DNA of 38,653 nt from a virus. The notes under the pieces are model-generated. The model ran no database searches and was not told where the DNA came from. It saw nothing but the letters and a program-made list of their open reading frames with translations. Within the stretch, counting starts at the first letter, position 1; the number at the start of each line of letters is the position of its first letter. Location: the IMG/VR virus record IMGVR_UViG_3300035034_002507, positions 1-38,653 of that record; one strand, given 5' to 3'. Both the position numbers and the translations under genes were made by a program. Below are positions 1 through 38,653 of this stretch, in pieces.

Positions 1-452
1 CGATCCTCCTTATTCATCTTCAGCTTCTTACCATTCCTGTAGCCGATGTCATCCCCTCGTTTAACCCCATCCCCATTCCGTGAGGCTAAGATAGGGACTC
101 GCTCATAGCGTTGAACTACTTTGCCCTCAGAGCCATCGCCGGAGGCGACCTTGGCTTTGAATGGATCCCTAAAGGCTTGCCAGAAGAGTCGCTCATACTC
201 GGCCACGAATGACGAAGGTAGTAGTAAGAGAAGCTCATTAGCAACCAGCGTCCCTGAGCTCCCCATTCCTACTCCCCCCATTCCTGAGCTCATCATATCC
301 TTGAGCTGAGCCGCTCGGCCAGCTAAGAACGCATCGGCCCGTTTTCTTTCTTCCCCTGTGAGTTCCTGATAGTCGAGGGGTTTTCCCGTGCTTCCCCTTT
401 TCCCTTCCTTCCCGTCTCCCGATCCTGTGCCTGATCCTGCTTTTGGTTTCAT
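1..452 (-). CDS. Partial hypothetical protein, C-terminus cut by window edge
   Basis: The frame is open for 150 codons from an ATG at 452 and runs off the left edge with no stop. I do not recognise the protein. The first 27 residues are rich in Gly, Lys and Ser and look disordered. A helical Lys/Arg/Ala stretch follows, then a Met/Gly/Ser-rich segment near residues 55-70, and then a mixed region with aromatic residues that looks folded. The ribosome site is weak: a GGGG lies about 5 nt upstream and AGGA about 14 nt upstream. It is the last gene visible downstream of the primase-helicase and is separated from it by about 290 non-coding bases. No function is assigned. Confidence 0.75.
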   Translation of the reverse strand, partial: MKPKAGSGTGSGDGKEGKRGSTGKPLDYQELTGEERKRADAFLAGRAAQLKDMMSSGMGGVGMGSSGTLVANELLLLLPSSFVAEYERLFWQAFRDPFKAKVASGDGSEGKVVQRYERVPILASRNGDGVKRGDDIGYRNGKKLKMNKED

Positions 453-740
453 TTTAACCCCGTGTTCCTGTTTCGTTTGTAGTTGAGTGACTTTGGTTTG
501 TTGTTGAGTTGCTTTGTTTCTTTGTTTTCATGTATCGCCTTCAAGTCAAGTGCAAGTGAGTGTCAAACCCCCATAAAGGGGTATTTGACTCACTCGCATT
601 GCCTCTTAGCTCTATGACTGTCGATGACCGTGAGTGCTCTTGCCAGCAGTTGCCAGGGTGGGGCAAAAATAGTCACTGCTAAAAAGTAGCGATAGCACGT
701 AGCTGTGAGACTGCTAATTACTCGTGGTTTTTTGAGAGGG
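453..740. other. Non-coding gap with a long imperfect hairpin
   Basis: No convincing gene lies in these 288 bases. The clearest structure is an inverted repeat, left arm 555-572 and right arm 577-594. The arms pair through AGTGAGT, CAAA and CCCC blocks separated by small bulges, with a loop of about 4 nt. In the minus-strand transcript no U-run follows, so it is not a classical intrinsic terminator. It could be an operator, a processing site or an mRNA-stabilising element between the primase-helicase and the partial gene at the left edge. Confidence 0.5.
454..531 (-). CDS. Possible 25-codon leader ORF
   Basis: An ATG at 531 opens 25 codons ending in TAA one base before the ATG of the next gene. 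The peptide is almost only Lys, Gln, Asn, Ser and Thr. The underlying minus-strand sequence is A/C-rich and nearly free of self-complementarity. It may be a translated leader coupled to the following gene or simply an unstructured 5' leader. I see no clear Shine-Dalgarno site, so coding status is doubtful. Confidence 0.2.
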   Translation of the reverse strand: MKTKKQSNSTTNQSHSTTNETGTRG

Positions 741-2768
741 CTAACTTTCGGCATGAATTCTCCACTTTCCCCTTCCCCATTTGCTTACTTGACCCTTATT
801 GTTCATGCGCTCGAGTTGCTTGGCTGCACCGCTGGTGGTTATCCCGGCTAGCTTGCCCAGCTCGCTCGACGTGTAGGTGGCGTCTTCGGTCATGCCGTCG
901 ATTATCTTTTTCAGGGCTGAGGTGGGTCGGGCTTTTGGCTCTCGGGCACGGCGAACTTGGCCACTCTCCATATCTATTACTTCGGCGTCGGGCATATCTT
1001 CTCTGAACACCTGAACTTCTGGCGTCCAGCGTTTATTCTTTAGGCCGTTGATCTTGAACCCGGGCACGGGAGCGAACTTGGATTCTTGTTCGACGATGAT
1101 GTCTCCCATGCGGCCTCGCTTCACGTACATGCTATCTTCGGCCCAGGCATGGTTGGCGACTGAGCCTAGCATCATCTGACCGCCCCTGATGTTATCGTCA
1201 TTCCCTTTCCTCATGTGGTGCACTAGCTGGATGGCTGTGTCATGCTTGCGGGCTAGTTCTTTGAGCGGCCTGAAGATTTTGGTGGTCATCTCTTGGGCCC
1301 TGTTTTCTTCAACATCGCCTGCTACCATCATGAACGGGTCGATCACCAGGAGCTTGTAGTCTCTGCTGGCTAGTTGATCGTCGAGCCAAGCCTGCCAGCT
1401 GGGGTCGGATACCACCAGGTTCTGCATGACGTATGCCCAGATGGGAGGCACTGATACATTCTCGTCGGCGGGCAGCCAGTCAACCTGCAACCCAGCTTCA
1501 TCGTCTTGCCCACTGTTAACTACCATGCGGTCAGCCACTTTACCAGGCCAGATTTTGCCCAGGCGTTGCTTCAGCGTAACTCCACTGTCTTCTTCTTGGA
1601 TATACAAGACATCGCCCGGGTCGAGCACAGGGAATTCGCCTAGGAAAGGCTGGCCGCTTGCTACTGATAGGGCAAGGTCAAACCCCATCCATGACTTGAA
1701 GCTTTTGGGTTGCCCCGCAATGAACCCTACTGCACCCTGCGTGAGCACATCCTTGACCAGCCATTTTGGTGTGGGCAATCCTCGCAGCAACTCGAACAGG
1801 AGTGTTGGCTCAGGGCGGGTGGCTTCTAGCTCGAGCTGTTCGGTGACTACATCGGGGCGTTCGCTTACTGCCTTGCTGGCTTCAGTAGATAGACGGCGAA
1901 GCTCGTCAGCCCTGCCAGAGAATTTATTCCATACCGTCGGCTGGACAATCTTAATGATCTCAGCGATCGAGCAGCCTGCGTCCGCAAGCTCGCGTTCCAT
2001 TTCCCAGAGCGCATCTGATCGGTCACCGAAAGCCTCACGAGCAGCCACAAGTTCCCGGCAACGCTTGGTGACTTTGAGTCTGACCCTTCCCCAAACTTCG
2101 TGTTTATCAATGTGGTCAAGTGACTCTTCGATAAAGTCAGATATAACTTGGCCACCCGGTACTTCGGGGAGTTCGGTGAAGTCGTCAGGGAGATATAGCC
2201 TTCGGTTCTTCCAGAGCAGCTTGCCTCTCGGAGCCTCACCATATCGCTTTCTGTAGTCAGGCTTGTGATTAGTCCACCCGGGGATTCTGAGTAACTGAGT
2301 ACTATCCCAACCACTGGGGTCTGCTTCGAGGTGGTAAGTAAGAGCCTGATTTTCTCGCCCTGGCCAACTAGCACCCTGAATGTCACCCGCTGAAAGGATC
2401 CATAGTGCCTGATAACTGTCAGGAGATGTTTCCCATGCCACTGTAGGAGGATAGTCCTCGATTTCTCGAGGGTCAATCCGGTCCAAGTCAGCCCAAAGAC
2501 AATGCTCATCCATCGCTTCAATTTCTGACCTCGAGTCCTTCTCGAATAGGTTGGGGCACCAGTACAGGTCGTCATCAATGTGAGCCTCCATGTGGGCTAG
2601 AATCTTGGGTTTATCTTGTGGCCATAGGAATGCTGGGCCCTCACGATACCCCCGGATTCGTTCCGCCTTATCTTTAGCTGAACCATCAATCCAGGGGAAG
2701 AAGCAATAACCTTCCTGGTTTCTGCCCCATGCCCGACTGATAATTTTCAGCTGCTCCGTTACTTCCAT
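741..2768 (-). CDS. Primase-helicase (PrimPol-like N-terminus, RecA-like ATPase)
   Basis: This 675-residue protein probably primes and unwinds DNA at the replication fork. The N-terminal third resembles RepE/PrimPol-type primases: an acidic pair D94-x-D96 in WADLD, a central PDSYQALW segment, and RIPGWTNHK at about 161-169. A RecA/RepA-like ATPase (AAA_25-like) follows, with Walker A GQPKSFKS at 352-359, Walker B LLVIDP at 473-478 and a VHH segment at 516-518. The last 60 residues look like a winged helix. The start at 2768 follows AGAAAGGGTGCT, the ribosome-site style seen before other genes here. It ends in TAG. The length and domain order suit phage and plasmid primase-helicases. The primase assignment is less certain than the ATPase. 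Confidence 0.8.
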   Translation of the reverse strand: MEVTEQLKIISRAWGRNQEGYCFFPWIDGSAKDKAERIRGYREGPAFLWPQDKPKILAHMEAHIDDDLYWCPNLFEKDSRSEIEAMDEHCLWADLDRIDPREIEDYPPTVAWETSPDSYQALWILSAGDIQGASWPGRENQALTYHLEADPSGWDSTQLLRIPGWTNHKPDYRKRYGEAPRGKLLWKNRRLYLPDDFTELPEVPGGQVISDFIEESLDHIDKHEVWGRVRLKVTKRCRELVAAREAFGDRSDALWEMERELADAGCSIAEIIKIVQPTVWNKFSGRADELRRLSTEASKAVSERPDVVTEQLELEATRPEPTLLFELLRGLPTPKWLVKDVLTQGAVGFIAGQPKSFKSWMGFDLALSVASGQPFLGEFPVLDPGDVLYIQEEDSGVTLKQRLGKIWPGKVADRMVVNSGQDDEAGLQVDWLPADENVSVPPIWAYVMQNLVVSDPSWQAWLDDQLASRDYKLLVIDPFMMVAGDVEENRAQEMTTKIFRPLKELARKHDTAIQLVHHMRKGNDDNIRGGQMMLGSVANHAWAEDSMYVKRGRMGDIIVEQESKFAPVPGFKINGLKNKRWTPEVQVFREDMPDAEVIDMESGQVRRAREPKARPTSALKKIIDGMTEDATYTSSELGKLAGITTSGAAKQLERMNNKGQVSKWGRGKWRIHAES

Positions 2769-2850
2769 AGCACCCTTTCTTTCTTGAGCTTGTAGTGTGA
2801 GACTCGCATGCTATCAAGTGAGACTATCAAATGCAACTTCTCCCGCACCT
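2769..2850. other. Short gap with direct repeats, possible operator
   Basis: GTGAGACT occurs at 2797-2804 and 2818-2825, and CTATCAA at 2811-2817 and 2824-2830. The two repeat types are interleaved just upstream of the primase-helicase start. On the minus strand this gives TTGATA boxes, but no good -10 is placed correctly. It may be a protein-binding site controlling the primase-helicase. Confidence 0.3.
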
Positions 2851-3036
2851 CTATGTTAAGAATACGATCAATCCGGCTAGCCCCACGGTGATGCATCCCA
2901 TTACCAGAAGAGTCATGCCGACTGAAGCTTCTGGAGATACCTCCATGCCCACCAGAGCACCGCAGCCCTCGCACATGACATCATCACGTCGCATAGCCCA
3001 GCTACATTCGGGACAGCGCCTCAGATAGTTGTCCAT
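2851..3036 (-). CDS. Small zinc-ribbon membrane protein
   Basis: This 61-residue protein has an N-terminal zinc ribbon, CPEC at about residues 8-11 and CEGC at about 22-25, followed by one hydrophobic segment at about 39-60 that should span the membrane. The ribbon would then sit on one face of the inner membrane. The start at 3036 has GGAAGGCAAGA upstream and overlaps the end of the preceding gene by 16 nt. This architecture is common in small uncharacterised proteins, so no function is claimed. Confidence 0.75.
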   Translation of the reverse strand: MDNYLRRCPECSWAMRRDDVMCEGCGALVGMEVSPEASVGMTLLVMGCITVGLAGLIVFLT

Positions 3037-3533
3037 TCTTGCCTTCCATTCTTAGTTGTAGGCCATAGATATTTTTGGCCTGGTTCTTCGAGCCAGTTGA
3101 ACTGGCTATAGAATACCCCGTCTTTGGCGAGCAGCTGAGATCGGTGGCGTGAATGAAACTTAACATCGCCCCACCACCAGGGCAGGTCCGCTTCTAGCCA
3201 TGCCTTACGACCTAGCTGTTCGAGCTTACCTAACATCCACACCAAGGTATTGTCTCGGTAGCCTCGCTCGATCCATTCTTCGCAGGATACGGCGCCATAG
3301 ATTAGGAGGGTGGCGATATCGTCAGCCCACATAAGTGAGGCAGGATGATTGGCCCAGCCGCCTGACCCTCGCTCGAGAGCCTGCACGATCTGCTTGACCT
3401 CGATACGCTGCTTGCCCAGCCTTCTGTAGTCGAGACATTGCATCGTCGGCCGGAATACTTCGGCTAGTGACTGGCTTTTACCAGGCGTCAGGCCCATAAG
3501 CGGGGCAAATGTCTGCATAGCATATGTTATCAT
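3021..3533 (-). CDS. MSMEG_6728-like / pyrimidine-dimer excision family protein
   Basis: The 170-residue protein matches from memory the MSMEG_6728 family, which is annotated as related to pyrimidine-dimer glycosylases. Diagnostic stretches are LDYRRLGKQRIE, GGWANHPASLMW, WIERGYRD, PWWWGDVKFHSRHRSQLL and a C-terminal YLWPT. If it is an active glycosylase/lyase it would repair UV-damaged or otherwise altered pyrimidines in phage DNA, which could matter in a phage that may carry modified pyrimidines. ATG occurs at 3533 and again at 3518, and the true start could be either. The gene follows the zinc-ribbon gene 3563-3820. Confidence 0.7.
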   Translation of the reverse strand: MITYAMQTFAPLMGLTPGKSQSLAEVFRPTMQCLDYRRLGKQRIEVKQIVQALERGSGGWANHPASLMWADDIATLLIYGAVSCEEWIERGYRDNTLVWMLGKLEQLGRKAWLEADLPWWWGDVKFHSRHRSQLLAKDGVFYSQFNWLEEPGQKYLWPTTKNGRQEWTTI

Positions 3534-3562
3534 GGGGCGATCGCCCAGTCAAATAGCCGATC

Positions 3563-3820
3563 TTAGTAGGGGCTGAAGCAAGATGGGCAGGTGCCGTCGG
3601 GATAGCCATCAACATCGGCCTCAGCATAGTCAGCACCGCATGTGTGGCAGCCTTGTTCATATTGTTCAAGTCGGCGAATCAGCTCTATGAGGCCGAGGAC
3701 GTTTGTCGAGTGGTCAGCTTCGGGGTCATCCATGGCATCGTCAATGAGAACCTTCTTGAAGTAGGTTGTAGCTTTGATGAGCAGCAGCGTTTCAGCCGAA
3801 CTGAATCGTATCTGGGTCAT
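3563..3820 (-). CDS. Small protein with C-terminal zinc ribbon
   Basis: These 85 residues have a mostly helical N-terminal part and a C-terminal CxxC...CxxC ribbon (CHTC at about 58-61 and CPSC at about 78-81). The start codon overlaps the end of the preceding gene by 29 nt. I do not recognise the family. It belongs to the operon that begins at the promoter near 4340. Confidence 0.7.
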   Translation of the reverse strand: MTQIRFSSAETLLLIKATTYFKKVLIDDAMDDPEADHSTNVLGLIELIRRLEQYEQGCHTCGADYAEADVDGYPDGTCPSCFSPY

Positions 3821-3950
3821 AATCCTCCTCTAGGGTGGGGCAGTCAACCTCATGGAATATTGTTCGGAAGAGGGTGTTATTGCCATCGTCGCTGTATGTG
3901 GTGGTGATGGGTGCGGCGCAATAACCGCAGAATTTGGGGTCAGTAGTCAT
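3792..3950 (-). CDS. Small CxxC protein
   Basis: A 52-codon gene from ATG 3950. It overlaps the stop of the upstream gene by 11 nt, and its own end overlaps the next gene. Near the N-terminus is CGYC, like half of a zinc ribbon, and a later Cys in HEVDCP could complete a site. The C-terminus is acidic. A longer reading of the same frame up to 4286 is rejected because its upstream part lies antisense-like across the better-supported gene 3940-4308. Function unknown. Confidence 0.6.
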   Translation of the reverse strand: MTTDPKFCGYCAAPITTTYSDDGNNTLFRTIFHEVDCPTLEEDYDPDTIQFG

Positions 3951-4308
3951 CGTCGTATTCCTCATCGTCGGTGGCCATAGAATCCCAGCATGCATCGTGC
4001 GTGCCGGTGAGTAGCATCTCGCGTTGCCAGAGCTCGAGGTCAGGGAAGCATTCGGCGATTCGGCCCCCCAGCACGAAGAAAGCGTGGTATTGAGAGCCAT
4101 CAAGCAAGATCGGTGAGTTGATCCCGCAGATGATGCAGGAAGGCTTGCCGTGTCGGGCTTCGAGTAGATAGGGGTTGGTGGAATTGCCTGAGAAGTTGAA
4201 GGCATTAGTGGGGTAAGTCCTCGATCCCCGGAAGGTTTGACCCTCGGGAACTTCGGGGTGGTACCCCTGCTTAGCCTTCTCAGCAAGTTGCATATTTGAT
4301 GTGTTCAT
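3940..4308 (-). CDS. Hypothetical protein, leaderless first gene of operon
   Basis: The start is the ATG at 4308, only 8 nt after the -10 box TATGAT (4317-4322), so the mRNA should begin within a few bases of the start codon. An upstream TTG at 4314 is possible but unlikely. The 123-residue protein has a CIIC motif near the middle and an acidic C-terminus with DDEEYDDDY. No family is recognised. It is the first gene of the operon 4308 to 2768 and probably beyond. Confidence 0.7.
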   Translation of the reverse strand: MNTSNMQLAEKAKQGYHPEVPEGQTFRGSRTYPTNAFNFSGNSTNPYLLEARHGKPSCIICGINSPILLDGSQYHAFFVLGGRIAECFPDLELWQREMLLTGTHDACWDSMATDDEEYDDDY

Positions 4309-4316
4309 ATACAAGA

Positions 4317-4345
4317 ATCATATCAAACCCCGTCACCGAAGTCAA
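4317..4345 (-). promoter_or_regulatory. Promoter P1: TTGACT-17-TATGAT
   Basis: On the minus strand TTGACT (4345-4340) is followed by a 17-nt spacer and TATGAT (4322-4317). TGA immediately before the -10 gives an extended -10. The ATG of the downstream gene is 8 nt beyond the -10. Confidence 0.85.
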
Positions 4346-4453
4346 CCGATTGTTAGCCCAGCTACAATCAACCCGAGTTGAAGTGGAATATCATCATGCG
4401 ATGATTCATCATCAATGCGATTCCCGTGCTCCCTGCGTTGATAGGGCATGCTC

Positions 4454-4807
4454 TCAGGCATCGGGATCATCAAATTGATTGATCGACTGATCGAGTTGAA
4501 TGCGGGGCCAATATACTATGTGCTCCATCGCCATCTGATCTCGGTTACTGTTGAGCCACTCATCTGCTCTATACTTGTCAAACCAGCTGACGGATTCCGG
4601 GAAGTTAGCTTCTTCGGCTTCAGCCTCGCCGAGCATGAATCCCAGGGCGAACATGATCCTGTCAGCATTCCCGACTATGCCCAGGCATCCCTCCGCCGAG
4701 AACATGCCACGCCCGCGGTACATGAGCCTGATATTAACCTCCCGGTCAAACCGGTTCAGGGTATCCACGATGGCATCGTAGAGATCTTGGTCTTTTTCCT
4801 TGGTCAT
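4454..4807 (-). CDS. Hypothetical acidic protein
   Basis: The ATG at 4807 forms a TAATG overlap with the preceding gene and gives 117 residues. An earlier in-frame ATG at 4819 has AAAGAGAAAGC upstream and is the alternative. The protein is acidic, with helical segments and a Glu/Ala-rich stretch (GEAEAEEA) in the middle. It contains no motif I can name. About 100 non-coding bases separate its end from promoter P1 of the next operon. Confidence 0.65.
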   Translation of the reverse strand: MTKEKDQDLYDAIVDTLNRFDREVNIRLMYRGRGMFSAEGCLGIVGNADRIMFALGFMLGEAEAEEANFPESVSWFDKYRADEWLNSNRDQMAMEHIVYWPRIQLDQSINQFDDPDA

Positions 4808-4929
4808 TACATCCACCATGCTTTCTCTTTGTAGCACCGCAAGCAGTACCATAGGGCCTCGAAGAACCGCCAGCCCTCAATGTGGGGCTCATCTACTTCC
4901 TCAGTACATGTGACTGAACCACACCTCAT
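4807..4929 (-). CDS. 40-residue Cys-rich protein, possible zinc finger
   Basis: This short gene begins at ATG 4929 in an ATGA overlap with the gene before and ends in a TAATG overlap with the gene after. That tight packing is the main support. Cysteines fall as a CxxxxC pair near the N-terminus and a CxxC pair near residues 29-32, enough for one zinc site. The C-terminus is Lys/Trp-rich. Function unknown. Confidence 0.6.
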   Translation of the reverse strand: MRCGSVTCTEEVDEPHIEGWRFFEALWYCLRCYKEKAWWM

Positions 4930-5426
4930 CGGATGGCTCGCATTCGGATAGTGTTGGCGTGCTTGGTCATGTTATGCTGGTGTGCCCTTCGTTTGGCATT
5001 GGATTTGATTTCATGCTCGTTGACCCCTCGCGTGACCCGGTCAGACCAACCGCATGGGCATGAGATGTCGACCTGCATCAGTCGCTTTTTGCCGTAGAAG
5101 CTGGTGTCGAGCGTGAGCATAGGCTGGATAAGAACCTCGCCCCAAATGCCGGCGATTGGTGTGGGGGATTGGCGTCGGCCCTTAGGCGCAGTGGCTGGTA
5201 TGGCATTGGTGATGCCCGAGCCTCGGTCGTAAGTGTTGTCGCCCCGCATGATAATGGGATCGTGTAAAGCCATGACCAAGTCAGGGCCCTTATGTTGGCC
5301 GATCGTCACTACCCCGCTGGGTCGGGCCAGCTTCGGCTGAGCTGAAGCGCAGCGGATACAGTGCGTATAACCGAGCTCGACGCGCTCGAGGGGTACAGTA
5401 GCCCCGCAATCGCAGGCGTGCCTCAC
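4926..5426 (-). CDS. Hypothetical zinc-binding protein
   Basis: A GTG at 5426 overlaps the stop of the preceding gene as GTGA, which fits the coupling seen elsewhere. A longer reading from 5525 would overlap that gene heavily and is rejected. The resulting 166-residue protein starts with a ribbon (CDC then CIRC about 20 residues later) and has a second CPCGW motif in the C-terminal half, followed by a basic His/Lys-rich tail. It may bind nucleic acid. Family not recognised. Confidence 0.65.
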   Translation of the reverse strand: MRHACDCGATVPLERVELGYTHCIRCASAQPKLARPSGVVTIGQHKGPDLVMALHDPIIMRGDNTYDRGSGITNAIPATAPKGRRQSPTPIAGIWGEVLIQPMLTLDTSFYGKKRLMQVDISCPCGWSDRVTRGVNEHEIKSNAKRRAHQHNMTKHANTIRMRAIR

Positions 5427-5659
5427 GACCCATATACCCTTCCGGTGAGCTCGGTGTAAATCTGGTGTAGGTCGATCAAAGCTGCCTTTTTGGTGAGCTT
5501 GGTGGTGTAACCCTGCCCATGGCAAACCTTCAGCACAGAGCCTCGGGAGTGGCGCATGCCGGTGTCAACCTCGATTTGAAGAGCCCCGATGCATTGAGCG
5601 ATATGGATGGCAGTTCGAGTGCCAGCGTCAGGGTGGTCGATGATGAATGAGGAAGGCAT
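5423..5659 (-). CDS. Hypothetical protein
   Basis: 78 residues from ATG 5659, which overlaps the stop of the upstream gene as TAATG. The composition is that of a small globular mixed alpha/beta protein. It has no transmembrane segment and no recognisable motif. It lies between two genes of operon P2. Confidence 0.65.
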   Translation of the reverse strand: MPSSFIIDHPDAGTRTAIHIAQCIGALQIEVDTGMRHSRGSVLKVCHGQGYTTKLTKKAALIDLHQIYTELTGRVYGS

Positions 5660-5925
5660 TATGCGTAGTCCCAGCCGATCATTTCAATGCCGGTGCGCTG
5701 AGACCAGTCAGCCTCAGCAGCGGGTCGATCGTTCATGAAGTAGTGGCCAGAGGTGCAATCCCAGAGCCCGTCGCCATTCAGTCGGGCAGCCCAGGTGATG
5801 TATTCAAGCTGGCCATCGTTATATCGTCGGATGGCCATGATGATTGCGGTGTTGAGCTCAAAGTTGATGGAGGCAAGAAGAACCTCGCGTCCATTTTCGA
5901 GAGTCATCGTTTGGTTGGTGGTCAT
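5659..5925 (-). CDS. Hypothetical protein, first gene of operon P2
   Basis: 88 residues, starting at ATG 5925 with AAAGGGGAATGCA as ribosome site. It contains a repeating strand-like pattern (REVLLASINFELNTAIIMAIRRY) and a Trp-rich C-terminal half, which suggests a small beta-rich protein. No family is recognised. Promoter P2 lies 40-70 nt upstream. Confidence 0.7.
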   Translation of the reverse strand: MTTNQTMTLENGREVLLASINFELNTAIIMAIRRYNDGQLEYITWAARLNGDGLWDCTSGHYFMNDRPAAEADWSQRTGIEMIGWDYA

Positions 5926-5964
5926 TGCATTCCCCTTTATTTGATGGGTTGAATTGATATTCTC

Positions 5965-5993
5965 ATCATATCAAACCCAGAGCGGGGAGTCAA
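5965..5993 (-). promoter_or_regulatory. Promoter P2: TTGACT-17-TATGAT
   Basis: TTGACT (5993-5988), 17-nt spacer, TATGAT (5970-5965), with TGA before the -10. The last 9 bases of the spacer and the -10 are identical to those of P1. The leader to ATG 5925 is about 33 nt and contains a good Shine-Dalgarno site. The -35 overlaps the end of the gene before it. Confidence 0.85.
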
Positions 5994-6184
5994 CCGCCAT
6001 CATTCTCGGCGGCCGCTACTTTTGCCTGGGCAGCACGGTATTCTCGAGCTTGAAGAACTGAGCTGGCCGCGTAAGTCCCTCTGTGGACTACCAGCAGATG
6101 AGCTTGCAATCGACGAGGGGTAACATGATCGGCTTGACAGTAGTAGCAGAAGGTATCTTCCAGGATAGCATCTTCCTTACTCAT
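5990..6184 (-). CDS. Small C2H2-type zinc finger protein
   Basis: The ATG at 6184 overlaps the preceding gene by 8 nt and gives 64 residues. A C2H2-like finger is visible: CYYC at about residues 13-16, then 12 residues, then H-x4-H. A helical Ala/Arg-rich tail follows. Such single fingers in phage proteins usually bind DNA or a protein partner. It is the last gene of the operon that begins at promoter P3. Confidence 0.7.
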   Translation of the reverse strand: MSKEDAILEDTFCYYCQADHVTPRRLQAHLLVVHRGTYAASSVLQAREYRAAQAKVAAAENDGG

Positions 6185-6338
6185 CGTCATCCTCCTCCTC
6201 CTCATCTTTTTCTTGTTGGATCTCATGCTCCCTTAAGGCCCTGTTGAAGTTGTGAGCTCGAAGCAAGTCCGCGTCACTTATGTGGCCTTTCGGTGGTTGG
6301 TTGCGTGTTCCATACCAGGTGAATTCCCAGTTACTCAT
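6177..6338 (-). CDS. 53-residue protein with acidic tail
   Basis: ATG 6338 has AAAGGACAACC directly upstream. The N-terminus (NWEFTWYGTRNQPP) is aromatic. A helical central part follows, and the last 12 residues are almost all Glu and Asp. A longer frame start at 6437 would overlap a better-supported gene. Function unknown. Confidence 0.6.
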   Translation of the reverse strand: MSNWEFTWYGTRNQPPKGHISDADLLRAHNFNRALREHEIQQEKDEEEEDDDE

Positions 6339-6468
6339 GGTTGTCCTTTGGTTGGCGTTCGATAATGCCGGCGTCAAGTGCTGCCCAGAACTGAGCGAGC
6401 GACTGAGTGCTTTGACGCAGGTGCTCGATTTCGACATGAGGGTCGTCGGGTTCGTCGGCAGTAGTCAT
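6331..6468 (-). CDS. 45-residue hypothetical protein
   Basis: ATG 6468 overlaps the stop of the upstream gene as ATGA, and its TAA at 6333-6331 overlaps the next start by 8 nt. The protein is acidic and helical (VEIEHLRQSTQSLAQFWAAL), possibly a small amphipathic or coiled-coil peptide. The overlaps on both ends are the main evidence. Confidence 0.6.
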   Translation of the reverse strand: MTTADEPDDPHVEIEHLRQSTQSLAQFWAALDAGIIERQPKDNHE

Positions 6469-6740
6469 GAGTTGAGGCTCCAGCTGGTGCCATCGAAATG
6501 CATACCCACTGTCATTCCTCTAGTGGTGTCGCAGACGATCATGGTATCTGATTCCTTGTAGCAGTTGCCGCCCATCGCAATGAGCTTGGTCAGGCATTGG
6601 ATGAAAGTAACAGACTCATTAACTAGGTCAATGTTATCATGGTAGAAGGCGTCATCGGCTTTGGCGCCTGAGTGTTGGTACCTATCGGCGGTAGCTCGCA
6701 AGACCTCAGTGGCTTTGTCGGAGAATGAGATTTGATTCAT
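6465..6740 (-). CDS. Hypothetical protein
   Basis: 91 residues from ATG 6740 (ATGA overlap upstream). The N-terminal two thirds are predicted helical and the C-terminal third has strand-like segments with two Cys. No family is recognised. It is part of operon P3. Confidence 0.65.
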   Translation of the reverse strand: MNQISFSDKATEVLRATADRYQHSGAKADDAFYHDNIDLVNESVTFIQCLTKLIAMGGNCYKESDTMIVCDTTRGMTVGMHFDGTSWSLNS

Positions 6741-6946
6741 GGTGCCCTTCTTACGAATCCTCGGTATTCATTTTCATTGGTGTGTTGGGCGAGGTGCTCA
6801 ATGCAGAGGTTAGCCCAGGCAGTGCCCCATTTTGTCGGAGTGTCATAGATGCCGGGCTCGCCGCATTCGGGGGCGCTGCGGACAATCACCCCGTGTTGGC
6901 AAGCGGGCATGTCTGATGCCCAGTCGATTTCTTTGAAGACTCTCAT
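6737..6946 (-). CDS. Hypothetical Cys/His-containing protein
   Basis: ATG 6946 overlaps the previous stop as ATGA, giving 69 residues rather than the longer 75-residue reading. Conserved-looking Cys and His (CQHG, ECG, NLCIEHLAQH) could coordinate one zinc ion, resembling small treble-clef phage proteins. Function unknown. Confidence 0.65.
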   Translation of the reverse strand: MRVFKEIDWASDMPACQHGVIVRSAPECGEPGIYDTPTKWGTAWANLCIEHLAQHTNENEYRGFVRRAP

Positions 6947-7212
6947 AGTATGGTGAAGTTCCAATCTGCCAGCGATGGCTTGGGGTTTGATGGGTGTTGT
7001 GAGACTGAGTCATCGATGGACCCAATGAGGTCGAGGGTGTCTTTCTGGTCATGGAACCAGCAAAGATGATGGCGGCGAAGTTCAGAGGTGGGAGCTTTGG
7101 ATTGACCATTGTCATCCCAGCCCCAGGGCCCATCGGGGAATTGCCAAGTTTCCCAGCCCAGGTCCTCAACTTCCCAGTAGTCCTTGTCGGGGTGTCGATA
7201 GATGTCAGCCAT
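6943..7212 (-). CDS. Hypothetical Trp-rich protein
   Basis: 89 residues from ATG 7212, with TGATG overlap to the gene before. The N-terminal half is very rich in Trp, Asp and Gly. A short HHLCWFHD block with Cys and His follows. No known family is recognised. Confidence 0.65.
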   Translation of the reverse strand: MADIYRHPDKDYWEVEDLGWETWQFPDGPWGWDDNGQSKAPTSELRRHHLCWFHDQKDTLDLIGSIDDSVSQHPSNPKPSLADWNFTIL

Positions 7213-7517
7213 CAGCCGGTCTCAGCGATTCGTGCGGACCAGAGGCAATGTGCGTAGGTCATCATTGTCGACTGGCTGGCTTCATACCCGGCGCAGAGGC
7301 GATCGGTGGTGACCCTAGCAAAAAGCAATGAGGCGAGAAGCATCATGCGCTGTTGGTCAGCCTCGGGAAATTTGAGCATTTCGTCGAGAGATTCCTCAAC
7401 GGAGGGGATGCAGTACTCCTCGGGGATCGGTTCAAGGATCAGTTCGTGAAGTGCAAGGTTGTAAGGGATATGGAACCCGATGAGGGTTGATGATGGGGTC
7501 GTTTGATTTGATGTCAT
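7212..7517 (-). CDS. Hypothetical protein, leaderless first gene of operon P3
   Basis: ATG 7517 lies 6 nt after the -10 TATAAT (7529-7524), so the predicted transcription start coincides with the A of the start codon. The 101-residue protein is mainly helical with an acidic central part. It has no motif I can name. Six further genes follow with short overlaps, down to 5990. Confidence 0.7.
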   Translation of the reverse strand: MTSNQTTPSSTLIGFHIPYNLALHELILEPIPEEYCIPSVEESLDEMLKFPEADQQRMMLLASLLFARVTTDRLCAGYEASQSTMMTYAHCLWSARIAETG

Positions 7518-7523
7518 GATATG

Positions 7524-7551
7524 ATTATATCAAACCCTAGTACCATGTAAA
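7524..7551 (-). promoter_or_regulatory. Promoter P3: TTTACA-16-TATAAT
   Basis: TTTACA (7551-7546), 16-nt spacer, perfect TATAAT (7529-7524) preceded by TTTGA as in P1 and P2. The start codon is 6 nt downstream of the -10. Confidence 0.85.
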
Positions 7552-7553
7552 CT

Positions 7554-7655
7554 TTATTTTTTCCTGATGGCTATGGCGGCCTCGATCAACAGCCACATCA
7601 GGCCAAAGAAGACTACCCAGGCCTCCAGTTTTTCAACTGCGTCGATGTTGACCAT
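7554..7655 (-). CDS. 33-residue single-span membrane protein
   Basis: ATG 7655 opens a 33-codon frame ending in TAA. A hydrophobic segment of about 18 residues (AWVVFFGLMWLLIEAAIA) is followed by a basic RKK terminus, typical of a small inner-membrane protein with the basic tail in the cytoplasm. It overlaps the preceding small membrane gene by 23 nt. The ribosome site is weak. Confidence 0.5.
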   Translation of the reverse strand: MVNIDAVEKLEAWVVFFGLMWLLIEAAIAIRKK

Positions 7656-7761
7656 CAGCTGGTGGGTAATTGTCGGTGATATCTTTGAGTCTCCACGTCG
7701 TTAAGATGGTAACCGGGATAGAGAGTAAAAACCAGGCTTTGAAGAATGTTCGAGTTTTCAT
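7633..7761 (-). CDS. 42-residue single-span membrane protein
   Basis: From ATG 7761. The N-terminus is basic (MKTRTFFK), followed by a hydrophobic segment of about 15 residues and a polar tail. It could be a small membrane protein or a signal-anchor. It forms a pair with the membrane ORF that overlaps its end. Confidence 0.5.
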   Translation of the reverse strand: MKTRTFFKAWFLLSIPVTILTTWRLKDITDNYPPADGQHRRS

Positions 7762-7788
7762 AGCACCCGGGCGGGGTCATGATCCCCA

Positions 7789-7822
7789 GACTGCCTCCCC
7801 GCAGTCGCTTGTTCTGTCAAGC
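7789..7822. other. Two back-to-back small hairpins
   Basis: GACTGC/GCAGTC (7789-7794 and 7801-7806) and GCTTG/CAAGC (7807-7811 and 7818-7822) form adjacent perfect stems with 6-nt loops. They lie in the gap between the acidic DNA-binding gene and the two small membrane genes. No U-run follows. They may set relative mRNA levels, but this is only a structural observation. Confidence 0.35.
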
Positions 7823-7876
7823 CCCGGGATTACCCTCAGCTGGTGGCGAGCCCAGCTTGAGAATGGGAAGAACTCA

Positions 7877-8338
7877 TCAGAGTTCGTCCAAATCTTCGAG
7901 GTCACTGAAGTCGAAATCTTCCTCGTCAATGGGTTCGTCATCCTCGATCATGTCTGCGTCAGGCTCAAGCTCGTAAATCTCAGCATCAGTCTTGGCAGGC
8001 CCAGTAGCCCTTGGCTTCTTCGACTTTTTTGGCTTGGCTTTGGTGGGTGTCACCTCGGCTTCGTCATCATCGGCTTTGGGTTTCGATCGTGAGCCCTTCT
8101 CGTAGTCAGCCCTGAGTTGAGGAATATCGTCGAGGGCGATGTGCCATCGGTTGCCCTGACCAATCTTGCCCGATTGCTTCCTGAGGAACTTGCGTAGGGT
8201 GCGAGCGTCGATGCCAAGCTCAGTCGCAGCTTGTTTAGCTGAGAGCATGCCTTCGGTGTTCGCCTCACCTGCCTCAGCCTCGTCAGGAACTTCGATCAAC
8301 TCAAGTTCGTCTTCAGTTTTGCCCTTTTTCTTAGCCAT
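7877..8338 (-). CDS. Predicted winged-helix/HTH DNA-binding protein with charged tails
   Basis: 153 residues. An N-terminal basic/acidic stretch is followed by a helix-turn-helix-like segment at about 32-70 (KQAATELGIDARTLRKFLRK, then GNRWHI), which resembles Lsr2-type and other actinophage wHTH domains. A Lys/Pro-rich linker and a strongly acidic C-terminus complete it. It is probably a DNA-binding regulator or nucleoid-associated protein. The layout parallels the plus-strand gene 23228-23779, which also starts MA(K/R)KK. The start is set by AGAAAGGCCACC before ATG 8338, just below promoter P10. Confidence 0.65.
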   Translation of the reverse strand: MAKKKGKTEDELELIEVPDEAEAGEANTEGMLSAKQAATELGIDARTLRKFLRKQSGKIGQGNRWHIALDDIPQLRADYEKGSRSKPKADDDEAEVTPTKAKPKKSKKPRATGPAKTDAEIYELEPDADMIEDDEPIDEEDFDFSDLEDLDEL

Positions 8339-8367
8339 GGTGGCCTTTCTGATTGGATGTTGTAACC

Positions 8368-8396
8368 ATTCTATATTACTTGCTAGCCGCTGTCAA
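8368..8396 (-). promoter_or_regulatory. Promoter P10: TTGACA-17-TAGAAT
   Basis: A perfect TTGACA (8396-8391), 17-nt spacer and TAGAAT (8373-8368). Unlike the other promoters it lacks the TGA before the -10. The leader to ATG 8338 is about 23 nt and carries a good ribosome site. The -35 overlaps the end of the preceding gene. Confidence 0.8.
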
Positions 8397-8683
8397 CGAC
8401 CGATGTTCAGCGGGGCCCTCATGCCCGGCCAGACTTGGGATACCGATATCACCTGGGCTTTTTCAACTCTGTGGTGGGTCAAGTTGGAGGCAATCTGAAC
8501 CTGTACTCGATCGGCATGGGGAGCCCAGTAAAGTAGGAAAGCCTCTGTCCCATCCTTCAGCAGACATCGGCTTCGCCCCTTGGCTGCCCTGCAGAGGTTG
8601 GTGGTATCCCAGTGCTCGATGTCGACATAGTCAACTGTCTTGATCGGGGGAGGCGGGATGTCAACCTTGTCAGGGTCAGTCAT
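8393..8683 (-). CDS. Hypothetical protein
   Basis: The ATG at 8683 overlaps the end of the acidic gene before it by 8 nt and gives 97 residues. Two further ATGs stand immediately upstream in frame. The N-terminus is Pro-rich (IPPPP). The rest looks like a compact beta-rich domain with RCLLKDGTEAFLLYW and VQVQIA strands. No family is recognised. Confidence 0.65.
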   Translation of the reverse strand: MTDPDKVDIPPPPIKTVDYVDIEHWDTTNLCRAAKGRSRCLLKDGTEAFLLYWAPHADRVQVQIASNLTHHRVEKAQVISVSQVWPGMRAPLNIGR

Positions 8684-9143
8684 CATCATCATCTTCATAT
8701 TCCTCATCATCGCCGATGTCGGAATCATTGAGCTGAGATGGTGCAACATCATCGTCGCCCATCAGTACGAGGTGCACAATGGCGATGACCAGGCGCTTGG
8801 AGGGTGCATTGCTTGAGGGTCGACCCCGCCCGGTGCTTTCAGGCAGGCTGTCAAGCTCAACCTTGGCGGCTGAGTTGGAAACGTCGATTTCCTTGATTGT
8901 GGCGACCATGCCCTCGAGATAGCGGGGCGTGACCTTGTTGGTGAGCATCACCCTGGAGCCGATTTCAAGCGAGGCAAGCAGGCGTCGTGCCCTGCGTGAG
9001 TCAGTGACCTCGAGTCGTGAGGTGATCGTTCGTGCAATCTCGGTGAGCCCGCTGTCGAAATCCCCATCATCAATCTTATCGCAAAGAATGATCCATTGTG
9101 GGGTCTTGGGAGCTTCGATGTCGGTAACCTTAGCTTTTGCCAT
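8676..9143 (-). CDS. Hypothetical protein with acidic C-terminus
   Basis: 155 residues. A helical N-terminal part is followed by a beta-rich stretch at about 60-100 (GSRVMLTNKVTPRYLEGM..ATIKEID) that resembles a small SH3-like or translation-protein-type barrel. The C-terminus ends in a run of Glu, Tyr and Asp. ATG 9143 has a GAAAGG site upstream. It is the first gene after promoter P4. Function unknown. Confidence 0.65.
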   Translation of the reverse strand: MAKAKVTDIEAPKTPQWIILCDKIDDGDFDSGLTEIARTITSRLEVTDSRRARRLLASLEIGSRVMLTNKVTPRYLEGMVATIKEIDVSNSAAKVELDSLPESTGRGRPSSNAPSKRLVIAIVHLVLMGDDDVAPSQLNDSDIGDDEEYEDDDDD

Positions 9144-9196
9144 TGGATGTATTGCCTTTCGTTGGGGGGCATTGCGCCCCTTTATTTGATGAGATC

Positions 9197-9225
9197 ATCA
9201 TATCAATCCCAAGAACTGTTGTATA
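9197..9225 (-). promoter_or_regulatory. Promoter P4: TATACA-17-TATGAT
   Basis: The -35 TATACA (9225-9220) is weak, but the spacer is 17 nt and the -10 TATGAT (9202-9197) has the TTGA extension. The downstream leader, about 45 nt to ATG 9143, contains GAAAGG before the start. Confidence 0.7.
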
Positions 9226-9284
9226 CCTTTTGTTATCCTCGGCGGCCTCATATGTTCCCAGGAGCGCATCTGGACATCATCCAT
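9198..9284 (-). CDS. Possible 28-residue basic peptide
   Basis: ATG 9284 overlaps the end of the preceding small gene by 8 nt, with AAGAGG upstream. The frame ends at a TGA lying inside promoter P4. The product is basic and has no motif. Overlap and ribosome site argue for translation; the tiny size and promoter overlap argue against. Confidence 0.3.
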   Translation of the reverse strand: MDDVQMRSWEHMRPPRITKGIQQFLGLI

Positions 9285-9426
9285 GGCAGCCTCTTGAGTT
9301 CATCGTGGCCATCAAGTCTTTGCGTCCGCAAATGGTGCACTGGACTACATTGGCCGATCGGATTTTGTCTCGGTGTCGAGAGCCACTGGAATGGTTCGTA
9401 ACCCAGGGGATTGGATCTCTAGGCAT
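9277..9426 (-). CDS. 49-residue Cys-containing protein
   Basis: ATG 9426 is preceded by GAGGTGA, a strong ribosome site, and overlaps the previous gene by 8 nt. The C-terminal 20 residues hold CTICGRKD and a further Cys/His (GCHG), forming a small CxxC...CH zinc-binding-like motif. The N-terminal half is basic. Function unknown. Confidence 0.6.
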   Translation of the reverse strand: MPRDPIPWVTNHSSGSRHRDKIRSANVVQCTICGRKDLMATMNSRGCHG

Positions 9427-9580
9427 TGTTGTTCACCTCTGGTTGTCTGGATTTTATCAAGACTTTCCCTGTCGAGGTTGGAGCCGGACCAAAAAGCTCT
9501 AGAGTCCTGGGCTTTTTGTCGCCGCAGATGCAAGTCGGATGGCCCCAGACAAAGACATGAGTTGTTGGGAAGCAATTCAT
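9419..9580 (-). CDS. 53-residue hypothetical protein
   Basis: ATG 9580 overlaps the stop of the previous gene as ATGA. The protein has a hydrophobic/aromatic start (NCFPTTHVFVWGHP), then CICGDKKP, and a basic C-terminal half. A 254-base reading on the same strand in another frame (9345-9599) was rejected in its favour. Function unknown. Confidence 0.6.
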   Translation of the reverse strand: MNCFPTTHVFVWGHPTCICGDKKPRTLELFGPAPTSTGKVLIKSRQPEVNNNA

Positions 9581-10143
9581 CTACTGGCCTTGGATTCAAT
9601 CGGCCAAGTCAGCGTTGTGTCAAAGGGAAAGCTCAGGAAGCAAGATTGAATAAACTCTCGACGTGCCCCACACAATGTGCACCTTGACGGGTTGTCCTCC
9701 ATGTGGATGCTTTTGTACAAGGCGTGAGACTTCATGCGTTTGAAGATTGTGGGTCGTCGGCAGAAGGGGCACCAGTTGTGGCCGAACGGCATGGGTATGT
9801 AGAGTTGTCGTGTCTTTACTACGAACTTTGGTTTGGCAGCCGAGTTGGCTGACCTCAACCTTACTTTGTAGTTTTGCCTGACCATTGGGGGTTCAAATCC
9901 CTGGGGCTTACAGTTGATGGCTGCATCGTGGCAAGTCGGCAGGTACTTTCGGAGTGCATTGTAAGCCTCGGGATAGCTGGGGTATGATTTGTGAGCCCAA
10001 GGACCACCCCGGGTTCTTTGTACGAAAAGCCTCCAGGGCGTTTGCCCAGCCCTAGGATATTTCAACTTTGCTGGTGTGGTCAAGAATTTCTTGAACTGGG
10101 CATCGTGTTTTATGAGCTTATGGATTCGGATTTGATCTTCCAT
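9577..10143 (-). CDS. Hypothetical zinc-ribbon protein
   Basis: 188 residues, starting at ATG 10143 with AAAAGG about 8 nt upstream. The N-terminal 80 residues are basic and helical, with WRLFVQRTRGGPW. The C-terminal part has a ribbon, CPFC and CTLC separated by about 27 residues containing two His. The basic charge suggests nucleic-acid binding. I cannot name the family. Confidence 0.7.
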   Translation of the reverse strand: MEDQIRIHKLIKHDAQFKKFLTTPAKLKYPRAGQTPWRLFVQRTRGGPWAHKSYPSYPEAYNALRKYLPTCHDAAINCKPQGFEPPMVRQNYKVRLRSANSAAKPKFVVKTRQLYIPMPFGHNWCPFCRRPTIFKRMKSHALYKSIHMEDNPSRCTLCGARREFIQSCFLSFPFDTTLTWPIESKASR

Positions 10144-10154
10144 GTGTAAACCTT

Positions 10155-10445
10155 TTAGCGATCCTTGTCGAAGTCGCCCAGCTCAGCCACGAGATAAACG
10201 ATGCCGTCGATCAACAGAACATTTTCGGGATCGAGGAGCTGCTGCTCGGTGTCAGTGCCCGAATCCCATCGCATACTCCCAGTCGAGGCGTCAGTTTTGA
10301 GCTGAAACTCATCGGGGTATTTGATAACTGAGGTCATCACGAAGGCGTCGGGTGGTACGAAGCTCAGGATTTTGATCAGCTCAGCTGCAGTAACCGGCTG
10401 TGAGTCGATATCAGGGTCAATGGGTAGTGCATCATCATTATTCAT
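10155..10445 (-). CDS. Hypothetical acidic protein, leaderless
   Basis: 96 residues from ATG 10445, which lies 8 nt after the -10 of promoter P5, so a near-leaderless mRNA is predicted. The protein is acidic, with a segment AELIKILSFVPPDAFVM followed by strand-like stretches and a C-terminal YLVAELGDFDKD. No family is recognised. Confidence 0.7.
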   Translation of the reverse strand: MNNDDALPIDPDIDSQPVTAAELIKILSFVPPDAFVMTSVIKYPDEFQLKTDASTGSMRWDSGTDTEQQLLDPENVLLIDGIVYLVAELGDFDKDR

Positions 10446-10453
10446 ATCATCGC

Positions 10454-10482
10454 ATCATATCATCTAGCAATCGACCAGTAAA
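10454..10482 (-). promoter_or_regulatory. Promoter P5: TTTACT-17-TATGAT
   Basis: TTTACT (10482-10477), 17-nt spacer, TATGAT (10459-10454) preceded by TGA. The ATG follows 8 nt after the -10. The remaining bases up to 10585 hold several overlapping GATCA palindromes but no gene and no clear terminator. Confidence 0.75.
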
Positions 10483-10585
10483 TCGACTTGGTCTATTATG
10501 TATCCCTGAGCGATCATATCGGTCGATCATGCATCATCTCGTGATCCTGGGAGGGCAGTACGGAAGCCTCTAATCGACGAGAATA

Positions 10586-10897
10586 TTATGACTGATCAAT
10601 CATCGCATCGAGCATATCCAGCGCGTCATGGGCCTCCTGAATTGACACGATCACTCGTGTAAAACCTTCGCAGTTGTCGATGAGAGACATGACCCGCTCC
10701 TGTACGACTGAGACATTGCTTCGTGATTCTGGCAGCTTGACCTCCAAGCCAAAAAATCTCCCCCGGTAGCAACCGATTATATCAGGGAGCCCGGCCATCA
10801 TATGTTCGTTGCCCCAAACCTTGAAGCAGAAAGCGTTACGCCGTAGTCGAAGATCATGAGCGATGCTTCGGCTGAGCTTAGATTCCCGTTGACTCAT
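10586..10897 (-). CDS. VRR-NUC-type nuclease
   Basis: The 103-residue protein carries the PD-(D/E)XK core of the VRR-NUC family: GLPDIIGCYRGRFFGLEVKLP, with the acidic residue in PD and the E-x-K pair in LEVK, then a conserved helix with SVVQERVMSL. These stand-alone small nucleases are often found near phage replication and recombination genes and are thought to cut branched DNA. It lies just after the recombination operon, downstream of the hairpin at 10921-10962. Confidence 0.8.
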   Translation of the reverse strand: MSQRESKLSRSIAHDLRLRRNAFCFKVWGNEHMMAGLPDIIGCYRGRFFGLEVKLPESRSNVSVVQERVMSLIDNCEGFTRVIVSIQEAHDALDMLDAMIDQS

Positions 10898-10920
10898 TGT
10901 GTGGTCCTTACGTGTGAAAG

Positions 10921-10962
10921 AACCCCGGCCTCACCAAAAGGGCATAAGGTGAGACCGAGGTT
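10921..10962 (-). terminator. Hairpin terminator after the recombination operon
   Basis: Arms 10962-10948 and 10935-10921 form a 15-bp stem in the minus-strand RNA, with U-G wobbles that would be mismatches in the plus-strand RNA. The loop is 12 nt and a short CUUUC tail follows. It sits after the ssDNA-binding-like gene and before the VRR nuclease gene. Attenuation with partial readthrough is possible, since I see no promoter in the 23 nt before ATG 10897. Confidence 0.65.
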
Positions 10963-11041
10963 CAGATTAGCGGGGCGTCGAACTAGTGTTCATTTAAGCC
11001 TGAGGTTAACCGCTAAGTCTTCCAAGGCCCCCGTCGTTCAT

Positions 11042-11650
11042 TCAGACATCCTCGATGTCGAGCTCTTCATCGTCAGAGGACTTGGCCTTCTTGCCCTTCT
11101 TTGCCTTCTTTGCCTTCTTCTTAGGGGCAGGCTTTTCCTCTTCTTCATCTTCATCTTCGTCTTCGTCTTCTTCGTCTTCGTCTTCATCATCCTCCTCGTC
11201 GTCGTCAGACTCTTCGTCTTCGGATTCATCATCTTCTTCGAGGTCATCCTCGTCGAGCTCAGATGCCGGGAAGACGGCGTCGATTTCGGATTGCTCCTTG
11301 CCGTCGTATTCCGTGTCAGCGAGGGTGACTGCGATGATCTTGCCCACAACCTTGTTGGGGTCGACGTTCAGCTTTTTCTTGGGGACGGTCATGCCGGCAG
11401 CAACGAAGAGGTTGCGAACCTTCCAGAGTTGGTTTTCCTGCAGCTTGCAGTAGTAGGGATAGGTACCCGTCCCGACCTTGATCGTGAATAGCCACATTGG
11501 AGTGCCATCGCCCTTCTCCTTGGGCACGGCGTCGGCGACATCGAGGATTTTCGCCTTGTAGTCGCCCTCCTTTTGCCTCTTCTTGTTGAAGTTTCCTCCA
11601 CCATCTTTGACCTTGGACATGTCCAGTTTTTGTGCGGTTGCTTTTGCCAT
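11042..11650 (-). CDS. ssDNA-binding-like recombination protein with acidic/basic tail
   Basis: 202 residues. The first 120 look like a single OB-like domain (GDYKAKILDV, GTPMWLFTIKVGTGTYPYYCKL, ENQLWKVRNLFVAAG, VVGKIIAVTL) as in DUF669-type phage proteins found beside Sak4 ATPases and Cas4-like nucleases. Roughly 50 residues of Glu/Asp/Ser follow, then a Lys/Ala block and a short acidic end. An acidic tail on an ssDNA-binding protein often mediates protein contacts. Start 11650 overlaps the last base of the ATPase frame. The family name is from memory; position and fold give moderate confidence. Confidence 0.65.
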   Translation of the reverse strand: MAKATAQKLDMSKVKDGGGNFNKKRQKEGDYKAKILDVADAVPKEKGDGTPMWLFTIKVGTGTYPYYCKLQENQLWKVRNLFVAAGMTVPKKKLNVDPNKVVGKIIAVTLADTEYDGKEQSEIDAVFPASELDEDDLEEDDESEDEESDDDEEDDEDEDEEDEDEDEDEEEEKPAPKKKAKKAKKGKKAKSSDDEELDIEDV

Positions 11651-12483
11651 TACTTTATAGTTCCTTCACTCATGAGTTTGATCAGTTTCGGGATTTTGGG
11701 GTACTTGATGACAGAGGGTAGATCGAAGTCGCTTCGAAAACCGGTATCTAACCCCTCGTGTACCCCGATGTAAAGCCTTCGTTGTAGCTTTGTCTTTCCT
11801 TTAACCTCTACTTTCTGGGCAGTGATTCGCCCGATCACGTCAACCTGGCCTTCCAGGTCAGCTCTTACACCTTTGGGCAAGTCTGGCACCCAAGTGATAT
11901 CGTTGTCCTCATCGTCAGCGTCATCATCTTCTTCGCCGGATGAGAAGGTTTCGTTGCCCACGATCATTCGTTCTTGAGCAGTGTAAATCTATACCATGGG
12001 CAGCGTTTGGAACTTCTGGAACATTTCCTTCATCAACTCACCTGACTTACCATAGTCGCGTTGCTGAACGAACCCTGGCTGGCGATCAAGATCCCTGTCT
12101 TCTTGAACCTTCATCACATGCTTCAGGCAGATGTTGTTGATCTTGGTCACCCCATCGAGGTTAACGATCGAGAAGGGTTCGTCAGAGTCACCACCGAGAA
12201 CAGCAGGACTGAGTTGACCGGTGCGCAGTGCCCCATAAATCTCATCGAGGTCGGCCCATCGTTCCATCGGCCAAACGTATGGGTTAGCATTCACCATAGC
12301 CTTTGTGCCGGCCTCGGGGTCAATCACCAATGTTTTCTCGATCCCGCCTGAAACCCCGAAGGTTGACTTGCCTCGCTTGTTGCGGCCGTAGATAAGGAAG
12401 CTGAAGTTGGGTGGTAGATCAGCCGGTCGATGAATCTTCTTTTTAGCCACTTCCAAGAAATCCTTCCTATTAACCTTAGCCAT
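11650..12483 (-). pseudogene. Sak4-like RecA-fold ATPase interrupted by an in-frame TAG
   Basis: A single reading frame encodes a typical Sak4/AAA_24-like phage ATPase, but TAG at 11991-11989 interrupts it after residue 164. The upstream part has Walker A GRNKRGKST (33-41) and a Walker B-like FSIVNLD (104-110). Downstream, in the same frame, are IYTAQER (the conserved post-strand motif of this family) and WVPDLPKGVRADLEG, HEGLDTGFRSD and other C-terminal family features. Without the TAG the protein would be about 277 residues. The stop falls in a hydrophobic strand (LPMV-stop-IYTAQER). A T-to-A change from TTG (Leu) would explain it. Alternatives are a sequencing or assembly error, suppression, or two polypeptides using an internal ATG at 11967, which has only a weak ribosome site. 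Neighbours on both sides are recombination proteins. Confidence 0.8.
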
Positions 12484-12656
12484 TATGCCCTTTCTTTCAT
12501 GTGTTGGTAGTTGTCGATGGCCTCATTCAGGTTACCTCGGAGGATACGCAAATTACGATCTGAGCGGGGGTCAGCTAGCTTGTTCCGAGGAGTACCAGTT
12601 TTGTAGTCTCTAAGCATCTTGGCGGCTTTGAGCAAATTATCTTCAGCCTGGTCCAT
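12483..12656 (-). CDS. 57-residue basic helical protein
   Basis: ATG 12656 overlaps the exonuclease stop as TGATG, and its TAA overlaps the ATPase ATG as TAATG. The protein is a predicted helical hairpin with many Lys and Arg (KAAKMLRDYKTG, RSDRNLRILRGNL, NYQHMKERA). It may be an accessory factor for the nuclease or ATPase. Confidence 0.65.
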   Translation of the reverse strand: MDQAEDNLLKAAKMLRDYKTGTPRNKLADPRSDRNLRILRGNLNEAIDNYQHMKERA

Positions 12657-13726
12657 CAGCTTCCTTTCAGTTTGGGGTCGTCATCCTTATAGTAATCGAG
12701 TGGATCACCTTGTGTAAACTGCGATCGTCTGATTTGTTCCCCATTGCCCCCGAACAGTTCGGCAGTACAGAGGTCAGTGTAAGAGCACATGTAAGTGCAG
12801 CTGCGGTCAACTACTCGCTCGACCCCATCAGCATTTTCCCAGTTGTAACTGTGCATCCTCTTATGTGTGGTGTATGCTTCCTGGGCAACCTTCTTGAGCA
12901 TACCTTTGGGCTTCTCAAGCACGACCCGTTGGAAGAATGATGAGACTTGAGGTTCACCATGCCTGTATTGATGGGCCTTGAGTCTGCCAAGCCAGTCTTT
13001 GTAATCTGCCGGGTTCAGCCCATTCACCTGGATGGTTCTGAGCAGGGTGATGTAATCAGTGTCGCACTTGGATTTGCTCAGTCTAGTACCATCTTTGAGC
13101 ATAGCTGGGATTGATGGTGGCTTTGACTTCACATAATTCCAGATGTGACCCTGCACCTCATACTTGTTGAGAAGCGCTGCCCACACATACAATGCTGACT
13201 GCGCATCGAGCAATCTGAAAGTGTTGTCGGGCATCGTTTTGTGATTCTTATGGTCGACGATCCATAGGCCATACTCATTCTCAATGAGCATATCAACCTT
13301 GCCCCTATACAGGGCCCCGTCAGGCAACTCGACCTCGAGCAAGAACTCAGTCTCAAGAATCTTCCAGTCATCATGCTGGTAATGCCAGAGGTAGGCATCC
13401 ATTGTTCGTTTGCAGTCACCGGGTAGGTCGCCCAGCTCAGCTCGTTCTTCTTCGAAGAAACCCTTGAACCGCTTGGTATTCCGTGCGTGAATGGCTTTCC
13501 AATCGCCACCCTTGTGATGCTCTTCGTAGAGTTCGTGCATCCATGTGCCAAATCGGAGCGGTCGTCCCAGCATCTTAGGCTTGAGGCGCTCAACGTATTT
13601 GTACTGGGCTTGCTTGGGGCACCGGCGCATCGTCTTGAGCATCGAGTGGGTTGAGATCACTTGGCCCGTATCAGGGTCGACATATAATCCGAGAGCTGCA
13701 AGTTTAGAGGTAGGTGTTTTTCCCAT
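12656..13726 (-). CDS. Cas4-like PD-(D/E)XK exonuclease with Fe-S cysteines
   Basis: 356 residues. It has the RecB/Cas4 nuclease core: H64 in WMHELYEEH, D145 in YRGKVDML, and D158-x-K160 in WIVDHKNHK. A cysteine at 36 (RRCPKQ) and three at 310, 314 and 320 (CTYMCSYTDLC) match the four ligands of the 4Fe-4S cluster in Cas4/AddB-type nucleases. It probably resects DNA ends for single-strand annealing together with the Sak4-like ATPase and ssDNA-binding protein downstream. The start follows AGAAAGGGCACC and promoter P6. A stand-alone nuclease of this kind is typical of phages and is not evidence for CRISPR. Confidence 0.85.
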   Translation of the reverse strand: MGKTPTSKLAALGLYVDPDTGQVISTHSMLKTMRRCPKQAQYKYVERLKPKMLGRPLRFGTWMHELYEEHHKGGDWKAIHARNTKRFKGFFEEERAELGDLPGDCKRTMDAYLWHYQHDDWKILETEFLLEVELPDGALYRGKVDMLIENEYGLWIVDHKNHKTMPDNTFRLLDAQSALYVWAALLNKYEVQGHIWNYVKSKPPSIPAMLKDGTRLSKSKCDTDYITLLRTIQVNGLNPADYKDWLGRLKAHQYRHGEPQVSSFFQRVVLEKPKGMLKKVAQEAYTTHKRMHSYNWENADGVERVVDRSCTYMCSYTDLCTAELFGGNGEQIRRSQFTQGDPLDYYKDDDPKLKGS

Positions 13727-13746
13727 GGTGCCCTTTCTGAAGCATC

Positions 13747-13775
13747 ATCATATCATTCTCACGATCTCATCGCAA
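13747..13775 (-). promoter_or_regulatory. Promoter P6: TTGCGA-17-TATGAT
   Basis: TTGCGA (13775-13770), 17-nt spacer ending GAATGA, TATGAT (13752-13747). It drives the nuclease, ATPase and ssDNA-binding operon. The leader of about 14-20 nt contains AGAAAGGG. The -35 hexamer equals that of P8. Confidence 0.8.
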
Positions 13776-13780
13776 ATGGG

Positions 13781-13966
13781 TCATTCTGCTCCCTGCTGTA
13801 GTGCACGGATATAATCTCTGACCGTTTGAGCCTTGGTTTTACCCAGTCGATCTGTCTGGAATTTATCGGGTACCAGGTCAAGTACTCCATCCCACTCCAG
13901 AATAACCTGATGGGCCTCGGATACCCACTGATTAACGTGGTCTAGCGATCCTCTTATCCCCGTCAC
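13781..13966 (-). CDS. 61-residue hypothetical protein, GTG start
   Basis: GTG 13966 overlaps the preceding stop as GTGA. The protein has a helical N-terminal part and a C-terminal KTKAQTVRDYIRALQQGAE helix. No motif is recognised. Last gene of the operon that starts at promoter P7. Confidence 0.55.
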   Translation of the reverse strand: MTGIRGSLDHVNQWVSEAHQVILEWDGVLDLVPDKFQTDRLGKTKAQTVRDYIRALQQGAE

Positions 13967-14115
13967 AACTCCCCCCCATCTAATTCTAGGTGATTGGTAA
14001 TGTGCTCAAGTATCAAACTTTGTTGCTCAATAACTTCTACAGCTTGGGCCAAGACCTGCTTCATCTGAGCCAGTTGTTCTTTGATCTGACGAATCTCGAT
14101 CGATTCATTTCTCAT
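13963..14115 (-). CDS. 50-residue coiled-coil protein
   Basis: ATG 14115 overlaps the thyX stop as ATGA, and the TGA overlaps the next GTG. Heptad-like spacing (IEIRQIKEQLAQMKQVLAQAVEVI) predicts one continuous coiled coil, so it probably acts as a dimer or oligomer. Function unknown. Confidence 0.65.
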   Translation of the reverse strand: MRNESIEIRQIKEQLAQMKQVLAQAVEVIEQQSLILEHITNHLELDGGEL

Positions 14116-14825
14116 GGTGCTACTCGTCCATTTCTGCAGAAGGCCTCGTGGGTTATGGGCATGTGTAGAGCAAAGGCCGCTTCAAGTTGCTTGGCTACAT
14201 CATGGATTTCTTGCATTGGTGTGGATGGAAAAGTGCCCTCATCGAGCGTACGGAGCGACAAGAACGCCATCAATGAGCGAGCATTGCATGTTGCAAACAT
14301 ACGGCTATAGAGACCGACTGGGAGCACTGCACGGGCAACCTCATTCGCAATACCATCAGCCCTCATTTCCTGATAGACACGGTAAGCGATGGTGTAAACC
14401 TGCTCCATTCTATCAATAGTCCTCATCCATTGTTCATCTGAGCCCTTGACGAATGTATAGCTACCAGGTTTGCCTTCTTGAACCATCTTGCGATTGCTGT
14501 CGGGAACCCAGAACTCAGGGGGCAGCTCGCCATAGCGGCCAGATTGCTCATTGTAAGACCACCCGATCCGATGTCGATGGAACTCACGGAAGATGAAGAT
14601 TGGGGCCTTAACGTAGAATTGGAACTGGTTATGCTCAAAAGGTGACCCGTGCCTCTTTTCCATTAGGTAGTTGATTCGGCCAGGTGTAGCTGGCTCACTA
14701 GCTAACCCGAGAGCAACTTCAGGATCGGTGCTAACTAGCATAGCCCTAATCACCATGCCATCAGTGGCCAAGTGATCGACCAGGCGACCCTCAACTTCTG
14801 GGGTGGATATAATTGGCTGGGTCAT
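14112..14825 (-). CDS. thyX: Flavin-dependent thymidylate synthase ThyX
   Basis: 237 residues. It converts dUMP to dTMP using methylene-tetrahydrofolate, NADPH and FAD. The signature is at 84-98, RHRIGWSYNEQSGRY. That is one residue longer than the usual RHR-x7-S spacing, a variant that would be worth checking in an alignment. SPFEHNQFQFYVK upstream and the C-terminal SLMAFLSLR/AVLPVGLYS segments also fit ThyX. It supplies thymidylate directly behind the DNA polymerase gene. The start follows AGAAAGAAGCTAAT and overlaps the end of the polymerase region by a few bases of ribosome site. Confidence 0.92.
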   Translation of the reverse strand: MTQPIISTPEVEGRLVDHLATDGMVIRAMLVSTDPEVALGLASEPATPGRINYLMEKRHGSPFEHNQFQFYVKAPIFIFREFHRHRIGWSYNEQSGRYGELPPEFWVPDSNRKMVQEGKPGSYTFVKGSDEQWMRTIDRMEQVYTIAYRVYQEMRADGIANEVARAVLPVGLYSRMFATCNARSLMAFLSLRTLDEGTFPSTPMQEIHDVAKQLEAAFALHMPITHEAFCRNGRVAP

Positions 14826-14826
14826 A

Positions 14827-17415
14827 TTAGCTTCTTTCTGGGAGGATGAGGTCCCGGGTTGCTTTGTCGAAGTTGTAAATTTGATCGGTGGTTAGCTCGG
14901 TAGCCCCACCCCAGTGCGACCCCACCTGAAGATCGCTGATTATGGGCACGGTAACCTCGGCCCCAAACAGTTCCTTGAATGGCAGGTTTTCCATGGTGTC
15001 TTTAATCATCGGCAGGGCTCGGGGCAGGTCGGGTATGTAGCATTCGAGGTTCACGGCATCATGGACTACACCCAATACATGCGCTCGTAGGCCCATCGCT
15101 TTGAGGTTTTGGTTGATGAGAATACCAGATAGGGTGTTCATATCTGAGCCCATGGCCTGTACTGGTGAGTTGATGGCTTGTCGCTCAGCTTCCATGACCA
15201 CCGATTGAACTTCAGAATAGATGTCGGGCAAATGTCGAATGCGGCCCAGGGGTGAGACGACTCGACCATTCTGGTGTGCGATTCGTTTTTGCCTAGTGTG
15301 CCATTTCTGCAAGCCAGGGAATTCACGGAAGTAGGTTTTGCGGAAGTGCTCAGCTTGCTGCAGGGTATAAACCATTTGCTGCTGCTCCCACATCGTGATA
15401 ACAAACTTCTTGGGATACATCCCATAGAGGAAGCCGAAGTTGGTGGGCTTGCCTACCTCTTTTCGTTGAGCCTTAGTGACTTGGCTATCTGGGATACCAA
15501 GGGCCCGAGCAGCAATGTAGATATGGAGGTCGGCACCCATGGCGAATAGTTGGAGCATGGTAGGCTCACGGGCGATATATGCTCCCAGCCGAAGCTCAAC
15601 TTGGCTGAAGTCTGCTTCAATGAATGCCCAACCTGGTGGTGCCCCGAATAAGCCACGAATAAACGGATCTCGTGGGACCTGCTGGAGATTGACGCCACGA
15701 CCTCGGTCGGCTCGTGAGGAGATCTTTTCATCATCAGCCTTACCAGAGGACATTCGCCCCGTAACTGTGCCAGCAATCTTGAAAGTGGTGTGGATACGGT
15801 GATTCTCATCCATGATCTCCTTGTAGCGGTTAACATAAGTACTGCAGTATTTCTGCCACTTAGCCCGTTCTAACAATAGATCAATCACTGGGTGCCCAGT
15901 CTCACGCAGCATGAACATAACACCCTCACGCATTGATGGGTCGCCAGGACTGCCATCAGCCTTCGTCTTACCCCGCTCATAGATAGGCAACCCAAGGTGT
16001 TCAAATAGCCACCATCGAGCAAAGTTGCTGGGGTTAAAGTTAACCTCGACTGGCTTGATGGTTTTGCCTTTGGTTGGCCAGGGCTCGTTAGACTGAGCGT
16101 GTAGGGAAGACCCAGGACTTGCCGGATCAGGCACCCATTGCATCAGCTGCTCGTCGATGTGATCTCGCGTGTCGAATGCTATCTTATGGGCAGTGTCGAG
16201 CTTTTCACGGTCGACCCAGATTCCATGCTGCTCAACTTCTCGAAGAAGGGGGCTAGCTGGCATTGTGACTCGCATGAACAGCTTAAGTAGTCTGGGTTGG
16301 TCGATGAGATCTTTTCGCAGATGGGTCCACAGAAGGAACGTATAGTAGGTATCGAGGGCATTGTAAAGCAAAACTTCCTTGAGGGGCGTGTCGATCAGAT
16401 TCTTGGTTGAGATGGCCCATTCGCCCACACCCAGGATTACTCGGGCAAGAGGTTTCAAGCCCTTCTCACGGTTTTCATCGAGGATGTGAGCAGCGAGCAT
16501 GGTGTCGAAAGTAACATCCATGGGCACCCCATGCTTGTGCAACCAGCGATCATCGAACTTACCGTTGTGAGCCAGCTTGCGGTGGGGCTTAATCATGCCC
16601 GGCTTGACATACTGTAGAACTTTACGCCAGTTCAGTCGGAAGGGGGATTGAGGGTGCCAGAGGGGTAAGGCCCAAATCGTAACCGTACCATCTTCGATTG
16701 ATTGCCCCTTATCCCTGTGTAAGAGAGTGAATGCCACTGAGACAATCGCCCCATCGGGGTCGAACTCATCGAAGCCGGTTGTTTCAATATCATAAGATAC
16801 AGTGTCGGCCGTGGCCAGTGCCTCTTTCAGTAAAGGTAGGTGATCTTTTTTCCAGGCAACCGTGATCTTAGGTCGCTCTGAGGCCACATTGCTATGGATG
16901 CCCTTGGTGGCATTAGCGAAGAACTTAAGATCAGCTCGCCAGGCAGGCTCTTGTCGAGGGTTACGCATAACCGCAGCGGGGCTGATGGTGGCGAACATAC
17001 TAGCACCGGGCACGGCTTTGGCCTCGATGACCTTACCTCGCCACTTCATGATGCCTGAGTGACCACTCAATTCCTTCAGCGGCTCATTACCGAAAGCCAA
17101 GATAAACTCAGGCTTAACCCATGCAAGTTCATCCGCTAGGTACGGGGCGCAGGCTACAAACTCAGGCTTGCGGGGCTCGACATCGAACGAGCGGCACTTG
17201 ATGACCGAGGTGAAATAGATCTCATTGACATCCAACCCAGCATTCGTCAACGCTGCTTCGAGGTAAGTTTGATAGGACCCCGAGTTGGGCATCCTAGATA
17301 CGACCATGATTTTACTGCGTCGAGGTCCAATACCAGGTTCGCAGACATTCTCAGTCTCGAGGTGAAGTTTGCATCGTGTGCAACCTGGGTCGTTAAGTAC
17401 TAGTGAACGGGGCAT
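14827..17415 (-). CDS. UDG-like / 3'-5' exonuclease / DNA polymerase I fusion
   Basis: 862 residues from ATG 17415 (TAATG overlap; the 17514 start would overlap the leaderless gene). Residues 1-165 resemble a family 4 uracil-DNA glycosylase, with four cysteines (12, 15, 74, 89) spaced like its 4Fe-4S ligands. The catalytic motifs look lost: SRMPN replaces the GEAPG-type loop and SPA replaces HPS/HPA. A DnaQ-like exonuclease follows (D209-x-E211, AHNGKFDDRW at 282-291, YNALD at 351-355). The polymerase has motif A DFSQVELRL (602-610), motif B ending GKPTNFGFLYG (655-665) and motif C VVHDAVNLE (783-791). Alanine 787 stands where E. coli Pol I has Glu883. This is the replicative polymerase. The N-terminal domain may bind template uracil or a modified base rather than excise it. 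Confidence 0.9.
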   Translation of the reverse strand: MPRSLVLNDPGCTRCKLHLETENVCEPGIGPRRSKIMVVSRMPNSGSYQTYLEAALTNAGLDVNEIYFTSVIKCRSFDVEPRKPEFVACAPYLADELAWVKPEFILAFGNEPLKELSGHSGIMKWRGKVIEAKAVPGASMFATISPAAVMRNPRQEPAWRADLKFFANATKGIHSNVASERPKITVAWKKDHLPLLKEALATADTVSYDIETTGFDEFDPDGAIVSVAFTLLHRDKGQSIEDGTVTIWALPLWHPQSPFRLNWRKVLQYVKPGMIKPHRKLAHNGKFDDRWLHKHGVPMDVTFDTMLAAHILDENREKGLKPLARVILGVGEWAISTKNLIDTPLKEVLLYNALDTYYTFLLWTHLRKDLIDQPRLLKLFMRVTMPASPLLREVEQHGIWVDREKLDTAHKIAFDTRDHIDEQLMQWVPDPASPGSSLHAQSNEPWPTKGKTIKPVEVNFNPSNFARWWLFEHLGLPIYERGKTKADGSPGDPSMREGVMFMLRETGHPVIDLLLERAKWQKYCSTYVNRYKEIMDENHRIHTTFKIAGTVTGRMSSGKADDEKISSRADRGRGVNLQQVPRDPFIRGLFGAPPGWAFIEADFSQVELRLGAYIAREPTMLQLFAMGADLHIYIAARALGIPDSQVTKAQRKEVGKPTNFGFLYGMYPKKFVITMWEQQQMVYTLQQAEHFRKTYFREFPGLQKWHTRQKRIAHQNGRVVSPLGRIRHLPDIYSEVQSVVMEAERQAINSPVQAMGSDMNTLSGILINQNLKAMGLRAHVLGVVHDAVNLECYIPDLPRALPMIKDTMENLPFKELFGAEVTVPIISDLQVGSHWGGATELTTDQIYNFDKATRDLILPERS

Positions 17416-17639
17416 TACTTGATCATCACTGAGTTGGCAGTTATGGGTTGAATGGAGATACGGCCTGGGTTCATCACGGCGACGATCTGGAATGCCCCGA
17501 GTGAGTCGACCCAAGTGATTCGCCAGATACGGTTGCCATCAGGGTCGCCAATTGTGAGACTACTGAAAGCAACATCGGGAGCGTTGTGTCGTTTGATGAC
17601 CGCCCGTCGCTTCGATTTCGGTGCATCAATATAAGCCAT
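17415..17639 (-). CDS. Small basic hypothetical protein, leaderless
   Basis: 74 residues. ATG 17639 is 6 nt after the -10 of promoter P7, so the transcript should start at the initiation codon. Its N-terminus is basic (KSKRRAVIKRH) and the rest looks like a small beta domain. The stop overlaps the polymerase start as TAATG, so it is co-translated with the polymerase. Family unknown. Confidence 0.7.
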   Translation of the reverse strand: MAYIDAPKSKRRAVIKRHNAPDVAFSSLTIGDPDGNRIWRITWVDSLGAFQIVAVMNPGRISIQPITANSVMIK

Positions 17640-17645
17640 GTCATC

Positions 17646-17674
17646 ATCATATCATTCTAGCATTTCCAGGTCAA
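17646..17674 (-). promoter_or_regulatory. Promoter P7: TTGACC-17-TATGAT
   Basis: TTGACC (17674-17669), 17-nt spacer ending GAATGA, TATGAT (17651-17646). It overlaps the last codons of the dCMP deaminase gene. The start codon is 6 nt downstream. It drives the polymerase and thyX operon. Confidence 0.85.
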
Positions 17675-18086
17675 TTCCGGCGGACCTCAATAATTCTAGC
17701 CCTGCATGATCTCTATAGTCATTGAGATAGACGACTTTAGCAATCCCAGAATTGACGGCAAGCTCAGCGCACTTTCGGCAAGGTAGGTGTGTGCAATATA
17801 GCGTAGCCCCGTCAACAGCGATTCCATATCTGGCGGCGTAGGCAATACAATTCGACTCAGCGTGAACTGAGGACTTGCACCCCCCATTTGTGCCTGCATG
17901 ACACTCGTCACCGCAGTGAGGTAATCCGGCGGGAGCTCCGTTATAGCCGGTGACAAGAATGCGACCATCTCTTGCAATCGCTGCTCCAACGTGAGCACGT
18001 CGGCAAGTACTCCTCTCGGCAAACAATTGGGCGACATCCATGCAGAGTTGATCCCTGCCAATTCTAGGGTCATACGCCGGCTCCAT
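17652..18086 (-). CDS. dCMP deaminase
   Basis: 144 residues from ATG 18086, placed by AGGAGGAAGAAT; an upstream reading from 18113 is less likely. It deaminates dCMP to dUMP, the ThyX substrate. The zinc-binding and catalytic motif H75-A-E77 and P102-C103-x2-C106 are present. The insert with HCGDECHAGTNGGC is typical of phage and bacterial dCMP deaminases, where it binds a structural zinc. It overlaps the ThyA-fold gene upstream by 17 nt. Confidence 0.93.
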   Translation of the reverse strand: MEPAYDPRIGRDQLCMDVAQLFAERSTCRRAHVGAAIARDGRILVTGYNGAPAGLPHCGDECHAGTNGGCKSSVHAESNCIAYAARYGIAVDGATLYCTHLPCRKCAELAVNSGIAKVVYLNDYRDHAGLELLRSAGIDLEMLE

Positions 18087-18885
18087 ATTCTTCTTCCTCC
18101 TGGTAGTCCTCAATTAGCTTTCGGATCATCGGGCCATCCCCCTCGAAGCAATGGAGGGAAGTCATGTGCATATGCAGTGATGACGCTCGCACTGTGATCC
18201 CGTTTCCCTGCAGTATCCCTACGACCCACTGAAGCAATCTTGCGGCCATATAAGCGTCATCTTTGAGGTGGCGCATGATGTCACAAGAACGCATGAAGTA
18301 GACAATGGTGGCCAAATTGTCACGGATGATGAACTGATAACCCAGGGTGCATGGCACTCGTTGACCCTGAACTGAGCCCGTATCTTCAGGAAACCATATA
18401 GGGAGATAAGCTTGACGAGTGTGAGGATTCCTGAGCAACATGTTGACCACATCGGCCAGGTCGCCATAGTCGTACCGGATGCCCATGTTGGGGAATTTCG
18501 GGTCGGTGACAGCCAGCTTTGGCCAAATTCGCTCAGGGTAGGTGTGGGAGAATATCTCGCCCTCTTTGTGTTCCTTGTTACCGTTTTGGTGGAAGGGCCA
18601 CCATGCCTCAGAAGGTGGAGGGTTCAATGGTTCACCCCCGACTCGTTCTTGGAAATGATCTTCAGCCCAAGGCAGATTCGGATTATAGTAAGCTTGAGTT
18701 CGTTCGAGCATATCCACACCAGGGGTAGGGACATCCAGGGTGATAGCTTCATTCATCAACTCGTAGGTTATGCTCATCGGGTGGTCATGGCCGGGCTGAG
18801 ATTGCCATTCACCAACATGAACTCTGCGGCCATTTCGATCCATGCGGTAGATCAAATCCATGTACCACTCAGGTTCAGTCTTCAT
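18070..18885 (-). CDS. ThyA-fold pyrimidine hydroxymethylase-like protein
   Basis: 271 residues from ATG 18885 (11-nt overlap). Catalytic Cys179 in RVPC sits exactly 20 residues before R199-S-C-D202, as C146 and R166 do in E. coli ThyA. Asp210 lies at R+11, where ThyA has Asn177, the residue that reads the pyrimidine base. His240 falls at R+41 as His207 does. In dCMP hydroxymethylases, and in engineered thymidylate synthases, Asp at this site switches recognition from uracil to cytosine. The protein may therefore make 5-hydroxymethyl-dCMP or a related nucleotide. The rest is strongly diverged. ThyX is encoded nearby, so a second dTMP synthase would be redundant. Confidence 0.72.
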   Translation of the reverse strand: MKTEPEWYMDLIYRMDRNGRRVHVGEWQSQPGHDHPMSITYELMNEAITLDVPTPGVDMLERTQAYYNPNLPWAEDHFQERVGGEPLNPPPSEAWWPFHQNGNKEHKEGEIFSHTYPERIWPKLAVTDPKFPNMGIRYDYGDLADVVNMLLRNPHTRQAYLPIWFPEDTGSVQGQRVPCTLGYQFIIRDNLATIVYFMRSCDIMRHLKDDAYMAARLLQWVVGILQGNGITVRASSLHMHMTSLHCFEGDGPMIRKLIEDYQEEEEYGAGV

Positions 18886-19918
18886 CGTCGAGAATCTTTC
18901 TGCTGGGTGCGGTTGACGGCACATAGTCGGGGGATGAATATTCACCGGGTGCTCGAGGAAGCATGATTCCTGAGAGGTCGAGCTGGTCGATGGTTATGGA
19001 CTCGAGAGGCTGGTAGGCTTTGAAGTATTCTTTTTGTTCCCCCGTCTTAGCCCCCTTCTTGTAGTAAGACCAGCCCTCAAATTCCTGAGCCCGCTCATAC
19101 CCCAGCACCTCAGTATGGTAGCGTCGACGAATGCGGCGATAGGTGTTGTATGTCATGTCACCCAGGGTCTTGCCCTGCTGATCCATGAGGATCATTTTCT
19201 GAAGCCATTGCCGAGTCATGGTTAGGGCCGGCCGTTCAGCGATGTAATCCCAGTCACCCTCATCACGAAGCTTGGTCTCGCTAAACCGCAACCACCGACG
19301 GTATTGCTTCCTCAGTTTGGGGTCAGGGTGATTAAGCAGGTAGGCCATCGACTTGAAGTTGTGGTACTGGGCAGCCTCATTCAGCCAGACGAACTCGAAG
19401 TCTGCAACGTCGCAGCCCAGCTCGTCCGCAAGATAGCTAGCGCACATCCAAGCAACGCTGAGGTCCAAACCGGAAAGGTACCCAAGATAGCTTGTCCGGC
19501 TATGTAATGTAATCTGGGGGCGAGGAGTGGCTCGGTATGTTATAGTCTTGATACAACCGCCCCACCGTCGTGATTCCTTGTTTCCAAAAGCTGCGCCCCC
19601 TCGGGATTTGACCTGATTGAGCTCGAGCAAAGCTTGCCCCCTGCCCTTGAGCCCGATGTACCTGGTCGCATTTTCCAGCCACTTGAGCAGATTTTCTCGT
19701 GGGATGTATTGTCGAACCATCATGGTCCATCGACTCGGCGTCAACCAAAGATTCTTGAGATCGAAATCCCATTCCATTGATGGTGTGGTAGCTATGGCAT
19801 GATGAATCTGAACATCGACCGAGCTGATGTAATCGAGCTTGGGTGCCTTGGCATGGATGAGTGACCGGCACATCTTGTCATGCAGCTCGGTCAGGGTATC
19901 TGCTTGGTAAGTTCTCAT
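18875..19918 (-). CDS. Second, divergent ThyA-superfamily-like protein
   Basis: 347 residues; ATGA overlap sets the start at 19918. The core around 120-190 follows thymidylate synthase. Cys122 (WGGC) precedes R141 by 19 residues. R141-T-S-Y fills the RSCD slot, and Asp152 lies at R+11, the Asn177 position. A VADFEFVWLNEAAQYH segment matches the GDF-VW...H segment of ThyA. The C-terminal 150 residues are Arg/Tyr-rich and not ThyA-like. I infer a partner or alternative substrate enzyme for the adjacent ThyA-fold protein. The assignment comes from motif spacing only, and there is weak overall similarity. Confidence 0.55.
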   Translation of the reverse strand: MRTYQADTLTELHDKMCRSLIHAKAPKLDYISSVDVQIHHAIATTPSMEWDFDLKNLWLTPSRWTMMVRQYIPRENLLKWLENATRYIGLKGRGQALLELNQVKSRGGAAFGNKESRRWGGCIKTITYRATPRPQITLHSRTSYLGYLSGLDLSVAWMCASYLADELGCDVADFEFVWLNEAAQYHNFKSMAYLLNHPDPKLRKQYRRWLRFSETKLRDEGDWDYIAERPALTMTRQWLQKMILMDQQGKTLGDMTYNTYRRIRRRYHTEVLGYERAQEFEGWSYYKKGAKTGEQKEYFKAYQPLESITIDQLDLSGIMLPRAPGEYSSPDYVPSTAPSRKILDDED

Positions 19919-20430
19919 CCGTTAGCTTCTCTCTTGTTATAAACGTAGCTATTACTGCAGCCCAAGCAACAGAATTTCATGAGTGTGAAGTCGATCATCC
20001 GGTCCCAGAGCAACTTCTCATCAGCTTCGGCCAGATCGGTGTGGCACCAAGGGCACTTGCCCGTCACCCCATCATAACCTTCGATCTGTCGTTGAGCATT
20101 CTTTTTTCGCTTGGCAAGATATTTTTCACTGATGGCATCGGCTAAGTTCTCAGCATCTGTCGTCTCATCCCCAGCAACCAAGATCAGATTCAAGAAGAAG
20201 TGAAGAGCATCAACTATCTCGCTTAGATATCGGTCTTGGTTGATGTGATCTGAGCTAGCCCAGGGCTTCCACCCCGTTTCATCTAGGGCTTCGGTCAGCT
20301 CAGTGATGAGTGCCGTGTGCATCTGAGACAAAAATCGCATCTTGTCATCGGGGCTCATGGTTCGAGGGCTACCCCCCATGTGCTTGACTTGTAAATCCTC
20401 CTGCAGTTTCAGGAATGTTGTTAGCTGCAT
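19915..20430 (-). CDS. All-alpha NTP pyrophosphatase (dUTPase/dCTPase-like) with zinc ribbon
   Basis: 171 residues. The metal-binding signature E44-x2-E47 ... E71-x2-D74 matches dimeric dUTPase/MazG-like all-alpha NTP pyrophosphatases, a family that includes phage enzymes acting on dUTP and dCTP. It would hydrolyse a canonical dNTP to the dNMP, feeding the ThyA-fold enzymes and keeping the base out of phage DNA. A C-terminal ribbon (C126, C129, C154 or C155, C158) is an addition to the usual fold. It overlaps the kinase by 10 nt and the next gene by 4 nt. Confidence 0.78.
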   Translation of the reverse strand: MQLTTFLKLQEDLQVKHMGGSPRTMSPDDKMRFLSQMHTALITELTEALDETGWKPWASSDHINQDRYLSEIVDALHFFLNLILVAGDETTDAENLADAISEKYLAKRKKNAQRQIEGYDGVTGKCPWCHTDLAEADEKLLWDRMIDFTLMKFCCLGCSNSYVYNKREANG

Positions 20431-20984
20431 TGGTTTGCCCTTTCTAGGCGTTCGATGTCTTCAACAAGTTCGCTGAAGTCCATGGTGGTGTAATCCCACA
20501 CCAAGATATTCCGGTCTTGATGGGTCATGGGATAGGGGTTATTGTTGGCGAGCCAGGCATGGTAATACCAGTAGTATACCTCAATGTTCTCAACCGGGAA
20601 ATCATCCTGGGCCATGTTCAGTACAACAGTCTCGAGGGGTGGCATACAGATGATGACTATGGGCTTCTGCATCCAGAACTTCTTGATCTGGTGAGTTAGC
20701 CACCTTAGGCTGTCGAAGCCTTCTGGGAATTTCTGCCTGAGGGTTGGGCCGTAGATACATTCTGAGATGAGAGCATGTCGGTCATAAATGATCTCACCCC
20801 CATCAGCCTTGTATATATTCCTTTCTTCTTGAACCCACTCGGCCATAGGCACCAAGTGCTTGGTATCACTACCAGTCGACCTTGGCCTAACCTTGAGGTC
20901 TGGCATCAACTCACATAGCCGAGAAATTACGTGAGTTTTACCTGACCCATCAACCCCCTCCACTACGATCATCATCTTGAGCAT
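20421..20984 (-). CDS. Deoxynucleoside monophosphate kinase (thymidylate kinase-like)
   Basis: 187 residues. The P-loop is GVDGSGKT (10-17), followed by YDRHALISECIYG, which resembles the DRY/DRH segment of thymidylate kinases. It transfers phosphate from ATP to a dNMP. In this context it may phosphorylate dTMP and a modified dNMP made by the ThyA-fold proteins. It is the first gene of the operon from promoter P8, with AAAGAAGGGAT before ATG 20984. Confidence 0.83.
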   Translation of the reverse strand: MLKMMIVVEGVDGSGKTHVISRLCELMPDLKVRPRSTGSDTKHLVPMAEWVQEERNIYKADGGEIIYDRHALISECIYGPTLRQKFPEGFDSLRWLTHQIKKFWMQKPIVIICMPPLETVVLNMAQDDFPVENIEVYYWYYHAWLANNNPYPMTHQDRNILVWDYTTMDFSELVEDIERLERANQCS

Positions 20985-21013
20985 ATCCCTTCTTTAGTAA
21001 TAGCCGAGTAAGT

Positions 21014-21042
21014 ATCATATCATTCTTGTGAAAATCTCGCAA
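21014..21042 (-). promoter_or_regulatory. Promoter P8: TTGCGA-17-TATGAT
   Basis: TTGCGA (21042-21037), 17-nt spacer ending GAATGA, TATGAT (21019-21014). It controls the kinase, pyrophosphatase, both ThyA-fold genes and dCMP deaminase. The leader of about 25 nt has a good ribosome site. Confidence 0.8.
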
Positions 21043-21058
21043 ATGCCGCGTTCTTGAA

Positions 21059-22588
21059 CTAGGGTCGGAAGTTTCGGAGAAGTCGATGAGGACTGGCTTG
21101 AATCATTTTAACGATGTCCCCATCAGTCTGCAGTGCTTCAAACATAAGCTCGTCATAGGTACCCTCGCCCAACAAGTAGTAGAATCGGTTAGCTTTACCA
21201 GACAGGGCGATTCGGTCCAGCGATTGACTGTAATCGACGAAGCTATTAACGAGGCTATACCACACCATCGTCGATGCAGTTCGGAGGTCAATCCCGAGTG
21301 AGCCGGCTTGAGGGTTCATAATGAAGGCTGCGGCAGTGTCGCATTCACGAAACCCCTTGATAGCCGCCTGTCGCTCAGCAGGCTTCATTCCGCCCTGTAG
21401 TAGGAAGACCTTAGGCTTGCTTGAGTATCCCTCAATCATCTTGGCAATCGAGGCGATGTCAGCCCTGAAGCGGGCGCAAATAACCACCTTCTCATCTTGC
21501 TCCATCCAATCATGCATCAGATCGTCAAGGTAACGAAGCTTCTCTTTGCCTACTCTGACCCATCGTCCTTCGGGATGTTCGAGGGTGGGTGAGGTTTTGG
21601 CGAGACCGGAGGTAATCTGGGCGAAACGCAAGTTCTGCACCAGCTTGATCGAGGCTTCGGTGTATTCTCCCGACTCAATGCGAGCCACCATCTCTTCTGC
21701 CATGTCATCATAAATCTTAGCCGTTTCTTCTAGAGGTACCTTGATAATCTTGGGTGGAAAGTTTGCCGGCAGATCGAAGCATTCATCTCGAGCAACTGCG
21801 AATGCCTCTTTGTGGAGTTTCTTTCGTAGCTTGGGTTCGTTCTTGACCCCGATGAATTGTGAGAATCCATTGCGTTCTAGGAATCGGCCATATTCACCTT
21901 TGAACTCAGCCAAGTTCATGCCGGCGATCAGGGGAGATTGTGGATTCAGAAACTTCCATTGACTGAAGAGGTCAAAGACTCGCTTAGCCTTCGTCACTGC
22001 TGTACCCGTTGCAATGATGCGGTAGTCGGCATGAGGGCCGATCGAGTGGAGGGCTCTAGATTTCATGGCCGAAGTACTCTTAATGCGGTGGCTCTCATCA
22101 AGCACGATCAGGTGTGGATTCCATGCGATGATCTTCTTCTTGATGGTGTATCTTCCACCACGTGATTTAGATCTTCGACCCGTGTCTATGCCGCCTTTGA
22201 TAATTTTAGCTCCTGGCGTTGACAAGGCATCAAAGTTCATGATGACAAAGTCAAGCTGAGAGCCCCCATACCTGGGCAACTCGAATCGCTTTCGACCTCG
22301 CTTATCCCACATGGTTATCCGGTAATTGACTGGGCAATGAATGGCGATCTCATCGACCCACACCTCCATGACTGAGACCGGGCAAACAATGAGTACTCTG
22401 CTGGCTTTACCTCGTTGGTGCAGGATTGACGCCCAGTCGATACACACCTTGGTCTTGCCCGTTCGAGGTTCCATCAATAGGGCCCCGCCGTCAGTACCCT
22501 TCTCGATAAGGTACTTCAGGGCTGCGACTTGGTGCTTATAGGGTTTCGTCTTGAATCGGTAAGTATCCCGGTTTTTAGTGCTTGTCAC
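21059..22588 (-). CDS. SNF2-family DNA helicase/translocase
   Basis: 509 residues from GTG 22588. Superfamily 2 motifs are present: Q-like KPYKHQ at 15-20, Walker A PRTGKT (41-46), DESH (164-167), ATGTAV, and in the second domain VVICARFRADI, LLQGGM, NPQAGSLGIDLRTAS, and Q/D-rich YSQSLDRI. These fit the small SNF2-type helicases common in siphoviruses. It probably acts in replication or recombination by moving along double-stranded DNA. The small membrane protein gene overlaps its start by 14 nt. Confidence 0.9.
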   Translation of the reverse strand: MTSTKNRDTYRFKTKPYKHQVAALKYLIEKGTDGGALLMEPRTGKTKVCIDWASILHQRGKASRVLIVCPVSVMEVWVDEIAIHCPVNYRITMWDKRGRKRFELPRYGGSQLDFVIMNFDALSTPGAKIIKGGIDTGRRSKSRGGRYTIKKKIIAWNPHLIVLDESHRIKSTSAMKSRALHSIGPHADYRIIATGTAVTKAKRVFDLFSQWKFLNPQSPLIAGMNLAEFKGEYGRFLERNGFSQFIGVKNEPKLRKKLHKEAFAVARDECFDLPANFPPKIIKVPLEETAKIYDDMAEEMVARIESGEYTEASIKLVQNLRFAQITSGLAKTSPTLEHPEGRWVRVGKEKLRYLDDLMHDWMEQDEKVVICARFRADIASIAKMIEGYSSKPKVFLLQGGMKPAERQAAIKGFRECDTAAAFIMNPQAGSLGIDLRTASTMVWYSLVNSFVDYSQSLDRIALSGKANRFYYLLGEGTYDELMFEALQTDGDIVKMIQASPHRLLRNFRP

Positions 22589-22739
22589 TCGGCGGTCCCC
22601 AGTCAGATTGCTTGGCTGTAGCCAGGTCTTTAATGCCCCTGTATAGCCCTATGAAGATGGCGGCAATGACGGCCAACCCAATAACGGCTACGCCGATGAA
22701 GACCAATATCGCTATTAGCCCTAGAGTCAACTCAATCAT
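22575..22739 (-). CDS. 54-residue single-span membrane protein
   Basis: ATG 22739 overlaps the end of the preceding gene by 8 nt. Residues 5-33 are strongly hydrophobic (Leu/Ile/Val/Ala/Gly), enough for one long membrane span, followed by a polar C-terminus. It lies between the Cys-rich gene and the SNF2 helicase gene. Confidence 0.65.
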   Translation of the reverse strand: MIELTLGLIAILVFIGVAVIGLAVIAAIFIGLYRGIKDLATAKQSDWGPPSDKH

Positions 22740-23070
22740 CTTTGTGTATCTTTCTCGCTAGGCATGGTAGGCATTTGCATTTTTTCTTACCCTTCTTAAG
22801 ACATTCGCTCTTGGCTAACTTCTCGGCCAAAGCTACTGAGGCTATGGTCCTGTATCTTTCTTTGACCCTGATAACTGGTTTGTCCATCCATCGACTTTGC
22901 ATTGTTCGAGGGTCACACTGAGGACAAATGACATGGCCAAACATGCGTGGCGTTCTCGACTTCATGTCATCATAGTTATTCACGCATGAGCGGTTGCCAC
23001 AGAAGAAGCAATCGGCATACCTCATCCAGGTTCTATCGAGGCGATTCATGTCAGATCGCTTAAGGGCCAT
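22732..23070 (-). CDS. Cys-rich basic protein, leaderless
   Basis: 112 residues from ATG 23070, which is 6 nt after the -10 of promoter P9; the longer reading to 23106 would start inside the promoter. There are two clusters: CFFCGNRSC with CPQC (about 21-62), and near the C-terminus CLKKGKKKCKCLPCLARK. Both look like zinc sites on a basic protein. It is likely to bind nucleic acid, but the family is not recognised. Confidence 0.68.
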   Translation of the reverse strand: MALKRSDMNRLDRTWMRYADCFFCGNRSCVNNYDDMKSRTPRMFGHVICPQCDPRTMQSRWMDKPVIRVKERYRTIASVALAEKLAKSECLKKGKKKCKCLPCLARKIHKDD

Positions 23071-23076
23071 GTCACT

Positions 23077-23106
23077 ATCATATCGCATGAGAGCTCGCCT
23101 CGTCAA
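23077..23106 (-). promoter_or_regulatory. Promoter P9: TTGACG-18-TATGAT
   Basis: TTGACG (23106-23101), 18-nt spacer, TATGAT (23082-23077). The start codon is 6 nt downstream. It is divergent from the plus-strand promoter at 23146. Confidence 0.82.
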
Positions 23107-23145
23107 GAAACTTGATCCCGACTAGATCAAATGTTTCGCGTTGCC

Positions 23146-23174
23146 TTGACGATGATGTTATGACTCGATATAGT
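23146..23174 (+). promoter_or_regulatory. Promoter P11: TTGACG-17-TATAGT (plus strand)
   Basis: TTGACG (23146-23151), exactly 17 nt, TATAGT (23169-23174). It is the only clear plus-strand promoter and lies back to back with P9. The leader is about 46 nt. Confidence 0.82.
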
Positions 23175-23227
23175 GAGTGATCCATTCACAAAGGCAATTC
23201 CGCCCTACCACAAGGAGAAACAATCAC

Positions 23228-23779
23228 ATGGCACGTAAAAAGGCTGCTAAGGTTGAAGAAGTCGAAGACCTGGAACTCGACGAGCTCGAAGACATCGAGG
23301 AAGAGCTCGAAGAAGACGATGACGACGTCGAGGAAGAGGAAGAGGAAGAGGAAGCACCCAAGCCGAAGGCCAAGGCAAAGGCAAAGAAGGCTGCTGAGCC
23401 GGAGATCTGGGGAGTTCGCAACCTCTGCGATCTGCTCAAGGAAAAGACCGGCAAAGACTACCAGCCCCGTGAGGTTCGCAACCTGCTCCGCAAGATGGCA
23501 AAGGAAGACAACGCCCGAGTCGATCGTGAAGTCATTGCGGGCAACAAGGCTCGCTACGAATGGACCGGGCCGAAGGACCCCGAGGTCAAGGCGATCCTCA
23601 AGGCAGTGACCGGGGGCGAGATCGAGGATGCGAAGAATGCTACCCTCGCCAAGCTCAAGGCTGACAAGGCTGCCAAGGCCGCCAAAAAGGACAAGACCGA
23701 AGGCAAGAAGGGCAAATCCAAGACCAAGAAGGCCGCTCCTCCCATCGACGACGATGATGAGGACGAAGACGAGGACTGA
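23228..23779 (+). CDS. Acidic/basic predicted DNA-binding protein, only plus-strand gene
   Basis: 183 residues from ATG 23228, with AAGGAG about 8 nt upstream; the 23177 start is rejected. The N-terminal 45 residues are mostly Glu and Asp. A Lys/Ala linker and a compact domain at about 60-130 follow (IWGVRNLCDLL, PREVRNLLRKM, GNKARYEW), which resembles a winged helix. Then come a long Lys/Ala-rich helix and an acidic end. It resembles the gene at 7877-8338 in layout. It might be a nucleoid-like protein, an anti-silencer or a control protein. It is isolated, with its own promoter and terminator. Confidence 0.72.
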   Translation: MARKKAAKVEEVEDLELDELEDIEEELEEDDDDVEEEEEEEEAPKPKAKAKAKKAAEPEIWGVRNLCDLLKEKTGKDYQPREVRNLLRKMAKEDNARVDREVIAGNKARYEWTGPKDPEVKAILKAVTGGEIEDAKNATLAKLKADKAAKAAKKDKTEGKKGKSKTKKAAPPIDDDDEDEDED

Positions 23780-23823
23780 TCCTCCTCTAGGCACACGGTG
23801 ATTATATCGTGATTGCCGGCACT

Positions 23824-23869
23824 AGGGCTCTCCCAATACCCTGATATCAGGTGAGGTGAGGGCCCTTTT
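23824..23869 (+). terminator. Intrinsic terminator of the plus-strand gene
   Basis: Stem AGGGCTCTC (23824-23832) with GAGGGCCCT (23858-23866), one wobble, followed by TTT. A perfect 12-bp palindrome CCTGATATCAGG (23840-23851) lies within the loop. It is 45 nt after the stop. Confidence 0.7.
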
Positions 23870-24077
23870 GCTGTGTTGACTTCTAAGGCGCTAGAATGAT
23901 GCAATGCGATAATCAATCAAGTTGCACATTCCCGTCGATTAGGGCGATCCCTACGGCTATCTCACGGCATTCGAGTTGCATATCAATGAATGATCGTCGA
24001 GGGCCAATCAGCGAATACACTAACAATGCCCGCCCCAGTCGAAACTGAGACGGACATGTCAGATGAGATCACCTCTT
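23870..24077. other. Convergent gap between plus-strand gene and late operon
   Basis: No gene is supported in these 208 bases. Its only clear structure is the UUCG hairpin at 24030-24053, reported separately. The rest contains short AT-rich stretches and GATCG/ATCAA repeats without a promoter match. Confidence 0.5.
24030..24053 (-). terminator. UUCG-capped hairpin ending the late operon
   Basis: In the minus-strand RNA, CCGUCUCAGU pairs with ACUGGGGCGG around a UUCG tetraloop, 10 bp with two G-U pairs. It stands 24-47 nt after the holin-like stop. On the plus strand the two wobbles become mismatches. There is no long U tract, so termination may be partial or Rho-assisted. Confidence 0.6.
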
Positions 24078-24431
24078 TTAGTCGTTGTTGCCAGGATTAT
24101 CGAGGTTGGGGAAAAGGCTTGGAGTCGACGCAGAGTCGCTACCATCCAAGGCTTTCTTGAAGTCAAACACCGTCGAAAGCAATGAGGTGATAGACAAACC
24201 AACGATGATCTTACTAGCAAAATCAAGGTCACCCAAGACTACATTCAGTGTGGGAAGTTCGATACCAACGAAGGCGTCAGCCTCAGCGGCAAGGAAGATG
24301 ACGACCACACCAGCAAGCCAAACTGAGGCTTGAGTGAAGGCACCATTCCAATCGGCATTCCGAAGATACTTCAGGAAGTCGATGAACTTTGTGGCCAGAG
24401 TGGCCAAGATGATGAGTGCTGTTAGCTCCAT
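24078..24431 (-). CDS. Holin-like membrane protein
   Basis: 117 residues. Three hydrophobic segments appear at about 3-20, 35-52 and 74-92, with polar residues (LKYLRNADWNG) between the first two and a polar, acidic C-terminus. The length, topology and place directly after the endolysin and two other membrane proteins suit a phage holin, which forms lesions in the membrane to release the endolysin. Start 24431 follows AGGAGCAAC. Other small membrane proteins nearby could be the holin instead. Confidence 0.6.
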   Translation of the reverse strand: MELTALIILATLATKFIDFLKYLRNADWNGAFTQASVWLAGVVVIFLAAEADAFVGIELPTLNVVLGDLDFASKIIVGLSITSLLSTVFDFKKALDGSDSASTPSLFPNLDNPGNND

Positions 24432-24438
24432 GTTGCTC

Positions 24439-24759
24439 CTATATGATGTGAGGATTAACGGTAATAGGGGTGGGGGGCTTTATGCCTAGGCTTTGAATCC
24501 GCAACTCAAGCTGCAGGATTCGAGCCCTTTCCCATTTTAGTTGCAGTGCGGCATCTCGTTTGATAGTCCTACATTCTTCCTCGCTTTTCTCTAGCTCTTC
24601 TTGTAGCTCTTTGATCCTGGTAACCTGAGGGGTGACCAAAGCTAAGGCGGCGTTTGTGATCTCTTGGGCACCTGAGATACTAACTCGCTTTCGATTGCCT
24701 AACCAGACTATTAAGGCTACTACGATAGTTGCTGCGGCCGAGGCAATCGCGGTTATCAT
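24439..24759 (-). CDS. N-anchored coiled-coil protein, possible lysis accessory
   Basis: 106 residues: one N-terminal membrane span (about 3-20), then a long coiled coil (IKELQEELEKSEEECRTI to about residue 90) and a Pro-rich end. This is like phage inner-membrane spanins, Rz-type proteins or LysC-like accessory proteins. The start overlaps the preceding gene as ATGA. In a host without an outer membrane a spanin is not needed, so a holin-regulating role is an alternative. Confidence 0.55.
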   Translation of the reverse strand: MITAIASAAATIVVALIVWLGNRKRVSISGAQEITNAALALVTPQVTRIKELQEELEKSEEECRTIKRDAALQLKWERARILQLELRIQSLGIKPPTPITVNPHII

Positions 24760-25280
24760 TCTGTATGGATCACCCCCTCACTATTACATGGTAGGTTTCT
24801 GTTGACCTCTTGAACGATGGCCTCTCCAACCCCGTAACCATCAGGTTCTGGTGAGTGAGCTACAAACGATACCATTGACTGGATTGATTCGATAGCCGAT
24901 CTGGTGTTTCGGATTTCATCTACCTTTAACCTGATCACCCCTACTAGGCTGATTATGGAGATGGCAAATGTTGAGTTAATGGCACTAAGTACAGTTACCG
25001 GAACTAGGTCAGCTCTGAAGGTCAAGAAAGCAAAGGTAATCCACAATCCGCCAAACCCTATTCCGGCCATGGCCCTTAGCAGTATCTCATGCCAGCTTCT
25101 GCATAGCCCCAATGTAACTCTCTTGGGCCAGGGCATCAATAGTACCACCATGAGGAAGCATGCCATGGATAGGAATGATCGTGAAAACTGGAGGAAGAAG
25201 AACGATTGTTCTTTTCTGACTTCATCAACAATCCCATCCATGCCTTGGGCCATGGCAGCCCATATAGATATTACGATCAT
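24756..25280 (-). CDS. Membrane protein of the lysis cassette
   Basis: 174 residues with three hydrophobic segments, at about 32-50, 70-88 and 94-114. The first is preceded by basic and aromatic residues. The C-terminal 60 residues are soluble, with a helical stretch RNTRSAIESIQSMV. Its start overlaps the endolysin stop as ATGA. It is a candidate for a second holin or antiholin, with no specific family recognised. Confidence 0.55.
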   Translation of the reverse strand: MIVISIWAAMAQGMDGIVDEVRKEQSFFFLQFSRSFLSMACFLMVVLLMPWPKRVTLGLCRSWHEILLRAMAGIGFGGLWITFAFLTFRADLVPVTVLSAINSTFAISIISLVGVIRLKVDEIRNTRSAIESIQSMVSFVAHSPEPDGYGVGEAIVQEVNRNLPCNSEGVIHTE

Positions 25281-26098
25281 GTCTGACTCAGGGCGTCAAT
25301 AAGACCCCATGACTGGGAACCCACCAACCCATCGGGGTAGAGCTTGAACCACTTTTGCAGGTCGAGGACTCGGCCCTCAGTGAGCGGACCATAGTCGCCA
25401 TCAACCTTGATGTTGCCTCCAGCCTTATGAAGTATGACTCCCTGAAGATACTTGACCGCGTCACCTCTGCTGGTCCAGTCATCAAAGCCCCTCCCCACTC
25501 GCTCCCTGACAAACTCTGCGTTGGCCAGGCGGGGCTTGCCCTTGTTGAGGGGCCAAAGCGAAAAGAGACCCTGCTCTGGCTTGAACGGAGGCATGCCAGC
25601 CTGAGGCGGAGTAGGTGTGGGGAATGGGTTGCCCGGGATCGGATAGAAGTGAAATAGCTCAGGTCGCCCTGCTCGCATCCAAGTTCTGTAACCATCTGTC
25701 TCGATGGGCTGCATGTGCCAAGACTCATGGTCGATGTTGCAATGAACACCCCACACATCCGCTGAGGCAGCTCCCTGCCGAATGACCTCAGACCATTTGG
25801 GTGCCCTGTGCTTAGTGCCATCGCCAGCGAAAGCGACTAGGTCAACAGCAGTACATTTAGGACCGGCTTCACGCCATGGCTGATCTTGGTGGAATGATTC
25901 ACCGTTCATTGAAGCTCGGGATACCGGGTGAGGGGTTGCTCGCCATGAGCTTCCAATCCCGATGAGCCCTCGCTGAGCTGCTATCCAGTTGAATAGCCGT
26001 CGGGCATATTCTGGGTGCATCTTGGATTGGTGTCGGCTTTTCAGTTGATCCATGGTCAACCGATCAGTGCCATACCCACTTGGGTAGAGTGCGGTCAT
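25277..26098 (-). CDS. Endolysin: M15 peptidase with peptidoglycan-binding domain
   Basis: 273 residues. The N-terminal part is an M15/VanY-like (LAS) peptidase: H70 in GESFHQ, D86 in AVDLVAF, and E125-S-W-H128, giving the zinc ligands H70, D86 and H128 and catalytic E125. It should cleave stem-peptide or cross-link bonds. A PG_binding_1-like domain lies at about 215-270 (KYLQGVILHKAGGNIKVDGDYGPLT, VLDLQKWF, DGLVGSQSW). The start follows AAGGAGCAAAAG. Confidence 0.9.
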   Translation of the reverse strand: MTALYPSGYGTDRLTMDQLKSRHQSKMHPEYARRLFNWIAAQRGLIGIGSSWRATPHPVSRASMNGESFHQDQPWREAGPKCTAVDLVAFAGDGTKHRAPKWSEVIRQGAASADVWGVHCNIDHESWHMQPIETDGYRTWMRAGRPELFHFYPIPGNPFPTPTPPQAGMPPFKPEQGLFSLWPLNKGKPRLANAEFVRERVGRGFDDWTSRGDAVKYLQGVILHKAGGNIKVDGDYGPLTEGRVLDLQKWFKLYPDGLVGSQSWGLIDALSQT

Positions 26099-26119
26099 CT
26101 TTTGCTCCTTGGTTGTTTC

Positions 26120-28327
26120 TTAAGAGAATGCTGCGAGTGTTGGGTCTACATCAGGCCATGAAACAATAACGTAACCGTGAGTGACTGGTGGGTTGAATCC
26201 GTCCTGAATCTCAACATCGCTTACCGCACCAGTCCAGCCTGATCCACCGGCTCCACCACTGCCTCCCCCATCAAATCCCGTGAAGACAGCGCCATGTCCG
26301 CCTCCACCCCCATACCAGCCTCCGCCGCCACCTCCTCCGGCCCAGAACAAACCTCCAACGTGAGGCGAGAGGCCGCCTTTGACGAATGAGCCGTCTTCTC
26401 CAGGATTTACATCGTTTACTTGGGTACCTCCTTGCCCGCCCTCAGTCTGCGTACCTCCCCGTGCGGGGGTTAATCCATAGTCACCAATACCACCATCGGC
26501 CCCTCGGAAGAATCCACCCGCCCCCCCAGTGCCGCGTTGGCCCTGTCCCCCACCGGCAGGTGCTACGATCAAACTTTCTTCTTTGGGTGCTCCCGCCCAT
26601 CGAACTTGAGACGAACCGGCGCCATGTCTTTGAGCGTTGACCTGAGTATTGGGCTTAGCTCCCACTCTACCACCATCGGGCCAAGCACCACCATCATTAG
26701 CTTGAGTTTGTGATTCTGATGTGTGCCCCAGGTGTCCAACGTAGATATCTAATACTGCACCAGGGGAGCCAAATACGGTCGCAGATACCCGACCTCCAGC
26801 CCCAGTAGATGCACCGGCCACACAATCAATGCGAACCTGAGAAACAAACTCAGGGAAGGTGAAGTGTTGAACAGACCCATACGGCCCAGTGCCAGTATTA
26901 TTAAACGTTTGTGAGTTGGGGTAGCTAATGGTTGTTCGAGATAGGCCTCGGGCCAAGACCCAAAGATTGCTTGAGTTGATGGCAATTTCTAGCCCGGCGC
27001 TTGCCGAGTCACTTACGGCTCGGATTGTCAGTTGTTTACGGCCCGGGGGAACTTCTGTAGATGAAATGCTGAATGTTTCCCGGGTGAGGTCTGACCCTGG
27101 GTTGCGAGTAATGGTCCAAGGTGGGTGGAATGCGTCCCCTGTTTCATCATCTATAAATGAGATGGTTGTTGTCGATGATCCTGAGCCGCCACCAATGGCA
27201 TTCAGGTTGTACCCGATTATCCACTCGGCTCCTTCTTTGGCGTTCACGGTCAGGCGCCCGAGGACTGTCGGAAGTTGCCGAATGACTCTAGGGGCTAGAG
27301 TGTTTTTGCTCTCTAACAATTGCCACGCCATTGATTGAGAATTACGAGAAGTTTTAGCCCCCGGGTTGGGAGTTTCAACAAGACCGAATGAGAGCTCAAC
27401 CTCATTACGATGGGGCTCATCAATGTAGATAACCCGTCGAGTGACCCTGGCTGGCACGTTCATGTTCATCAGTTCATCAAAGATGGTGACTGTGTCGCCG
27501 CAAGCATAATCAGGTTCCCATAGGCCAGTCAGGCTACTGAGGTCAAGCACATTTGCACCATAAGATACAGAAGGCTGTGCTAGCCTAGCCAGTTCTGCCT
27601 GAGCCCAACGATAAAGTCCAACCGATTCTACGAATGTGTCGTTAGACAAAATCAAGTCTTTACGATAAGTCGCTCTGGCTTCCGCCAGTGTCATCCCAGA
27701 GTTGGTGTAGTAGGTGTAATCCTCGATGTACTCACGCCCGTCTGGGGTGCGGCCCGCCAAGGTGACCTCATCCCGACCGTAAGCGTAAAGCCGAGTGACG
27801 GTTGGGGGGGTAGCGCGTCGACTAACCGACTTCAAGTTGCGTGTGTAGCGGAATGTTCGTCCCAGGTTAGCCCCGATCCTCGGGATAAAACTAATGTGCT
27901 TATTGGCCCGGTGAAACAGGATCTCATTCCCGGTGACATTGGCCCACCGCCAAAGTAGGTCTAGAACTGAGGCGTCAGTAGCGTCAAGGCCATAGAGCTG
28001 GGTATCAGGAGTTAGCTGGTCGATAGACCAACCAGTTCCAGCCAATATTTTTTCAAGACCACGACGAACAGTTACATCGTTAAGTTCAAAGTCGCCTGGG
28101 CGAAGTATGTCACCAAGCCGAACCCACCAGGCCTCAGCCTCGACAAATCGCATCATGACTCCGTTTTCATCTCGCTCGTCCTCAATGACACTAACTACGA
28201 AATGCTCTCCTTGAAACTCAAGAGGACTGTCCTCGACAAGAGTTGCATATAGTTGGTTACTGTAGGGTACCGAGAAACTTAAGGTGTATGATTTGAAGAG
28301 GAATTCTTCTACCTTGAGGTCGATCAC
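26120..28327 (-). CDS. Tail-associated protein (Tal/prophage endopeptidase-like) with Gly-rich end
   Basis: 735 residues, positioned after the Dit-like gene as expected for the tail-tip lysin or hub. Residues 1-330 resemble the prophage tail endopeptidase (Tal) family: VEAEAWWVRLGDI, LLWRWANVTGNEILFH, RLYAYGRDEV, and the VTRRVIYIDEPHRNEVELSFG segment. The middle resembles a carbohydrate-binding or beta-sandwich insert. From about 505 to 715 the sequence is very rich in Gly and Ala, ending in a short WPDV segment. The last region likely contacts the host surface. Its start overlaps the Gly-rich gene upstream as ATGA. Confidence 0.75.
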   Translation of the reverse strand: MIDLKVEEFLFKSYTLSFSVPYSNQLYATLVEDSPLEFQGEHFVVSVIEDERDENGVMMRFVEAEAWWVRLGDILRPGDFELNDVTVRRGLEKILAGTGWSIDQLTPDTQLYGLDATDASVLDLLWRWANVTGNEILFHRANKHISFIPRIGANLGRTFRYTRNLKSVSRRATPPTVTRLYAYGRDEVTLAGRTPDGREYIEDYTYYTNSGMTLAEARATYRKDLILSNDTFVESVGLYRWAQAELARLAQPSVSYGANVLDLSSLTGLWEPDYACGDTVTIFDELMNMNVPARVTRRVIYIDEPHRNEVELSFGLVETPNPGAKTSRNSQSMAWQLLESKNTLAPRVIRQLPTVLGRLTVNAKEGAEWIIGYNLNAIGGGSGSSTTTISFIDDETGDAFHPPWTITRNPGSDLTRETFSISSTEVPPGRKQLTIRAVSDSASAGLEIAINSSNLWVLARGLSRTTISYPNSQTFNNTGTGPYGSVQHFTFPEFVSQVRIDCVAGASTGAGGRVSATVFGSPGAVLDIYVGHLGHTSESQTQANDGGAWPDGGRVGAKPNTQVNAQRHGAGSSQVRWAGAPKEESLIVAPAGGGQGQRGTGGAGGFFRGADGGIGDYGLTPARGGTQTEGGQGGTQVNDVNPGEDGSFVKGGLSPHVGGLFWAGGGGGGGWYGGGGGHGAVFTGFDGGGSGGAGGSGWTGAVSDVEIQDGFNPPVTHGYVIVSWPDVDPTLAAFS

Positions 28328-29268
28328 GGGATTGCTCCATTCCGGGTTCCATCTAGATCATGAGTCCAGATAACTGATCGTCTAGCGTATATGACTCGGG
28401 GCGTAAAGACACCAACGTGAGTTGGAACCGATATGCTAAGCGAAAGGTCAGCCAATACATTAGTGAGCGGCGGAACAATAGTAACATCTGTCAGCATATC
28501 TATGCCGGGGGCAAGCACAGCCTCAACGTCGATAAAAGGCTCTCTCCAGCGAACTATGACTATGCCAGCCGCACCTAGATTTGTTACTCCACTCCGGTTG
28601 CCATTTCCGCCAGCGCCAGTGTGGGCTATCGGGGCTGTGGTAGCACCTGCTACTCCGCCGCCTTGACCGCCGCCGGCGCCCCCATGTCCGCCTCCACCCG
28701 CACCAAACCAGCCCGCAGGAGAACCACCATAATCCGCAAATTGGGCAACCTCTATGCCATCGCCGCCGGCACCAGATCCAGTTACGGAGCCGCCATCAGT
28801 TCCGGCCGTACCAGCGCCACCTCCACCCCCACCTCGACGGTTGTCCCCCCTGCTCGAACCTTGTCCATTGCCTCCATTATTGCCTTGAGCCCCGCCTGTT
28901 CCGCCATTGTCACTGCTAAAAGATCCCAGTCCGCCTCCACCTGATGCAGTAGAACTTCCCGCTGAGGTGGCCCCTGAGTAGGCCAGAAGCGTACCCAGCT
29001 CTGAGTTGCTAGATACGCCCGTTGAGACAGTTGCTGTGTGGGCTCCTACCGCCAAGTTTTCTATGTTGGTTAATACTCCACCTCCGCCTCCTCCGCCGGG
29101 TGCGTGACTGCTACTAGGATTGCCGTTGCCTCCGCCCCCAACCACCAGGAGTTCAAAGTCTCCGGCAGTTACCACGGTTAAGTCCGCAGTGGTCTCGAAT
29201 ACATGGTAATGGTAGCCGTCAGTGCCAGTGGTGTCGACATCGCCTCCAGTAGCCGTACCCCAAGCCAT
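28324..29268 (-). CDS. Glycine-rich tail surface protein
   Basis: 314 residues. Residues 1-50 form a beta segment with YHYHVFETTADLTV, ending in VVGGGGN, and residues 45-235 are almost all Gly, Ala, Ser and Thr with GGGG runs. A C-terminal 75-residue domain begins IVIVRWREP. Proteins of this type form receptor-binding tips or spikes with poly-glycine helices. The same module occurs at the end of the Tal-like protein, so the two probably share the tail tip or a recombination origin. Confidence 0.72.
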   Translation of the reverse strand: MAWGTATGGDVDTTGTDGYHYHVFETTADLTVVTAGDFELLVVGGGGNGNPSSSHAPGGGGGGGVLTNIENLAVGAHTATVSTGVSSNSELGTLLAYSGATSAGSSTASGGGGLGSFSSDNGGTGGAQGNNGGNGQGSSRGDNRRGGGGGGAGTAGTDGGSVTGSGAGGDGIEVAQFADYGGSPAGWFGAGGGGHGGAGGGQGGGVAGATTAPIAHTGAGGNGNRSGVTNLGAAGIVIVRWREPFIDVEAVLAPGIDMLTDVTIVPPLTNVLADLSLSISVPTHVGVFTPRVIYARRSVIWTHDLDGTRNGAIP

Positions 29269-29271
29269 GAC

Positions 29272-29640
29272 TCAAGACCAGATTTCGCAGTTGAGATCAA
29301 GCGACCCGATCTGGATTTCCACGTTCTGACTAGTGACTGCAGAGGCTGGAGAATCTGTGATGCCCCCAACAAACCAACAAGTCCCCGCCGAACTGGCAGA
29401 CCACACCGAAAGGTGAGTAAGGTCCTCGGTCGCTGGGGCAGAAAGCCACTGCAGCAAATTGACGTTAGACGCAGCTCCTGCTGTAGCAGCACCTCGGGTG
29501 AATGATTGTCGAGCTGACAATGTGGCCACATTGGCCGTGCCTGCCGCCCCTGGGTTGCCCACATGGAGCTGAACGTAAAGGGTTGCCGGCAGAGCCGTTC
29601 CATCGAGCAAGGCTGTTGCTCCTGGTGTTGCAAGGTTCAT
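29272..29640 (-). CDS. Small tail structural protein
   Basis: 122 residues starting with a good ribosome site (AGAAAGAGG). Recurring features of a known phage tail/virion family are visible: LYVQLHVGNPGAAGTANVA and LTHLSVWSA, with a strand-rich pattern. It likely forms part of the tail tip. A short 12-codon ORF ending at its start, with a 6-bp perfect hairpin CACGAC/GTCGTG further up, lies in the gap 29641-29712. Confidence 0.6.
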   Translation of the reverse strand: MNLATPGATALLDGTALPATLYVQLHVGNPGAAGTANVATLSARQSFTRGAATAGAASNVNLLQWLSAPATEDLTHLSVWSASSAGTCWFVGGITDSPASAVTSQNVEIQIGSLDLNCEIWS

Positions 29641-29712
29641 GATTCCTCTTTCTGGTTACGTAGACTATGTATCATTCCAAGTACCTCACGACGACTGTCG
29701 TGCTGATGCCTG

Positions 29713-30522
29713 TCATGGTGTGCCCCATTTGTTCTTGAGGTAAGTGTGGGCATCGACCATGTCTTGCGGGGTGATGTCCGTCGAGCGGATGACCCCGAAC
29801 AATTCGGCCACCTGCCCATTCAGGAAGTAGTTGTCAAATTCGTTGTAGCTGCCTACCCAAAAGTCCTGAGAGATGTTCCAGTCCGTTGTATCTGCGTTGA
29901 CGACAGACCGATAGTCACTACCTGCCGTGGCCCCATTCTTCGCTATCTGAATATTGTCACGGTTCCAAACGGCTGTGAACGCAAACGCCGTAACCCCGGT
30001 CCAATTGATGATGGTCGACTGGACTGGTGAACCGGTGTCGATAAGAAACGACAGTTGGCTTGTGAACCGCCCGACAGCGTACCGACCGTCATCAAGGCCA
30101 GCCACTGGCTTGCCAACGATGTGTTGTGTGTCATCATTCGCCATCACCACAACACCAAACATTGCAATGTTGTTCGCTCCAAGGTCCAAGGTATCACCAG
30201 CTGACAAAGCATCATTCGTACCATCGAACACCACCGTGGTCAGGCCGTTCAGTGTTCCTGTCCGTGACGGTTGCTTGGCTACCGTTGCCTGCGTCAAGTG
30301 ATTATTCCGACCCGACAAGTCATCCCATCTGTTCACAACTGATCCCGAAGAATATCCGAACGTTCCTGAGTTCGATGCGTCGTACCAGAAGCCATCGTCG
30401 GCGCCGATCAAGTCGGTTGGCGCATATGCCGGTGGAGGTGCAGGTGGTGGGCCTCCTGCGCCGTCCTGAATTGTTCCACGTGAGCGGGTGCGTGAATTGG
30501 CAGAAAGAGATAGTAGAGTCAT
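29713..30522 (-). CDS. Tail surface protein with ConA-like lectin domain
   Basis: 269 residues. A Pro/Gly-rich leader (PPPAPPPAY) precedes a lectin/glucanase-like beta sandwich, recognised by FWYDASNSGTF, VVNRWDDLSGRNNHLTQ, VVFDGTNDALSAGDTLDL, and FNGQVAEL-like FLNGQVAELFG. LamG/ConA-type domains on phage tails bind surface sugars. It follows the preceding gene with a TGATG overlap. Confidence 0.72.
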   Translation of the reverse strand: MTLLSLSANSRTRSRGTIQDGAGGPPPAPPPAYAPTDLIGADDGFWYDASNSGTFGYSSGSVVNRWDDLSGRNNHLTQATVAKQPSRTGTLNGLTTVVFDGTNDALSAGDTLDLGANNIAMFGVVVMANDDTQHIVGKPVAGLDDGRYAVGRFTSQLSFLIDTGSPVQSTIINWTGVTAFAFTAVWNRDNIQIAKNGATAGSDYRSVVNADTTDWNISQDFWVGSYNEFDNYFLNGQVAELFGVIRSTDITPQDMVDAHTYLKNKWGTP

Positions 30523-31247
30523 CAGACGTACTGCGCATCTATCCAGCAGTCGGCCGCACCGATTGTCTTGGTTGGACCGGTCGCGCTGTTACCTATGACG
30601 ATGCCGGTTGCAAACAAGCGACCCACACCAAAGCTGATGCTGAAATTCGATTTACCGGGCACTACGATCACTACTTCGGGCACCGCTGCATCTGCCGGAA
30701 GTGTGGCTGAATCGTAGACCTGGATGAACTGCGCTGTGGCAAGACTATTGTAGCCCTGAAACCCGAGCAACTTGCCCGCCGTGGCTTTAACCACCAAGGA
30801 AGCGGCGTAAGCGGTTGTAGTAGCATTCAGGATCACCTCGGCAGCAGCAGGTGCGGGCAAAACCACCCTAAGAGACCCCACCGCATCAACCTGTAGAGGG
30901 GTGTAGTCGCCATCGGTGCCCGCTAGCGTCGACCCGGTATCCATACGGACTGCGAGGCCCATTACCCCTGCATCACCTGAGGTGTGGGCGGTATCTTCCA
31001 GCTTCATTAGACCCAAAGCTGTTGACCTGAGGTTGGTGAGCAACCCCTTCAGCAATGCAACCACTGTGCCTGATGCCGCCGGGTCCGTTACAGCCGCATC
31101 GGCTATGGCTCCCTGGGTAACATTGTCGCCATTGAGAATCTTCTCGATACCATACCATTGGTCGCTGCCGTCTCCGACTGCCCCATACCGAGACGATGTG
31201 ATGATGTTTTCGCTGTCTCTATGTAGCGGTTGTCCGTAGATAGTCAT
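30522..31247 (-). CDS. Virion/tail surface protein
   Basis: 241 residues; AGGAAATAAC precedes ATG 31247. The N-terminal half has a DGSDQWYG and AVRMDTGSTLAGTDGDYTPLQVDAVGSLRV pattern common to phage tail-fibre or surface proteins, and the rest is strand-rich (ATAGKLLGFQGYNS, VVPGKSNFSISFGVG). It may be a baseplate or fibre component. I cannot name a defined domain. Confidence 0.6.
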   Translation of the reverse strand: MTIYGQPLHRDSENIITSSRYGAVGDGSDQWYGIEKILNGDNVTQGAIADAAVTDPAASGTVVALLKGLLTNLRSTALGLMKLEDTAHTSGDAGVMGLAVRMDTGSTLAGTDGDYTPLQVDAVGSLRVVLPAPAAAEVILNATTTAYAASLVVKATAGKLLGFQGYNSLATAQFIQVYDSATLPADAAVPEVVIVVPGKSNFSISFGVGRLFATGIVIGNSATGPTKTIGAADCWIDAQYV

Positions 31248-31248
31248 G

Positions 31249-32046
31249 TTATTTCCTAAGCATCTTTCGGTAGGTCACCTTGATGTCGATGGCGGTCGCA
31301 GTCCCTGAGTTTTTAGTGAACCGAACCGTATTTGTTGGGTCTGGAGTAAGCAGTGGAAATATCCCATTTAGCCCTGCCATGGAAACGTTAGCCGGATTGA
31401 AAGCCCCTACTAGGTCAACATCAGTGCTGACCCCAGTCGAGACTACTGAACCAATGCTATTGATGGTTACTGTGTTTCCATCGCTGATCAGCGTGTCGTA
31501 GGTAATCGTCTGACCATTGACAACCATGGTGAATGCTGTCAAAGTTCCGTTAGTGGGTTTGACCTCGATCACTGGGCGAAGCAAAGTCTTCAGAGCTGGG
31601 CTGAAGCTTTCAGTGGTGTCAACCCCCGATGTCCAAGACCTTACCGTAGGTGCGTTTTCAAAAGCGTACGGTTGAGTCTTCCATTCAAGGTCGAAGGTGC
31701 CAACGTTGCGCCATTCTTCAGCTTCTCCAGAATCACCAAGTATCGCTTGGTAGAATGTGCCCGGAGTATCGTTTATCTCGAGTTTCGATTCGCGTTGAAC
31801 ATCCAGCCAATCTGATAGAAGCTCAAATCGATCCCTGCGTTCCTGGAATGTATCAGCTTGAATGAAACACTCAGCGCTGATTCTCCGGTGCCCTAAGGGC
31901 TGAGGGAATGAAACAAAGCCAGGAAGACCTGGGACCGTCAACTCAGTACCTCTGGGAGACCCTATGATAGAACGGGTGATGGGCCCGATGACTAGCCCAG
32001 GGATCGATGTGGAGGGTGTACCATTCCACGTGATAATTTTGGTCAT
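31249..32046 (-). CDS. Distal tail protein (Dit-like)
   Basis: 265 residues after the tape measure gene, the usual place for Dit. The N-terminal part matches the phage tail family with LPGFVSFPQPLGHRRISAECFIQADTFQERRDRFELLSDWLDV and then the LEINDTPGTFYQAILG arm. It connects the tail tube to the tip complex and forms a hexameric ring. The start has GGAGGATAAT upstream. Confidence 0.75.
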   Translation of the reverse strand: MTKIITWNGTPSTSIPGLVIGPITRSIIGSPRGTELTVPGLPGFVSFPQPLGHRRISAECFIQADTFQERRDRFELLSDWLDVQRESKLEINDTPGTFYQAILGDSGEAEEWRNVGTFDLEWKTQPYAFENAPTVRSWTSGVDTTESFSPALKTLLRPVIEVKPTNGTLTAFTMVVNGQTITYDTLISDGNTVTINSIGSVVSTGVSTDVDLVGAFNPANVSMAGLNGIFPLLTPDPTNTVRFTKNSGTATAIDIKVTYRKMLRK

Positions 32047-32047
32047 A

Positions 32048-34699
32048 TTATCCTCCGACTAAGCTCATGTTGCGCTTGCCTTGTGATCTGTCTTGCTTGC
32101 GCTGAAGTCGATCCAGTTCACGAGCGATGGTTATGGCGTCTCGTTCATCCTTGATGGTGGCTTGTCCAATCAGCGGGGCGTTGAAGTTGGTACCTCCACC
32201 AGATTGACCTTCAGTCAAATCCCTGGGCAAAGCGCCTGAGCCAACAACCCCAGACCCGATGCTAGGAATCTGGTTGGCCACACCCTGCAACTTAAGGACT
32301 TGATTCCTCAGGTTGCTGTTAGTGGCGTCAGCTTGATTCTCTACCTGGAACAAAGCCTTTTCGATTAGGCTGGGTGAGTTCATGCCCATGCCATCTTTGA
32401 ACCCTTCCCAAAGTCCAGAGCCAAAATCCCTGGCCGCGTTGAACCCCGCTGAGATAGCCCGTCGAATGATTCCAACAACATCAGTGAAGATATCAGACAC
32501 TGCTTGTGGGATACCGGTAACGAACTCAAATATCCCATTGAAAATCGAACTACCCAAATCTTGTCCTGCACTCAGGAACCCTGGGATAAAGCTCGCAATG
32601 GCAGTGAGGGTTCCCCAGATAAAGCCCCAGACCTGACCTGGCAAGGCTCTCAAGAAACCATAGATTGCTTCTACCATCCCGAAGGCAATGTTAAACATGG
32701 TCATGGTGACCTGGGGGCCCCAGGTTATGATGAACTGCAGAACTTGCCCAAGGAATCCGGCGACCACCCCTGGGATGGCCATGAAGAACCTGAAGACAGC
32801 CCCCAGAATTTGTTGACCAATGGAAATCACCGAGGCTATCAAGTTGGCCCCCCATGTCAATGCGCCCTGGACAAGGTCAACACCCAATTTAACCATAGTG
32901 CGTACTAAGGTAACGCTCATCCTGATAAATGAGGCGACCATGAAGCCGACAATGTACCCGATCTGACCAGGCAGCTTTGAGGCAAAATCAACAATGGCCC
33001 CAAGCATAGAACCGAAGGCATTGCCCACTATGCCTGGCAAGTCAGCAAAGAGCCCGGGCAATCCCTGAATCGACCTGCCGATTCCGCTCACCCCTTCTCC
33101 AATGCCACCTGCAGCAGCTCCAACAGTACTCCCGATGCCACTGAAAATGTTGCCAATGTCGGTGACTAGGTTAGTTACGCCCTCGGTAATCCCTCCCCAT
33201 GCCGCCGAAAAGATTCTAGTGACATTCGCCCAGAGGTCTTCGAAGAACTTAGGGATACCCCGGAAGAAATCTAGGACGCCATCCCAAACTTTCTGGATGT
33301 CTTGCCACAACCCGTCGATAAACTCTCTAAACCCCTCGTTGGTTTTGTACAGGTGGTAGAAAGCGGCGCCAAGTGCCACCAAAGCGGCAATCACCAAGAA
33401 GATCGGGTTAATAGTTAGGGCTAAACCAAAGCCCTTAAAGGCACTAGAAGCAAGACCCAGCGAGCTCGCTATTGAACCGAAGGCCACCGATGCGCCCAGG
33501 ATCGACCCCACCACCATTAGGAAGACTCCAGATAGCAATGCCACGATGCCGATGCCAAGAGTTGCTATGGCCAGAAACTTCTGGAGTCCCGGGGGCAGAG
33601 CGCCAATGAAGAGAACTACTTGCCTAACCGCATCAACTACTGATTTGAGCCCGTCCAAGAAAGGAGACCCTGCTCCGATAAGAACTGCTTCGACAGCAGA
33701 TTTGAGCAGCTGAAGAGAACCGCTCAGCGTGTCAAGTTGCATAGCAGCAACATCCGCCCCATCTACCTGTTGAATCTGAGCATCAATCTCGGCAAACCCT
33801 TCTGCGCCTTGGTCGACCAAGATGTCAGCCGCGTTGATGGCTCGGTCACCGAAGATGTCGTTAAGAGCGGCCAATCGTTGCTGGTCATTCAAGTCGGCAG
33901 TCGCATCGGCCACCAATTGAAACACATCAGCCAATGGCAACAACTTACCAGTAGCATCAAAGAACTTACTTCCGGCTTCATCCGTCAGTAGCCCAAGGGT
34001 TCTCATCTGCTTCTCGGCACCCTTAGTGGGGTTAGCCAGCTGCAGGAACATACGACGAAGGCCGGTACCCGCCTTGGATGCGTCAATACCTCGGTTACCC
34101 AAGATTGCAATGGCCGTGGCAAGGTCCTCGACCGGTACTCCGAGAGATGCAGCAGAAGCACCAGCATAAACCATCGTAAGTGCAAAGTCGTCTACGTCAA
34201 TGAGCGAGGCGATGGATGCACCAGCGATAGTGTTAATGACATCGACTGAGTCTGCAGCGGTCAAGTTGAAGGTGGCTAGAGTCTGAACCAAAGTCTCAGC
34301 AGCGTTCACCAATGGAATGTCGGCTGCGGCAGCCAAGTTAACAGATGCCTCGCCCACACCTTCGATAATCGTCTGGGCATCCAGGCCGGCCTTAGCGAGG
34401 TCGATGAATGACTGGGCTACTTCATTCGGTCCGAACGGGCCCTTCTTGCCCAGGCGAATAGCCTCATCACCCAGCTTCTTTATGTCTTCTTGGGTGGCGT
34501 TTGTAACTGCCCCGATAAATGCCATGCTTTTCTCAAACTCGGCAGCAACACTGACCGTGTAAGCAAAAGCACCTACTGCAGCAGCACCAAAGATAGTGAG
34601 GCCTCGGCCCGCTTGCATGAGGTTAGTTGAGGCCGCGTTGACGTCAGACGTGTCAATATCAATTTTGCCCCTGGCAGTTCCAAGGTTATACAGACTCAT
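32048..34699 (-). CDS. Tail tape measure protein
   Basis: 883 residues. The N-terminal 300 residues fit the TP901-type/PhageMin tape measure domain (AAEFEKSMAFIGAVTNATQEDI, AAETLVQTLATFNLTAADSVDVINTIAG). Several hydrophobic segments around 370-460 and from 560 to 720 contain the Ala/Gly/Phe-rich pattern of this class. It sets tail length and helps DNA entry. By the rule of about 1.5 angstrom per residue the tail would be about 130 nm, a rough inference. The start follows GAAGGAGTAAT. Confidence 0.9.
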   Translation of the reverse strand: MSLYNLGTARGKIDIDTSDVNAASTNLMQAGRGLTIFGAAAVGAFAYTVSVAAEFEKSMAFIGAVTNATQEDIKKLGDEAIRLGKKGPFGPNEVAQSFIDLAKAGLDAQTIIEGVGEASVNLAAAADIPLVNAAETLVQTLATFNLTAADSVDVINTIAGASIASLIDVDDFALTMVYAGASAASLGVPVEDLATAIAILGNRGIDASKAGTGLRRMFLQLANPTKGAEKQMRTLGLLTDEAGSKFFDATGKLLPLADVFQLVADATADLNDQQRLAALNDIFGDRAINAADILVDQGAEGFAEIDAQIQQVDGADVAAMQLDTLSGSLQLLKSAVEAVLIGAGSPFLDGLKSVVDAVRQVVLFIGALPPGLQKFLAIATLGIGIVALLSGVFLMVVGSILGASVAFGSIASSLGLASSAFKGFGLALTINPIFLVIAALVALGAAFYHLYKTNEGFREFIDGLWQDIQKVWDGVLDFFRGIPKFFEDLWANVTRIFSAAWGGITEGVTNLVTDIGNIFSGIGSTVGAAAGGIGEGVSGIGRSIQGLPGLFADLPGIVGNAFGSMLGAIVDFASKLPGQIGYIVGFMVASFIRMSVTLVRTMVKLGVDLVQGALTWGANLIASVISIGQQILGAVFRFFMAIPGVVAGFLGQVLQFIITWGPQVTMTMFNIAFGMVEAIYGFLRALPGQVWGFIWGTLTAIASFIPGFLSAGQDLGSSIFNGIFEFVTGIPQAVSDIFTDVVGIIRRAISAGFNAARDFGSGLWEGFKDGMGMNSPSLIEKALFQVENQADATNSNLRNQVLKLQGVANQIPSIGSGVVGSGALPRDLTEGQSGGGTNFNAPLIGQATIKDERDAITIARELDRLQRKQDRSQGKRNMSLVGG

Positions 34700-34719
34700 A
34701 TTACTCCTTCATGAGAGGT

Positions 34720-35467
34720 CTACCGACCCTGTCGGAATGACTTGTATCTTTTCTCCACCGGCAAATCAAGAAGTTCTCCCAACCTCTTATTGCGGTTCTG
34801 CTGTCTATCTTCAGGCTTCTTGCCTTTGTCACCAGCCTCATCTATCTGATTCTCAACATATGTACCCCAGATGTAGATAACTTCATCTAGGCAATAGCTG
34901 AGATAGGCATCGGTGAGCCCGATCAATTCACTTGGTCGAGTGCTCCACATTTTCGAGCGTTGAAACAAATTCCATGTTGCGCTCCTGTCGCTCACGAAAA
35001 GCCTCAAGGTCTCGCGTACCGCCAACCGCGTACTGCCAGATAAAGATCTTATCGTCCAGGTCAACCTCATCAACATAGAGAAATACCCGATCGGGGCTCA
35101 TGTCCCGGTCCTCATTGGGGGGGTCATGCTTCACGATCGGGCTAATGAGACACTCAACTACAATGAGGTCAATGAAGTCCATGATCGCACCCAGCTTCTC
35201 TGGGTCCATCTCGACATCAGCCATCATCTCTTCGGGTGTGGGTGCCTTCTTGGGGTCACTCATGGCCTTCTTCACAATGGCCAAAAGGTTGTTAGGGATC
35301 TTGTTCTTAGCGATCAACACCTTCATGCTGGTAGGCTTTACCAGGCATGTGTTGCCGCTTGGGACGTCCAGGGGAGTTCCGTCACTTGACGCTTTGCGCC
35401 ATTGTCCAGCTGTAGTAACTGGGGAACTCCCCTGGTCGGCGGATGGGGGTGGCATTTCAGTATTCAT
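34720..35467 (-). CDS. Tail assembly chaperone, long form by predicted +1 (or -2) frameshift
   Basis: The upstream frame (35467-34928, 179 residues) and an overlapping frame that continues to 34720 together look like the G/GT pair of other siphoviruses. After the shift the product carries STRPSELIGLTDAYLSYC, DEVIYIWGTYV and a basic KKPEDRQQNRNKRLGEL tail. The second frame is +1 relative to the first, and the -1 frame closes within about 20 bases. The shift must occur before the TGA at 34930-34928, probably between 34950 and 34928. An ATG at 34950 could start the second frame alone, but has no clear ribosome site. The exact slippery codon is not identified. Confidence 0.65.
34928..35467 (-). 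CDS. Tail assembly chaperone, short form
   Basis: 179 residues from ATG 35467 with AGGAGG upstream, immediately before the tape measure gene. The family's position is diagnostic. The protein has an N-terminal acidic/Pro segment, KVLIAKNKIPNNLLAIVKKAM, and a helical body with AIMDFIDLIVVECLISPI and KIFIWQYAVGG, as in gpG-type chaperones. It coats the tape measure during tail assembly. Confidence 0.78.
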   Translation of the reverse strand: MNTEMPPPSADQGSSPVTTAGQWRKASSDGTPLDVPSGNTCLVKPTSMKVLIAKNKIPNNLLAIVKKAMSDPKKAPTPEEMMADVEMDPEKLGAIMDFIDLIVVECLISPIVKHDPPNEDRDMSPDRVFLYVDEVDLDDKIFIWQYAVGGTRDLEAFRERQERNMEFVSTLENVEHSTK

Positions 35468-35501
35468 GTTGGCCTCCTAGGGCTCCGTATTCATTGTTGA
35501 C

Positions 35502-36041
35502 TTAGCTGAGTGGAATGGTGATGCCAGTCTCGTGCCAGGTGATAGTGTAGAGGTTGCCATCAGCATTGCCGATGCCCTCACCACTGCAACTAGTGATGAA
35601 AAACTCACCATCGGAGAATTCGCCTTCGAGGTTGTCAGTCATCTTGCACTTGTGAACCCTGACGTGAGTGTCACCATCAACATCGTTGATTGAGCGACCT
35701 GCAACAACGAAATAAGGACGGGCATCTGTGATTTTCTTGACGAACGTCTTGACAATGTCCGGCGTAGTCCCAGTGGTGGCGATTGTACCACCAGTCAAGA
35801 TTTGCCATGCTTCCATGGAAATACCGCCGGCCTCCAGATCGAAGGTGCACTTGGGACCCTGGCCGTGGATAGCGATATCTCGATCATCACCACGAAGGGT
35901 TTGGAATTCCTCTTCCTCACTGAAGGAGAATGTCTGGGATGCGGGGAGTTTAATCCCGGTACCAACAACGTCCGCTGCGCTGAGGGGGAAAAGAACGACC
36001 TCTCGAAGGCCGTAAGGGAGTTGGGGATTTACTAGAGCCAT
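35502..36041 (-). CDS. Major tail tube protein
   Basis: 179 residues; GGAGGAACTAATA precedes ATG 36041. It lies between neck genes and the chaperone, where the tube protein belongs. The strand-rich pattern and segments SFSEEEEFQTLRGDDRDIAIHGQGP, KCTFDLEAGGISMEAW, and a C-terminal LYTITWHETGITI match major tail proteins. It polymerises as the tube of the siphovirus tail. Confidence 0.78.
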   Translation of the reverse strand: MALVNPQLPYGLREVVLFPLSAADVVGTGIKLPASQTFSFSEEEEFQTLRGDDRDIAIHGQGPKCTFDLEAGGISMEAWQILTGGTIATTGTTPDIVKTFVKKITDARPYFVVAGRSINDVDGDTHVRVHKCKMTDNLEGEFSDGEFFITSCSGEGIGNADGNLYTITWHETGITIPLS

Positions 36042-36043
36042 TA

Positions 36044-36238
36044 TTAGTTCCTCCGAACTGGTTTTTGGGGTTGTTTGTATAGCTTGGTTTTAAGGAGCTC
36101 ACCTGATGAAAGATCGAACGTATGAAGAACCATAACTCCAGCTTTACTTCCACACCGCTGACTGCCGCAAGCGATCTCGATAGTTCCGGCTCGATGGTCA
36201 ATGATCCCATGAAGCTTAGGGCCGCAATTCAAGTTCAT
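36044..36238 (-). CDS. Small Cys-containing protein
   Basis: 64 residues, one gene upstream of the tail tube. Cysteines at NCGPKLHG, ACGSQRCG (residues about 5, 24, 29), then HTFDLSSGELLKTKLY, are reminiscent of small zinc proteins often found at this position in actinophages. Not a structural candidate by composition. AGGA lies about 11 nt upstream of ATG. Confidence 0.55.
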   Translation of the reverse strand: MNLNCGPKLHGIIDHRAGTIEIACGSQRCGSKAGVMVLHTFDLSSGELLKTKLYKQPQKPVRRN

Positions 36239-36282
36239 TCCGTACGCTTCCTAATCAAACGAGATTATGGGCTACCTGATTG

Positions 36283-36585
36283 TCAGTCATCATCATCGTC
36301 TTCATCACCGTCCATCGAAATGGGGAGGCCATCGAGATCAAGGCCCGTTGAGGGGCTGAGCGTTTGGCCATCCGGTAAGTCGACAAGTTCAAACTCATCG
36401 GGTAGGGCTGCAACGAGAGAATCACTCGCCTCATTGCTCATCTCGATCATATGGCCTGTGTCGGGTCCGAAGACCATTGTACCATGTGGGTAGTCAACTC
36501 CCAGTCGCTCGAGGGAGGCTGGGTCCAGCTCACGACGAGTCTGAAGTGGAATGGCCATAAAGGCCTTGTACCTTACGACTTGCAT
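36283..36585 (-). CDS. Hypothetical neck-region protein with acidic tail
   Basis: ATG 36585 follows AGGAG directly, giving 100 residues. The 36669 reading is discounted. The N-terminus is basic/aromatic (MQVVRYKAFMAIPLQTRRELD), followed by DTGHMIEMSNEASDSLV and a C-terminus of nine Asp/Glu. It lies between the tail terminator-like and Cys-containing genes. Function not assigned. Confidence 0.65.
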   Translation of the reverse strand: MQVVRYKAFMAIPLQTRRELDPASLERLGVDYPHGTMVFGPDTGHMIEMSNEASDSLVAALPDEFELVDLPDGQTLSPSTGLDLDGLPISMDGDEDDDDD

Positions 36586-36586
36586 G

Positions 36587-36979
36587 TCAACTCCTGTGTT
36601 TGATTTGGTATCTTCCGTAGCGCAGGATGGTGCCCATCTTGTCATCACGAAAATCTTCGCTGTCTTCAAGCCAGGTGCATCTGATGATGCCGTTGGGTTG
36701 ATCTACCCTACCATCGAGGAGACCCCGCATCGCAATGAGGATGCCGTCAATGACAGTATAGTCGCCGGGGACATCGTGGACGAATAGTTGAACTTCCTCA
36801 ACGTATGTCTTGGTGATATCATCACCCCGAAGGTCGCCTCGGTCGACTGCGAACCGGTGAACAATGAATGGCTTGGTCATAGTTCGAGTCGAAGCATCTT
36901 CCCGAATAGAAGTGTTCTGGTGTACTCGACCACCGGCTAGGGTAGTCAAGCTTGAGTGGATCCATTGCCTGGGGCTCAT
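36587..36979 (-). CDS. Tail terminator-like protein
   Basis: 130 residues from ATG 36979 in an ATGA overlap with the preceding gene. A longer form from 37015 (142 residues) is possible. Order in the cluster (after the HK97 gp10-like gene, before the tube) and the strand-rich segments IVHRFAVDRGDLRGDD, VEEVQLFVHDV, CTWLEDSEDFRDDKMGTI fit tail terminators. The fold is inferred from position and pattern only. Confidence 0.6.
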   Translation of the reverse strand: MSPRQWIHSSLTTLAGGRVHQNTSIREDASTRTMTKPFIVHRFAVDRGDLRGDDITKTYVEEVQLFVHDVPGDYTVIDGILIAMRGLLDGRVDQPNGIIRCTWLEDSEDFRDDKMGTILRYGRYQIKHRS

Positions 36980-37401
36980 GCGTAGTACAAAATGCTGCTC
37001 ATGGTACCATCCCACTTCCGCAGCAATTCGCTCCCTTTCTTCTCAAGTGTCGGGATGATGATAGCGTATTTGGCATTCCACCTTACTTCCAGCCAAACTC
37101 CATAGTCGACTGTGTGGAATAGCGTTACAACCAACATGCTGTCGGTGCCATTAACCTGAGAATCTAAGCCTTCTCTAGCATCTCCGGTCCGGTCAGTCCA
37201 AGGCCGATTGCTCTTGGCATAGTCGACAAGTTCTTTGGCAAACTCAAGCGCCCTGTCCTCAAGCTCTTCTCGAGTCTTGAATACGAAGCTGCCGATGCCA
37301 GCCGCCAGAGTGTCAACAGTAAACGCCCCTTTAGCCGAGGTGAATTGGCCTCTAGCGTTTCGGAAGTTAGTTCGCCTGTTGTTGGTTATCAGCTTGGTCA
37401 T
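36976..37401 (-). CDS. HK97 gp10-like neck protein
   Basis: 141 residues. FVFKTREELEDRALEFAKELVDYAKSNRPWTDRTGDAREGLDSQV and FHTVDYGVWLEVRWNAKYAIIIPTLEKKGSELL are typical of the HK97 gp10-like family of tail-completion/neck proteins. It joins the head connector to the tail. The start has GAAGAGGTAGC upstream. Confidence 0.8.
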   Translation of the reverse strand: MTKLITNNRRTNFRNARGQFTSAKGAFTVDTLAAGIGSFVFKTREELEDRALEFAKELVDYAKSNRPWTDRTGDAREGLDSQVNGTDSMLVVTLFHTVDYGVWLEVRWNAKYAIIIPTLEKKGSELLRKWDGTMSSILYYA

Positions 37402-37402
37402 G

Positions 37403-37801
37403 CTACCTCTTCAGGATTCCCGCTTGACTTCTGTCCCAGTGGCGATGAGAAACGAACATCACTCTATAGTCGCCGTCATCTAGCGGGCCGTCGATAGAAG
37501 TGATGTAATCTCCCTCAGCGATGTTTGAATCTTCCTTGATGTAAGTGAAGATGTAATCCACCAGCTGCGTTCGATCTTCGCCGAAACTTTGAGGGTTGTA
37601 GTTGTCCTCTTCAGTGAGTCGTCGCTTCATCGGAACAAAGTAAAACTTCTGATCTTCGATGACCAGAGTACCTGTCCTGACCACACCGCCTGAAGAGCTT
37701 GTCGAGGTGATAGGTCGTGTGATATCAACGACGACGGGGTCTTGATTGATAAACCAGCGCAGAAGGTTAGTTCGAAGCTTTCGTTCAGTCAGGGCCCCCA
37801 T
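37403..37801 (-). CDS. Head-closure (stopper) protein
   Basis: 132 residues, TAATG overlap upstream. The strand-rich pattern with VVRTGTLVIEDQKFYFVPMKRR, GDYITSIDGPLDDGDYRVMFVSHRHWDRSQ matches phage head-tail stopper proteins such as gp7/gp16-type. It seals the connector. Assignment by position and pattern. Confidence 0.65.
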   Translation of the reverse strand: MGALTERKLRTNLLRWFINQDPVVVDITRPITSTSSSGGVVRTGTLVIEDQKFYFVPMKRRLTEEDNYNPQSFGEDRTQLVDYIFTYIKEDSNIAEGDYITSIDGPLDDGDYRVMFVSHRHWDRSQAGILKR

Positions 37802-38133
37802 TAGCCTGTCTCTCTAACCAGGCGGCCAATTCTGGCCCTCCCTCGACCCGGTGTAGTCACGTACCCGATGAATCGGTCCATCATTCTCAGGGCGTGTCGA
37901 TGAAGCTCAGTAAGCTCTCGTGACGCGTTGCCCTCACTAACCGTGACCAGGTTAGCATAGTTGCCGGCTTTCTCAACCCAGCCATGATAAGTCGCTGCAT
38001 TGATATTGCCAAACCCCTCTTCGAGGAGGTCATCAATCTCATCGTTTGTAAACATCGTATCCGCCTCAGTTCCACCCACCGGAATGGATTCGCCGAGCTT
38101 AGCACGAAGTCGTTCACCATTAGTTCTGTTCAT
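37801..38133 (-). CDS. Head-tail adaptor protein
   Basis: 110 residues. FTNDEIDDLLEEGFGNINAATYHGWVEKAGNYANLVTVSEGNASRELTELHRHALRMMDRF is the helical core of gp6/gp15-type connector adaptors, which bind below the portal. GAGGAGGTC precedes ATG 38133. It is followed by the stopper gene by TAATG. Confidence 0.72.
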   Translation of the reverse strand: MNRTNGERLRAKLGESIPVGGTEADTMFTNDEIDDLLEEGFGNINAATYHGWVEKAGNYANLVTVSEGNASRELTELHRHALRMMDRFIGYVTTPGRGRARIGRLVRETG

Positions 38134-38157
38134 AATGACCTCCTCGATGTAGGTTGT

Positions 38158-38613
38158 TCAGCTGGCAGGGGCTGCGTCGCCCTCAACCAGTTTGTCTTCG
38201 TCGGAACGAATGAGACGAGCGATCATCTCATCTTTATTGCCGTCGATGTTTAATTCACGACCGGCGAGTTCGGCACGACGTTGCTCATTGTTCCAACCAT
38301 CGTCATAATCCTCTTCACCTTCCTCTTCCTCTTCCCCCTCATCAGACTGAATTCCACCCTTGTCGCCAATGGTGGGAATAGTCTCAAGTGCCTTGCGGCG
38401 CTCCAGTTCAGCTTTGAGGTCTTCAGTACTAATGTTGGCCGTATTGACCGTACCAGTGTTGGCCGCATCGTTGATGCTAACCCTCTCGGGTGGACCTGAA
38501 AGCTCGGGCCGGAATGGCCAGTTAGCGGGCAGGTTACCCTGATCCTGAAGAATCTTGTATTCCTTGTCGGAAACCCGATCCGGGCTTCGATCCAGATTGA
38601 TCTTGAGTGACAT
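38158..38613 (-). CDS. SAP/HeH-like protein, probable head-region component
   Basis: 151 residues. Two helix-extended-loop-helix-like segments are visible: STEDLKAELERRKALETIP in the middle and NEQRRAELAGRELNIDGNKDEMIARLIRSDE near the C-terminus, with a Glu/Asp-rich stretch between. SAP/HeH segments bind DNA or proteins. Similar proteins are encoded near the capsid in many siphoviruses. AAAGGAACACGCA precedes ATG 38613. The gene before it is outside the window. Confidence 0.6.
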   Translation of the reverse strand: MSLKINLDRSPDRVSDKEYKILQDQGNLPANWPFRPELSGPPERVSINDAANTGTVNTANISTEDLKAELERRKALETIPTIGDKGGIQSDEGEEEEEGEEDYDDGWNNEQRRAELAGRELNIDGNKDEMIARLIRSDEDKLVEGDAAPAS

Positions 38614-38653
38614 TGCGTGTTCCTTTCGAGAACGGGGTGGGGGTCGAGCAGCC

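Follow-up and report, generated by a model that had tools for sequence, protein, structure and literature searches.

The window analysed here is the whole of the IMG/VR virus record IMGVR_UViG_3300035034_002507, a stretch of 38,653 bases with a G+C content of 52% and almost all of its genes on the minus strand. On this strand, positions 12483-11650 form a frame of 278 codons, which begins with an ATG at 12483 and closes with a TAA ending at 11650. It consists of a 5' part of 164 codons (11992-12483), one in-frame amber stop TAG as codon 165 (11991-11989), the only internal TAG of the frame, and a 3' part of 112 sense codons, which starts with IYTAQER and, together with the TAA, occupies 11650-11988. 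At both ends the frame overlaps the adjoining gene by one base, as in a tightly packed operon. At the 3' end this overlap has the form TAATG, the ATG being the start of a gene for a putative ssDNA-binding partner whose tail is long and acidic (11042-11650, minus strand; phrog_3724/phrog_14876). Curtobacterium phage Shrew has in the corresponding position a gene annotated as "SBB protein", and from this synteny together with the acidic tail the product is SSB-like, with ssDNA binding as its predicted activity. On the 5' side, the ATG overlaps a small ORF taken from the ORF listing (12483-12656, minus strand), for which the family search gave no match, and further upstream lies an intact Cas4/RecB-like PD-(D/E)XK exonuclease gene (12656-13726, minus strand; phrog_1218, E 1.6e-73; PDDEXK_1). 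Very long acidic runs combined with Lys/Ala-rich tails occur in the products of both 11042-11650 (minus strand) and 23177-23779 (plus strand), and the poly-Ser ORFs opposite these two genes are composition artefacts.

Two other regions of the window deserve mention in their own right. Positions 14112-20984 (minus strand) hold an island of nucleotide-metabolism genes. Two of its products are of the thymidylate-synthase type but unrelated to each other, namely ThyX (14112-14825) and a ThyA-family protein (18070-18945); besides these there are a dCMP deaminase, a dUTPase/MazG-like protein and a thymidylate-kinase-like protein. The island also encodes a 347-residue protein (18875-19918; phrog_13667, function not assigned) that is well conserved, with 58-69% identity in all of the seven nearest relatives, and as a whole it might hint at thymine or uracil in a modified form. 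Furthermore, in the region 34720-35467 the gene of a tail assembly chaperone (34928-35467, minus strand) is overlapped by an ORF in another frame (34720-35076), an arrangement typical of programmed frameshift pairs, which makes the two genes a candidate for such a pair.

The original prediction regarded the frame before and after the TAG as one continuous Sak4-like ATPase, and the profile searches bear this out. The two parts match consecutive stretches of the Sak4-like family phrog_124, the 5' part positions 31-161 (E 7.8e-20) and the 3' part positions 171-255 (E 8.6e-12), and when joined they match positions 31-255 with E 1.1e-37. Pfam AAA_24 is likewise matched across both parts, with positions 4-120 falling to the 5' part. 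The latter contains a Walker A motif GRNKRGKS (residues 33-40) and a Walker-B-like strand ending in LDG (residues 109-111), and the claim that the downstream part carries the TAQER motif and runs into the next gene by one base is equally correct. A structure model of the read-through protein, in which Val was placed at the stop, reached a mean pLDDT of 91.5, and among solved structures the Sak4 from phage 52A (PDB 8rc5; TM 0.80 by target length) matches it best, followed by RecA proteins. As in the Sak4 family (phrog_124, AAA_24, phage 52A 8rc5, HK620 Sak4), a Walker A motif within a RecA-type ATPase core, a RecA-like fold and an adjoining SSB-like gene are present, the latter in line with the description of Sak4 phages with a linked SSB gene (PMC5928155). 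What sets the present gene apart is that the frame is interrupted by the amber at codon 165. Judged by these matches, 12483-11650 is a complete gene for a Sak4-type RecA-like ATPase with one internal stop, for which annealing activity is predicted.

The order exonuclease, Sak4 and SSB-like protein is also found in cultured Microbacterium, Curtobacterium, Mycobacterium and Gordonia phages, and with Microbacterium phage Huwbert, Curtobacterium phage Shrew and Gordonia phage Cozz the present record shares the longer order exonuclease, Sak4, SSB-like and VRR-Nuc. The Sak4 proteins of these three actinophages are 42-50% identical to the present one over the full length and their genes are uninterrupted, whereas the present gene is split. 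Moreover, ahead of the second strand the present Sak4 and its nearest IMG/VR clade have additional residues, GALRTG..L.P, which the named actinophages lack. Profile searches of IMG/VR yielded 75 and 65 loci, the second set largely repeating the first, with the nearest relatives at 55-57% identity, and no Sak4 relative above about 57% was found. Single-sequence IMG/VR searches with the present Sak4 and Pol proteins gave no matches, and an exact-pattern search of IMG/VR across the stop site revealed no second copy of the same phage, although this search may have passed over nearly identical records. A scan of genome contigs added one further, phage-like contig with a Sak4 relative (51% identity), the 60.9-kb QHXS01000048.1 (L152), which is binned in a MAG of Acidobacteria gp4 and resembles the IMG/VR phage of locus L014. 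It is probably a mis-binned phage or else a hint to a host outside the Actinobacteria.

The sequence beyond the stop is in nearly the same state as the sequence before it. The codon-usage score amounts to 0.37 bits per codon after and 0.41 before the stop, all other frames scoring below 0, and both parts are equally similar to their relatives. Since the downstream part has homology and a codon score like the upstream part, it is not a chance open frame. Over the whole protein, 40 of the 43 positions at which at least 95% of the relatives agree are kept, and the three losses (K37R, Y221T, Y245L) are inside the range of the relatives, in its upper tenth. An ancient pseudogene is ruled out by the intact codon usage and the even conservation of both parts. 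The codon signature and the retention of nearly all conserved residues downstream indicate instead a stop that arose recently, is an artefact or is tolerated via read-through. Compared with its neighbours, Sak4 is slightly less clade-like (ratio 0.87-0.90 versus 0.93-1.01), a weak hint that is too weak to use.

At the stop site itself, 83 relatives could be compared, of which 10 are cultured phages and about 73 are IMG/VR loci. None of them, all at most about 57% identical, has a stop at this site or anywhere else in the matched region, so that homologues with the same stop, which would have favoured programmed read-through, were not encountered. Residue 165 is Val in 44 and Ile in 17 relatives (61 of 83 together), followed by Gly (6), Thr (5), Leu (5), Lys (2) and others found once each, and the TAG thus replaces a codon that is mostly Val or Ile and has no conserved counterpart of its own. 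The nearest clade (47-57% identity) shows the pattern Met/Ile, then Asn/His/Gly, then Val, against which the present sequence reads Met-Val-stop; hence codon 164 is atypical as well. Leu by TTG, one base away from TAG, had been suggested as the original codon. Such an origin is possible, but with Leu in only five of the 83 relatives, Val or Ile prevailing and an unusual preceding codon, the suggestion is a weak one. Only two relatives carry a codon that a single change would turn into TAG; two changes are needed in 24 and three in 57. A single-base nonsense mutation is possible if an ancestor not seen among the relatives had Leu or Lys at the site; a more complex local change or an error is just as conceivable, and the odd codons 164 and 165 are also compatible with compensating one-base indels.

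How common such stops are in comparable contigs was surveyed for the exonuclease, polymerase, VRR nuclease, primase-helicase, dCMP deaminase and Sak4 families, with up to 79 relatives each and about 129,000 residues. No internal stop was found in the conserved cores of these families, and the few stops recorded (polymerase, nuclease, SSB-like proteins) are located at protein ends or within the variable acidic tail. Internal stops are rare events in contigs of this kind, and this rarity fits mutation and error alike.

With regard to the genetic code, TAG terminates 7 of the 60 listed ORFs, among them the primase-helicase (741-2768), an SNF2-type helicase (21059-22588) and the gene at 37403-37801, all three of which stop at a length that agrees with their relatives. 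TAG can thus be taken, on gene lengths, to be an ordinary terminator in the present genome, as originally proposed, and this conclusion stands on these three genes and not on the example chosen at the time, ORF 9419-9580, which has no family match and no coding signature. This ORF is located in the stretch 9144-9576 between two genes, likewise without family match, which is possibly non-coding or a degraded gene. The sak4 TAG is the only in-frame TAG found in conserved genes, and among extensions past the other TAG stops (scored if at least 15 codons long) none has a coding signature, in contrast to the Sak4 extension. ARAGORN detected no tRNA, including any suppressor with a CTA anticodon, in the contig, which may be incomplete. 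The coding density is a normal 0.89, whereas in table-15 phages read with the standard code about 67-69% of the sequence is coding (PMC11210395). An in-frame TAG within a conserved gene is the one feature shared with amber-recoded (code 15) phages, and it would be expected if the phage read TAG as an amino acid throughout; none of the further marks of such phages, namely many in-frame TAGs, TAG unused as terminator and a suppressor tRNA, was found. The natural TAG ends of at least three conserved genes, the lack of a tRNA in the contig and the coding density rule out reassignment of the genetic code, and we regard the probability of a code 15-like phage as close to negligible, in agreement with the early view that reassignment is unlikely.

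It is more difficult to dispose of read-through of the single stop by a near-cognate tRNA or a host amber suppressor, which would give a little full-length Sak4 besides a 164-residue fragment. Up to the true gene end, the frame after the stop stays open, resembles coding sequence and is conserved, and at least some phages need Sak4 (PMC5499656). On the other hand, neither of the marks of programmed read-through is present: the stop is common to no relative, and the 103 nt after it form no significant stable structure (z -1.2), nor does the stop site match a structured RNA or intron in Rfam. The clean gene ends at other TAGs and the missing suppressor tRNA in the contig speak against read-through as well. 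In the model, strand 164-175 is a confident core strand that bears TAQER and has codon 165 as its second residue, and such a core strand would be an unlikely site to accept any inserted residue. Read-through at some rate, in favour of which nothing speaks apart from the intact downstream frame, is therefore considered unlikely, and it is still more improbable that the amber is fixed in the phage species and read through by host or phage for a low, regulated amount of full-length Sak4. We know of no earlier case of a regulated stop in a phage annealing protein.

The model bears likewise on a two-chain enzyme, whose halves would be made separately and then assemble. Both halves remain conserved, as such an enzyme would demand, but the break would fall at the first residues of strand 164-175, and no relative among the 83 is split. 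Moreover, the only good ATG downstream of the break (11967) comes after TAQER and is not preceded by a clear Shine-Dalgarno sequence, and an ATT start right after the stop would be rare. Two chains are thus very unlikely, even more so than a regulated amber.

Taken together, the evidence makes the amber in sak4 appear a one-time mutation or a mistake in the sequence, and not a novel mode of decoding. That the stop is unprogrammed is supported by the absence of stops in the 83 relatives and in the cores of neighbouring gene families, the genes that end properly in TAG, the lack of tRNA and Rfam matches, the coding density and the predicted core strand. From this it is highly probable that the amber arose without programming and is confined to this one sequence, as a recent nonsense allele or as a wrong consensus; of the four options put forward originally, the evidence favours these two. 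We infer recency, loss of function and lack of programming alike. The gene would then be an ordinary gene for a Sak4 single-strand annealing ATPase within the usual operon of exonuclease, Sak4 and SSB-like protein, in which the amber would have arisen as a recent nonsense change or as a locally wrong consensus in a metagenome assembly. If the stop is real, ribosomes would halt after residue 164, and the resulting chain would retain Walker A and B, but according to the model neither strand 164-175 with TAQER nor the four later strands of the sheet. Lacking these, the fragment would be inactive. The next gene (11042-11650) would retain its own start, Sak4 would be lost in the present phage, and the host RecA pathway or nothing would substitute for it.

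Between the two origins, a real recent loss-of-function mutation in the sampled phage has a probability only slightly short of even. Against a null allele it can be argued that the downstream part is undecayed, since a long-standing null gene would have decayed, and that a simple one-base nonsense leaves the departure of codon 164 unexplained. In addition, deletion of sak4 in the staphylococcal phage phi11 reduces plaques to <10 pfu/ml (PMC5499656), and as Sak4 is required there for plaque formation, a real null should be costly, with the proviso that this is another phage. An error in sequence or assembly only, with sak4 intact in the real phage, is tentatively placed somewhat below the real mutation. 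The source is a single metagenome-derived contig, neither codon 164 nor the adjoining codon 165 is typical, as would result from a local mis-assembly or a pair of small indels, and the rest of the gene is intact. However, no other conserved gene among those of the record with family matches is disrupted, and together with the lack of internal stops in the counterparts of these genes in up to 79 relatives this argues for a low background error rate in such contigs.

A damaged allele could even be selected, as sak4 mutations in a lactococcal phage permit growth on AbiK cells, according to work cited in PMC5499656, and Sak4 is also the target of SaPI2 Stl2 (PMC11846896). The present gene has a changed sak4 in common with AbiK/AbiA escape mutants, whereas there is no evidence of such a defence in its host. 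These examples are established, but they concern other phages and are no argument about the present one. As it stands, the amber carries little weight beyond the caution that one bad or mutated codon can split a metagenomic phage gene into two ORFs. It would matter more if the stop were fixed in the population, because AbiK, AbiA and SaPI2 Stl2 are known to target Sak4, and a Sak4 that is tuned or lost would then suggest escape from anti-phage defence.
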